Shown here piece by piece: positions 1 to 64,000 of a stretch of 64,000 bases of DNA; position 1 is the first letter of the stretch, and each line of letters starts with the position of its first letter. Under the pieces are notes generated by a model. The model had not been told where the DNA came from, ran no database searches, and worked only from the letters and a program-made list of their open reading frames with translations. The translations under genes and the position numbers were made by a program. The stretch is from Apostichopus japonicus (lineage: Eukaryota; Echinodermata; Holothuroidea; Aspidochirotida; Stichopodidae): the NCBI RefSeq assembly GCF_037975245.1, contig NC_092568.1, forward strand, positions 41,467,631 to 41,531,630, in the 5' to 3' direction.

Positions 1-3000
1 ACAGCAGACGATGCTAGAACTTTCTGTAATTTCAATGTTTCGGTTTTGCGTGAAAAAGTTGATTTAGAATCCAACTCAATCTTAAAGGATTGTTTCTCAT
101 TTGGAGCTAAAACAAAAAATACAAACAAAGGGCATAAACACTCCGTGAGCGACTGTATATTATATTACGCACACAACGATTTTGAACACGCTGAATGTAG
201 GTTTTGGGAAGGGTACACTAAACTGGCGAGTATATGAGCTATTTATTTTCACCATGAAAATATAATTAGAAAACAGTAGGAAGTGAAAAGTTTAACTCTT
301 ACAACTATCATGTCTTTTGAGCTTTAGTATCTCACACACTGCGTATAGATGATAAATGAGGTGGGTTTTTTTTTTGCTTTCGTGTTCAGGATTATTTACT
401 TTTTTGCTTTTGGTAGGGAGGGCATGGAGGAAGCTCTAACTTGTAATCACAAGTATATTTCTAACATGAAACAAAGATAATGGCTGGGTTTCCTTCAATA
501 AAGTCAATCTCCATCAAAGCAAGGTTTTAATTTGGTCAAGAAGTTCATCATGTAAATAAGGCGATTTCCCAGCCTGGCCAGTTTCTTTTGACACAGTAAG
601 ATGTCGCACAAAATAATAGAAAATGATGTGACCTTTTTCTTTTGGAGGGAAGGGTTTAGGACTTTTATTTCAGTGGTTACCTATTCCATAACTACAACAT
701 GACGTATTACTTCCAAGGGAGCAGTCAAGAAGGATTTTGTTAATTTCTAATGCCATATGGTTTCATTAATTATTACATACATCACTATATTGAATAACTG
801 AACTAATTATGACAATGTTTCAAACAATGAAACATATTTCTCTCACCACAAATTTGCAATGAGCTAATTGGCTTGGCTTACCCTAGTAAATGAAAAGAAC
901 TCCACTGTAATGTTTATTATACAAACTATGTTAGGCCTGGGTACAACTATCATGTAAGTGTAAGTCTAGGCTAAGCTTTGGTGTTTGTTTTAACAATCAA
1001 CAGCCTTTGTTGAGGTGTATGACATTAATGTAACATTGTTACGCTCAAATGTATTTGCCCTGGTGAAAGACAATGCATATAGCAAAAGAAATAAAATAAA
1101 AAAATGTTCAATTAAACAGTGCATCTATAGGCATAAAATTAATTTTGTAGACCGTTGAAACACTGCTTTTAGTCCAGGTTGTTTGTCTTTATAATGTTGA
1201 GACATGCCCCTTTAAACAGCTGCTGCGATGAATCAATTCAGTGAAGTGCCTGGATTATATAGTCTATAATACACAAACCATTAGTTCCTCAGATGCAACT
1301 CAAAACTCAATAAGACTAAGACAACCTTCTTGGCCTCATATCACATGATCACAATGTTTTACAAATGTGTGAAGGACAAATGGTGTTGAATGTCAGTCAC
1401 CCAAGGATGCAGCCCCCCCCCCCAAAAAAAAAAAAACCCATGTTGTATTTGATATACTGTAGTAGCATTTTAAGAAGCATATTAGCAATTTAGCATAGTT
1501 TTAATCATAAATAGTTAATACCTTGAAATCTAGAGGAGCTATAGCTACAGAAACATATCACGACCAACTTATTCTACCTCAAGATATCCTTTAACCAATC
1601 AGGTAATCAGTTTACCAAAAACAACTTGTGGCCAGTAAACTCAAATTGAGAAAAATGAAGAACCAGAAAAAGAATGAATTTCCAATACTTGTGTTGTATT
1701 TTACAGGCTTAGCAATTCATATAATACAGATATATGTCTGTGAACAAAGCACAAATTCAGTGGCTCAAGAGTTACAGATATATAATCTCACATTTCATTT
1801 ATAAAACCAGCTTAAAAGAAGAATGAAAAAAATGAATGAACATTTATCTAAATGTAACAAAAATCTCAGTATATTTCAAATTACTACCAAAGACCAAGTT
1901 GTACAAGAACCCATTTATTTCTTTTCTCTCTCTATCTCTCATTTTTGGCCTTATTTCTAACTGAGCAATTACCTGCAGTGATAAAATAAGTCAACCACTT
2001 GATCTGGTCTTTACTATTCATTATGAGTTGAAAGGACAGATATGCTTTCATCCTCATCGGATTCAGCATCTTGTAAACTCATGCAATTATTATTTGAACT
2101 GACCGGAAATTGTTTCACAAGAATTGTACATGCTGCACAGCAGATGAAAGGAGAACAAAATTCAACCAACTCTTGAAGACCAAAAAAAAAAATAATTTAT
2201 TATGGCCAATGTGACGTTGCTCCATGGATAATAATTGCAAGAATTAATAGCCTCAAGGAAAAAGGAATCAAGAATCAAACTGGTAACTATGGTGATATTA
2301 ATAGTTGGCAGTGACTATAAATGTGTACATAGTATTTCTTTGGCCTATTCAGAGGGACAGAGGATTCGCAGGGTCATATTTCATGACATCACACATCATT
2401 AATATTTGTACACTTTGGCGATTAGAAAAAGCTCTGTTTTATATCACTACTACAGTAACATGAACACAAATTGTTTGCTTCTTAGTATCCTCAGAGAAGT
2501 TTTAGCCATAGAGAGCTGTCTGCAAACTTAATTACTTCCAATTCACTTACACCAACTGTTTTACATACAAAGAGTACTTCAGAAGGCAAAGGAATTCATA
2601 GAATCATTGCATTACTCATCTCTGACTCCTCCAAGTGTGCCTGTCTGAGTATGTAAATAGATGCAATGACATAGCCTAAATGTAGGCTGTCTCACTATAC
2701 ATCCTAGCAATAAGAAAGACAGCCAAACCTGTTTCACTATTCATACTAGCAATGACATATAGCCTAGGCTGTCTCACTATACATAATAGGAAAGACATAG
2801 CCTAGGCTGTCTCACCATACATATTAGAATCTGTTGCCAAGTTATTGAGAGCTGTCAGTAACAGTAGGGCTCAAGAATGAATTCATGAGAAGGGCAAAAC
2901 TTTGCTTTATAAGATGCTCTCAGTTCATGAATCATCGCGACAATGTTATGATATGTTTTAAATTGTTTTAGACTGTTCATATTCTTCCAGAATCTACTAT

Positions 3001-3839
3001 TAAAGCTGCCAAACTGCTTTATTTCAGTCCTGTTCATGGACACATTTTTATTCTTTTGTCAGTGTCGATACCATGTACTGTTTTTAGTTATAAATGAGAC
3101 CAGACCAGCATACCTTAGGTAATTTCAAGTGTACATCAACAATATCTACTTATATTTATTGTAGAACATATCAATTCAACCTTCTTTCCTTAGTGCAATA
3201 TATATATATACACACAGTAAAGCTAAACAAACATAAATTAACACTACCCCACTCCCCTTTAAAGGTCCATATTGCATTTATCTGGAATTTTTAGCACTCC
3301 ATTGTCACTTACATTCACATTTACATTTTACATATCAGCAACTTGCAATTGATGAAAGTGAGGTTACTGTGATGGATTTTTAACTCGGGGAACCCTAATT
3401 AATAAGTACTTAACCTTTTCGTAAAATTATACAATCAAGTCATCTCTATCACGTGATGTCAGACTATAACAAACTGACTGTTTTGCTCATTTAATACGTA
3501 CATTGATGTACTAGGCCTATATTACTAGATGTAACAGAGCCATGCATTTTAGCAATTTCCCTTACACGTAACGATTACTGCCGATCAAAACCTCCAAAAG
3601 AAGAAAAGAAGCTCTGAATAGACGTATAGAATAATTCATATCACGTAATGAAGCTCTCGTTAACATGAACGAGCTAGCTAGCATAACAAAGGTAATTTTA
3701 GGTACATTATTGGCATCCTAAACGTACTATTAGTGTAGTAATGAGTAATGTTAGCTGGTGTATTAGATGCTTGTGAAATGAAAATGCAAGGCGAATAAAT
3801 GCAATATATAATAGACTAGACTTCCGCTTTAGTCCTAAG

Positions 3840-4145
3840 GCATTAGGCCTTCAATAAAATCCATGGTATGTTATGAAACTATCGCTGTTCTCAACATTTT
3901 AGTTTAACGTGTTGTTCAAACTGACCAATCAGTCTGTGGGTTTTTTCTGACACATCCTTGACAACACGTTATAGTCATTGCCAACTTTGAGCTTGGATTT
4001 TCTGTAAACTAATGAAAGTTTTAGTCATGATATTTGTTTGTATTGTACAGTTAAGTTTCATTTTACATTCGATGGGTTTAATTTCTAATTGAAAAGCCAG
4101 TAAGTGTTGCTAAATAAACTTTCAACACAATATGTGAGCTCACTT
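3840..4145 (+). repeat. Dispersed repeat, copy 1 (second copy near 33362)
   Basis: This stretch and 33362-33655 share, in order and orientation, TTAGGCCTTCA, ATGGTATGTT, TGTTGTTCAA-TGACCAATCAGT, the CTGT(A)AAC region, and AGTGTTGCT(T/A)AATAA followed by TTTCAA. Identity looks moderate with small indels, as expected of an old interspersed element. No termini or coding capacity recognised. Confidence 0.6.
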
Positions 4146-4559
4146 TATAATGTTCATATATGACTATAATGTGCTGTACTGTGTACATATATAAATATAT
4201 TGTTTGCACACTTATACAGTATATGCGACGGTCAGTAATCCAGAATTTTTAAACGTATTGCTCAGTACTTAAACAACCCGACGTGACCTTTATGCATATG
4301 TAGTAGAGAGAACATTTATAGGCATGGCTTATTGTTGAATAATTAGCCATTATGCTAAAGATGTTCATCCTTTTTGCTAAATTTTGTATGATTCGAGACA
4401 TTTTTCGCAAAATATGTTAGGGACATGTTTGGAATAACGTAAGGATCACAATTAATGGTATGCAGGGGTCACTTTGGGGGGATACATAAATGCAATATGC
4501 TCCATTAATGCTTGTAAAATGATACAATTAAACAAATTAAATTGTAATTTCATCTTCTG

Positions 4560-5546
4560 TGAAACTTTAAATTTTCATTGAAAGAAAATTTGAAAATGCC
4601 TTAAATTTTTACTTCTTTATATTAGTTTCCTTTTCCTTTTCTTGCTTTCATTTGCCTGGTTTTATTGTAAATTTAGTTTACTCTTGAGGTACAAGGAGAA
4701 GAAACCTCATGTGATATGCAAATAGATAAAACTACTACATAACAAGGTCACATCTAAATCATAATGTCATTTCCATGTCATAGATACTAGATTATGTACA
4801 TTCTATGAATTTAAGATCAGACATTTGAACGGAAAATGCTGAGTGAACTAGCTGGTTTACTCTTTTCAGCAAACTGTCTTTTTCATAAGACATACCTCTG
4901 TATACAATGGTGTAGCTAGGTGGGTGCAAGCTCCCAGGGCCCAGTGTCAAGGACCGAAAGATATGACATGTCTCTGTATACAATGGTGTAGCTAGGCAGG
5001 TGCGAGCTCACAGGGCCGAGTGTCAAGGACCAAAAGATATGACGTATCTCTGTATACAGTGGTGTAGCTAGGGGGGTGCGAGCTCCCAGGGCCAAGTGTC
5101 AAGGACCGAAAGATATGACCACCAACCAGCTGGAATACCAAAATAACCATGAATGTTACACTTGGAGTGCTTACATCTCCTGCAATACTTGGAAACTTTT
5201 TTCATTGAAAAAAAAAGTTGAAAAATACCTTAATTTGGTACTTCTTTATATTATTTCCCTTTCCATTTTTTGGCTTTCATTTGCCTGGTTTAAGTGCAAA
5301 TTTAGTTACTCTTGTGGTACAAGGAGAAGAAAACTCATGTGATATGCAAATAGATAAAAGCATTACACAGCAATGTCACATCTGGAAAATTTCTTTTCCA
5401 TGTAACACTCATAGATAATAGATTATGTACATTCTATGAATTTAAAATCAGACACTTGAACAGAAAATGCTACATGAAATGGCTGGTTTTCTCTTTTCAT
5501 AAGACCTATCATTTTTTTCATAAGACATATCTCTGTGTACAGTGGC
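4560..5546 (+). repeat. Diverged ~350-bp direct duplication separated by three 76-bp tandem units
   Basis: Segments 4560-4908 and 5191-5546 are diverged direct copies; shared blocks include TCATTTGCCTGGTTT, GTACAAGGAGAAGAAA, TGATATGCAAATAGATAAAA and GATTATGTACATTCTATGAA. Between them are three copies (about 4893-5119, period ~76 bp) starting at CTCTGTATACARTGGTGTAG. Part of a fourth begins near 5530. Confidence 0.75.
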
Positions 5547-5855
5547 ATAGCTACCAATCAGCTGAAGACAAGTTTCAAAATCAGAACATTCTATTCATCT
5601 TCTTTTGTCTTTAATACTGTTCAGCACCACAGTACTTAATGTCCTCTGACGATACCCACCAAACTGGAAACTCAAACGAAACCCTGTCCTTAACAAAGAA
5701 AGTAAAGATTGCCATACCATGACATCAGAGTGATACCAAATATAAACTCCCCACTCAAGCCCAAACCATCATTGGGCTGAGGTAAATGTGGACTCTCCTT
5801 TGGGGCCCATTCTTATTGCTGCACAGAGGTCGGGCTGCTCCTTGCTATGCCACTG
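5540..5855. mobile_element. Possible decayed hAT-like MITE
   Basis: The left end reads CAGTGGCATAGCTACC. The right end, on the other strand, reads CAGTGGCATAGCAAGG. These resemble the CAGTGGCGTA-type inverted ends of the better-preserved elements at 37984 and 20734. No matching 8-bp flanks were found, so the element is old or the ends belong to different copies. Confidence 0.4.
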
Positions 5856-6695
5856 GCCGTTATATGCTTACTAATAAATGACTTTTTAACTTTTTAATAG
5901 TTTCCCATGATTCATATCACATTTTTATTTGAAAATCCCTCTTAGAACATTCTCAGGAACTAAACTCGAAGCTAGACTGATTCTACAGTTTAGACAGGTT
6001 ATAACCAAACAATTGAGAGAACGAAAACGGTTTGGACAAATACAAACATACAAACAGATTCATCACGTAAATCTCACAAATTTGAATGTAGGACTAACTC
6101 TAAACATTGGTGGGCTAAGACTGGCAGATGGAATCAACTCAAATACAAATCTAAGCTTATTTCAAGATGATAATTCTAGTTAGCTAGATCTAGTTGTACG
6201 AAAACTCACACCAGACTCAATCTTGAAGTCTGTTGAAACTTCTTATACATTATTTTCCCCTTTTATATATAATCAATCAAACTATTGAAGAACAAACTAA
6301 CATATGAAATGGGTCATAAACCCATTAAATTAATCCAAAGCCACATGAGCAATGGTCTACTTCAATGCATCAACAGGCTGCATCTAAAAGTAGTTTTTAC
6401 GAATATTAATAAGTTTTCAGTTACATTTAGGCTATTTCCAAACCCCAACAGTTTTTCTACTATTCTGCAATGCACCATTGAATTAATTCCAAAAATGTAA
6501 TGGTTTGTTCCTACAGTGCTCTACACCTAGGAATTCATTTCAAACCACATATGTTTTTGTACTGCTCTGCACCATAGAACTCATCACCATATATGAGATG
6601 TCATTTGTTTTCAATCAACTTCTTCAGAACATCTGATCATATTTATTTGACAACAACAAATGTATGAACAGAGCTATTGATCTATCATACTCTGA

Positions 6696-6873
6696 CTTCA
6701 CAAGTGCTTGTTGCATATGTGTAAGATAAACCACTGACTAGCATAACCTCCCTTCATCTCCCGAATGCACCCCTCCCCCCCCCCGCTTCACAAGTGCTTG
6801 TTGCATATGTGAAAGATTAGCCACCGACTAGCATAACCTCCCTTCATCTCCTCAATGCATTCCCCCCTCCCCC
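6696..6873 (+). repeat. 90-bp tandem duplication ending in poly-C
   Basis: Copies at 6696-6785 and 6786-6873 both begin CTTCACAAGTGCTTGTTGCA and end in a C-rich run, with a few substitutions. No coding content. Confidence 0.85.
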
Positions 6874-7287
6874 CCCACCTTGCTTATCCCACACCAGTGT
6901 TTTAGTAAGGGCAAAAACAGGTTTACTTTTACACAAAGCATTGCAAGGTGTGAGCAGATTGATTTACAAGTTGGCAGCTGTCATACAACACACACTCTCT
7001 CTTTGCTAGGTGGTGACTAACAGATTTATTAAAGTTTTGCCTTAAATATCTCAGTGCATACACAAACAAAACCAAGCACTGTTCATTGCATGTTTACTTC
7101 AAATTATCTAACTACATACTGGCTTTAACTATCATAATAATAATCAAAAATAAAAAAGTGCCAAGATGGTATACTAACCAATACAAACACTGGTAATGAA
7201 ACAAAACATCTGTCCGAGTGTACAGTTAAGGTGTTGGCTATGATATCTTTTTGGAGAGGTTTGCCTGTAAAATCCCTTCATAGGACC

Positions 7288-7302
7288 TTTATTACTTTTA
7301 TT
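7288..7302 (-). terminator. Candidate ACBD3 poly(A) signals (two AATAAA hexamers)
   Basis: Two minus-strand AATAAA hexamers lie at 7302-7297 and 7293-7288, about 130 nt past the stop codon and 9 bp apart. This is a plausible 3' UTR end, but AT-rich DNA carries many such hexamers and no transcript evidence is available. Confidence 0.4.
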
Positions 7303-7428
7303 ATCATTCAATATCTATCTGCAAGGACAATACATACTGTTAGATTTAACTTGAAGTAATTGAAGCATACATCAACTTTAGTGGTTCACATTAATTATCT
7401 CTCTGGGGTAGCAATCTGACGCTGGTTT

Positions 7429-7643
7429 TTATGTTGGATCGTCCTTTGTATAGTAAACCCGGTAGTAAAGAGTCTTTGATCGAAACAGAGAATAAGAGTT
7501 GTCAAATTTCAGAAGATAAACGCCCCGTCCAGGATACTTGTGGCAGCCAGCATAGACCTCTTGATGACAATCTCTGCGATAGATGGCGATCACTTCATCC
7601 AGGGGTGGACCGTCATTCTTAGAGCCTCGTTCTGGGTCTCCAC
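7429..7643 (-). CDS. ACBD3: ACBD3 exon 9 (C-terminal GOLD domain and stop)
   Basis: 215 nt: [20 protein letters not shown], then [20 protein letters not shown], then [12 protein letters not shown] and TAA at 7431-7429. The final beta strands and terminal YYRVYYT match vertebrate ACBD3; a short DDPT tail follows. Acceptor CTATAG. Confidence 0.96.
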
Positions 7644-10600
7644 CTATAGATTAAAGACACAGGTAATTAAACCTACACAAACTTTCAAGAAATACGGATA
7701 AATGTTAACTTTTATCAATGAAATGAAGTTTCAAAAAACGTAATATAACAGCCAGTGTTCCTACCCACTCAGAACCAGCAGAGGAAAAATCTCTAACAGT
7801 TCATGACAGGATTGATCTCCAAAACAAACAATACCTCCCGGCCTAAGTATGCAAACCTAAAGCTGAAAATTGATGCATTGAGTGTTTGAGGTTAGCTGCC
7901 AACAAGAACTTGGCTTGTATACTTAAGTTTGTTAGCTCTTACAGTTTATTCAAGCAGTCATCAAAAAATGAATATGCTTTCAACTAAATGAATGCTTATA
8001 GACCAGACGAACCTTCTTACACTACAACAACAATAACTATAACATTTATAGCAGATAATATCCTAACTAACAAAGTGTCAAGACCTCCCAAGTAGTGGTT
8101 TGTTTATCCTCAGAACATGTTCTTTTTACAGCATATGAGGAATACTTAAGGCATTGTTGTATCATTTACATTTTTTGGCCCAAATTGCAGATGGGATTGT
8201 AAATCACATAGTTGTGTGCTAGGCACCCTAACTATGCATCATAAGTTTGGAGAGAGTGAAATTTATTATCCTTTTTTCATTAATATTTGCTCTACCCACT
8301 AAACACGAGGGCTTGGAAGTAGCATGAGGGATTCCATGATCTTTTAATCTGATGGAATGGCTACATCTGGGAGGATGGATCTTACCTTCTTCATCATCCT
8401 TAAAGTCCTCTTCATCTTCACTCGAGTCACTGACATGAACACTGATTGCATTGCTGGCTGACTCTGACCACTCAAAGTACAAGCCAAACCCTATGTCATA
8501 GTAGTCTGTGGCAAACTCCCAGAAGATGTATTTACCCTCGTTATGCGTGGGGACTCGAACTGTTACCGTCTCTCCATGTCCAACTTTAATCACTGATTCA
8601 GAGTCTTTAGCCAACTGGGATTTAAACTTGGTAATATCGGCATGAGTCCAACTAGATGCTTTGGCAATATCTGGAAGGTTCTCATCTGAAAAATTATAAA
8701 AATAAATTAACAAATTTGACCTCATCTGGAAGCAGGAAACATGCCTGAGAGAAACCTGCCTAGGAAGATCCGAGCAAAGCATCTGCAGGAACCCAGAGAG
8801 ATTTACGATGGAGGGGTGGGGGGGGGTGGGAGAGGGTTTGGATGAGGAGCAGCAGTGGTGCTGAAACTGTCACCCTGTTTCTGTCAACAAAATAATTCAG
8901 TGTAACAATTAATAACTACATAGTTAGACATCTTAAATGTATGAGCAGATCTTTTCTTACAACAATAACTGGCTATTAGTGGACAAAGCGTGGCCATATG
9001 TTTTAATTACTTCTGCTAATCAGCCAACCTGTACCCTAGTCAGCTAAAGTGATTGCAGGCTTCCTATCATTGACTTTAATGTTTTATGAACATCAAGGTT
9101 AGATTTGTAATACCTGTCTTTGGTTTAAAGCTTGAATATCCTTACTTAACATTAACCTGATGAAGATCCATGATGTAACATGTACCTACCATTGCCATTG
9201 ACTGCACCATCTGGTCCTTGAGTGGGGCCATTGTGTAAGGGATTGCTGGTTCTTGTAATACCTGTCTTTGGTTTAAAGCTTGAATATCCTTACTTAACAT
9301 TAACATTACCCTGATGAGGATCCATGATGTAACATGTACTTACCATTGCCATTGACTGCACCATCTGGTCCTTGAGTCGGGCCATTGTGTAAGGGATTGC
9401 TGGTTCCATTGACAGGGAGATCCCCTAATTGAATGTTTTGAAAGTTCTGTGCCAATCCATCTACACCATCAGCCACTCCTGTATCAACAACAAAAATATC
9501 CCAAAATAGAGTTAAAGACTGTATGGATCATACTATACAAATTTCATGACCTTTACAGATCAAGATGTATTCCCAACAAGTTTGAAACAGAAAGAAACCC
9601 CCAAAACATACTCGATGGGGAGTGGGTGGTGTATTTTATAGGCACTGATCACCCAATCCTTGACCGAAAGGTGTTCATCTGCCATCTGGATGCCCGAACT
9701 GTTCTGAATCTCTGGATGCTTTAAGTTAAGTTTATGTATGTGTGCACACCTCCCACCATACCGCTTAGGTGTGCTTTTGGGGTGAGGGGGAAAGCGACCC
9801 CCCACCCGTCAGTAGTTCCTAAGCTGCTGTAAACCACTGATTGGCCCATGTGGATTTCTCTTATAGTGCCTAATAGCCTATATTAGCTCTTGACTTATGT
9901 CAATCTTCATGGGCTCTTGTTCACTCTAGCTTTTATAAAAAAACTACTAAAAAAAAAAAACTAACTTAACATTTCTCCTTTTCCGTTTGCATGATATTAA
10001 TATGGAAAGGCCTCTGTGTGACAACATTTTCAGAATCAGTTTTTAATGAGATGATATTGACCTATATTTGACCTTATTATGTATACGGTGCCTTACTTGT
10101 ATGTTATTTACAACTGCAAGTTGGTAAGAAGCAAAAATAGCTACTTCAACATAGCACAATGCATCGTATCAAAACCTACCAAGTAGTTTTCAAAATATAA
10201 CTGCAATTGACCAGCCTATGACATCCATCTTTAGCATTAACATTAGACTTCTAGAAATAAAAGCTTTTTAACTGAAACGTTGTCAAGCAGACACCTTTTC
10301 ATGTCACTGTTAATAATCGCCAAATGTAAATCTGGTATTTCAAGGCTTTTGACATTTCTTCATCATTTGAAGAGAAAGCTAACTAGCCAAGCTTATAAAC
10401 TGTTCTAAAAGTTCTGGGACTTGAGTACTTAAATGTAGGAGAGATAAAACCACAATCAATGCTAGAATGAATCTGCTTTAAGAATAAAATGCCACCAGCA
10501 AAATGAAATTAAAATTTGAATTTTAGTTTAATGAATCCACCCATTCTGCATACTAACCTTTCGGATTTTTTTATATATAATTTTGTGTATAGTTCCATGG

Positions 10601-13600
10601 GCTGGTATTTAATAGCAAACACATTGCTATTGCTGCATGCAAAAAGCACACCTGTCACAATATATCTAAACAGCTGCCAGTGTGCATTTAGTTGGACCAT
10701 TCAACATACTACTGAATAGCAATAAAGCTATGGTAAATAATTGATAATGGTGGAGGTTAGCATGTCTCTCCTCATGGATGATTTGCTTGTATAACAACAA
10801 TAATTAATTCTGGCATCTTTACCACAGTTTAAGGGATTTTAGTACAGGTAGGCTGTAAATGTTATCATAAATACAGTAATAACAGAGGGAGGAGAGGCAG
10901 GGGTAGAATACCAACCATTAGCATTATCATCAGGGTTCTCCATCTGTGTAGAGCCCTGCTGCTGTTTTAATTGTTGTATATACTGCTGGTAGTAGTATTC
11001 CTGCAACTGCTGTGTGTATGCTTGTTGCTGCAATGAGAACAAGAGAAAACAAGTTTGAACACAGAGAAGTCTTCCACAAATGAAGCACCGTCTAGTTTAG
11101 TCTGCAAATTGCAAAATCAATTCCAAATGGTTGAAACTAAAAAGTTTCTGGGACTTTCATTATGCCTATAAAAGGTGCACACAGACCCTGAGTGAAACAA
11201 TAATGAACACATTGTGACATCACATATAACAAGGTGACCTTATCTTCCACAGGAAATTTCGGACCATGATATTGATGTTGACCACATCATGCTGATACAA
11301 TGGGCTAGTTACCTACAATGTACGTTTAAAGTGTTGGAATATTAATCGCCTCTCAGTATTTTGGTGGTTCTCTGTTTCAAGGATGATGGCCATGTGAAAT
11401 GCTCATCCAGAAACAAGTATTTTTTCTAAGGTATAAATCCAATAGAAAACCAAACAAACTTGAGGGTAACTTGAAGGTAACTGGAAGTCTCATTATTTGT
11501 TGCTAAGTGCAACAAGATGTTTTATTCATGTGAATCACAGGATACAAGTACAACATTATTGAATAATCTGGGATGCCTTTACATATGTAGAATCCCTGCA
11601 TAGTCCAGTTAAAGCAGAACTATGAATGGAAGGACAAACAGGTAAAATTGAAATTATTCAGGGCTTTTGAACGTATTTTGAATATATTAACAGTCTAATC
11701 AGGGTTCTGTTTTGATTGATAATGTACTTGTTAAAACAGAAAGCCAGCAGGCTTAGTGATTCCTGTACACAATGTCCTTGCGCAAAATGTCATGTTGAAA
11801 CCCATAGCTTATTACTGGCCACTCTCTAAGAACAAAGCTTTTTGAGGGATAAAATTCTGCCTCCGGCAAGGAATATAAGATGAGGCAAATCAAAAGCCAA
11901 GTTATAATTGGTGCTTTCTACTTTACATACCAAGTGCAAAACCATCCTTGAATTTATAGTTTTAAAAGGCACAATTTACAAGTATTTACCATATGTACAT
12001 GAAATATGCAGTGTAAGGGTGGCAAACTACTTAACTTCTGTTATGAGAAATATAGATGAATCCATTACAATTCTGAAAAGTAGTGTTTTTAGTGCTAAAC
12101 AAGAGCCCAAGGGCACTGTGGTTCCTTGCTTGGGGTATATGACAATACACATATTATCAAGCAAGATTGGGCTCAAATAGTCCAAGCAATTGTGGCCCTA
12201 CATGTACGCATAAAGTAACCAACACTATAGCCAACACTTTTGTGATCACAAAATGTGATCGGATTTTTGATCAAAAGGCACTTTTGAGATCTAAATATGG
12301 CGTCGAAAATGTAAGAAGTATAAGGTCACCTACAAGCGGGTCAACAGATATGATAACATTGGTGACCACAGATGACATGACCTTTAAGTTTGAAAATGTT
12401 CCACCACCCCATTCACAACTTGTCCCAAATTATCAACCGTGTCACACCTTGGTATTGGGATTTAATTGCATTAAATGTCTAAAACTTAACTTTGAACTTG
12501 TATACATAACTTCACACACAAAGGTCACCCGTAGGTCAACCAATTGACATTTTTGATCGGTGAGACCTAAACGGAGCATCAAAACTCTAAAAATTCAAAC
12601 ATGTTTTCTTTGCCCATTTTCTAAATAAAAAATACTAGTTTTTTAACATTAGCTGACCTTTGGTGACCTTGGATAACATGACCGCTAAGTTGGAAAATAT
12701 TCCCCTATACCATTCGCAACTTGTCCAAAAAAATCAACCTTGTCACACCTTGGCACTGGGAGTTATTGCCTGAAATGTCTGAAAATTAACTTTGACCTCG
12801 TATAACTTCACACACAAAGCTCATCGAGGGGTCAACCTGTTGACATTTATGACCAGAAGGTACCTTTAACATCTGAAAATAGCATCGAAACTGTAAAAAT
12901 CCCCAAAACACGAAAAGGTCACCAGAGGTCAAATTGAGGTCAAGGGTCACCCAGATGTGGGTGGACAATTGGATTACGTAGAAGCAACTCCCAACCCTAA
13001 CTGACAATTCGTTCTCAAGTTATCGCAAAAATACTAGTTTTTTATCATTAATTGACCTTTGGTGACCTTGGATCACATGACCGTTAAGTTTGAAAATATT
13101 ACCCTATACCATTTGCAACTACTCCAAAAATATCAACCGTGTCACACCTTGGAACTGGGAGTTATTGCATTAAATGTCTGAAAATTAACTTTGACCTCGT
13201 ATAACTTCGCACACAAAGGTCACACGGGGGTCAACCCATTGACATTTATGATCAGAAGGTACCTTTAACATCTGAAAATAGCATCGAAACTATAAAAATC
13301 CACAAAATACAAAAAGGTCACCAGAGGTCAAATTGAGGTCAAGGGTCACCCAGATGCGGGTCGACAATTGGATTACATTGAAGCAACTCCCAACCCTAAC
13401 GGACAATTTGTTCTCAAGTTATCGCAAAAATACTAGTTTTTTATCATTAATTGACCTTTGGTGACCTTGGATCACATGACCGTTAAGTTTGAAAATATTA
13501 CCCTATACCATTTGCAACTACTCCAAAAATATCAACCATGTCACACCTTGGCACTGGGAGTTATTGCATTACATGTCTGAAAATTAACTTTGACCTCGTA

Positions 13601-14797
13601 TAACTTCGCACACAAAGGTCACACGGGGGTCAACCCATTGACATTTATGATCAGAAGGTACCTTTAACATCTGAAAATAGCATCGAAACTGTAAAAATCC
13701 ACAAAACACAAAAAGGTCACCAGAGGTCACCAGAGGTCAAATTGAGGTCAAGGGTCACACAGATGCGGGTCGACAATTGGATTACATTGAAGCAACTCAC
13801 AACCCTAACGGACAATTTGTTCTCAAGTTATCGCCAAAATACTAGTTTTTTATCATTAATTGACCTTTGGTGACCTTGGATCACATGACCGTTAAGTTTG
13901 AAAATATTCCCCTATACCATTTGCAACTTGTCCAAAAATATCAACCACGTCACACCTTGGAACTGGGAGTTATTGCATTAAATGTCTGAAAATTAACTTT
14001 GACCTCGTATAACTTCGCACACGAAGGTCACACGGGGGTCAACCCATTGACATTTTTGATCGGAAGGTACCTTTGGTATCCAAATCTAGCATCAAAACCA
14101 AACATTTTCTTTTTTGCTCGTTTCCTCCCAAAATAAGCACATTTTTTCTAATGTGACCTTTGACCTTTTGACCTTGGTTTCAGATGTAGTTTAATCTCCT
14201 GATTCCAAAAAACAAAACGACAAGTCTGTGCAACCATCCTAACTCCGACCGAAAAACTTTGACCCCATATAACTTCGCACATAAAGGTCACACGGGGTCA
14301 ACCTATTGACATTTATGTTCAGAAGGTACCTTTGACATCTGAAAATAGCATCAAAACTGTAAAAATCCCCAAAAACATGTAAAGGTCACCAAAGGTCAAA
14401 TTGAGGTCAAGGGTCACCCAGGTGCGGGTCGACAATTGGATTACATTGAAGCAACTCCCAACCCTAACGGACATTTCGTTCTCAAGTTATCGCAAAAATA
14501 CTAGTTTTTTATCATTAATTGACCTTTGTTGACCTTCGATCACATTACCGTTATGTTTGGAAACGATGCCTTACCCCATTCACAACTACTCCCAAAATAT
14601 CAACCATGTCGGACCCTGTCAATGGGAGTTATTGCTGTTTTTAATATATTGGTTTTTGGCATCTAACTGACCTTTGGTGACCTTTGCGGGCACCAAAAAC
14701 AATAGGGATCTTCCTCTTACTATGGGCTATCCACCCAACAAGTTTCATCATGATACATCATTTCCTTATTGAGATATCGTGTACACAAGCCAAGCGT

Positions 14798-14862
<65 letters not shown>

Positions 14863-17800
14863 CAAGTTGAACGCATAGGTTCCTTGCTTTGCAAAAAGCA
14901 AGGAACCAAAAATGTATCATGTTCACAAATCTGTGTCTTGCATAGGCCAGTCTGCAGCAACAGTTATTGAATGTGTAGAGTTGTTGTTTGGATTAACGCA
15001 TATATATACTTGCGCATTTGAAATAAATATTGAAGACATCACCAGATTTTCCAGTGGCAGAAAATAAATTGAATGAAATCCAAGGAACAAATGTTTTAAG
15101 TCACATCTTTAACAGACATAATTATCATCCAGGAGTCGTCCTACCTGTTCTGGATTATTAGGATATTGCTGAGCTGCTAAAGGTTGAACCTGTGGTAACA
15201 AATGTTGATAGATTGCTTCTTTGTATTGTAACCTGGAACAGAGAAAATATCACAAACATGCTGTTAATCCAATCAGCAAAACAAAACACAAAACCAAAAC
15301 CAACAACAACACAATACAAAGATACTTATTACTACATATATTTAAACGATAACAATAACTTCATTAATGAGCTTACTTTTGTTTTTTTGTTTTCATTTCT
15401 AACCAACTTTCAGTCATTTGTAAATGAGGAACATACGCTTGGACAAGTTTAACGACTTACCCTCAATTTAAGAAAGTTTAAATACAACAAAAAAATACAT
15501 CTAGAAATCAGGTATACAGAAATAATTCCTGAAACAGTCTCTGTACTACTGTAACTACAGCTTACATTACCTTACAGGAGAACATATTCACTCCTTGCTA
15601 CAGTAAACTCTCCTGCCCCGGTAACCCTTGTACTTTATATGTAATCAGACATATTTTTGAATAGTTGAAACTTTCTGACACCTTTCCATTTCAGTCTCCC
15701 TTTTAATGTTTACACAGCTATCTCAAAATATTATCTAACATTATGTTCACCAAACAAGATTTGAATTGATTTTTCAAGAAAACACAAATCTGGCTGCATC
15801 CTAAATTATGTTGACCTTGCAGGAGATGCAGATCTAGTGTATACATACTAAAACCAGAATCTACAAATCAAAACTGTAGCAGTACCGGTTTACTATTCCT
15901 CTTAGGAAATACAAAAAAAAAAAAAAAATAAAACATGGGACACACCTAACCAATACACTAGACTTGTATAAATCTTGAAGACTCAATATTAGCATAATAT
16001 AGCCTGACAGATCGATAACTCTCTAGGATCTACTATACAGATCAACCTGTATAATTCATGGGAGATGCCCTCCAGGAGGACTACTACAGTAATAAGCCAC
16101 AACTATTATGACATCACAATCATAATATTACAGCTAGAAACACTTAAGACTATCTACAGATTATCTGCATTTAAAAATAAACATGGAGCAGGGAAAATGA
16201 TAATGTCAAACTGGAGACATCTTTGACAAGAGCATCATGAATGCAATACACTGACGCTTCTATGTGTAAAGATATGGAGAAGGGTCGCTGATGTACCTTT
16301 GCTGCTCCTCTGTTCGCCTCTTCTCCTCCTCTAACCTCCTTGCTTCTTCTTCTTTTCTCTGTCTCTCTAATTCTTCTGCTTCTCTTCTCAATCTCTCTTC
16401 TTCTTCTCTTCTGTAAAGAAGAACCACAGAGGATGAATACTATTCATGTATAGTAAACCTTCCTACGGCTAGAATACCTTAACTGTAGGCTAGCATTGGT
16501 ATGACTTACATTGTATCCAAGTGTACGATTTTGTGCTCTTTTGGGTAATTTTCCGGCATATTGTTCATGTACATTTCCCATTACGGAGGAAGAACCACAG
16601 AGGGTGAATACTATTCATGTACAGTAAACCTTCCTGTGGCAAGAATACTTTAACTGTAGGCTAGCATTGGTATGACTTACATTGTATCCAAGTGTACGAT
16701 TTTGTGCTCTTTTGGGTAATTTTCCGGCATATTGTTCATGTACATTTCCCATTACGGAGGAAGAACCACAGAGGGTGAATACTATTCATGTACAGTAAAC
16801 CTTCCTGTGGCAAGAATACTTTAACTGTAGGCTAGCATTGGTATGACTTACATTATATCTAAGTGTAACATTTTGTGCTCCATTTGGGTAATTATCCGGC
16901 TTATTAGTCAAGTAAAATTCCCCCTTAAGGCAGCTCATTAGTTTCTGTGGTTACGTTTAATTTCAATAATGAAGGAAAAGGCACTTTACTGGTTGACAAA
17001 ATTCATCAGAATCATGGATTATATATATGCACTAATTAACATTAGGAATGTCACTTTGAGAGCGCTTTAGCTTAATTGCAATATTATTCTGAGCAACGAT
17101 ACTCATCAGGTTTGGTAAAACCACAGTAAATTGGTAACCAAATTTATGCAAACAGTTGCTTTAATATTGCTTGAACAAGGACAGCTCTTGGATTGTAACT
17201 TAATATGATATTTTCAGTAATAACATAATTTGATCAGCTAAATATTCACAAATATTCTGATCTTTATTAATTGGAGTACTTATGTCTGCATACTGTAGAT
17301 ACATCCCCCCCCCCCCCTTGCTGATAGTATAGTATTGGCAGTACTCTGTAACAGCAGGGCTAACACTAAAACTCTTAACACTATTCTCCTCTGGATCATT
17401 CCTTGTCGTTTCACTAGCTCGTTATGAATACCTCTATTAACTAACCTTGGTTTCATGGTGTCACTAGCTTGGTATGAATACGTCTGTTAACTAACCTTGG
17501 TTTCGTCATTTCACTAGCTTGTTATGAACACCTCTGTTAACTAACCTTGGTTTCATCGTTTCACTAGCTTGTTATGAATACCTCTGTTAACTAACCTTGG
17601 TATCATCGTTTCACTAGCTTGTTATGAATACCTCTGTTAACTAACCTTGATATCATCGTTTCACTAGCTTGTTATGAATACCTCTGTTAACTAACCTTGG
17701 TTTCAACTGTTTCTTTGTTGTTGGAAGAATTTCTCTTAACTTTCTTCCTATAAGCAGCTGTGTAGGACTGACACTTACGTCAGGAATTTGAGTATTTCTG

Positions 17801-20800
17801 TGTGCAAGCAAGCTTATGCATGGATCAGTAAGCTGCTACTCTAACCCTGTATGGATCCTGTTTGTCAAGTGCTGCCTTTTTTTAGACCTGAACAACTTTA
17901 TCATTTGTACAGTGTCAAGTCAGGAAGATTTAGGGATTCAGGTATATACACTACAATATAACTTGTTCAAGGGCATATTTGCAGAAAAAAGAAACTATTC
18001 CTCCTCCTCCACTCCCCCCCCCCAAAAAAAAAAATATAAGACAAACCCTAATCAATCTGATCAATTTTAAAAGTGCAGTCCTAACCAAGAATCTTGCATG
18101 ATACTGTAGCAACCATTCCAATAATTTCACAAGTTTGTAATTGTATTCTATAGACTGATATATATTCCAGCAACTCATCTCACCGTTTCCTCTCCAGTTC
18201 CTCTTTCTCTCGTCTGTGAGCCTCTACGTAAGGTTTTAATTTACCACACTCTGCATCCAAGAGATGGCAGAATGATTGCATACAACTTTCTTTGGATTTG
18301 TCACCTAATTGCTGCCACTCTCTCCTGAAACAAGTAAAAGAAGAGAAAATTATATATATATGTGTTGTCAGCTACTCTGCATGTTTTAAAAGTCTACTAC
18401 CACTAACATCACATCACTGTAAATGTCACACAGTGATCAATTCAATGCTATAGTACATAATGCACTACAGGTGACACGTGACAGGGACATGTTACTCAGA
18501 GTGAAGAATCAACAATAAGGTCATACTTCACTCAGCATTATTACAGGCTATTCATTAATAATTCAACTCAAAGACACTTAACATGAATTTTGTGTTGAAG
18601 GGCGACAACTGCAGGGATTAATTTACTGTTCAAATTTTATTTAGCAGTTTTGACGGCTCTGAAAATGGTCTCCTATAGAATATTATGGTTCCTCCGTACT
18701 TATGTATGTAAACAGCAATGTACATATTTTATCCTTCTAGAGGAATTTGACCAGTTTGTAAAGCATTTTGTATTTATGTTATTTCATGATGAATTATTTC
18801 CTGATCTCAGTGGTAGTACGTACAGTACTCTACAATGCTACCATGAATTGTATCAAACTGCACTGTAGGTATATATCACAGTTTTAAGGTTCAATGGTAA
18901 TACTAGTATAAGTACTGGCAAGTGAAGCATCTAGTGCACAAAGATATCCCTTTACAGATTTCAATAAAAATGCTATAATTGAGAAAACTATATGCTGGTA
19001 GTAATCTGTGGCACACTGTCCACAACAAGCTCATAGCACCTACATGTACAAGATCTCGGTAGTGACGTTAACATAACTTAATGCAGCGTGTAGGCTTGTC
19101 ATGATTTGATAGGCATTGTACATGTACTGTACAGTAGGCCACTGAGATCAGCGACCTACTTCTAGACAATCATGAAAAGATCTGTTATATTTGTTTACTC
19201 TCTAAGAGCTCTTAAATCCACTTCTTCAATTTCAGTGAATTAATGAAGAACAAACGTCAGCAAGCAGAGTAAATAATAGGAAGAAGTACCATAATGGAAC
19301 ATGCTGGGCAGCTAGTATACAGTAGACTATGGAGCAGAGTAGATGTTAGAAGGATTCCATTACTAAAATTAAAAGTATTTATTTATTGATCACTGTCAAT
19401 GGATAATATGCCCACACCTCATACTCTATCCCTTATCCTAGTACCCTACTTGCCCATTATGTTAGAAGGATTCCATTACTAAAATTAATAGTATTTATTT
19501 ATTGATCACTGTCAATGGATAATATGCTATCACACCTCATACTGTATCTAATATCCTAGTACCCTACTTGCCCATTATGTTAGAAGGATTCCATTACTAA
19601 AATTAATAGTATTTATTTATTTATTTATTGATCACTGTCAATCGATAATATGCTATCACACCTCATACTATATCCCTTATCTAGTATCCTATTTGCCCAT
19701 AACTCCTTTATGTTAGAAGGATTCCATTAGTTACATTAGTATTTATTAATTGATCACTGTCAATGGATAAAATGCTATCACACCTCATACTCTATCCCTT
19801 ATCCTAGTACCCTACTTTACCCATAACTCCTTTTTTTTCCTCCTGGTGTTTAATCAACAACAACAACAACATGTATTGTATAAATGTCACTGGAGAACAC
19901 TGGCGGATCCAAGGGGGGGGCCAAGGGGGGCCATGGCCCCCCCCAAAGGTGAGCCAAAAAGTGTTTCCTAACATCCGCTAAATCATATGATTGGAAATTA
20001 AAAAAATCGAGAGGAATAGCAGTGGTAGACTAGTCTAAACCTTTTCGTTTTCTGGTTTAAAATTAAATGCAGAGCTTCTAACTGACCCGCAATTCGCGGG
20101 AATTAGACCCGCATTCTAACACCCAAACCCGCTGACCCGCACAAGCGTCCGAAAAAAATGCATTGTATTGTCAAGTATACATAAAAAATTTGCATCAAAT
20201 TTTGACTTAGCAACCATCATTTCTTTAGCATTTAGCATAATAGAGTATAAAACCTTAACAGCATCATTTGAACCTCAAATTAGCCTATAATTCTTTTCAT
20301 TGGGACGAGCAGCGAACATTTTTATGCCACGGGAAAGAATGAATTATCACCTACTATTCAATTTATTGATTTTACACACACAAAAATGTTTATTTCTCCG
20401 AAAATTTTGGGTGACAAAAGCCTTTCTAAGTGCCACCATTTTACATGTAGGCATCACCGGGATTCCAAAAAAATTCAAAAGGGGAGGGGTCACCCCCTCC
20501 CCTTATACCCCTCCCCCAGGACGGCGATTCGTGGCATGGACCAGCGTTTGCCTTATCAAGAGTTTGTTTTATAAATATTTTAGAAAATTACACCTGGGAA
20601 ACATTTTTTTTAGAAGTAAATTAACATCACCATTGTACACTTTTGTCGCACCAAATTGCATCTGAGGGCAGTGGCGGCGGAACCGGGGGGCTGACTTGCC
20701 TCATTTCAGCCAGTTCTCCAACATACCCTTACTTAGTGGCGGAGCGTCCATATATACAGACAGGGGGCGGATCCCCCCCCCCCTGACGGACTCAAATGGA

Positions 20801-23800
20801 CTGCTGGCGCCCTTTTCAGCTTTTCACTACTTTTTATTTATTCGCGATTATTGACTATTTTATTGCGCTCTCATATACCTATTGACATTTGTCATATTCT
20901 GTTGGTGTAATTTTCCGACAAAATGGCGACGACACCTATTTATTCTCCGTTCATCTGCAAATTAGCAAGGCCCGGAAAGGGTCATTTCCTGCAATCTAGG
21001 GAGTAGCTTTACTCAAAAATTTTCTGTACGCTCCGCGCCAACCTGTGGTGGCGCTCCGCTTAGATAGTGTCGAGAGCGTCCCACTGCCCTTACTACACTC
21101 AAAAACGTCCTTACGAGTACACTACGAGTAAGAGCTACTCTCTATCGAATATACAAATTACAATGTTTTTATAGACTTTTACGTGGAATCTGAGAAATTG
21201 CAGGCTTGAGACCCATATTTTAGGGCTAGGTATTCTGAGCATAAAACACTCGGGAAGTGCCGTTTTCGGCCATCTGGGGGTTTGAAAAAACCCAAAATTT
21301 TCTTCTACGCTCCGCGCCAACCGATGGTGGCGCTCCGCTTAGATAGTCTCCATACATTAGCCCCCCCCCCAATAATTTTTCCGTTCCGCCGCGCCTGTCT
21401 GTGGGCATTCAGCAATAGAAAATTTTCAAAAGGGGAGGGGGACACCCCCTTCTTAGACCCCTCCCCCATATCACTCTAACGCCATTTTGGCCCCTCCCAA
21501 ACAAAGGTCCTGGATCCGCCAGTGCTGGAGAATCTTCTCTTGACAGTGCTCATCAGATTAAATCTTTTTTTTTTCTAAAAGAAAATATTCTGCAACACCT
21601 CTTCTCTTAAGGGAGTGATGATGAGAATAATGAGAGTTAGGAAAAAACATTCATATTCCTTACCTCCTGTCATTTCCAACGACATCAAAATATCCTACTG
21701 GTGGCGACTGATCTGGGTTGTATTTCCCAAAGTTTATCTGACGGGTGTACGCAACTAGTCTATTCTTGACTTGGTAAGAGATGTGAAAGGCTTTGCCTTC
21801 TTTCTCTGTTGATATGAAAACAAATATATACTTGAAGGATCCATTAAGGCTACATATTATTCATTCACACTGTTAATACAGGTGAGGTACTGGTAGGTAC
21901 TATATATACAGATACAGACCATATGGATCATACAGGGTGCATGGATCACATTACATGGCAACACAACCTGCATGATCCTATAACTGATCAGTATAATATA
22001 TACATATAATAGACTTGTTTACTGTATGATCCCTTCAGACCCTGTATGATCCTTATAGTGAATGCACATACATTTCTGTATGATCCATACACCCTGTATG
22101 AGCTATATAACTGATGTACAATACATATATAAATTTGTACACTGTATGATCCCTTCAGACCCTGTATGATCCTTATAGTGAATGCCCATACAGTTCTATA
22201 TGATCCATACACCCTGTATGAGCCATATAATTAATGTACAAATACTTATAAATTTGTACACTGTATGATCCCTTCAGACCCTGTATGATCCTTATAGTGA
22301 ATGCCATACAGTTCAATATGATCCATACACCCTGTATGAGCCATATAATTAATGTACAAATACTTATAAATTTGTACACTGTATGATCCCTTCAGACCCT
22401 GTATGATCCTTATAGTGAATGCCATACAGTTCTGTATGATCCATACACCCTGTATGAGCTATATAACTGATGTACAATACATATAGATTTGTACATTGTA
22501 TGATCCTTATATAGTTAATGCCCCTAGTGACCTGTAGATCCATACACAATTGCATGAGCCATATAATTAATATACATACATACTGTATTGTAGTGTATGA
22601 TCCCTTCAGATCTGCATGATCCGTACAGACTTGACTGATCCATACACCTATATGATCCATAGACTTAATGGCTCATCCATGATACATAGGAGCCAGTTAA
22701 TAGTAAGACCAATGTGTATCATCTTGAAATAATTATGCAAGGTAATTTAAACACTGGCTTAGAGCTACTGTTTTCTCACAATTATTTAATATGACCTCTG
22801 AGGCTATGGCTTTCAAAATTTTAAAGGTAACAGCATGTCTAGAAATTTCCTTCAGAAGTAAAATCAATTAAAGGCCGAAGTTAAAGTCTCAATACGTATT
22901 TGTTGATGAATTTCGGAAAACAAACTTCCGAAGCAGATTCAATGTTTCTTTTTCTAAATGCACTCTGACCAGGTGAGTTTAATGGAGAAAAGCTGTCGCA
23001 ATAGAAAGAAATTTATTTTCTGTTGCCCTTACTGGCGCGAACAATTTATGGTAAAATCACTGCGACCCTCAATATCAGCACGTTCATCACACAAATGTAA
23101 CCTATATACTCGTATCGTCCACTACTTTGACCCAATTTCACAGAGGAATGTCTGAAAACACCTGTTTATTCCTTGCAATGGAAGGGAATGACACAATTTT
23201 GCAAGCTTCATCGGTAAGACCGAAAGAAAGATACTACTCAAGAGAATTGACCTAACATAGGCTTACCACGAAAGTGAAAGTAAGCCTAGCCTAACTGTCG
23301 TAAACAAAACAGAGAGATTTGATTGGCACATGAGCTGTTGGGCGGGGCTTGCAAATTTTGATTGAAGTTTGAAGAATCTACGGCCTCGTTAAAAAATCTG
23401 GCGAATTTTATTCAGCTCAAAATGTTTAACGACAGATAACTCAATAAAAATAATGATTATTAATATGAAAATTGCATAGAACGGTGTTATTTTCACTGGG
23501 CTTTTAGGGCAGTAAGCTGGAAAGATTGAAGTTAAAAATTGGCAAACACATATTGAGACTTTAAACGATGACATTCAAGGCTAACAACCAATATAAACAA
23601 AAGCTAGGTAAAACTAGATAAGTAGTTATTTGACAAAACCAGGCTGTTAATATACATTGTATACTGTAAAATTAATTACAGGGCTTTCATTGATGTGTGT
23701 GTATCGGCCATGTTTGGCACATTTGAGTGGTAAAAATATACTTCAAAACAGTGAGAGAAAAATGTGCAAACAAACACACCCTTCAGAAATGCCTGAATGC

Positions 23801-26800
23801 ATTTTATGAGGCACCATCATCCCAATACACAGTGAATACATCTTACTCAAATTTATTGACAATATACTCTTTCAAGTCAAATATGTGATGGACTGGAAGT
23901 TGAAGTCAAATACCTCTTTGGGTACTTTCAACAGGATTTCAAAATATAGCAGGCATTGGAGGCAATACTCCCCTCATTGGCAAATATCTTCACGAGAGCG
24001 GAGAGCCTGAATAAGTTTTCCTAAATCTTAAGACTCCTCAGAGCCAGCAAGAGCACTAGGACGGTACAATAAACTACCACATTTGCTTTAAGTGTTTGAT
24101 CAAATGAAATCCTTATTGCCTCCTTCACATGTAGACACTCACTTAGCAAAAGTTGCAGGTGTTTGACATGTAGATAATACACTTGCACTGAAGTTTGAAG
24201 CTTCTCAAGAGGGAATGGTTTTGGAAAGATGGTAATATCAGGTCAATCCAGGGCACATAGAGATCTTTGTAGAACAAATCCTAATGACTGGCACATAAAC
24301 AATATTATGGGTAACTTTAATCAGACTGGCAGCAACTTAATGTTACTCTGCTGTTCGCACATTCTAATTTATGCATCATATATAGTGGATGAATATGAGT
24401 AACCATGGTTACAACAGGATTGGTGTCACATCTTCACTTCCAGTCCTGGCTGAACAGTTAACTGTATTTATCCAAGAACACAATACATCACCTTGCATGA
24501 AAGAAGCTTTTAACGTCTTCCATCACTCTTAAAAGTGCAACTGCGTTATAGAGGCAAAGATCTAAGGACACTGCATAATCATGGTTACATCTGGTTCTAA
24601 CAAGACACGAATACCGAATTAAGTGCTTGGTACCATTTGAAATATGTGCACTTTAATGCAAAATTGCAAATTTGTATCAATTGAGTTGAAAGGACTTCAA
24701 TTCATTAATACAAACAAGGTGATGAAAGTAAACTGCAAAAACATCGCTTCTCAAAATTGACCATTTTTAAATTTCCATTTCTACAATAAATTCAAGTCTG
24801 CACACTGTCAATGGAGTGTTTCACTAATTAAAAGATTGTGCATCTATACCTATCAAATCAATACATTACATTACATTACTGTGTGATGACTGTATGTGTT
24901 ACTGTGTGATGACTGTATGTATTCATTACTGTGTGATGACTGTATATACTGTGTTACTGCACGTCACAGTATCTACTCCAGTTTTAAACCCGGAGATGTT
25001 TCTTCGGAATTGGAGTCAATCAGGGGTCTTTCATCAACTCTAGAAAATGTGAAACTCTGGATGCAATTTAACCGTCTTAAGATGAATGATGAAAAATCTG
25101 AGTTTATCGTTTTCGGAAGCAATCGCCAACTACTGTACCAAAGTGCAATACAGATGTTTTATCCATTGGGGACACTCCCGTCCGTCGTACTGATAGTGTG
25201 AAGCTACTAGGTTTACATGGATGAAACCTTCAATCTCAAACATCATAGTTCCATGAAAGCTTGTGCATCAGCCCTCGCCATGTTTATTCTGAAGAAGATC
25301 CGGAAATATTTGGACAAGTCGACATGTCTCAAAATTGCAAATGCCATGATTTTCTCCCATATGGATTATTGCAATGGTCTTTTATCAACCTCCCGTCCTC
25401 CACACTTCATCCTCTACAAAGGATCCAAAATTACACGGCTAAAATTATTCTCGGCAGATCAAAATATGACAGTGCCTCCGCAGCATTGAAGGAGCTGCAT
25501 ATCCTCCCCGTCAATGTCTGTGCCGAGTACAAGATCCTCCTCATAATTCAGCACCAGCTTATCTGTCTAAGTTGCTGGACTTTAAGACACCTGGTCGTTC
25601 AACACGCTCGTCAAAGGGCGTCCTCCTCAAGGTTCCTTTCAGACGCCGCAAATGTTTCGCAGGCCGCTCTTTCAGCGTTGCTGGCCCCAGACTTTGGAAC
25701 GCTCTCCCCGTCGACACAAGAAATTCGAAGACCATCAGAACTTTTAAAGTTGCTTTGGAGACTCACTTATTTAAGAAATCGTTTTTATAATTGTATTGTT
25801 GAGTGTTTTATAATTGAGTGTTTTAACAGTAATGTTCACTTTACCAAGTGTTACCACCTTAACCTTACTGTGTGATGACTGGCATTGATCAAATCAAAAT
25901 AGAAACCTCCTTCCTGAAACACATCATGTGTGTACAGTACAGCATTTCTGGGTTGTCTAGCCTACTCTGTTGACCTCAAATGACCTTTGACCTACACTAT
26001 ACATTCAAGGTTCTTTTAAAGAGAGTAAGAATGACCTATCATTCATATAAATTTTGTCTAAGGTACAGACCTTGAGATGGATTTTTATGATTTTATCCTC
26101 CATTGACCTGGCCATTAAAGACAATTGTATGTTGTTACTATAGGCAACCCAAGTACAGCAGCTAATCAAAGGACCTTCTACATGTTTTACATACCGTAGC
26201 AAGCATACTATACAGTACATACATCCATTTTTTTTTTTTTCAGAGGTGAGGATTTGAGAAGGGGAAAGAGGATGTAGAAGGAAGCAGGAGGAATGAGAAG
26301 GGAGAAGAAGATATGGAAAGAGCAAGAAGGAGAATAGGAAGATGGAGGGATGGGTGAGGAATGGAGCTAACTCTTGGAAAAATATATACATTACAGTTGC
26401 AAATAATGTAATTTCTTGTCTAGAGAATCCCTGGTATGAAGTCTGACAAAAACAGAAGATTGTATGAATGCATAGATCCTGTCACCTGTCATATATACAA
26501 TTACATTACAATATAAGGAATACGTACTGATACATGAAATGACAACTGCACAAATTAACACAAATCTACACATACTACCTTGTAGTAAATATTTGTATGT
26601 ACATTAAGGCACTATTAGTCCATACTGTGAGAGAATTAAGTGTCACTGTTGATGCTGTGCAAGTATTAATGCAATACAAATGGATACAGCAATATTGCAT
26701 ACTGTGGAGAATAAACAAGCTGGTACTACTACTTTCTCTATTCCACTTCCCCACAGGATTTCCTCAAGTTGACTCTAGTTCCACATGTATACTCTGTATT

Positions 26801-29800
26801 CTTCAAGTTTCTTGCATCCAAGAAAGTGTGATTAAGTTGTATTGTTCAATAACTTCAGCCATGATCCTAAAAGTAAACTAGGTCTACTAAATCTGGACAT
26901 AAAAGTATGGTAGGCTAGTAGTTACGTTTATGAAAATTAATTGACTTTTCTTGAGATCTTACACATTTGTTTTTGTTTGTCTGAAAATTTTGATAAACAG
27001 GAGGAGTCACTTGCCAAATGCAACCAGTACTACACTACCATGCTCTTCTTAGTTTGCATTTGATGCACAGTTTGCACTGGCGCAGAGAATAGTGCCACAA
27101 TAGCAATGTATACACAAAATCCTTGAGATGTAATGAAATTGCTACAATATATTTTATGTAATATCTTAAAGAATTATTGATTCTGTAAAGTAGGGCTTTA
27201 CGGTAACTATGGAAGAATGAATGAATTGCCAAAATAATAGCACACCCTGGAAGAAATTGTAAAAGTATCTTCAGGAGACAAAATTACTGCATGTGTTATT
27301 GTATGCCGTAGCAGCTTACTATGTACATAGTAATACAAACTGGAACAGGAAATTAAATGATCAATTAATAACGCACGTGTACATCCTGGAAGAGATTTAA
27401 ATGTATACAGTGTGAATTCATGTTGCATATAGAGAATTCAGTTTACTATATAAATAAATCTTTATATACATTATATTCTGTCAGTTTACATTGCCCAAGG
27501 CACTGAGGTTTAAGTAACACATAGTACTGTGTACTGGATCCATTGGCTGCAAGTAATAAAGTGCTATAGCCTTCAATATTTTATTTATTTGTTTTCCACA
27601 AAAGTACAAAGTGGAGGGAAGTCTTCCATAAAGCTTAAAAGCTTAACAATGTGGAAGACTCCCTGAAGAAAGAAAAGAAAAGAAAAAAGAACAAATATAT
27701 ATGTATAAATACATATATATAATATTTCTGTGCATTTGCTGTGAGCAGTAAAAGTGCCACCATTCTACATAATACTGTACTGTATAGATAACGCTGTTAT
27801 GTAGAGTGGTAATTTGCTATATAGCAATACATGAGCTGCTTATTAATTAGGCCTATTGCTGTAAGAAGTTAAGTGCTGTAGCACTCATATGTACTACAAT
27901 AAACAGTACTCTGTATTAGCTTTAAGTAGTAAAGTGCTTTACATAGCATATAGTAGACAGTTAGTACTGTGTATTACAGTAGCTGTAAGTAGTAAAGTGC
28001 TTTACATAGCATACATACAGTACAGTAGACAGTTAGTACTGTGTATTGGCTGTCAGTAGTAAAGTGCTTTACATAGCATACATACAGTACAGTAGACAGT
28101 TAGTACTGTGTATTGGCTGTAAGTAGTAAAGTGCTTTACATAGCATACATACAGTACAGTAGACAGTTAGTACTCTGTATTAGCTGTAAGTAGTAAAGTG
28201 CTTTACATAGCATACATACAGTACAGTAGACAGTTAGTACTGTATATTGGCTGTAAGTAGTAAAGTGCTTTACATAGCATACATACAGTACAGTAGACAG
28301 TTAGTACTGTGTATTGGCTGTAAGTAGTAAAGTGCTTTACATAGCATACATACAGTACAGTAGACAGTTAGTACTCTGTATTAGCTGTAAGTAGTAAAGT
28401 GCTTTACATAGCATACATACAGTACAGTAGACAGTTAGTACTGTATATTGGCTGTAAGTAGTAAAGTGCTTTACATAGCATACATACAGTACAGTAGACA
28501 GTTAGTACTGTGTATTGGCTGTAAGTAGTAAAGTGCTTTACATAGCATACATACAGTACAGTAGACAGTTAGTACTCTGTATTAGCTGTAAGTAGTAAAG
28601 TGCTTTACATAGCATACATACAGTACAGTAGACAGTTAGTACTGTATATTGGCTGTAAGTAGTAAAGTGCTTTACATAGCATACATACAGTACAGTAGAC
28701 AGTTAGTACTGTGTATTGGCTGTAAGTAGTAAAGTGCTTTACATAGCATACATACAGTACAGTAGACAGTTAGTACTGTGTATTGGCTGTCAGTAGTAAA
28801 GTGCTTTACATAGCATACATACAGTACAGTAGACAGTCAGTACTGTATATTGGCTGTAAGTAGTAAAGTGCTTTACATAGCATACATACAGTACAGTAGA
28901 CAGTTAGTACTGTGTATTGGCTGTCAGTAGTAAAGTGCTTTACATAGCATACATACAGTACAGTAGACAGTTAGTACTGTATATTGGCTGTAAGTAGTAA
29001 AGTGCTTTACATAGCATACATACAGTACAGTAGACAGTCAGTACTGTATATTGGCTGTAAGTAGTAAAGTGCTTTACATAGCATACATACAGTACAGTAG
29101 ACAGTTAGTACTGTATATTGGCTGTCAGTAGTAAAGTGCTATACATGGCATGTATACAGTACAGTACACTAGTTAGTACTGTAAATTGGCTTTACTTATG
29201 TAGTAAAGTGCTGAGCATAGTTTACAGTAAAGTAGATAGTTTGTAGTGAAGACTAAAATGGCCTACCATACATGTATTATGGCTATCAGTGAATAGTAAC
29301 ATGCTGTACATTGGTAGTAAAGTGCTATAGTCACAGACATATAGAACTGTACACTAACTATAAGCAGATTAGTGCTGTAGTCACATTAGTACATCATATC
29401 TGCATTGAGCAGTATCAAGTGCCATGCACAGATTGAAGCCGTATACCCTTTGGTGCTCAACAAAGCACTGCTATTTCTGATTTCTTTATTTAGGCAACTT
29501 TCTATAAACAGAACCAAGGAAATCTTCTGACACAAAAAGCCTTTCAAATCTTCTAAAGAATCTGTACAGTATATATACACACATGGTAAGCTGCAAATTG
29601 GTAAATACAACAGTTGCAGTCAAAGGAATTCTGAACTGCATTAGGGTTACAAGCATACATAGGTTAGTAACAATATGTACTGCACATTGCCGTAAGAAGT
29701 TTGGAGCAATTTCAAAATGTCTTCAACACTGCATATAGGTTCTGAGTTTCTAAATATGCAAAACAGGTAACACATATCACCACATCACAACACACGGGAA

Positions 29801-32800
29801 CTGTTACACGTAACACCACATCACAAAACTCAGGAACTGTTACACGTAACACCACATCACAACTGTAACAAAGAAGTTCCTTCCATATGTTGGAAAGAGA
29901 TTTTATCAACAGAAAATTTGTAATAAAAAACAGTTTCTCAAACACACATAAAGAAGAAAAGAATATTTCCAATAAGGTAAGGTAAGGTAAGGAAAAAAAT
30001 AATTTAAAATAAATATATAGCGCATGGTTATTCATTTATTGCTGCCCTATGGTAAGGTAAGAAACTAGCAGTGGGAAAATGAAACAAATATAACCAATGA
30101 TTATTCATTTATTTTTGCACTAAGGTAAGGTAAGAATCTAGCCATGTAATAATTATTTTTAAAGTACAAGACATAACTTACAGTACATATTAAGAGCATC
30201 CTAACTTATCGTGGGCATATACAGTAGCATACAACAATACCATATGTTGTAACTAAAGATAAACATGAGCCCACATTCAGTAATTATGTTATATGATCAG
30301 TATGTTTTACACCAATTGCACGTGTATTGTAACAGAACAGCCCATATAAACATGTTAAATGAGTTATACTATTACCTTTTGGTTTCCTGAATGTTTGGTT
30401 TATTATTTGCACAACAAGAACCACAAAACACTCCATACGACATATTAATTTAATTTGATATGAAAACAACGATTTTGGCAAGACATGTCTGAGAAGATTC
30501 CTCAAGTCATCGCATTTCACTCAACACAGTGACTAAATAAACTCGTAATGATATATGATCTCACCGTTGAGTAAAACGAGATACTTCTAACATATTATGT
30601 GACTTTTGTAGGAATTCTTACATATATCTTAAATCAAAAGAAAAAAACACAAATATATCATCTAAATACTCACCGATTCAATATGTAACAAACCACCAAT
30701 TTTTTGGGTTTCCTTGTGACCAACATCAAACCAAGAGCAGATATAATCTCCACAGACGTATCAATCACAACAATTCAGAATCTAAGCAGTTTTAAGGAAA
30801 GCGTTGAGCTATGTTGAGCACAATAATAATAAATGCATGAAGCAGCCAACTGGCTAACACTAGCAGAGTTTTACAATAGCTGACTGCACACTAGCATAAT
30901 GCAGTCACTGCTGATGCAGGACTGGCTGCTTCCATCATAATTACTTGGGCTATTCCACTATTCATTGTAGGTGACTCCAAAAATAGATGCATGTTTATTT
31001 GTATGGGCTATGGGGATGAAACTATATGCAAAAATAAAGAGTACAAAAAAAGACAAAAGCAAGAAGACAAAACAAGGAAAGGATAATTTCACTTTAAAGT
31101 AGCATCTTGAGTTGTTGATGGGTGTTCTTTTCTCTTTGTCTTTAGTTTTATTGATGATAGCAATTTATGTCATTAGCTTTTAGCATGATGTCACTAACTT
31201 AGGAATATTACATTTTCTTTCATCCAAATGATAGGGTACTGTTGCATTTTTAGCTCAGCTGAAAGCTTTCAGCTGAGGTGTAGCTATCCTGTGATTTTGC
31301 AGACTTTCTGTCACTTTTTGCCAGCTTGTTTGAAGGATTGCCGGTTTCATTTAAATGATAGGACACTGTTGCATTTTTGGCTTTCAGCTGAGGTGTAGCT
31401 ATAAGTGTGATTTGCAGACTTTCTGTCAATTTTTCCCAGCGTGTTTTTGAATGACTGCCTCTTTGTCATTTTGCATTCGATTTGGCTAAAATTTGTGATT
31501 TTTTTTGTGTGTGAGTTAAGTTTACATACATGTGATCATATTTTATAACTATGAGGGTCATTTGAGGCCACGAGCAGTCATTGTCTGAAAAAGTAAAATA
31601 TGATTACTCCTTCTAGAGCTTTTGTCCAAATTTGCTGAAATGTTGTGGATATAATGTTTGAATAGTGGTGAACCAAAGTTGTGGATATAACGTAACAACC
31701 AAAGTTGTTCTGAGAAAGAAGTTTTGTTATCATATGAGGGCCAAAAACAGGGCCTTCTGTACAAAGTTTTCAGTTGTAATGTACCCTTGGACAGCTCATA
31801 CTGTAAGTTGACCATCCCTGTACAATAGCGAAGTGACCTAGATAAAATTAGTTCAGGGAGACTTGACTTGTACATGTATGCAGAATCGGGCAATCTTGGA
31901 TCAGGTTTTGGTTGGTTACTGGATCAGGTTTCTATTGGGACTTTCAGGTTACGAATAAGTTTGTGACAGTATAGATCCAATGACAATCCAAACCAATGAA
32001 TTCATGATGGCGTGTGTGAGTATACATGCAAAACTGTATACGGTTGGTGTGTATGTATGTGTGTGTGTGTGTGCTGTCTTCCTGTAACACCTGTATCAAT
32101 TAAAGTGTATCATGTTTGGCATGTTGCTTGTCCATATTAGATAGGGAGGGACCTTTCAATTGATTTTATTGGAAGTCAAGAGTCATCCAAAGTCAACAGG
32201 ATAAAACAATGAAACCTTGTACCTACCTTATCTCAAGAATGGAATCATGAAGGTACTCATTCTGAGTTGGAAAAACCCCTTGATATTTAAGGCCAAAGTC
32301 AATTGACTGTCAACTGGTTCATATGTGAAATCATTGTGACCACCATAGCAAAGGAAATGTAACATTGACAAGTCTCCTGTTTCCATGAGGTGCCATTTTG
32401 ATTTTAAATGAACTAATTATTGTGAAGGTCAAAATTCTTCAAGGGTCAACAAAGACTCAACAGTATCTCCTATAAACAAAACTTTTTCATGATCTCTTGC
32501 AAGGTTGACATTGGCGCATACCCTGTTACAATGAAGTCATCCATTAAACCTCAACATAATTTTGCATTCTGGTTTAAATATACTAAACAGGCAGCTCTGC
32601 AGTTTAAGTATTCAAGTGCACAACTTTATAGCGGTAATAACAGCCTTTTGCCTATTCAAATTTAATTCAATCTTTCATCATTTTAATAATAATAAATTAT
32701 CTTGTCTTTTTTATCAAAACAAATTTTTACAACTTTCTAACATTGTAACAAACCACAGTACGTCTGCTAAGGAAAGATCATAATGGAAGGGAAGGGAATA

Positions 32801-35800
32801 GGAGATGGGAGGAAAGGAAATGACACCGTTATCCAGCGTATGGCTTATATTTTACGCACAAACTAATGGATAAACTGCTCAGAAATATTGCAAATCAAAA
32901 CAAATTTCTCAAGCTTAGATTTATAAGCCTCTTAGCTTAGCTTAGCTAAGCCTCTGTAGCATTGCTGTTCTCTTTTAGGTATTTGATGGCATTCTTCATT
33001 TATGAGCTTTCTGAAATACCTTAACAAGAACATACAAAATTAGGTACAATTTGTTCTGCTTGTCCCCAAATTACAAACTTGAAATTAAATTTGTCAGATC
33101 ACTGTCACTGAAACAGATCTCAAAGTGTTGCTGCTTGATATCAAAATGACCTAAATATTTTTGGCAATCTTCAATAAAACATTGTTAGCCTATATCAATG
33201 TAACACTTATGATTGCACACAATGAACTTGCACTGACTACATGTATTATACTAGTACTCTCCAATGCGTGACAAAATGACAAAGCTAGTATTGGAAGTTA
33301 TATAAATTGCATCTAGTCTGTTGTTCTAATCCATAAAGATTCTTTTCCGTAGGCGGATTAACTGTGCATTTAGGCCTTCAGTATAATCTATGGTATGTTC
33401 CACAAGTAATGTTAACATGTTGTTCAATTTGACCAATCAGTGTCCAGGACTGGGAATTCTCTGTCACATTCGAAACAGATGTGATTCTTAATTGACAACC
33501 CATTAATGAGATTGGTTTCCTGTTAACTGTGATGGTTTGATTCATGATTTCTTCGTAAATTTTGACATTTTAAATAGGTGGTTAAATTTTGAACTGAAAA
33601 GCTGGTTAGTGTTGCTTAATAAGCAGATTTTCAATGCAATATTACCCTTTAATATGATTTCATAACACAGGATTTACAAAATTGCATTAGTCACTGCTTC
33701 ACCTGCTATGACCTCATCATTCATTAGAAATTATAGCAGGAAATTGTGAAGCACCATTCCGTATGTCAGCCAGTTGAAGTTCAGAAATGACCACAAATTA
33801 TTTTTCTGCCAACTACCTTTCAGTGGACATTAATTCTTTTTGACTCACTTTAAAGAATTCCCACAGAGAAAGAGTTTTCAATCCTAAAAGTATAATATTG
33901 TACATTATTCCTGTTTTATTCTAGCCACATTGCAGTTCCCATACAATTACTAATTTTCTACATACGGTATTGCAGTTCACATTTTGACTCACTTTAAAGA
34001 ATTCCCATAAGAAAGAGTTTTCAATCCTAAAAGTATTGTAAATTATTCCTGTTATATTCCAGCCACAATTCAGTTCCCATATAATTACTAATATTCCACA
34101 TACGGTATTGCAGTTCATATAAATAAAGGGACAAATATATAAGATGAATATTTCAAGACCTTTGATTTGTTTCATTTACTAAACAGCTGTGAGAACAAAT
34201 TTCAGTTTGTTATATTAACTATTAATATTCCATCCTATGCTAAATGCAATATTTAACTAAAGTATTCAATAAATTACAGTATTGTGTTTAACTATTGACC
34301 TAAAATGTAACTTATTGTTGGGCAAATCATGTCATATTTCATTGCTACAAATTAATGGAATAAAATTTTTGATATTTTGGAAAATACTTTGTGAATTATC
34401 CATCCCATCCACAATAGAAATCACAATTCAACTTTTGCCAACATACAATAAACCCCATCCATTTACACAATTTATAGGGGACCAGTTTGTTGTATAAAGG
34501 TGTATCAGTCCCTGTGATTTAAACCCTGAGATAGACTTGGATCGAGGGAGAATCAGACCTCTCTCCTTCGCCCTCTTCTTGGTGCTAAATTTGTAAATGA
34601 AGCTCATGGTTGAGCTGGCATCAGCACTGAACTTTTACTTGTGTTGTTTGTAACATGTTGAATTCCACACATTGTATTAGGCAATAAGTGCTGTGTTTTA
34701 AATCACAGAGCTATAGTTTTGCGCCTTTACTTCAAATAAACAATCCTCAGCTTCCTGTTTGGTGATTGTGAGGACGAGGTCTGATGCCCAACACATACTT
34801 GTAAACACAAAGAGGTTCAAACTCAATTCAACTTGTTTCAACATTGAATTGAGAGCACTGGGTCTGATACCGAGCACAGATCTGATGCAACATGCACGGA
34901 GGTTCAAACTTTGTTCAAACAAAGTTGTTTTAACATTATATGTAAATGTGGCCTAGGTACTGTACGTGAATCATCTACAGACTATGCATTGGTGCTTGCT
35001 TACCCAATGATCAGTTAAATTTGTAGTTTAATAATGCTTATAATCAAGAAAGTTCAGATCTATTGATACTGTAAGCTCTAGTGCTACCCAGGTGGTATAA
35101 AAGCAAGATGGCCTTCCAGTGTGGCCACTGACATGACATCACAATGGAAGACACATCCAGATATGTCAAGAGCCAGTTTGTACCCAAGACTATTTTGTCA
35201 CTAGTTCCCCTTTTGTATGAGCACTTCAATTTTATGAATAATGTAGTGTTTTTTATGAATGTTAATCATTTGCAATATCGGTATCGGCCAATGTTTGCAA
35301 TAACAGCGGTATATTGGTATAATATAATTTTGTTTTCACAACAAAACCACTTCTTGTTCAGTTACTTGCAATGATTTCTTTAAATCTATTCTTAAAAACC
35401 CATTTCTTAGCCTCAGTTTCGATTGGGTTTAATAGCCAGTGGTAAATATGCCGATCAGCTGGTTTAAAGAAGATAACGATCTGTAAACAGACCAGTCAGG
35501 CCACTTAAAATTACATACATTAATAGATTTATGCAAGTGATTACTGTTTTTGAGTTACAAGTGCAAACGATCATAACTGATGACAGTTGGTATAAGTTTA
35601 TGCATGACGTAAAGTACGATTTGACTGTTTAAAAATATCTGTATCGGGCTGATATCAGATTATTGGAATATCGGATATCGGCCAAAATTGATATTGGTGA
35701 TATCGGCACAACACTAATTATGAAAATTTGATGACACTTTATCCATATTTTCCTAGGCCCTTGACTGAACTAATACTAAGATCATTCATAAGCTATGACA

Positions 35801-37461
35801 TAGCAAACTATGAGGAATTGTCTCTATGTTTGACAGGTTATAGTGCACCAGGGTAATATTGTGATGGTGATGAGCACTGTTATTGGTGCATATATCTGCG
35901 CTTTATAATTTCTCAGTATATATGTATACCATAACAATGTGAACAGGCGACTAAAACTTCACAAGTTACAGGACACAAATATTGTGTCTGATCCTAAATT
36001 GCTGGTGTCCAATTACCTCTCCCCCCCCCCTCCACCACCCCCAGACTTTCTGGTCACTGGCATGGGGAGAAATACAAATGCAACAAAATATGATAACCAA
36101 AGTTGTCTAGTTTTGCTTTACCCACTTTATATTTAGCCCTGAACATACATGCACCCAGGGATAGGTCATGTTGTTTGGACAAATCTGTACTTAATTGCCA
36201 TGTTGTCCAACTGTTCAGCCTGATCATGGGTATCTGGCGAATCTGGCCACCCTACCTCAATTCCTGATGATCAGAAAAATGCAGGTCCCAACATATGAAA
36301 CTATTTCCAATTTCCTGCCAACCAAGGAATTATAGCCTGTTTTTTAATTTAGGCTATTCCCCTTAGTTAGGCCAATCCATATGATTATGACATTAATTCT
36401 AAACTGTTAACTTTAGTTTAGTAAAAAAGGATCAGGAGGGACACTCAAGTCCCCATCAAGGACCTTATAGGAGAGAAATAAAACTGAAGAAACAAACACT
36501 CAGACCTGATTACAATGCTTTAAGTGCTTGTCTAAAGCATTCTTAAAACCCATTCACACTACTTGCACATACAACTTTCTCAGGCAAACTGTTCCACTCA
36601 TTCACAACCGTATTAGAAAAAAAGTTATCCTGAATATTAATCCTACATTTAGACTTTTGGAGTTTAAGACAATGACCTCTGGTACAAATACTATTAGCAA
36701 ACATGATAAAGTCAGTGAAGGATAAACTGTCAAAACCAAACACAATCTTGAATCAATTCACCACGTAACCTCCTAAGCTCTAGTGTGGTGAGATTCAACA
36801 GTTGTAACCGCCTATAATAAGGAACACCCTTTAAGGAACTAATCATCCTAGTAGCCCTCCTCTGGAGTTTTCGAGTACTTCCTTACCCTTAGCAATATAT
36901 GGGTTCCAAGCCTGCACAGCATACTTCAGATGAGGCCTAACCAACTGCTTATAAAGCCTAACAACTAGGCCCTATGTCCTCTTTCTGCAAAACTGAAGTT
37001 CCTCTTCCTTTTAGTCTTGCCACTAATGTTTTAGTGAATTTTCCTTCCAGTTCGCAATGTTATTTCGTTACTGTATGCTAGCCTATGTCAGCAGTTTATA
37101 GTCCTACCATTCACCTCATTTGGCCTTCTTTCAATATAAGATGTGGCCTACACCATTGCAGCTAGTGTGTATAGTGCAACATGAAAGTACATTAGCCAAG
37201 CCTAAGTTAGGCCTAGCTTGTAATATACTGCATATCCCTATAGGAGTGTAACACTGTCATCGATTGTAGCCTAGCCTTCATTCGGACCGTACCTTTGAAA
37301 AATGTCAAGGCAAGTGGATATAGCTCAGCGACTGAAAACCCCCATTCTAAGTCAGTCTCTGCTTTGTTTTCGTCAATAACTTCAGTTTCCTTTCCCTCCT
37401 GTTGATCTTTGGGTACATCCTCGTCCTCGACAAGTGGTGTTAGGGCATCAGGCGCAGCCAT
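7429..37461 (-). CDS. ACBD3: ACBD3 (GCP60), Golgi acyl-CoA-binding/GOLD-domain scaffold; complete, 9 coding exons
   Basis: Coding exons in transcript order: 37461-37293, 21805-21664, 18324-18184, 16410-16297, 15232-15145, 11027-10916, 9478-9344, 8685-8386, 7643-7429. All have GT donors and AG acceptors, phases agree throughout, and the total is 1416 nt (471 aa plus stop; human protein about 528 aa). Residues 1-40 are acidic, about 40-130 an acyl-CoA-binding domain, about 130-190 a Glu/Arg coiled coil, about 190-255 Gln-rich, and about 300-471 the GOLD domain. Known family role: a Golgi peripheral scaffold that binds giantin through GOLD and recruits PI4KB through the Q region. The start is the ATG at 37461 (MAAPDAL), with A at -3 and G at +4; no upstream ATG extends this frame for at least 12 codons. 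Intron 1 is about 15.5 kb. Identity is firm from GOLD and ACB motifs; exact edges of low-complexity exons 5-7 are slightly less certain. Confidence 0.95.
8386..8685 (-). CDS. ACBD3: ACBD3 exon 8 (N-terminal GOLD domain)
   Basis: 300 nt, phase 1 both ends. Contains [20 protein letters not shown] and [19 protein letters not shown], near-diagnostic for the ACBD3 GOLD domain, followed by the acidic stretch [14 protein letters not shown] that loops out of the fold in this family. Acceptor TTTTTCAG, donor GAAG|GTAAGA. Confidence 0.96.
9105..9406 (-). repeat. Tandem duplication of the 3' part of ACBD3 exon 7 with its donor
   Basis: Two direct copies, 9105-9252 and 9253-9406, differ by a 6-bp indel and a few substitutions. 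The right copy includes the 3' half of exon 7 and its donor. The left copy (exon-like part 9252-9192) keeps the coding sequence and a GTAGGT donor but has no genuine acceptor. If spliced from the chance AG at its junction it would add 62 nt and break the frame, so it is probably a non-functional pseudo-exon. Confidence 0.85.
9344..9478 (-). CDS. ACBD3: ACBD3 exon 7 (linker before GOLD)
   Basis: 135 nt (45 codons), phase 1 at both ends, coding [20 protein letters not shown] then a Gly/Asn-rich linker ending DGAVNGNG. Low complexity, with no domain. Its 3' part and donor are duplicated at 9189-9252 (see the separate entry). Confidence 0.87.
10916..11027 (-). CDS. ACBD3: ACBD3 exon 6 (Gln-rich domain)
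   Basis: 112 nt coding [20 protein letters not shown] then [17 protein letters not shown]. Gln/Tyr-rich helix expected from the ACBD3 Q domain. Acceptor ATTGCAG, donor AATG|GTTGGT, phase 0 to 1. The GTTGGT donor is weaker than its neighbours. Confidence 0.88.
12180..14690. repeat. ~400-bp tandem repeat array rich in AGGTCA/TGACCT half-sites
   Basis: About six units with shared blocks at roughly 400-bp intervals; TATCGCAAAAATACTAG-type anchors start at 13021, 13420, 13829 and 14488. The last interval (659 bp) holds an extra diverged segment. Units 1-2 (12180-13000) are the most diverged. Each conserved unit has an AGGTCA cluster on the plus strand and TTGACCTTTGGTGACCTTGG nearby. It lies in ACBD3 intron 5. 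No coding signal. Confidence 0.9.
14803..14860 (+). repeat. (CA)n microsatellite
   Basis: An uninterrupted run of about 29 CA dinucleotides at the right border of the 400-bp array. It opens all CA/TG frames, producing His-Thr or Val-Cys runs with no meaning. Confidence 0.98.
14878..14907 (+). repeat. Perfect 13-bp hairpin with a GCAA loop
   Basis: GGTTCCTTGCTTT, loop GCAA, then AAAGCAAGGAACC: a perfect inverted repeat 17 bp past the (CA)n run. Together with the array and CA tract it looks like the terminal part of one composite repetitive element. Confidence 0.85.
15145..15232 (-). CDS. ACBD3: ACBD3 exon 5 (start of Q domain)
   Basis: 88 nt coding [20 protein letters not shown] then QQYPNNPEQ. 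It enters in phase 2 and leaves in phase 0, restoring the frame of exon 6. The family's Q region, which binds PI4KB in vertebrates, starts here. The acceptor is TGTTCCAG and the donor CAG|GTAGGA. Confidence 0.9.
16297..16410 (-). CDS. ACBD3: ACBD3 exon 4 (charged coiled coil)
   Basis: 114 nt made almost wholly of Glu/Arg codons ([19 protein letters not shown] onward), a predicted long helix like the charged region of vertebrate ACBD3. Phase 2 at both ends. A 170-bp tandem repeat begins only about 7 bp upstream of its acceptor. Confidence 0.92.
16417..16930 (+). repeat. ~170-bp tandem repeat, 3 copies, abutting ACBD3 exon 4
   Basis: Copies start near 16417, 16588 and 16758 with GAAGAACCACAGAGG; the third decays after about 16870. 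The array starts about 7 bp from the exon 4 acceptor, so it forms the intron's 3' end and possibly the branch-point region. Confidence 0.9.
17409..17704 (+). repeat. 50-bp tandem repeat, 6 copies
   Basis: Units start at about 17411, 17461, 17511, 17561, 17611 and 17661 with TCACTAGCTTGTTATGAA and end TAACTAACCTTGGTTTCAT. Found in ACBD3 intron 3; no function seen. Confidence 0.95.
18184..18324 (-). CDS. ACBD3: ACBD3 exon 3 (end of ACB domain, start of charged region)
   Basis: 141 nt coding [18 protein letters not shown], the last ACB helix, then [18 protein letters not shown], which begins the charged coiled coil. The acceptor is TTTCAG and the donor ACG|GTGAG, phase 2 at both ends. Confidence 0.94.
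19349..19840 (+). repeat. ~115-125-bp tandem repeat, 4 copies
   Basis: Units start with GAAGGATTCCATTACTAAAA at about 19351, 19465, 19586 and 19717 and contain TTGATCACTGTCAATGGATA. The TATTTATT count varies between units. ACBD3 intron 2. Confidence 0.9.
19898..21524. mobile_element. hAT-like non-autonomous element, 1.6 kb, with a nested MITE
   Basis: Inverted termini CACTGGCGGATCCA (left) and TGGATCCGCCAGTG (right) are flanked by identical 8-bp direct repeats CTGGAGAA at 19890-19897 and 21525-21532, typical of hAT insertion. The interior has no transposase frame. It carries G-rich hairpins near 20485 and 21432 and a GCGCCA...TGGCGC hairpin near 21309. A second element (20734-21086) is inserted within it. 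Confidence 0.85.
20734..21086. mobile_element. Nested hAT-like MITE, 353 bp
   Basis: The left end is TAGTGGCGGAGCGTCC. The right end, on the other strand, reads CAGTGGGACGCTC. Flanking 8-bp direct repeats CCCTTACT lie at 20726-20733 and 21087-21094. It sits wholly inside the 19898-21524 element, so it inserted later. Confidence 0.85.
21664..21805 (-). CDS. ACBD3: ACBD3 exon 2 (core of acyl-CoA-binding domain)
   Basis: 142 nt, read phase 1 to phase 2, coding [20 protein letters not shown] through [11 protein letters not shown]. The [14 protein letters not shown] helix and the FGKYNPD and GYFDV segments match the ACBD3 branch of the ACB family. The Lys usual in canonical ACBP ligand sites is Arg here (YTRQ). 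Acceptor CAACAG, donor GAG|GTAAGG. Confidence 0.95.
21980..22660 (+). repeat. ~120-bp tandem repeat built from TGTATGATCC motifs
   Basis: Four good copies, starting with CTGTATGATCCCTTCAGACC near 22022, 22143, 22260 and 22379, plus degenerate edges to about 22660. The ten-base TGTATGATCC recurs within each unit, so the array grew from a shorter motif. It begins about 175 bp upstream of the ACBD3 exon 2 acceptor. Confidence 0.9.
22885..23560. mobile_element. TTAA-flanked inverted-repeat element (piggyBac-like MITE?), 676 bp
   Basis: The left terminus is AGTCTCAATACGTATTTG and the right, on the opposite strand, AGTCTCAATATGTGTTTG (16 of 18 match). Each is directly flanked by TTAA (22881-22884, 23561-23564), the piggyBac target site. 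No transposase frame is present. The interior has an ATTGG box and GGGCGGGGC near 23318-23348, possibly promoter-like. Confidence 0.7.
24943..25864 (+). mobile_element. 5'-truncated LINE (CR1/L2-type) with reverse transcriptase C-terminus, frameshifted
   Basis: Three frames of the plus strand carry successive RT blocks: [20 protein letters not shown] (about 25045-25105), [20 protein letters not shown] with MDYCNGLL (about 25295-25385), [20 protein letters not shown] (about 25405-25465), then [20 protein letters not shown] (about 25685-25745). These are the C-terminal RT and post-RT motifs of CR1/L2-like non-LTR elements. At least two frameshifts make it a dead copy. The 17-bp direct repeat TTACTGTGTGATGACTG occurs at 24926-24942 and 25865-25881, consistent with a target-site duplication. 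Confidence 0.9.
26243..26357 (+). repeat. Polypurine tract
   Basis: About 115 bases that are nearly all A/G on the plus strand (C/T on the ACBD3 transcript), preceded by a T run. Possible triplex-prone DNA. No gene. Confidence 0.8.
27895..29215 (+). repeat. 67-bp satellite-like array with 201-bp higher-order period
   Basis: About 18-20 units containing AAGTGCTTTACATAGCATAC and ACAGTACAGTAGACAGTTAG. Unit ends come in three types, GTGTATTGG (A), CTCTGTATTAG (B) and GTATATTGG (C). From about 28103 to 28705 the order is A-B-C repeated three times, a 201-bp higher-order repeat. Edges are degenerate. ACBD3 intron 1. Confidence 0.95.
29765..29868 (+). repeat. ~43-bp tandem repeat, ~2.5 copies
   Basis: ACACCACATCACAA and GGAACTGTTACACGTAACAC recur three and two times. 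ACBD3 intron 1. Confidence 0.8.
31240..31480 (+). repeat. Imperfect duplication with 24-bp perfect palindrome
   Basis: Two related segments (about 31229-31310 and 31351-31425) share ATGATAGG, CTGTTGCATTTTT and TTTCAGCTGAGGTGTAGCTA. The first holds a perfect palindrome at 31254-31277, arm CTCAGCTGAAAG. The following 1 kb (to about 32560), with TG repeats and AAGGTCAA/GGTCAAC words, looks like further interspersed repeat. Confidence 0.7.
33362..33655 (+). repeat. Dispersed repeat, copy 2 (first copy near 3840)
   Basis: Diverged same-strand partner of 3840-4145, inside ACBD3 intron 1. It keeps TTTAGGCCTTCAGTATAATC, ATGGTATGTT and GACCAATCAGTG at matching spacing. Confidence 0.6.
33841..34118 (+). 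repeat. ~140-bp tandem duplication
   Basis: Both copies start GACTCACTTTAAAGAATTCC (33842 and 33984) and end ACATACGGTATTGCAGTTCA. ACBD3 intron 1. Confidence 0.9.
35244..35716. mobile_element. Candidate hAT-like MITE with TAGTGTTG-type ends
   Basis: The right end, read on the minus strand, is TAGTGTTGTGCCGATATCAC, typical of a hAT terminal motif. The left end TAGTGTTTTT is followed by ATATCGGTATCGGCCAATG. Subterminal TATCGG/CCGATA words occur at both sides, but no clear 8-bp duplication is visible, so the left boundary is provisional. Confidence 0.55.
36510..37000 (-). mobile_element. LINE fragment (Jockey/CR1-type RT C-terminus), minus strand
   Basis: The minus strand encodes, in order, [20 protein letters not shown] (about 36965-36905), [20 protein letters not shown] (about 36875-36810), then [20 protein letters not shown] and [18 protein letters not shown] (about 36685-36570). 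This is the typical RT tail of non-LTR retrotransposons. Frameshifts or indels separate the blocks. It is in the sense orientation of ACBD3 intron 1. No poly(A) or target duplication was recognised. Confidence 0.85.
37293..37461 (-). CDS. ACBD3: ACBD3 exon 1 (start codon, acidic N-terminus, start of ACB domain)
   Basis: Codes residues 1-56, beginning MAAPDAL and ending [13 protein letters not shown], the first helix of the acyl-CoA-binding fold. The donor is AAAG|GTACGG, phase 1. The preceding open frame has only a GTG 12 codons upstream, so the ATG in good Kozak context is preferred. Confidence 0.93.
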
Positions 37462-37464
37462 GTT
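37454..37464 (-). promoter_or_regulatory. YY1-like motif over the ACBD3 start codon
   Basis: The minus strand reads AACATGGCTGC, one mismatch from the YY1 consensus AANATGGCGGC. YY1 sites that overlap the initiator ATG of housekeeping genes are well known in animals. The same arrangement occurs at the SAMD15-like start. The function is inferred. Confidence 0.3.
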
Positions 37465-37983
37465 GGCAGATATCCACGTCGTCTGTTTTGCGTTCACCTT
37501 GTCAACGACTAATCGTACTTCTAATATTTCACATATAACAATTGGTACAATATCCAGGAATTAAACTTGCATAATCATTATAAAGTAAAATGGATTGGAG
37601 TTTTAATATTCGATTGCCTTTTTGACATTTATTTACATATTTTGAGGTAGTTGTCATGTCTCAGATCTGAAATATAGTAGGCCTAAGCAAAGGCAACCTT
37701 TGGCCTAAGTTATTACGAAGGATATTAAAGCTAGAGACGCCCTCAACTTTTTAACTTTGCTCGATCATCAAAAGTCAACGTGTTCAATTCAATAATGTAA
37801 TAAGAATATTGAGGGCGGCTGAACTGAAACAAGGAGGGAGTGGGGTTGGTGAAAGTCAAGTCATTCAATAGTTTCTTTTAAAAAAAGTAGATTTTAGAGA
37901 TTGTTTTAAGCTTCTAAATAACACATGAAACTAATATTTGAAAAAAGTTACTTGTGGCATTTTATGCCTATGTTGGTGATAAC

Positions 37984-38351
37984 CAAGGGCGTAGGAACCG
38001 GGGGGTGGGGCTGGGGGCGCCAGCCCCCCCAGTGAAAAATGTGGAGGGGCGGAAGAATCATTCCGCCCCCCCCGGTTCGCAAGTCAGAAAACCCCTGTTT
38101 CATTTCCAAATGAGAAAAAAATCTCATTTGGAGCACCAAATTGCATCTAAGGCCAGGTGAAAATACAAAATTAAGTTTGCAAAATGGAGTGGGTGTTGAA
38201 GTGTGCTATATTGCACCAAATTGCATCTGAGGCCACCTGGAAATGCAAAAAAATCCAAAGGGGAGGGGGACACCCCCTCCCCTTAGACCCTCCCCCAGGC
38301 TGGCCATCAGTCTTCAGCCCCCCCAATCAAAAGTACCTTCCTACGCCACTG
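37984..38351. mobile_element. hAT-like MITE, 368 bp, with 8-bp target duplication
   Basis: The left end is CAAGGGCGTAGGAACC and the right, on the other strand, CAGTGGCGTAGGAAGG. Direct repeats GTGATAAC flank it at 37976-37983 and 38352-38359. The interior has two GCACCAAATTGCATCT words and a hairpin with arms GGGGAGGGGG and CCCCCTCCCC. No transposase. Confidence 0.9.
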
Positions 38352-38359
38352 GTGATAAC

Positions 38360-40272
38360 TTCCATCGCATGTGGACGCTACCCTACAGGAAGATTGTTTG
38401 GTGGTGCCAAACGAGTATGTCTAAAACTTTTTTGTCCCTGTAGAACCACCGTAGGATTATTATTGGCATGTTTAGTCAGTGTTAACTTGTTAAGATATAC
38501 ATGGAGATGGGCTGGTGGCAGTCAAATATACGGTTCTGACTAGCAGGTAGTCAGATATTTACCCAATGCTCCAGACTAGTTATAATATGTCCAGGAAAAA
38601 AATCCTCGATTTTGATTTGGTCATGTAGCCTCTTCAATTTGAGCAAAGAATAGTTAATTGCCAGCAGGGCCCTAGTAATAGTCCTTGAACCTTTTGTTAT
38701 CTAACAAGGTATTCTAATTTTTAACTTCAATTTAGTTACATCTTCAGTGATGAGAGGAGAATTCAAGGCTTTAACCAATAAACTGTTTGATCTTTAAAGA
38801 GAGATGGATTTCTTAACTGGGCAAAGAAAAATTGCCACCTTTTCTCCAACAGTCTCTTCTTTAATCATCCTTCCCTTTATATTTGTGAGGGAGGTTTGAT
38901 TGAGGATAAATAATTAGTTCCTTCTTTCAGCCCTATCTATGACCTTTTCCTGCTCAAATTTACAGAGCAAAGGTGTATATTGAATGAGATATCAAGGGAA
39001 GAACTTAACATGCAGAAACCAGCAGAAAAAGACAGGGTAACCACAACTTCAGCCAAAGGAAGAGAAGGAAACACTTCCATATAGCTGAATGAGTCATAAA
39101 TGTTTAGTCAACAAAAGTCCCTGTCTTACCAATTCTTAATCATATTCAAACCCAAAAAAACACAAATACCATAATATTTTTTATTTTTTTTTTATTATGT
39201 GCATATTTGTTATGAAAAAAGGTACACAAAAGTATATAAAATATTCAAAATGTAGATAACTCAAAACAGAATAGATACCTGACTAAATTGTGCCTGCAAA
39301 GACGTAAAAACAAGATACCTTTGAAATAATTATCAATACAATAAAATGTCAAAATTTGTCAATTAAGAGACACATTTTATACAAACTACTAGTGTTGGTA
39401 CATCATCGCAAATGATGTTATAATGCAAAAATACTATGAGTAAAGGATGAAGGTGTCTGTTTGGACAGAAAAGTAAGAACATAATTGAAAATGAAAATGG
39501 TAAGATAAGTATAAAAGAAATTTGAATAAGAGCACAAGTATTTCTCTAGAAACTGTAGGAAGTACAAGATAAATATAGAAGAAACTTGGAAATGGAAGCT
39601 TTTCCTGAAGTTTTGATAATATAGTCAATGATTAATTCAAGAAAACATAAATAAAGCAAAATTATGAACTGCCAAATGATAAAGCTAATGGATTTTTGAT
39701 TTGGTAATAATGTATAAACTCATATTGATTATTTAACTCTCACAAAGCAAAGTAGGTTTCTCAAATTAGTCACCATTAAAGACTGACAAAGAGAAAAGAC
39801 TTTAGACTGGCGTTAGGGAAGGAACTCTTTGCCTGTTTATGTTGTGCTTTGTTTCAATTTTAACGTTAATATTAATATTCAAAGGGGTATCAGTTCAAAT
39901 ATATGAAAATATAAAGTACATATGATCTGATTCTGTATTTACAAATTAATGGTGAACAAAAAAGGATAAAATATTGTACATTAAATATCAAGGTGATACC
40001 ATATTCCATACACAAACAAGAAACAAAATATAAGAAAACAATAAAAAAGGAAAAGGAAGACACAGTGGTAGATGGTTAATCTGTTGCTTATGAGGAATTC
40101 TCTTTAGTGCATAAGATAGATGACAGAGTAGACAAACATTGAAGATTACAAAAGTCCATCTCAATTTCCTCAACATCATTACAGTATTTTGGTATTAATA
40201 AACTAATTCTTTGAGCCCGATATGGAGATTTCCGATACTATGTATATCGATGCAATGTCCTAATGAAATGAT
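38360..40272. other. Intergenic region between ACBD3 and SAMD15-like gene
   Basis: No gene was recognised. AT-rich sequence leads into the SAMD15-like 3' side. Minus-strand AATAAA hexamers at 39180-39185 and 39191-39196, about 1.1 kb past the stop, are weak poly(A) candidates. Confidence 0.5.
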
Positions 40273-42510
<2,238 letters not shown>

Positions 42511-42599
42511 GTTAACCTCACACTTATGTGGTTGTCATAACAACAGTTACGATCCACCAAATAGATTATAGTGCTTTCAAGGCACTTTGTAAATTTAAC

Positions 42600-43276
42600 A
42601 ATCCATCTCGGACGTAACACTGCATTCTCCCGAGGAGTACTGTCGTAGGTTTTGAGCAAAGTGGAAAGGTGGGAAAAGCGGGGGGGGGGGGGGGAGGGGG
42701 AACGGAAAAGACGTGAATAGGAATTCAGTGGCGTAGCCAGAGGGTGGGAGTGGGGGGGGGGCGACTGAGTGCCGGGTACGGCAAAGGAAATTTGCACGCA
42801 CGTAATGTCGTATGCATTGGCAAGATTTCAAATTTAACAACATAAATGATAGCACCAATTTGCATTTAATTAAGCCCTCTAACAAAAACAACCCCCAAAA
42901 CTTCTCAGGAGAAGGGGTGGAGGGAAATGAACCTCTTCAACCCTAGAACGAGCTTAAGCCAAATTTCGTATCCCCCAAAGCAAATTCCAAATCAAGACAG
43001 AGGGTAGAGCTGCAGTGGCGCAACCACGTATATTACTTAAGCCACCCCTCCCCCCCCCCCCCCCGCCGACACTAACAGAAAATACTACAACAATTTATGT
43101 AGTACAGTACATGTGTATAAGGTAGAACATAAACGCTCGAATTTCTTTTTCAACATTGTTTCAAAAGTAGCATAATGAGCACCATTTTGCATCTAAGCAC
43201 CCTCCATTTGCAAACTTGGCTTTGACCTCCTCACGAAAACTGGCCGCTACAAGAATGTGTCAAGGTACCGGAGGAG
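42600..43276. other. Patchwork of hAT-like element ends and homopolymer G/C runs
   Basis: CAGTGGCGTAGCCAGA (about 42728) and CAGTGGCGCAACCACG (about 43014) look like left ends of hAT-like MITEs, but their right partners are not visible nearby. G and C runs of 12-16 lie at 42681-42702, 42752-42761 and 43048-43063. An AGCACCATTTTGCATCTAAG word at about 43180 repeats the motif found in the other MITEs. Truncated or nested fragments. Confidence 0.6.
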
Positions 43277-44112
43277 CATGGGCGGCGATCCTGGGGGGGG
43301 GGGAAGGGGGATATATCCCCCATGAAAATGGGTGGAGGGGATGTAATACACCATATCCCCCCACCAAATGCCAGGGATAAGAATATTTTCATGCCTACAT
43401 TTATGCATCATCAAGAATGTACGGCTCTTTTTTAGCTTCATTTCTCGTATACCATAAACGCAGTGCGATCTTTTCAAATAAAGCGTCTTTATATAGCAAG
43501 TATATTTGACTGTAGGCTTCATTGGCCCTATAACAACAAAATGTATTATTGCGCCCACGGTATTGATATAGTACATATATGAACCCTCATAGTATTCATA
43601 TAGGCCCTATGGTAGGCCTACACACGTACCTGTTCCCTCGAACAGCTGAGAATCTCATGTTACCAGGGTAATGCTTAATACACGTTTCACCTGGATGCCC
43701 TAGCAATCGGTACCTAGGAGTGTAACTATGTGTAATTGTGTATTGCATGTGTATAGGCCTGTAACAGCCTGCATGAGGCCATTTTCTTCATCGAATAATA
43801 TAAAATAGCTCTCGAACATTCTAACGTAGCGCCTGAAACAAGATTGACACGGGCAATTTCCCAAAATAACACCCGAAATTAAAAAAAAGTATTTTGGATC
43901 CTGATTATGAGAAGTTTCGGACATGATATCCCTATTTTAAAGTTGGGTATATGCCGCTTGGAAACCTCGGGAAGTGCCGTTTCCGGCCATCTAGAGGGTT
44001 TGTAAATCCCGAAATTTTCTTGTACGCTTCGCGCCAACCCATGGTGGCGCTACGCTTAGATAGTCGACAAGGTCATATACCCCCCACTCAGAAGTACGGA
44101 TCGCCGTCCATG
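43277..44112. mobile_element. hAT-like non-autonomous element, 836 bp, with 8-bp target duplication
   Basis: The left end is CATGGGCGGCGATCC and the right, on the other strand, CATGGACGGCGATCC (14 of 15). Identical CGGAGGAG repeats flank it at 43269-43276 and 44113-44120. Near the right end is the block TTTTCTTGTACGCTTCGCGC followed by CAACCCATGGTGGCGC, shared with the elements at 19898 and 20734. No transposase frame. Confidence 0.9.
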
Positions 44113-44369
44113 CGGAGGAGTGGTCTGATTCCCGACTGAAGGTAAAAAATCCCCCACAGAATGTTTGACCCCGATTTACGATAGAGGTGGGAGAGATGGC
44201 TAAGGTCACACGGCCTTATGTGCACTCAACTGGGCAGAAAACCGATCCCATTTCGGGGCTGTTTAGTTTTTTTTTTGGCAGTTTTAATTGTGTATTTATG
44301 TATTAACTTTAAATTTTAAAAAGTTTGGCTATTTATCAATATGTGAACTGTTTGTCTCAAAATTACCAC

Positions 44370-44840
44370 TATTCTCTGGAAATTTCGGCTTCTTTCGACA
44401 TTTTCCTAACGTTCTATTTCGACGTACTAAGTCGCTGAGATGTTGAATTTTTACCTCAAAATCTCTATTATTTTATATCGATATTTCGACCCGTTCGCTA
44501 TATAGCGCAATATTTAACCACAATATGACCGTAAACATTCAACTATTATCTCGGAATTGGACTTGATCCTCGAGACTTAAACTGCTTGTATCGAAATTTC
44601 GACGTTGTACCCGGTATGTCGGAATTCAAATATTGTTTTATCTCGAAATTCGTTGTACCTGGTATGTCTGAATTCCGAGATATCGTTTTCTCTCGAAATT
44701 TTTATAGGGCTCCTTTTTGGAAGCCTGGACTGGGAATATCATCTTGATTTCGCCTTTGTCATGAAATTGCTACTCTCTACATAAACTGTAGAAAATTTCG
44801 ATAAAGAAGTAGAATTTCGACGGGTTATGGGGTATAAGAG
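44370..44840. repeat. Cluster of TTTCGAC/TCTCGAAATT motifs
   Basis: About ten loosely spaced copies of (A)TTTCG(A/G)C or its complement-like TCGAAATT occur in 470 bp, for example near 44385, 44396, 44418, 44485, 44594, 44655, 44692 and 44816. CpG is rare in the surroundings. The spacing is irregular, so this is not a simple tandem array. Confidence 0.55.
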
Positions 44841-45611
44841 ATGAAAACTTGTTCAATAGATTCCGTGGCTCTAACTTTGCTAATGCAATATAGTGTCCCT
44901 AATTTATATAGGAATAAAATAAAGTGAATCCAACGCACTGGGGATTCAGCATGAGACAGTACTACAGTAGCTAATGTCAGTGCATAACTAGTTCTATAGA
45001 AAAATCAACACCTCCCTGCAACAGTGTGTGCTGATGTGCATGTGAGGGATGGGGAGGCGGCTGAGGGTCATGACATACGACTATTTCTAATAACCAGGTA
45101 TCAATCCACGCACCCTTTGGCTAAGTTTTCACATGTTAATTCACAAATCTGACGCTATTGAACTTCCTGCAGTTTAAACTAAATTCGGATAACAATCTAT
45201 GTTAAGTTTCTATAAATGTTTACTATATTAAGCAATTTAAAAAAAGTAAGAAAGTTTATACAGACTTGAAAACTAAAATTGAGGAAAATACAAACAAAAT
45301 ATTTGCAGTAAAATGAAAATTGCAGTAAAATGAAAACTGTAATAATATGTCTTCCCCAAAGTTCAATAGTTTAGATATCTAAAATGGAAACCAGCTGACC
45401 TCACTGATATTCCTTGTTCCAATTTCCCACAAGCGGGCGCAAGTAGTGTGTAAACTTGTAGTATGCACCTGTCCCATCAATTGAACTGATAAACAATACC
45501 TTGCATTTATTAATCTTCTCTAGAAGCAAAGCCTTATAAGGGATAGTACGGAGAGGTGGCTGAGAGACCCAATATCTGCCAGTTTTGCTGTTACGTAAAG
45601 GCTGCTATAAC

Positions 45612-46669
45612 TGTTACCTGCTCTTGTATTGTGCAATGTAGCATGGTAAAACTCTTATCTGCTCTTGTATTGCAATGTGGCATGGTGAAACTGTTATCTG
45701 CTCTTGTATTGCAGTATGGCATGGTGAAACTGTTATCTGCTCTTGTATTGCAGTATGGCATGGTGAAACTGTTATCTGCTCTTGTATTGCAGTATGGCAT
45801 GGTGAAACTGTTATCTGCTCTTGTATTGCAGTATGGCATGGTGAAACTGTTATCTGCTCTTGTATTGCAGTATGGCATGGTGAAACTGTTATCTGCTCTT
45901 GTATTGCAGTATGGCATGGTGAAACTGTTATCTGCTCTTGTATTGCAGTATGGCATGGTGAAACTGTTATCTGCTCTTGTATTGCAGTATGGCATGGTGA
46001 AACTGTTATCTGCTCTTGTATTGCAGTATGGCATGGTGAAACTGTTATCTGCTCTTGTATTGCAGTATGGCATGGTGAAACTGTTATCTGCTCTTGTATT
46101 GCAGTGTGGCATGGTAACACTCTTATCTGCTCTTGTATTGCAGTGTGGCATGGTGAAACTCTTTATCTGCTCTTGTATTGCAGTGTGGCATGGTAAAAAT
46201 CTTATCTGCTCTTGTATTGCAGTGTGGCATGGTAAAACACTTATCTGCTCTTGAATTACAGTGTGATATGGTGAAACTGTTATCTGCTCTTGTATTGCAG
46301 TGTGGCATGATAAAAATCTTATCTGCTCTTGTATTGCAGTGTGGCATGATAAAAATCTTATCTGCTCTTGTATTGCAGTGTGGCATGGTAAAACTCTTAT
46401 CTGCTCTTGAATTACAGTGTGATATGGTGAAACTGTTATCTGCTCTTGTATTGCAGTGTGGCATGATAAAAATCTTATCTGCTCTTTTATTGCAGTGTGG
46501 CATGGTAAAACTCTTTTCTTGTATTGCAGTGTGGCATGGTAAAACTCTTTTCTTGTATTGCAGTGTGGCATGGTAAAACTCTTTTCTTGTATTGCAGTGT
46601 GGCATGGTAAAACTCTTCTCTTTTATTGCAGTGTGGCATGGTAAAACTCTTATCTGCTATTGTATTGAC
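45612..46669 (+). repeat. 39-bp minisatellite, ~27 copies (last ones 34 bp)
   Basis: Each unit is close to CTGTTATCTGCTCTTGTATT, GCAGTATGGCATGGTGAAA. The first two-thirds is nearly homogeneous; the right third varies (TGTGGCATGATAAAA, TGTGATATGG), and the last units lose 5 bp. Because 39 is a multiple of three and most frames lack a stop, frames of 130-326 codons open on both strands. They have no non-repetitive extension and are not considered genes. Confidence 0.97.
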
Positions 46670-46854
46670 ATTTTGTATCATGTTAAGTGAACTGCTACTA
46701 ACTTAGCTTCAAATAAAAGGGAACAAATAAGTTTGTCTTGTATGAAAATACAGACACATATCATCATGAATACATGTTACGTCTCAAGAAAGTTACAAAT
46801 AAATCAAGACAACAGGCAATATGTTTGAATTTCCATTTTATGGTATCAATGTTT

Positions 46855-46930
46855 GTGGATACAAAGTGAACACTAATACAAAGTGAACACCAATACAAAG
46901 TGAACACTAACATACAGTGAACATTAACAG
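46855..46930 (+). repeat. 17-bp tandem repeat, ~4 copies
   Basis: ATACAAAGTGAACACTA recurs with one- or two-base changes. Intergenic. Confidence 0.9.
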
Positions 46931-48527
46931 ATTTGTTCACAGATGAAACGACCCTAGAGAAAACTACACTTACAGGTGTATAAAAACATGCATAACCATC
47001 AATACAAACATGTTAATTATACAACAATCTGCATTTGTTTCCACACTTTATTATTGTCTGGCTTCCAAATAGCCAATATTTTACATAAATACCAGCTGTA
47101 GTCAAGTAACATCTCATGAAGGATTTGATTGGTGAACTTTGTTCGAAAAGAGCCAGCTTTCTTGGCGACTTGCTTATACTTAACTATAACACTGTGTCCA
47201 TGATGTATATATGTAACCAACATAGTGAAGGTAATTTGACTTAAACATTTATTTCAGTATCAGTGAATAGGTAATTACCCTTGTTTTAACATATTAATTA
47301 ATGATAATTCCATTTGGCCGATTGTCTCATAATCTGTGATCTCTTTGCAACTCCTTTACATCTAAATCAACAAGATCATATCACTATCAGAATAATTAAT
47401 ATTCTGTTAGTTACTCATGTAGGTTTAAGCACCGTTTTATATCACAGTGGGAAGACGAGGAAAACAGAAACAGCCCCCCTCGCCAAATCTATAAACTATA
47501 TATTGTCCGGTAAATATAAATTTCTAATGACCGAGTTCTTTAATATTCTAGGCACTGCTTGACCCTGACTTCATATACCAGTGATTTATAGTTGTAGGCA
47601 CTTAATCTAATCAAGAGAAATGACATTTTCAAATCCTGCATAATGTTCCACTGACTGTCAAATCACAGACTGATTTTATTTTGAAAGATGGTTTTAATGT
47701 GTTGCTACTACCACCAACATGGCAAGACTGGATTAAAATCTCATTCATTTCCATTTCTCCCTTTATATGCATTATTGCGTAAAATGTTACCAAAAATTAT
47801 ACTTTGACTAAGAAGACACCCCCAGAAAGACTTTACTCAGAAAGAGTTTAGTATGATAGTAAGTTTACTAACAGTTTCATGACCTAGCTATATACTTGAG
47901 GCCATGAAAATTAATTCTATTTGATATTAAAAAAAAAGAAAACAAGAATCATATTCTTCTCTTTAGAACAAACTAGGATTTGCCAGATTCTCTGCTACAC
48001 CCAAGATAAAGTTTTATTTAACTCAACTGATTTGCTTAATTCAGACCTAGTGCAGAAGCTCTGAACAGCTATCACTTCTCTACTGGACATTACTGGCAAG
48101 TTCATACGCGATGCTCGAAATAGCTGAAAGATTCTATTCTAAGAAGCCTCTAGCATTAACATTCCCAGGCACCCCTCTAGCATTAACATTCCCAGGCACC
48201 TATCATTTTTTTTTTCACTCACCATTAGAAATACCTCTTTAAGAATATTCCCAAACAAAAATTCCACTTTTTTCCTTTATCTTTTGCTCAGGTCAACTAC
48301 TAACTCTCCATGTTCTAAAAGTTTTACTTATGATTCTACCATCCATTGCTCCTTGCTTTTCTTCTTAGATTCTAATATTTTTGTTAGGTCATTGCATTTT
48401 TATGGCACACCCTGGTTTTTGTTTGATGTCTTAATCTGTAATATCACTACTCGTTAGACACAATATCAACTGCATGCTTACATGAGAATAACACTGTACA
48501 AATAATAACAAAGAATGGCAGTGGTGG
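46931..48527. other. Intergenic region 3' of EML
   Basis: No exon recognised. A 26-bp direct duplication (CCTCTAGCATTAACATTCCC plus AGGCAC) lies at about 48148-48200. The region probably includes the EML 3' UTR on its right. Confidence 0.5.
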
Positions 48528-48653
48528 TTACTCCATCTTCCACTGCAAGACGGACATGTCCCGGCCCCCGGTGGAGATCAGAGTGTGATCGTCAGGAAAG
48601 AAATCCACACATGTCACGTGACTGCTGTGTCCTGGATAAGCATTGCACTCCGT
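48528..48653 (-). CDS. EML: EML exon O (last WD blade and stop)
   Basis: 41 codons plus TAA (48530-48528): TECNAYPGHSSHVTCVDFFP then DDHTLISTGGRDMSVLQWKM and E. GHSSHVT and LISTGG-DMS--QW close the propeller as in other EMLs. A minus-strand AATAAA near 48009-48014 is a possible poly(A) signal. Confidence 0.95.
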   Translation of the reverse strand, partial: TECNAYPGHSSHVTCVDFFPDDHTLISTGGRDMSVLQWKME

Positions 48654-51600
48654 CTAAATGGAAGAAAACAGAACTATGCGTGAGAACAGGCACACATCAC
48701 ACACACAAAACAACAATATTCATATCGGTAGACAACATCTAACATTGATCCTGACAAAGAAAAGTAAAATATCCCGGGATTCAGCAGAATTGCAAATAGT
48801 TGTCACCTTGGAAACCATAAGGGTGACAACTGTGTCACTTGATACAATATTGGTGCCCCTGCCATCATCAGTCAAATGTTTGTAGATTGCTATTTGAAGG
48901 CACATCTACAGGATGTGCAGTGTGTAATAGGATGTGCAATGGGATGTGCAATGTGCAATATATGACTAGATGCGTCAATGGCTAACTCTTTGGGTTCTTC
49001 TACATTCCAGTCTGCGATAGTGGTGACTACATCCAAATTGATTTCATTTTACATCGACTTGTGATCATAAACAAATATCCGTTGTTTTGACTGGGATGTT
49101 GTAAGTTTACACCTACCTTGGGATGCGACGCTGGACTCTTAAAAAGTTTCACTTTTCCAAAGTCATCCCCGGTGGCAATGATAGATCCATCATGTGATCT
49201 TGCAACTGTGTTGACATCGGTACCATCACTACCCTCGGGCCAGATTCCTGTCAAGAGCAGAAGAAACCAAACATTTTAAAGTAGAGTTCACTGATCTGGC
49301 TGACTGAGAATGATACTCAACCATTAATGCAGAAGCAAACACAACCACCACTCTAGACACACATCATGACAGCAATACATAACTCCTCCAAAAAGAAAGA
49401 AACCACAGGTGTTTTACTGATGACATATTTAAACTTGCTCAAGTCTACAGACTTTGATATCTTGATACAACAAGACTTTTCTATGCTGTGTTTTGGATTT
49501 ATCCATCACAAGAGTCTTTATCTCACAGGACAAAGATGATGGTTGCTCTTGCTTCTACTTTCACAGATGTATAATTTTGCTATAAATCAGAGTGACTCTT
49601 ACGACCACTGATAGGTCCAAGCCCTGATAAACAAAACATCAGTCATGTCATCTTAATGATGCATGCACCCACTTATGGAAATTAATAATTATTTATTAAG
49701 CTTCATGTGATATGTACCTGATCCATGTAAAAGTAAGAGAATTATTAAAGTGAAAGGGAGTGGAGAGTTGCAGGCAACTATTCCTTGCCACCTTTGATAG
49801 GTTTACTTTTCATTAAAAACTCATCTGAATTTCATCTGAGTATCATCTTTGAAATTATATTCAGTCTCTTACATATGACAAGTTATATGCTACCTCGTTG
49901 TCTCTTACCTATGACAGGGTATCCTAGCACACAGGTATGTGTTACCTCACTGTCTCTTACCTATGACAGGGTATCTTAGCACACACATATATATTACCTC
50001 ACTGTTTCTTACCTATGACAGGGTATCCTAGCACACAGGTATGTGTTACCTCACTGTCTCTTACCTATGACAGGGTATCCTAGCACACAGGTATATGTTA
50101 CCTCACTGTCTCTTACATATGACAGGGTATCCTAGCACACATATATATTACCTCACTGTCTCTTACCTATGACAGGGTATACTAGCACACAGGTATATGT
50201 TATCTCACTGTCTCTTACCTATGACTGGGTATCCTAGCACACATATATATTACCTCACTGTCTCTTACCTATGACCGGGTATCCTAGCACACATATATAT
50301 TACCTCACTGTCTCTTACCTATGACAACGTATACTAGCACACAGGTATATGTTATCTCACTGTCTCTTACCTATGACTGGGTATCCTAGCACACATATAT
50401 ATTACCTCACTGTCTCTTACCTATGACAACGTATACTAGCACACAGGTATATGTTATCTAACTGTCTCTTACCTATGACTGGGTATCCTAGCACACATAC
50501 ATATTACCTCACTGTCTCTTACCTATGACTGGGTATCCTAGCACACACATATATATTACCTCACTGCCTCTTACCTATGACTGGGTATCCTAGCACACAT
50601 ATATATTACCTCACTGTCTCTTACCTATGACAGGGTATCCTAGCACACAGGTATATGTTACCTCACTGTCTCTTACCTATGACTGGGTATCCTAGCACAC
50701 ACATATATATTACCTCACTGTCTCTTACCTATGACTGGGTATCCTAGCACACAGGTATATGTTACCATACTGTCTCTTACCTATGACAGGGTATACTAGC
50801 ACACAGGTATATGTTACCTCACTGTCTCTTACCTATGACAGGGTATACTAGCACACAGGTATATGTTACCTCACTGTCTCTTACCTATGACTGGGTATCC
50901 TAGCACACACATATATATTACCTCACTGTCTCTTACCTATGACTGGGTATCCTAGCACACATATATATTACCTCACTGTCTCTTACCTATGACAGGGTAT
51001 CTTAGCACACACATATATATTACCTCACTGTCTCTTACCTATGACTGGGTATCCTAGCACACATATATATTACCTCACTGTCTCTTACCTATGACAGGGT
51101 ATACTAGCACACAGGTATATGTTATCTCACTGTCTCTTACCTATGACTGGGTATCCTAGCACACATATATATTACCTCACTGTCTCTTACCTATGACAGG
51201 GTATACTAGCACACAGGTATATGTTACCTCACTGTCTCTTACCTATGACTAGGTATCTTAGCACACATATATATTACCTCACTGTCTCTTACCTATTACA
51301 GGGTATACTAGCACACAGGTATATGTTACCTCACTGTCTCTTACCTATGACAGGGTATACTAGCACACAGGTATATGTTACCTCACTGTCTCTTACCTAT
51401 GACTGGGTATCCTAGCACACATATATATTACCTCACTGTCTCTTACCTATGACAGGGTATACTAGCACACACATATATATATTACCTCACTGTCTCTTAC
51501 CTATGACAGGGTATCTTAGCACACACATATATATTACCTCACTGTCTCTTACCTATGACAGGGTATACTAGCACACAGGTATATGTTACCTCACTGTCTC

Positions 51601-54600
51601 TTACCTATGACTGGGTATCCTAGCACACACATATATATTACCTCACTGTCTCTTACCTATGACAGGGTATCCTAGCACACAGGTCTATGTTACCTCACTG
51701 TGTCTTACCTATGACTGGGTATCCTAGCACACATATATATTACCTCACTGTCTCTTACCTATGACAGGGTATCCTAGCACACAAGTATAAGTCTGCCACT
51801 CTGTATCTCTCAAATCTTTGCCGTTGACATTTTGTTTACAGGTCTCTGTATCCCAGAAGAGCATTTCATAATCGCCTGAGTTTGATTGGAGTAGTTTGCC
51901 GTCAGCAGACCAATCGATGTGGGTGACAAAACTGGAATGACCCTGAAATAGTTTGACAAACAAAATAAAGTGAAAGCTGCCATTGGATCTATATGATAAT
52001 GGTATGTAATATATATCATTGTGTAAAGATTAAGCAAATTATAATTTGAGCAATTAAAATATGCTGATGTTCACATGTAATAAAAAGTTTTACTTTAGAG
52101 TGTTTGCAACCATCTACAAATTGCTGCTCTATACCCTTGCCTTGATATATCAGTCTTACATGCAAAACTTTCTCTTTCAAAAGTAAAATACAGACACTTA
52201 CAGAACATTTTCCAACTTTAGTGTATTTCCTTCCTTCTTCTTCAACAGCATAAATGTAAATGAAGTTATCGTGAGACGCAACTGCAAGATGGCTGCCATC
52301 TAAGAACGAGAAAGAGATTCATATTAAACTTTACATTGGTAATCTTCAATTTATGTGGCTAGCAGACAACAGCTGTCAGTTAATAAGAAGAAGTAATTCT
52401 GCTGATGACAATTAACTTATACACCATATTGAATAGACTCAAGGTTCCAAATAGTACATCTGATCTTTGTCTGCTGTTAGTTAAATATTTATTCTTGAAC
52501 ATCTCTGGCAGCAGACAGTACTCATCAAACAAGGGTATATATGGAAATTTTACTCATTGTATTTCACTGGGAGCAACCGAGACTACAAGCACAATGAAAG
52601 TGTCAGGGACTGTTTGCAAAACTAGGTAAAAGTCACTGTAGAAGGCCTGGACTACTGTATAGGATCTAATATGGAGATGGTTCACTATGCCAACATCTGT
52701 GGTCATCTCTGGTGACAACATTCAGTCTGGTACATCTAATTTATTAACCTTTACATTCATCATACTTGATGTTCATATTTCCTTTGACTGTTTATAAATG
52801 TTAGTAATAGCATATAAAGTTGGCATTGAATTCTGTGACATGATTTTTCTTCCCAGCAAAGTTGAAAGAAACAACAGAAACAAAACCAAAGGTAACGGAA
52901 TTGATTTCTGGAAGCATTGGACAAAATGACCGCCCCCAGAAAGAAATGCCTCTGAGCTTATATCTGTTGCAAACATTTGGGGGGGAGGGAGGGGCAGAGG
53001 GAGGGGGAGGGAGAGGGAGAGGAGGAGATGAGGAGCGGAAGGAGAGGGGGCAGTATTAAGAGAAGGCATTCCAATTGTAATGGTCTGTTTATCTCTTGTT
53101 TACCTGGAGAGTATCGAATGATATCATGCTGTTCATTGCCATCTGTGTGGACTGTCACTAAGTCGTGAGTATCTGCATCTAGGACCATCCATCTACCAGT
53201 CTGTAGACCGACAGCGATGAAATTACCAGAAGGATGGAACCCTACGGACTGGATAGGATCCTGAAAGGCAACATGACAGAAACATCTTAAGAAAGGAGCC
53301 GAGTGGAAACCATGGGGAGGGTTCAAATAGCGATATTTAATATGGAATGATGAATAACTCTGACGATCTTGTCTAGATGACGACGTGAACATCAGATATA
53401 ACCAAAGGGTACTACTGATCACTAAGAATTGGTAGGAGGAGGGGGGGGGGGTAACCTTATTAGAATTGAAATTTAAAGATCCAAGAGTAATAGATCTTCT
53501 ACTGAGATAAATCAAATGCCAGTGATCATGAGTAAAGGTAGAAAGTATGGGTGGGGAGAGTGAGGGAGAGGTACATACAATCATGTGAACAAACGTAAAG
53601 CATACTAAACAAAACATGGAAGTATGGGTGAGGGAGAGGTACATACAATCATGTGAAGAAATGTAAAGCATACTGATAAAAACATGTTCACTTAATTATT
53701 ATCATTAACCAACAAACAAAACTATAAGATTAAACCTTTCCTTTGGAAAGCTTAGGTTTGAGACCGACAATGATACACTGTGACTGACCTCCAGTGTTTT
53801 TGACCAGAGTGGCTTGTGAGACTCCATGTCCCAGACAACCAGTCGTTTGTCGTGAGCACCAGTAGCAAACATTCCTAGGTTAGGGTTGATACCTAGACCC
53901 CACAGTTCATCAGTATGACCCTGAAAGACAATAACAGAAATCGGTGAATGTGTGTTACTATCGATAAACAGAGAGTCTTGTTAAAGCTTGGACCAGAACT
54001 TGAACTTGACAGTGCTTACAGGACAGCGGCAATATTAACTACCGTATCTATCTAATCTGCCTCCCTGATAGTAATATGACATACTGGGCCAATATACAAT
54101 ATTATTGGCTATTACATGCAATCAACAACTCATATACATGAATACTTCAAACAAGAAGATTACTGACATAAAGTTATTTATAGTATGGTAGGATACAGGA
54201 CTAGGCTCAAGCAGCAACAAATAGAAAAAGGTTTGCATAACTTGTTGTTTTCATATTTAAGACTTTGTCAAATAACTTATAAACAAAGTACAAGTGCATC
54301 ATCTTCCTGGATTAGTATCAATAGAAAGAGAGAGTGTTAACTGTTCCCAGAGTAAGTGCTTGTTTATATAAAAGCATAACAACTACTGAACACATTATTA
54401 GTGACTAGTAGCAATATAAGAAGAAAAAAACAATTGAAACTGCATGACATCAAGAAACTACTACTTTTTATAAGATATGGATATAGCAAATAGTACAGCA
54501 AATGGTAAATAAATATTAACATGAAAAAAGAACATAATATTACTGCCTTACTTGCACAACTGTTTCAAACTCGCCACCAATCTCTCCTTTAAGAATAGCA

Positions 54601-57600
54601 TTGCGGGTGGTACCAACAAAGATCAATGACTCGTTAGCTTGACAGAGTGCCCTCACTGGTCCAGTTTCATCCGGTAGCTGGATTGAACAAATAAGTATTA
54701 ATTACGTTAAACGTTTACACTAGTAGGAGTCATTAACAGTAGCAGACAAAATAGAGAATAAAGATTTAAGATATGCAGGGTTGTGTGCAAATCAAATTAC
54801 AGTATTACACATTAGCATATATAACATATACAGAAGGAGTTTCATTCAAAGTATATATCATTACAAAGAACATGTCAATGGTATAACTTTCCACTAAGAG
54901 GAAACTGTTTGTGTTTTCAATAGGTCACACGAATGTAAGCAATCACAGACTATTGAACAAACAAACGATTAAGTCCTGAACATATTTATTACATCTTCCT
55001 CTGTCGACTATAAGCTGATTTAACTGATTATAATTCAAAGCTTTCCATAAACTACTTAATTTGATCAATGGGAAGCTAGAATAACCTAAACCCCACATAT
55101 CAATCATGTCAATGATTCATATCAGTTTCAATTATCAAAGATCACAATACTGATAGTAAAGATTGAAGACTAAGCTATTTCTTGAAGGACTCTACTTTTA
55201 CTCACATCAGCGGTTCCTTGGTTTTCAAAAGATGAGTTCCATGAGTGGATCTTTTTATCTTTGCCACCTCCTGAGAGGAACCCTCCATCAGACAGATTAA
55301 TGATAGAGAAGATTGGCCCTTCATGAGCTCCTGGAACTGCTTGGCGGATCCGGGTCCCACCTGTCGACAAATTGCCAATCAATGAGCAATGTATAAAATT
55401 AATAATTATTATAGTCTGCCCGATGACAAACATTAAACAGGCAGTTATGGAATACCAAGCTACCATAAATAAATATTGAACTTATGGGGATATGTGATGA
55501 CATGGGCATCCTTTAATGTTGGCTGTATGCTACACATGGTAAACAGCTCTATATATCTATTACAGCCTGTACTGTGGGTTGCGATAACTGTATCACTGCA
55601 GACTTGATTAAGTCTTCTGTCATTATTAACAAATGCAGAATTTACTATATACTGATGTCATGAAATACAAGAAATGTAGAAAATAGACAAATGAGTTGAG
55701 GATGAAAGCACAGGAATGTTTTGAGAAGAGAAATAGAAGAACTATAACATCAATCATTAAACTTTCAGAGAGGTTTTCAATTTAATTTAAACAATTCATT
55801 ATACAACAAAGAAAGGAAATTATGGAATGATTTAGAAGCACCAAATTTTAAAGTACATAGAGAACACAGGCAACAATGATGAAAATGATCTAGGAGAAAT
55901 AAAAAAATAACTGAAATGCCAGGAGTGATCAACAGAAGAACAACAAAATGAGATACTTCTGTCATTACATTGACTGAATCGAACGGTCTACATACCTTTA
56001 CCCCAGATGAAGATGTTACCGTTGGAATCACCAGTAATAACATCACCCTCTGCTGAGAATGTCATACAGAGGACAAACTTCGGCTTATCGTGTTTCTACG
56101 CAAAAAGAGAATGAAGGACATCCAAAGTTACCATGAAATTCACTACCGACAAATAATTCAAAAAAATACAAAGGAATGTTGGAAACATGTTGTGGTAATC
56201 TGGGGTCAGTATACAATATCTGTACTCCTCTGCTGACATGAACCAATAACTTGAACCGACACTCGGCACTGAACTCAACGTTAATAATCTCTCTCAATGA
56301 ACAGATGTGAAGTTAGCTTTATGGATTGATCTTTTGTGGATCAGTCTAAATATCATCATCAGTGTGAATGAATGGAGGGATTATCTGAACTTTACACAAT
56401 AACCAACCACGACTCACTCTCTGCATAAATTAAAGATATCAAACAAGGTTATCTTATTTGACACAGATTGCTAGCCAACCATAAAATGATAAATGGGTCT
56501 GTAAATTGTGGGATTAAGTGACACAGTCACTGGTTGGGCACACTTATCAGAGCTCAGAGTGGTAGTAGATAAATGAAACACAATCATGGAAAAAGGTTGA
56601 ATATTGCTAACCATTTGTAAGGGTAGGATTAAATGCTCTTAATATGAGAGCAGCAATCAAAGGGACAATATAGTGATGACCCTTGTCTTACTGGTATCTC
56701 AGTTTGATACCAGAAAGTATTGGTCAGTCTGTGTCAGTCTGATCTCAAGGGTCCATACAATGTTATGAAAAACATGCAGATAATATGCTCCAATGCTGTG
56801 GAAGGAGTGTGTCAGATGTTATGTAAGCCTCTTTAAACATGTGGTCATTTTAGCAGCATTAGGTGAGTAGGGTATGGGGGGGGGGGGAGGTCACTATAAC
56901 ATTGCATATATCTTATTTATTACTACCTTCTGATACATACAGGATAGATTAAGGTTCTCTTACAACTAACTTGGAGGCCTTGGGAGGAAGAAAAGTAACT
57001 GAATGTAAACCCATTCACTCCATTTATAACATTACGGTGATGGCTGTCTCTAATTACATGAACAATATCTCGCTACAAAGTGTCAAACGACACAAACTGG
57101 CTACTAAAGTGAGCATTTGTTTGTTACCAACTACAGTCAGAAAGCAGAACAGTGTCTTCCTTACCTCAAAAATACCAGACTTCCTGACCAGTTTCCCAGT
57201 GGAATAATTCCAAAAGTGTATATGTCCCTTGCCAAGACTGATCAATTGATTCTCCAGTTGAGGTGGGAACTCTACCTGCACGACAGGGTCTTGAGAGCTC
57301 TAAAGATGCCGGAGATACAAAAGAAGATAATCAAATACAAAGTTACACCTTAATCTTAAGATTTATTGGAATAGTCTGCCTTACATCATCAACCCATTGT
57401 TATCTAAAAACTCATGAAAACTGTCATACTTTATTAGAAGTCATATACTCATGTTTGTTACCAAAATGCAAAATCGCACCTGACATGAATATTTATGAGT
57501 GACTCACTTATCTGTCTCTTGAGATTTATTGGAATAGTCTGCCTTACATCATCAACCCATTGTGTTCTAAAAACTCATGAAAACTGTCATACTTTATTAG

Positions 57601-60600
57601 AAGTCATATACTCATGTTTGTTACCAAAATGCAAAATCGCACCTGACATGAATATTTATGAGTGACTCACTTATCTGTCTCTTGAGATTTATTGGAATAG
57701 TCTGCCTTACATCATCAACCCATTGTTATCTAAAACCTCATGTAAACTTTCATACGACATTAGAAGTCATATACTCACGTTTGTTACCAAAATGCAAAAT
57801 CGCACCTGACATGAATATTTATGAGTGACTCACTTGTCTGTCTCCACAGAACAACTGCACTCTAGTTTCTACAATACCAAGAACTATCTGTTATTAAACC
57901 TTGCCCACCCTTAACATATTGACAGGCAACCTCTAATCTACTGCTCTTCTCATTCCACCAACAGTGTCTACCATTTGCTTTCACAAACTTTGCATCTACT
58001 AATACAAAACTTGCCTTAATATTAATAATTGTTCCTTTTAATACAAATTTTGACCGACAGAAACATTAATATTCTTGTTATTGTAGTATGTGTGAAAAGA
58101 TTATGTTAAGGTGTCCCAATCTCACCTCCCAAATTGCTCTTGGGTAGTTGTGATTCCATACATGCTAGTATATCCTTAGTTTTAGGGCATTTCAATACAT
58201 GTACATGTAACTATTACAATTAGTACATGTAGGATAGTGATAGGGACTGCAGAAAACTCTGCCAGGACGAGACGTTTCCTTTCTCTCTTATCGTTTTTTC
58301 CATTTAAGTCTATTGAGAATTTACTTCGATGCTTTAACTTTCGGAGGATATATCTATAGACTACTTTGGTATGACATGAACCACTGTCAACAGAGCAATA
58401 ATAAATTGATAGATTCTCCTTACTTGGACAAAAACTGATAGATGATGTGAAATTGAGCCTGGATTAAAACCTACCCAGAATGCACAGCAATGTTCAAGGA
58501 CTAATGGGCCTTTGCGAGACCCTACAAAGACAATTAGCCTCAGACTCCTCATTCTCTCTACAAGATGTAACAATGAGCTATAAACTGACATTATCTTGAT
58601 GTAAAGTGAGATATGAGAAATAAAATGGCTACCTTTGTCTCACAGAGTTTCTTTTCCTTAGCCCAGTCCCAGACTGAGAGAACATGTTCATTTGAATCAT
58701 CTATGGCTCCCAGATGGCCGCCTCCATCCTGAAAGCAAGAAAATGAAATTAAACAAAGCAGCAAAATGTTACCTCAGCTGACAGCTTGTCAAATCATATG
58801 ATGTGTACTGTAAACAGCTTCTGGCAGTTATGAGATGATGACTTTTCCACATTTAAGAAACTTATCTTGAGCCCTCACCCTTAATGCCAAGGAACTTTGC
58901 ACTTACTCTGAACTTCAGAGAAAAAAATCCCAATTTGACAATTAACTGAGGTTCAACAAACTGAAGACATATTTCAACATCAAATGTTATAGTCAATTAT
59001 TATTGACTATTACAGACAATAGAAATCCTAAAAAATACTTCAGACGTCAATGGCAGGTACAAGCATTATAAATAATCAATTTTACTTCCAACACTATTGC
59101 AGTAATATTCAAAGAGCGAAGTACCTATAGATGCATTCTTCAAGGAAATTACTCCAAAACCTAAGCCACAATACAATATAATATCACAATATATATATCA
59201 AATAAATACTCACATGTTTAGAAAATCCAATACAGCACACAGCTCTATCAAAGACACCCAAACCAATGACATGAAGGGTGTTGAGGGAGACAGAGTTCCA
59301 GATACGAACATGAGGCTGCAATCAGAGGATGTGAGGACATTGATTAATACATCCATGGATACATTTCATGAATTCTACTCAGAACAAGACATATCTATTA
59401 CCAGCAACCATTTCAATATGACTTCACATTCTAACACCAGATACTTTCAACAGGATTTCCTGTATTAAATGTCAAACATTTCTCTAGTATTTCACATTCT
59501 TACTCCAGACAATCTATGGGACTTTGCATCCTATTACCAGCAACCATTTCAATAGGACTTCACATTCTAACACCAGATACTTTCAACAGGATTTCCTGTA
59601 TTAAATGTCAAACATTTCTCTAGCATTTCACATTCTTACTCCAGACATTCTATGGGACTTTGCATCCTATTACCAGCAACCATTTCAATAGGACTTCACA
59701 TTCTAACACCAGATATTTTCAACAGGATTTCCTGTATTAAATGTCAAAAATTTCTCTAGTATTTCACATTCTTACTCCAGACATTCTATGGGACTTTGCA
59801 TCATATTACCAGCAACCATTTCAATAGGACTTCACATTCTAACACCAGATATTTTCTGCAGGATTTCACATCCTAAATGTCAATCATTTCTGTAGTATTT
59901 CACATTCTTACTCCAGACTTCTACAGGACTATTACCAGCAACCATTTTGACAGGACTTCACATTCTAACACCAAATATTTTCTACAGGATTTCACATTCT
60001 AACTTAAGACATTTCTACAAGACTTTCCATTCTAACATCAGACATTTTAAAAAGATTTCATGACCGCTTTCATTAACCATCACCTCCTATGATTATTTTA
60101 AACACATGGTCCTGTAAAAGACAGAATCTGTCATGGCACTTATTTCATTACTTGTGGTCAATAAATTCATCATTCCTTCCTGTTATAAATCCATATGCCT
60201 TGACCGTATTCCATACAGATGCATGTAGTGATATACATATACTGTATGGAGGTACATATTATCAAGCAGTTTGTACCAAGGATGTTCAAGAATTGTCGAC
60301 AAGTTAGCCACTACCACTTGTGAAATCATTTACAGAACATTGACTTTCTCCACCATTCTTTACATTATCATTAATAATGAATCACCACTGTCCTTCAATT
60401 TAGTTCAATATCACCAGTTCATCTTGAAAACTATTTAAAGATTCCCATTCCCAACCATTGAATAATGTACTTAATATGGAAGGACAGGTCTAGGTTACTT
60501 TTAGATGTCAATCATTTGTAAACTAGAAGACATTTAATTCGTCATTGATGTATTCTAGTAAGATGGATGCTTTCTGTAAATTAATTTACTTTGTAAAAAG

Positions 60601-62116
60601 CAGATATCATTTAAATCTTTATTTCAGACATCAATGATGTCATGTAGGCCTGCCACTCTGTAAAATATGTTTGTAAACAAGCTATATATACAAGCAATCC
60701 CTATCAAACTCAAATGACCCAATTAGTTATACCAGGGAGTTGTTATGGAATGTAAATTTACAGTCTTTTTCAATGCTTACCATGCCCTCCTCTGGATCAT
60801 GTCCAGCCACCTGGCCAGTTGCTATGGTAACATTATCAGGGTGAATGGCAATACTGTAAAGAGAGAAAAAATAATGTCATCCCTAAATACAGCAGAAATG
60901 GATGCAAAACTGCAGAGAAAAGAATTATATTTCTTTATTGTTCAATAGTGGAAAATATGCTCAGTGCAGAAATGTATCAGCTGGTTATGTTCCCATGGTA
61001 ACCTATCCTGTCAAGCAGATACACTTGAACACAAATATATTGTCATATTAGTGTCACATACATGAACAAAACCCATGAGTTTACCCTGGCCTAGCCTACT
61101 TAGCATGTAGGAATCTGGGTGGACACTAAGGACCACTAATATACCAATGAAGTCCATATCATTTGCATGGAAATATGAAATTAGTTAAGTGTCTGGTTTC
61201 AGGTAGGCTTAGTAGTGTAAGTTTAGCTAAGAATACTACTTGATGCTTTAATCCTAGTATCGTAAATATTAATCAATTTCAAATTTCCATTTCAAAATTG
61301 AAAATATTGAACATTGAAGATCTATCATCCATGAGGAAGCAATTGCCAGTGAAAGATACCTTTCTTTGTCACACACAGAAAAGACCTGATTGGATCTGAT
61401 CACAGACTATCACAGCTTTATTTATGATAGGGACATCTTCCTCACAAAACTAATGTGTATGAAACAGATGTCCAATATACTCTTCCATCACATTGAAAGT
61501 TTGCTTTAAACCATCAATGATTGATGAGGCATAATACCTTTTAACGTCATCATTGTGACCCAAATAGTGCCTCTGTACACCCTCCTCTACGTTATGGAGG
61601 ACCACCACGGCAGCCATGAAGTAGACCACTTCTCCAGATGGCAGCTGGTGTAAATTAAAACGAGAGTCCTTCCCTCTGTAGCCATAGCTGATTAATTTGT
61701 AGTTAAGGAAAAACTAGAAGAGTGATAGAAAGAGTAACATCATTAAAGACTACGATGACTGCATAACCCTACCCCTCCCCCCCCCTCCATACTTGCTCCA
61801 CATGGCCCTTCTCAAGAGACAACCCATGACTTAAGGAGAAAGAATGTAATTCCATTCATTCAATGCTCAGAAACAAGTATTCTTTAACCATAGTATTATG
61901 AATGATCCCTGGTCCCAAAAATAATGTTCTAACTGAAATGCCAACATACATAGACTGCTATTTCAGTACCAAATATAATGAAAGGATACACCCAGTCCAA
62001 GGCTAGAGTCTTGCTAGGTGCGGCACCTTTGACTTTCACATTGTAGTTCTCCACTGAAGAAGGGATATATGAAGTCACAGGTCGTCCCCGTAGAAACAGA
62101 CGCACAGAGTTCTCAT
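48528..62116 (-). CDS. EML: EML/EMAP family microtubule-associated protein, HELP motif to stop; N-terminus outside window
   Basis: Fifteen exons in transcript order: 62116-61990, 61687-61538, 60853-60781, 59315-59214, 58728-58633, 57299-57165, 56095-55996, 55360-55206, 54677-54552, 53920-53789, 53260-53104, 52299-52202, 51942-51759, 49247-49117, 48653-48528. All phases agree: 1892 nt, 630 codons after a phase-1 entry, then TAA. The product starts in the HELP motif (FLRGRPVTSYIPSSVENY, LDWVYGYRGKD) and runs through the WD repeats that form the tandem atypical beta-propeller (TAPE). The TAPE domain binds tubulin in this family. Signature blocks include RHYLGHNDDVKS, ATGQVAGHDPE, DDSNEHVLSVWDW, KPKFVLCMTFS, GHTDELWGLGINP, HTDGNEQHDIIRYS, GHSSFVTHIDWSADGK and WPEGSDGTDVN. 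The closest relatives are sea urchin EMAP and vertebrate EML1-4; which paralogue cannot be decided. No N-terminal coiled-coil exon was recognised right of 62116. Confidence 0.95.
49117..49247 (-). CDS. EML: EML exon N
   Basis: 131 nt, phase 1 to 0: IWPEGSDGTDVNTVARSHDG, then SIIATGDDFGKVKLFKSPAS and HPK. WPEGSDGTD and DDFGKV-LF are near-invariant. Acceptor TTGACAG, donor AAG|GTAGGT. Confidence 0.95.
49867..51758 (-). repeat. 50-52-bp minisatellite derived from the EML exon M 3' end plus splice donor (about 37 copies)
   Basis: About 37 head-to-tail units lie in the EML intron between exons M and N. On the coding strand each unit has about 24 bases of exon M (GTGTGCTAGGATACCCTGTC then ATAG), the donor GTAAGAGACAGTGA, and about 12-15 AT-rich bases. 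Two subtypes differ in the ACAGGTATATG versus ACACATATATA segment; further variants are CAGGG/CTGGG and CCTAG/ACTAG. The functional exon end is the right-most unit. Nearly all units keep a complete GTAAGA donor (exceptions with CATATG near 49873 and 50117, CTATTA near 51298). Confidence 0.95.
51759..51942 (-). CDS. EML: EML exon M (its 3' end is amplified as an intronic minisatellite)
   Basis: 184 nt, phase 0 to 1: GHSSFVTHIDWSADGK, NSGDYEMLFWDTET, then WQTYTCVLGYPVI. The TYTCVLG block is followed in all EMLs by (G)xWPEGSDGTD, supplied by the next exon. The last ~25 coding bases and the donor ATAG|GTAAGA are the unit of the array that fills the following intron. Confidence 0.95.
52202..52299 (-). 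CDS. EML: EML exon L
   Basis: 98 nt, phase 1 to 0: DGSHLAVASHDNFIYIYAVE then EEGRKYTKVGKCS. SHDNFIY-Y-V matches EML. Donor TCT|GTAAGT. Confidence 0.95.
52979..53050 (+). repeat. G-rich tract (possible G-quadruplex) in EML intron
   Basis: A 70-base run of G with A, holding many GGG blocks on the plus strand. The EML transcript is C/U-rich here, about 55-125 nt past the exon K donor. Confidence 0.8.
53104..53260 (-). CDS. EML: EML exon K
   Basis: 157 nt, phase 0 to 1: DPIQSVGFHPSGNFIAVGLQ, then TGRWMVLDADTHDLVTVHTD and GNEQHDIIRYSP. FHPSG, GRW-VLDA-T-DLV and HTDGNEQ are family invariants. A G-rich tract (plus strand) lies about 55 bp past the donor. Confidence 0.95.
53789..53920 (-). CDS. EML: EML exon J
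   Basis: 44 codons: GHTDELWGLGINPNLGMFAT, then GAHDKRLVVWDMESHKPLWS and KTLE. A standard WD blade with the invariant GHTDELWGL. Acceptor CTTTCAG, donor GAG|GTCAGT. Confidence 0.95.
54552..54677 (-). CDS. EML: EML exon I
   Basis: 42 codons: LPDETGPVRALCQANESLIF then VGTTRNAILKGEIGGEFETV and VQ. VGTTRNAIL corresponds to VGTSRNFIL in vertebrate EMLs. Donor CAA|GTAAGG. Confidence 0.94.
55206..55360 (-). CDS. EML: EML exon H
   Basis: 155 nt, phase 1 to 0: GTRIRQAVPGAHEGPIFSII, then NLSDGGFLSGGGKDKKIHSW and NSSFENQGTAD. AHEG-IF and SGGGKD-KI--W mark the start of the second propeller region. Donor GAT|GTGAGT. Confidence 0.94.
55996..56095 (-). CDS. EML: EML exon G
   Basis: 100 nt, phase 0 to 1: KHDKPKFVLCMTFSAEGDVI then TGDSNGNIFIWGK. 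KPKFVLC and TGDS-GNI-(I/V)W are EML signatures. Donor AAAG|GTATGT. Confidence 0.95.
57165..57299 (-). CDS. EML: EML exon F
   Basis: 45 codons: SSQDPVVQVEFPPQLENQLI, then SLGKGHIHFWNYSTGKLVRK and SGIFE. GK-HIHFW matches the GKSHLYFW strand of vertebrate EMLs. The linker is more diverged. Phase 0 at both ends. Confidence 0.92.
57360..57845 (+). repeat. 163-bp tandem repeat, 3 copies
   Basis: Units start with GATTTATTGGAATAGTCTGC at about 57359, 57523 and 57686. Copies are nearly identical; the third has a few extra changes. EML intron between exons E and F. Confidence 0.95.
58633..58728 (-). CDS. EML: EML exon E
   Basis: 32 codons: DGGGHLGAIDDSNEHVLSVW then DWAKEKKLCETK. DDSNEHVLSVWDW is a diagnostic EML blade. 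Acceptor CTTTCAG, donor AAAG|GTAGCC. Confidence 0.95.
59214..59315 (-). CDS. EML: EML exon D
   Basis: 34 codons: PHVRIWNSVSLNTLHVIGLG then VFDRAVCCIGFSKH. PHVRIW-S-SLNTLHVIG is conserved across EMLs. Acceptor ATTGCAG, donor CAT|GTGAGT. Confidence 0.94.
59398..60060 (+). repeat. 136-bp tandem repeat, ~4.5 copies
   Basis: TTACCAGCAACCATTT recurs at 59398, 59534, 59670, 59806 and 59932, with internal ACTTCACATTCTAACACCAG. The last copies degrade. EML intron between exons C and D, immediately upstream of exon D on the transcript. Confidence 0.95.
60781..60853 (-). CDS. EML: EML exon C
   Basis: 73 nt, phase 2 to 0: IAIHPDNVTIATGQVAGHDP then EEGM. ATGQVAG is an invariant EML block. Acceptor TTTACAG, donor CATG|GTAAGC. 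Confidence 0.93.
61538..61687 (-). CDS. EML: EML exon B (end of HELP, first blade)
   Basis: 150 nt, phase 2 both ends: YGYRGKDSRFNLHQLPSGEV then VYFMAAVVVLHNVEEGVQRH and YLGHNDDVK. Acceptor ATCAG|C. A more pyrimidine-rich AG 33 bp upstream was rejected because it would insert residues absent from the family. Confidence 0.92.
61990..62116 (-). CDS. EML: EML exon A (HELP motif)
   Basis: 127 nt, phase 1 to 2: ENSVRLFLRGRPVTSYIPSS, then VENYNVKVKGAAPSKTLALD and W(V). RGRPVT and PSSVENY are the hydrophobic EMAP-like core. The donor TGGGT|GTATCC was chosen because joining to exon B then gives LDWVYGYRG, as in other EMLs. Confidence 0.93.
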
Positions 62117-63289
62117 CTAGGGAGAGATAAAAGGAAGGAAAAACTGTGAGATGACTGCAACATGAGATGAATATAGCCATCTTTACCATCAAGATATATT
62201 ATAGAGGATGAGAACCATCAAAAAAATATGAGTATTGTTAACATGGCTTTTAGTCGGAAGACTTGCTACAAGTCCTCCACGTTATTTAGAATTTAAGGTG
62301 AAGAATCTCTCATTTCACCAGTTACCAACTACTTGCTGAAACTTTGTAAGAAATTATGATATTAGGTGAGTTGAAGCAACTGACTGATATACTGTATTTT
62401 ACTAGGAAGAACATTGTCTAATGAATAATTGAAATATTATAATATGCACATATTACCGATTATTTGGCTTAGTTTTGGCTATCTTGTAACATCTTGTTCA
62501 CAGGCCTGATTTACTTGTGAGTGATGGAAATTTGATCCAATTGAACTACTTTTAGCTGTAATTCTCATGTTTTTGGTATGAGATCAATCTTAGATATGCC
62601 ATGATGAATAGAAAATATTAATAATTCAGCGCAGCGATATTGGAGCACAAATTTACGAGTAGGGAACGTGTAATTGGTTTACGGGCCAATGCTAAGTTTA
62701 GATGTGTCGATCACTGAGATGAACTAGCAGTGGAAACTCAGAAGGTTAGATATGCGTCTGATTCTAAGCCACTCTATTTATAAATTACTTAACTACTTAA
62801 GATGACATTATGAACTGATAAGTTGTTATGATGTCCAGATGTGTCATCTCAGTCAATGATATTTATAGAAATCCAGACTCTTTTTATTTCCGGCTCAGTA
62901 AGACTTTGTTGTGATAGTCATACGTCACATATTTGGTGTACACATATGAGATCCTCAACCAACAGAGCTACGCTTGACAGATTATTGATGATGACAATCA
63001 TGACACTACTTATAGTTCCTAATTGTTTCTAGAATGGGATCAGCATAAGTAGAAAGTTATCTGTATGTGGGACCACGCAGGGTTTAGGCTTAATTAATAA
63101 CTGCATTTTAAGAGTAGTACTATGGACCTCAACTCTGAATAGTAGTTATTTCAAGGGATATCAATCTGTCTTTGTCTTTCAAAGTTGTCGCTAATGCATG
63201 GCAGACCCATGAAATCATTATTTAAATTGATATTAATCACTGTTTAATCATCATACCAAAGTAACAGTTTTAAAAGGGTTACACTTCCG
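62117..63289. other. Sequence upstream of the first visible EML exon
   Basis: The exon at 61990-62116 begins in phase 1, so at least one more coding exon exists further right. None was recognised here on either strand. AT-rich, no domain. Confidence 0.5.
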
Positions 63290-63930
63290 GAGTAAGTTCA
63301 GCCTAATGTCAGCATACTTGTAGGTAGGTCAGCTTACCACAACATAACAGCATTTAGGTCAGCATACCGCAACATATCTGTAGGTAGGTCAGCCCACCAC
63401 AACATACCAGCGGCTACAGTAGGTCGGCCTACCACAACATACCTATAGGTACATCAGCGTACCAAAACATATCTGTAGGTAGGTCAGCCCAACACGACAT
63501 ACCTGTAGTTAGTTCAGCCATCCACAATGTACCTACAGTATACTGTAGGTAGGTCGGCTTACCACAACCTATCTGTAGTTAAGTCAGCCGAACACAACCT
63601 ACCCGTAGTTAACTTAGGTCACTCAACCACAACGTACCTATCGGTAGGTCAGCCTACTACAACATACCTGTAGGTACTTTAGCCTACCACAACATATCTG
63701 AAGGTAGGTCAGCCTACAGTACCACAACAGATTTATACAGAAGTCTGCCTACCACAACATGGTAGGTGGGTCAGCCAACTACAACATACCTGTAGGTACA
63801 TCAGCCTACCACAACATACATATACAGAGCTCAGCCTACCACAACGTATCTGTACAGTAGGTAGGTTAGCCTACTACAACATATCTGTAGGTAGGTCAGT
63901 CTACCACAACATATCTGTAGGTATATCATC
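63290..63930 (+). repeat. Imperfect ~36-bp array of GTAGGTAGGTCAGCCTACCA units
   Basis: About 17 units in which TGTAGGTAGGTCAG is followed by CCTACCACAACATA. Each unit is a partial inverted repeat (GTAGG...CCTAC). Period and sequence vary much more than in the other arrays, so it is older. It runs to within 70 bp of the window end. Confidence 0.85.
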
Positions 63931-64000
63931 ACTGGTAACAGTTTATATTCAACCATAAGACACCAAGTGCTCTTTGAACTGTCAGTTACTGGTACTCTTA

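Follow-up and report, generated by a model that had tools for sequence, protein, structure and literature searches.

A mirage minisatellite repeats the 5' splice site of an EML exon in the sea cucumber Apostichopus japonicus and is probably tolerated

One intron of an EML gene in the sea cucumber Apostichopus japonicus carries, directly behind the true 5' splice site of exon M, 37 further copies of that site in a head-to-tail array of minisatellite-size units, each of which holds an exon end, a splice site and the adjoining intron. The array belongs to a named phenomenon, the mirage, which recurs at other donors of the same genome and of which the earlier note on this DNA, made from the sequence alone, was unaware. 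We consider it probable, at somewhat over three chances in four, that the EML array is a mirage minisatellite which expanded near-neutrally across the exon–intron boundary and is tolerated since only the acceptor of exon M is competent. The window analysed is a stretch of 64,000 nucleotides (NCBI RefSeq assembly GCF_037975245.1, contig NC_092568.1, positions 41,467,631 to 41,531,630 of the forward strand); positions count from its first letter, and the features are collected in Table 1. In motifs, a slash marks the exon–intron junction or its copy.

Table 1. Features of the EML locus and of other exon-edge arrays, with the basis of each assignment
Feature	Position or locus	Strand	Description	Basis
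EML exon M	51759..51942	(-)	184 bases; last bases CCT GTC ATA G, phase 1	Pfam, structure match, coordinates/frame
True donor of exon M, GTAAGA	51753..51758	(-)		site scan, donor model
Intron M–N	49248..51758	(-)	about 3/4 array; rest, ~0.6 kb (~620 bp), array-free and bearing the acceptor	
Array of 50–54-bp units	49884..51789 (TRF span)	(-)	begins within exon M	TRF
37 decoy donors, GTAAGA	49867..51708	(-)	first bases 51708, 51656 ... 49908, 49872	
EML exon N	49117..49247	(-)	131 bases	Pfam, coordinates/frame, acceptor model
Last EML exon	48528..48653	(-)	TECNAYPGHSSHVT...QWKME, then stop	partly by eye
Second exon-end duplication	9105..9406	(-)	154 bp x 2	TRF, donor model
Donor array, L011	PF00118 locus		46 bp x 11.8	TRF
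Donor array, L015	PF00118 locus		31 bp x 38.7	TRF
Donor array, L061	PF00063 locus		53 bp x 17.4	TRF

By its sequence matches, exon M is a genuine EML exon. It covers positions 122–181 of the Pfam profile Beta-prop_EML_2 (E 1e-23), exon N covers positions 181–226 of the same profile, and a structure–sequence comparison gave a single-stretch match to the EML1 structure 4ci8 (E 3e-23), ranked below three repetitive WD40 chains, each of them without any single stretch under the cut-off. The acceptor of exon N scores 11.2 bits, at the 71st percentile of 69 acceptors from the same genome. In translation, retention of the intron, or the use of any decoy, would lead to ...GYPVIGKRQ and then an in-frame TGA, just as the earlier note had read it; its estimate that the last two exons, 85 residues, would be lost agrees with 44 codons from exon N (split codon included) and 41 from the last exon, the latter figure being counted by eye.

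A register scan of the minus strand found GTAAGA in register 38 times. The true donor, its G at 51758, comes first, and the 37 decoys behind it follow at intervals of 50, 52 or 54 bp, with a final gap of 36; since gaps of double length are absent, no unit has lost its GTAAGA. TRF gave a period of 52 with 37.1 copies and 90% matches, as well as periods of 102 and 154, which represent a minisatellite-like higher order. The unit comprises about 25 coding bases (TGTGTGCTAGGATACCCTGTCATAG), GTAAGA and 19–23 intron bases, so that the anatomy already proposed for it, exon M end plus donor plus intron bases, is upheld by both TRF and the register scan. Among 36 decoys compared, the last, partial one being left out, the coding bases are exact in 5 and carry one to three differences in 31, and the units bear private as well as shared variants. 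TAG/GTAAGA stands at 36 sites, the true donor among them, and TAT/GTAAGA at two decoys. The origin of the unit in EML exon M, likewise claimed before, holds: the Pfam match identifies the exon, and a genome search for the unit found no copy elsewhere, with all 26 matches, query included, falling in the EML locus (counts that are lower bounds, as very common words were skipped). These matches thus include no dispersed copies of the kind that mark an introner or a transposon-borne intron. A search for EML paralogs returned the query and two weak matches, L083 and L084, limited to the first 30–32 residues; as both are seemingly split there, they would not contain the exon M–N junction, and TRF found no array at their exon edges.

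Donor strength was scored with a model built on 67 donors, and acceptor strength with one built on 69 acceptors, all sampled from this genome. Over nine bases, of which the first three belong to the exon, the true donor of exon M reaches 8.95 bits (57th percentile of the 67 donors), and the scoring of every unit, which the earlier note had proposed, gave the same value for 35 of the 37 decoys, identical to the true donor over all nine bases, and 4.78 bits for the other two; its count of some 37 near-identical donors is borne out. The splice signals are thus kept in the copies. In addition, the units hold a second donor-like site, GAG/GTAATA or GAG/GTAACA, of 6.8–7.0 bits in at least 31 copies. 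Acceptors inside the array are weak, the best of its 235 AGs scoring 4.79 bits (13th percentile of 69) and most lying at or below the 6th percentile; a competent acceptor before a decoy donor, as in a decoy or poison exon, was accordingly not found in the array.

The array would have started with a tandem duplication straddling the end of exon M together with its 5' splice site, for which TTGTGTG in the exon and the ATATGTGTG end of the unit may have supplied the short homology. Slippage, we infer, or unequal exchange would then have generated the 37 extra copies within the intron, at little selective cost. As the array would grow on its intron side, the exon end and donor from which it began would remain first and intact. 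Exon definition would pair the acceptor of exon M with the first donor, since a competent acceptor lies upstream of exon M alone, and the decoys, 50 to 1,900 bp downstream and without a good acceptor, would stay in the intron. In the sections of PMC3087553 and PMC3902484 used here, amphioxus mirages are likewise reported to leave normal splicing intact. Among the roles that the earlier note had offered, the best fit is tolerance, with the first donor paired to the acceptor of its own exon, given the weak in-array acceptors and the amphioxus analogy; nothing found speaks for soaking up U1 or tuning EML isoforms, and the decoy core shows no clear excess of conservation. In mammalian model transcripts with duplicated donors, Eperon and colleagues reportedly saw that the intron-proximal of two equally strong sites can win, a preference which would predict the use of late decoys, against the first-donor model.

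Mirages, that is, tandem repeats across exon–intron boundaries, are described for amphioxus Adh3, the globin genes BflGb6 and BflGb9, TnC and PGBD5 in the same parts of PMC3087553 and PMC3902484, which cite Canestro et al. 2002 for them. As in EML, the amphioxus unit holds part of an exon, a splice site and part of an intron, many copies keep AG/GT, and copies are homogenised within an array. The host differs, being an echinoderm rather than a cephalochordate; the EML array has 38 sites in the single haplotype analysed as against six and three repeat units in two BflGb6 haplotypes, and all arrays of the sea cucumber sample sit at donors, while amphioxus offers examples at acceptors as well (BflGb6). 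A cephalochordate source for the genome, which the mirage papers had brought to mind, is at odds with its mitochondrial contig, whose long open frames under code 9 and echinoid/holothuroid gene order point to an echinoderm; a GFP family search gave 0 matches, an uninformative result as its control found nothing either. Human internal tandem repeats at exon–intron boundaries in segmental duplications, averaging four units of 30 bp in the excerpts of PMC2812944 drawn on here, are also boundary minisatellites that can alter splicing; many of the intron changes in them accompany supported alternative transcripts. With decoy splice sites and decoy exons the EML array shares strong intronic splice sites off the exon edge. 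Decoy exons bear an acceptor as well as a donor, whereas the array is without competent acceptors.

Further exon ends are duplicated in the window and elsewhere in the genome. The 154-bp duplication in the window repeats an inferred exon's end together with its donor, ATG/GTAAGT at 9343 (10.4 bits), and makes a second donor, ATG/GTAGGT (7.3 bits); the duplicated exon gave no profile match, and the exon that follows encodes a GOLD_2 domain. A candidate third exon-edge array lies at 17406–17713 (GAAACCAAG/GTTAGT, 50 bp x 6.1), near which two short stretches scanned showed no exon homology. In the genome sample, arrays enclose 3 of 67 donors but 0 of 69 acceptors; two further donor-copying duplications stand outside the 67-donor sample. 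At L011 nearly all decoys match the true donor in strength (11.4 bits), and at L061 they equal it (7.0 bits). At L015 the positions that copy the true donor read GTAGTA, below 2 bits as against 11.2 for the true GTAAGT, and the unit there carries a separate donor-like site, CAG/GTCACT (5.9 bits, 25 copies). The breadth is new: similar arrays occur at several donors of one genome, so far on the donor side only. The sampled arrays extend to donors yet stay about 95 bp clear of acceptors, which suggests an asymmetry whereby arrays may run across donors and avoid the ~100 bases before acceptors. The sole hint of an acceptor-side case in this genome is a weak duplication at L078 (68% identity, E 1e-4), missed by TRF and uncounted.

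It is unlikely that the EML array is functional in the sense of recruiting many U1 snRNPs at the intron start, slowing or tuning M–N splicing or shielding the transcript from premature poly(A) sites, with copy number setting the share of EML that lacks the 85 residues. The equal scores of 35 decoys, the additional donor-like site and the strong decoys of L011 would suit such a role, as would the GTAAGA core, which shows no change in 210 cells of the 35 full decoys. However, 5 of 52 six-base windows are equally clean, the core among them, so that in invariance the core does not clearly stand out from other parts of the unit, and at L015 decoy strength has not been kept. In the same invariance test 11 of 53 windows at L061 are as clean as the donor core; at L011 two arrays entered the test with 5 units apiece, too few to be informative. 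A looser count, with varying columns at 0 of 6 in the core versus 17 of 50 overall, comes to about 0.07 when worked out by hand. On a window test that is weak, the sequence of the decoy donors thus gives selection no support, and the unchanged core does tell against a tolerated mirage. A donor-presenting hairpin, with CUGUC and GACAG of the exon copy as the two arms of the stem and the donor in the loop, was rejected: the stem survives in 16 of the 35 decoys and is disrupted in 19, and three of three folded stretches did no better than shuffles (z 0.36, 0.60, 0.25). The wider idea that donor-anchored minisatellites occur genome-wide in sea cucumbers, some of them, such as EML with 35 equal decoys, being copy-number-tunable U1 platforms that set the loss of the terminal propeller part, a rapidly mutating and possibly somatically variable isoform switch, is quite improbable.

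Very unlikely, too, is stepwise (recursive) splicing, in which AG/GTAAGA would be a zero-length exon, or the inclusion of in-frame microexons, in which AG, 15 nt and GTAAGA would add GYPVI. An AG does stand immediately before GTAAGA in 35 of 37 decoys, and another lies 15 bases 5' of the donor in 32 of 36 units, with a stop-free frame of five residues, GYPVI (21), VYPVI (9) or VYVVI (2); a 15-base microexon is therefore formally possible, which tells against the tolerated mirage. A strong polypyrimidine tract is absent, however, and the array AGs, none of them above the 13th percentile of the 69 acceptors, include no strong acceptor joined to a donor of the kind that marks recursive splice sites. 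Introns of 50–54 bp, as the units would form, are unusually short. An intron born young from the duplication, as in the Rogers/Hellsten AGGT model, rather than an old intron expanded, has in its favour that the unit contains AG/GT, that tandem duplication of AGGT is cited as a source of introns (ATP2A1, potato RdRp and a 24-bp fission yeast case in the portion of PMC4974935 used) and that a section of PMC3087553 proposes this route for mirages; in the model and in EML alike, tandem AG/GT copies could serve as both splice sites. It is nonetheless very improbable: the EML duplication, unlike the model, crosses an existing donor and enlarges an intron, some 620 bp of intron with a strong acceptor lie outside the array, and exon N is not copied from exon M. 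Assemblies tend to fail at tandem arrays, yet a repeat collapsed or inflated in assembly is hardly credible here, as the units differ by private and shared variants and the 1.9 kb array is far shorter than the mean HiFi read of 14.7 kb for the A. japonicus assembly, seemingly the one analysed (PMC10344927).

The EML intron is a natural experiment on the spliceosome's choice between equivalent 5' splice sites, which is usually studied with two-site constructs: it has 38 donors in register, 36 of which agree over all nine bases, and by score a competent acceptor lies upstream of the first alone. Because the same genome supplies cases of equal decoys, at 11.4 bits in L011 and 7.0 bits in L061, as well as degraded ones in L015, the donor-choice rule could be worked out from existing RNA data; PMC10344927 names a transcriptome run of A. 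japonicus. The EML array also carries the mirage phenomenon from lancelets to echinoderms.

The EML gene lies on the minus strand of the window, and its exon M and the following exon N were recognized by profile matches to Pfam Beta-prop_EML_2 (positions 122–181 and 181–226, respectively). The open frame around exon M also matches the EML1 structure 4ci8 (E 3e-23), above which rank three repetitive WD40 chains, none with a single stretch past the cut-off. Exon M ends in ATAG followed by GTAAGA, and the earlier note's account of about 37 decoy donors beyond it is real and correctly described: 37 further in-register GTAAGA follow, the most distal at 49872, at spacings of 50, 52 or 54 bp, with a final gap of 36 bp and no double-length gaps. 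TRF reports a period of 52 and 37.1 copies, with higher-order periods of 102 and 154. Of the 36 decoys compared, 5 repeat the 25 coding bases preceding the donor without change, and the other 31 differ from them at one to three positions. At 1.9 kb, the array is unlikely to be an assembly artefact; the HiFi assembly of Apostichopus japonicus comprises 671.6 Mb in 34 scaffolds with a mean read of 14.7 kb (PMC10344927). On conceptual translation, intron retention or decoy use reads GYPVIGKRQ-stop, and exon N (44 codons, including a split one) and the last exon (41, by eye) together hold 85 residues, so that the in-frame stop and the loss of 85 residues previously proposed both hold.

Splice-site strength was scored with models built from 67 donors and 69 acceptors at 74 exon loci of this genome, namely the best 30 of 57 PF00118 matches, 22 of 126 PF00225 and 22 of 70 PF00063. 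Left out as donors were L008, L023, L026, L027, L033, L041 and the low-scoring L043, and as acceptors L008, L023, L026, L027 and the low-scoring L054. Several sampled sites share a gene, and the sample is biased to good sites, since these were picked by a generic consensus score close to each profile match. The donor of exon M and 35 of its decoys each score 8.95 bits, at the 57th percentile of the 67-donor model, and two decoys 4.78. A second, weaker donor-like sequence, GAG/GTAATA or GAG/GTAACA (6.8–7.0 bits), recurs in the units in at least 31 copies. None of the 235 AGs within the array exceeds 4.79 bits, which corresponds to the 13th percentile of the 69 real acceptors, whereas the exon N acceptor scores 11.2 bits. 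These scores make the EML array donor-rich and acceptor-poor. Under exon definition, a donor is paired with the acceptor across an exon of ordinary length, and across such an exon the true donor alone would have a partner.

The decoys might be maintained for a function or merely tolerated. The decoy core shows no change in 210 cells of 35 full units, but five of the 52 six-base windows of the unit are equally clean, the core among them. Decoys mostly equal the true donor in the 46-bp array of L011 (11.4 bits) and in L061 (7.0 bits), and the 121-bp array of the L011 gene holds AAG/GTATCA (4.7 bits) both at the exon's own donor place and in the copies. L015 decoys, in turn, are degraded to GTAGTA (<2 bits) versus a true GTAAGT of 11.2 bits, and its unit also holds a donor-like CAG/GTCACT (5.9 bits) in 25 copies. 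A hairpin around the EML donor can be drawn; it is not special on folding, and its stem is kept in only 16 of 35 decoys. Across the EML core-versus-window test, the other arrays and the hairpin there was no sign of selection on decoys as such, which favors tolerance over function, without proof.

Exon-edge arrays and other repeats in the window and the genome
Feature	Location	Strand	Description
EML exon M	window 51942-51759	minus	exon whose end and donor the EML array copies
Two-copy mirage	window 9105-9406	minus	154 bp x 2; putative exon end and donor copied (GTAAGT, then GTAGGT)
Candidate exon-edge array	window 17406-17713	minus	50 bp x 6.1; GAAACCAAG/GTTAGT
Array downstream of EML stop	window 45609-46667	plus	39 bp x 27.6; unit acceptor-like (CTCTTGTATTGCAG); minus strand open for 343 codons
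Arrays at two consecutive exon ends	L011 396-1253, 1717-2257		121 bp x 7 and 46 bp x 12
Direct repeat across myosin exon acceptor	L078 1370-1530		weak, 68%
COX1 pieces	contig C29 14745-31219		31-kb contig; several pieces in different segments

The exon of the two-copy mirage sits upstream of a GOLD_2-encoding exon; it gave no profile match, and its identification draws on frame, splice signals and phase. No exon homology was found in two short stretches scanned near the 50-bp candidate array. Among the sampled loci, a donor lies inside an array in 3 of 67 (L011, L015, L061; exact 95% interval 0.9–12.5%) and an acceptor in 0 of 69. Arrays of period at least 15 already account for 10.3% of the sequence that flanks the 74 loci (inter-locus overlaps counted twice), and donors are therefore not enriched over random placement. 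Outside this tally stand the 121-bp array, located one exon earlier in the L011 gene, whose copies span that exon's end and donor place, and L029, a third exon of that gene, with its tail duplicated without the donor. The gene encodes a CCT-type chaperonin (PF00118), which we take to be CCT8. The COX1 pieces on C29 may be nuclear copies or come from mitochondrial DNA that was misassembled. The mitochondrial genome itself is contig C35 (16,099 bp), with long open frames under the echinoderm code and tRNA and protein genes arranged as in sea urchins and sea cucumbers.

Unlike donor frequency, the asymmetry between donors and acceptors stands out. Of the 67 donor flanks, 4, 6 and 8 lie within arrays at intronic distances of 10, 60 and 100 bases, against 0, 0 and 1 of the 69 acceptor flanks (Fisher p = 0.056, 0.013 and 0.016, a guide only, as these are 3 of 15 tabulated distances picked post hoc and same-gene exons are counted separately). 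The closest array of period at least 25 ends 95 bp before an acceptor (69 acceptors). The L078 repeat, the sole hint of acceptor-side duplication, is below the reach of TRF and absent from the 0/69 count.

Minisatellites straddling an exon-intron boundary, termed mirages in amphioxus, are described in two reports, for Adh3 and the globins BflGb6 and BflGb9, where they are said to leave regular splicing undisturbed, though AG/GT is kept in many copies (PMC3087553), and for TnC and PGBD5 (PMC3902484). The EML array, known here from the DNA of one haplotype, shares their sequence-level features, and by these it is a new member of an already known phenomenon. Among the matches listed in open-licence literature, searched partly with echinoderm terms, no mirage-type report in an echinoderm was found.

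The anatomy shows a duplication straddling the donor as the initial step. Expansion would have followed via slippage or unequal exchange, as higher-order periods and shared variants suggest, while the first donor would stay intact and pair with the exon M acceptor, consistent with the acceptor scores and the amphioxus reports. Selection may remove acceptor-side arrays, which would damage the branch point and tract or let false AGs come first; the 0/69 acceptors in arrays point this way. The main tension with this first-donor model is that, of two equal donors, the downstream one is reported to win in earlier work; were that so in EML, mRNAs would be spoiled. The value of the EML array lies in its extreme copy number with donor strength almost unchanged, in extending mirages to a new phylum, and in the evidence of more donor-side arrays in the same genome.
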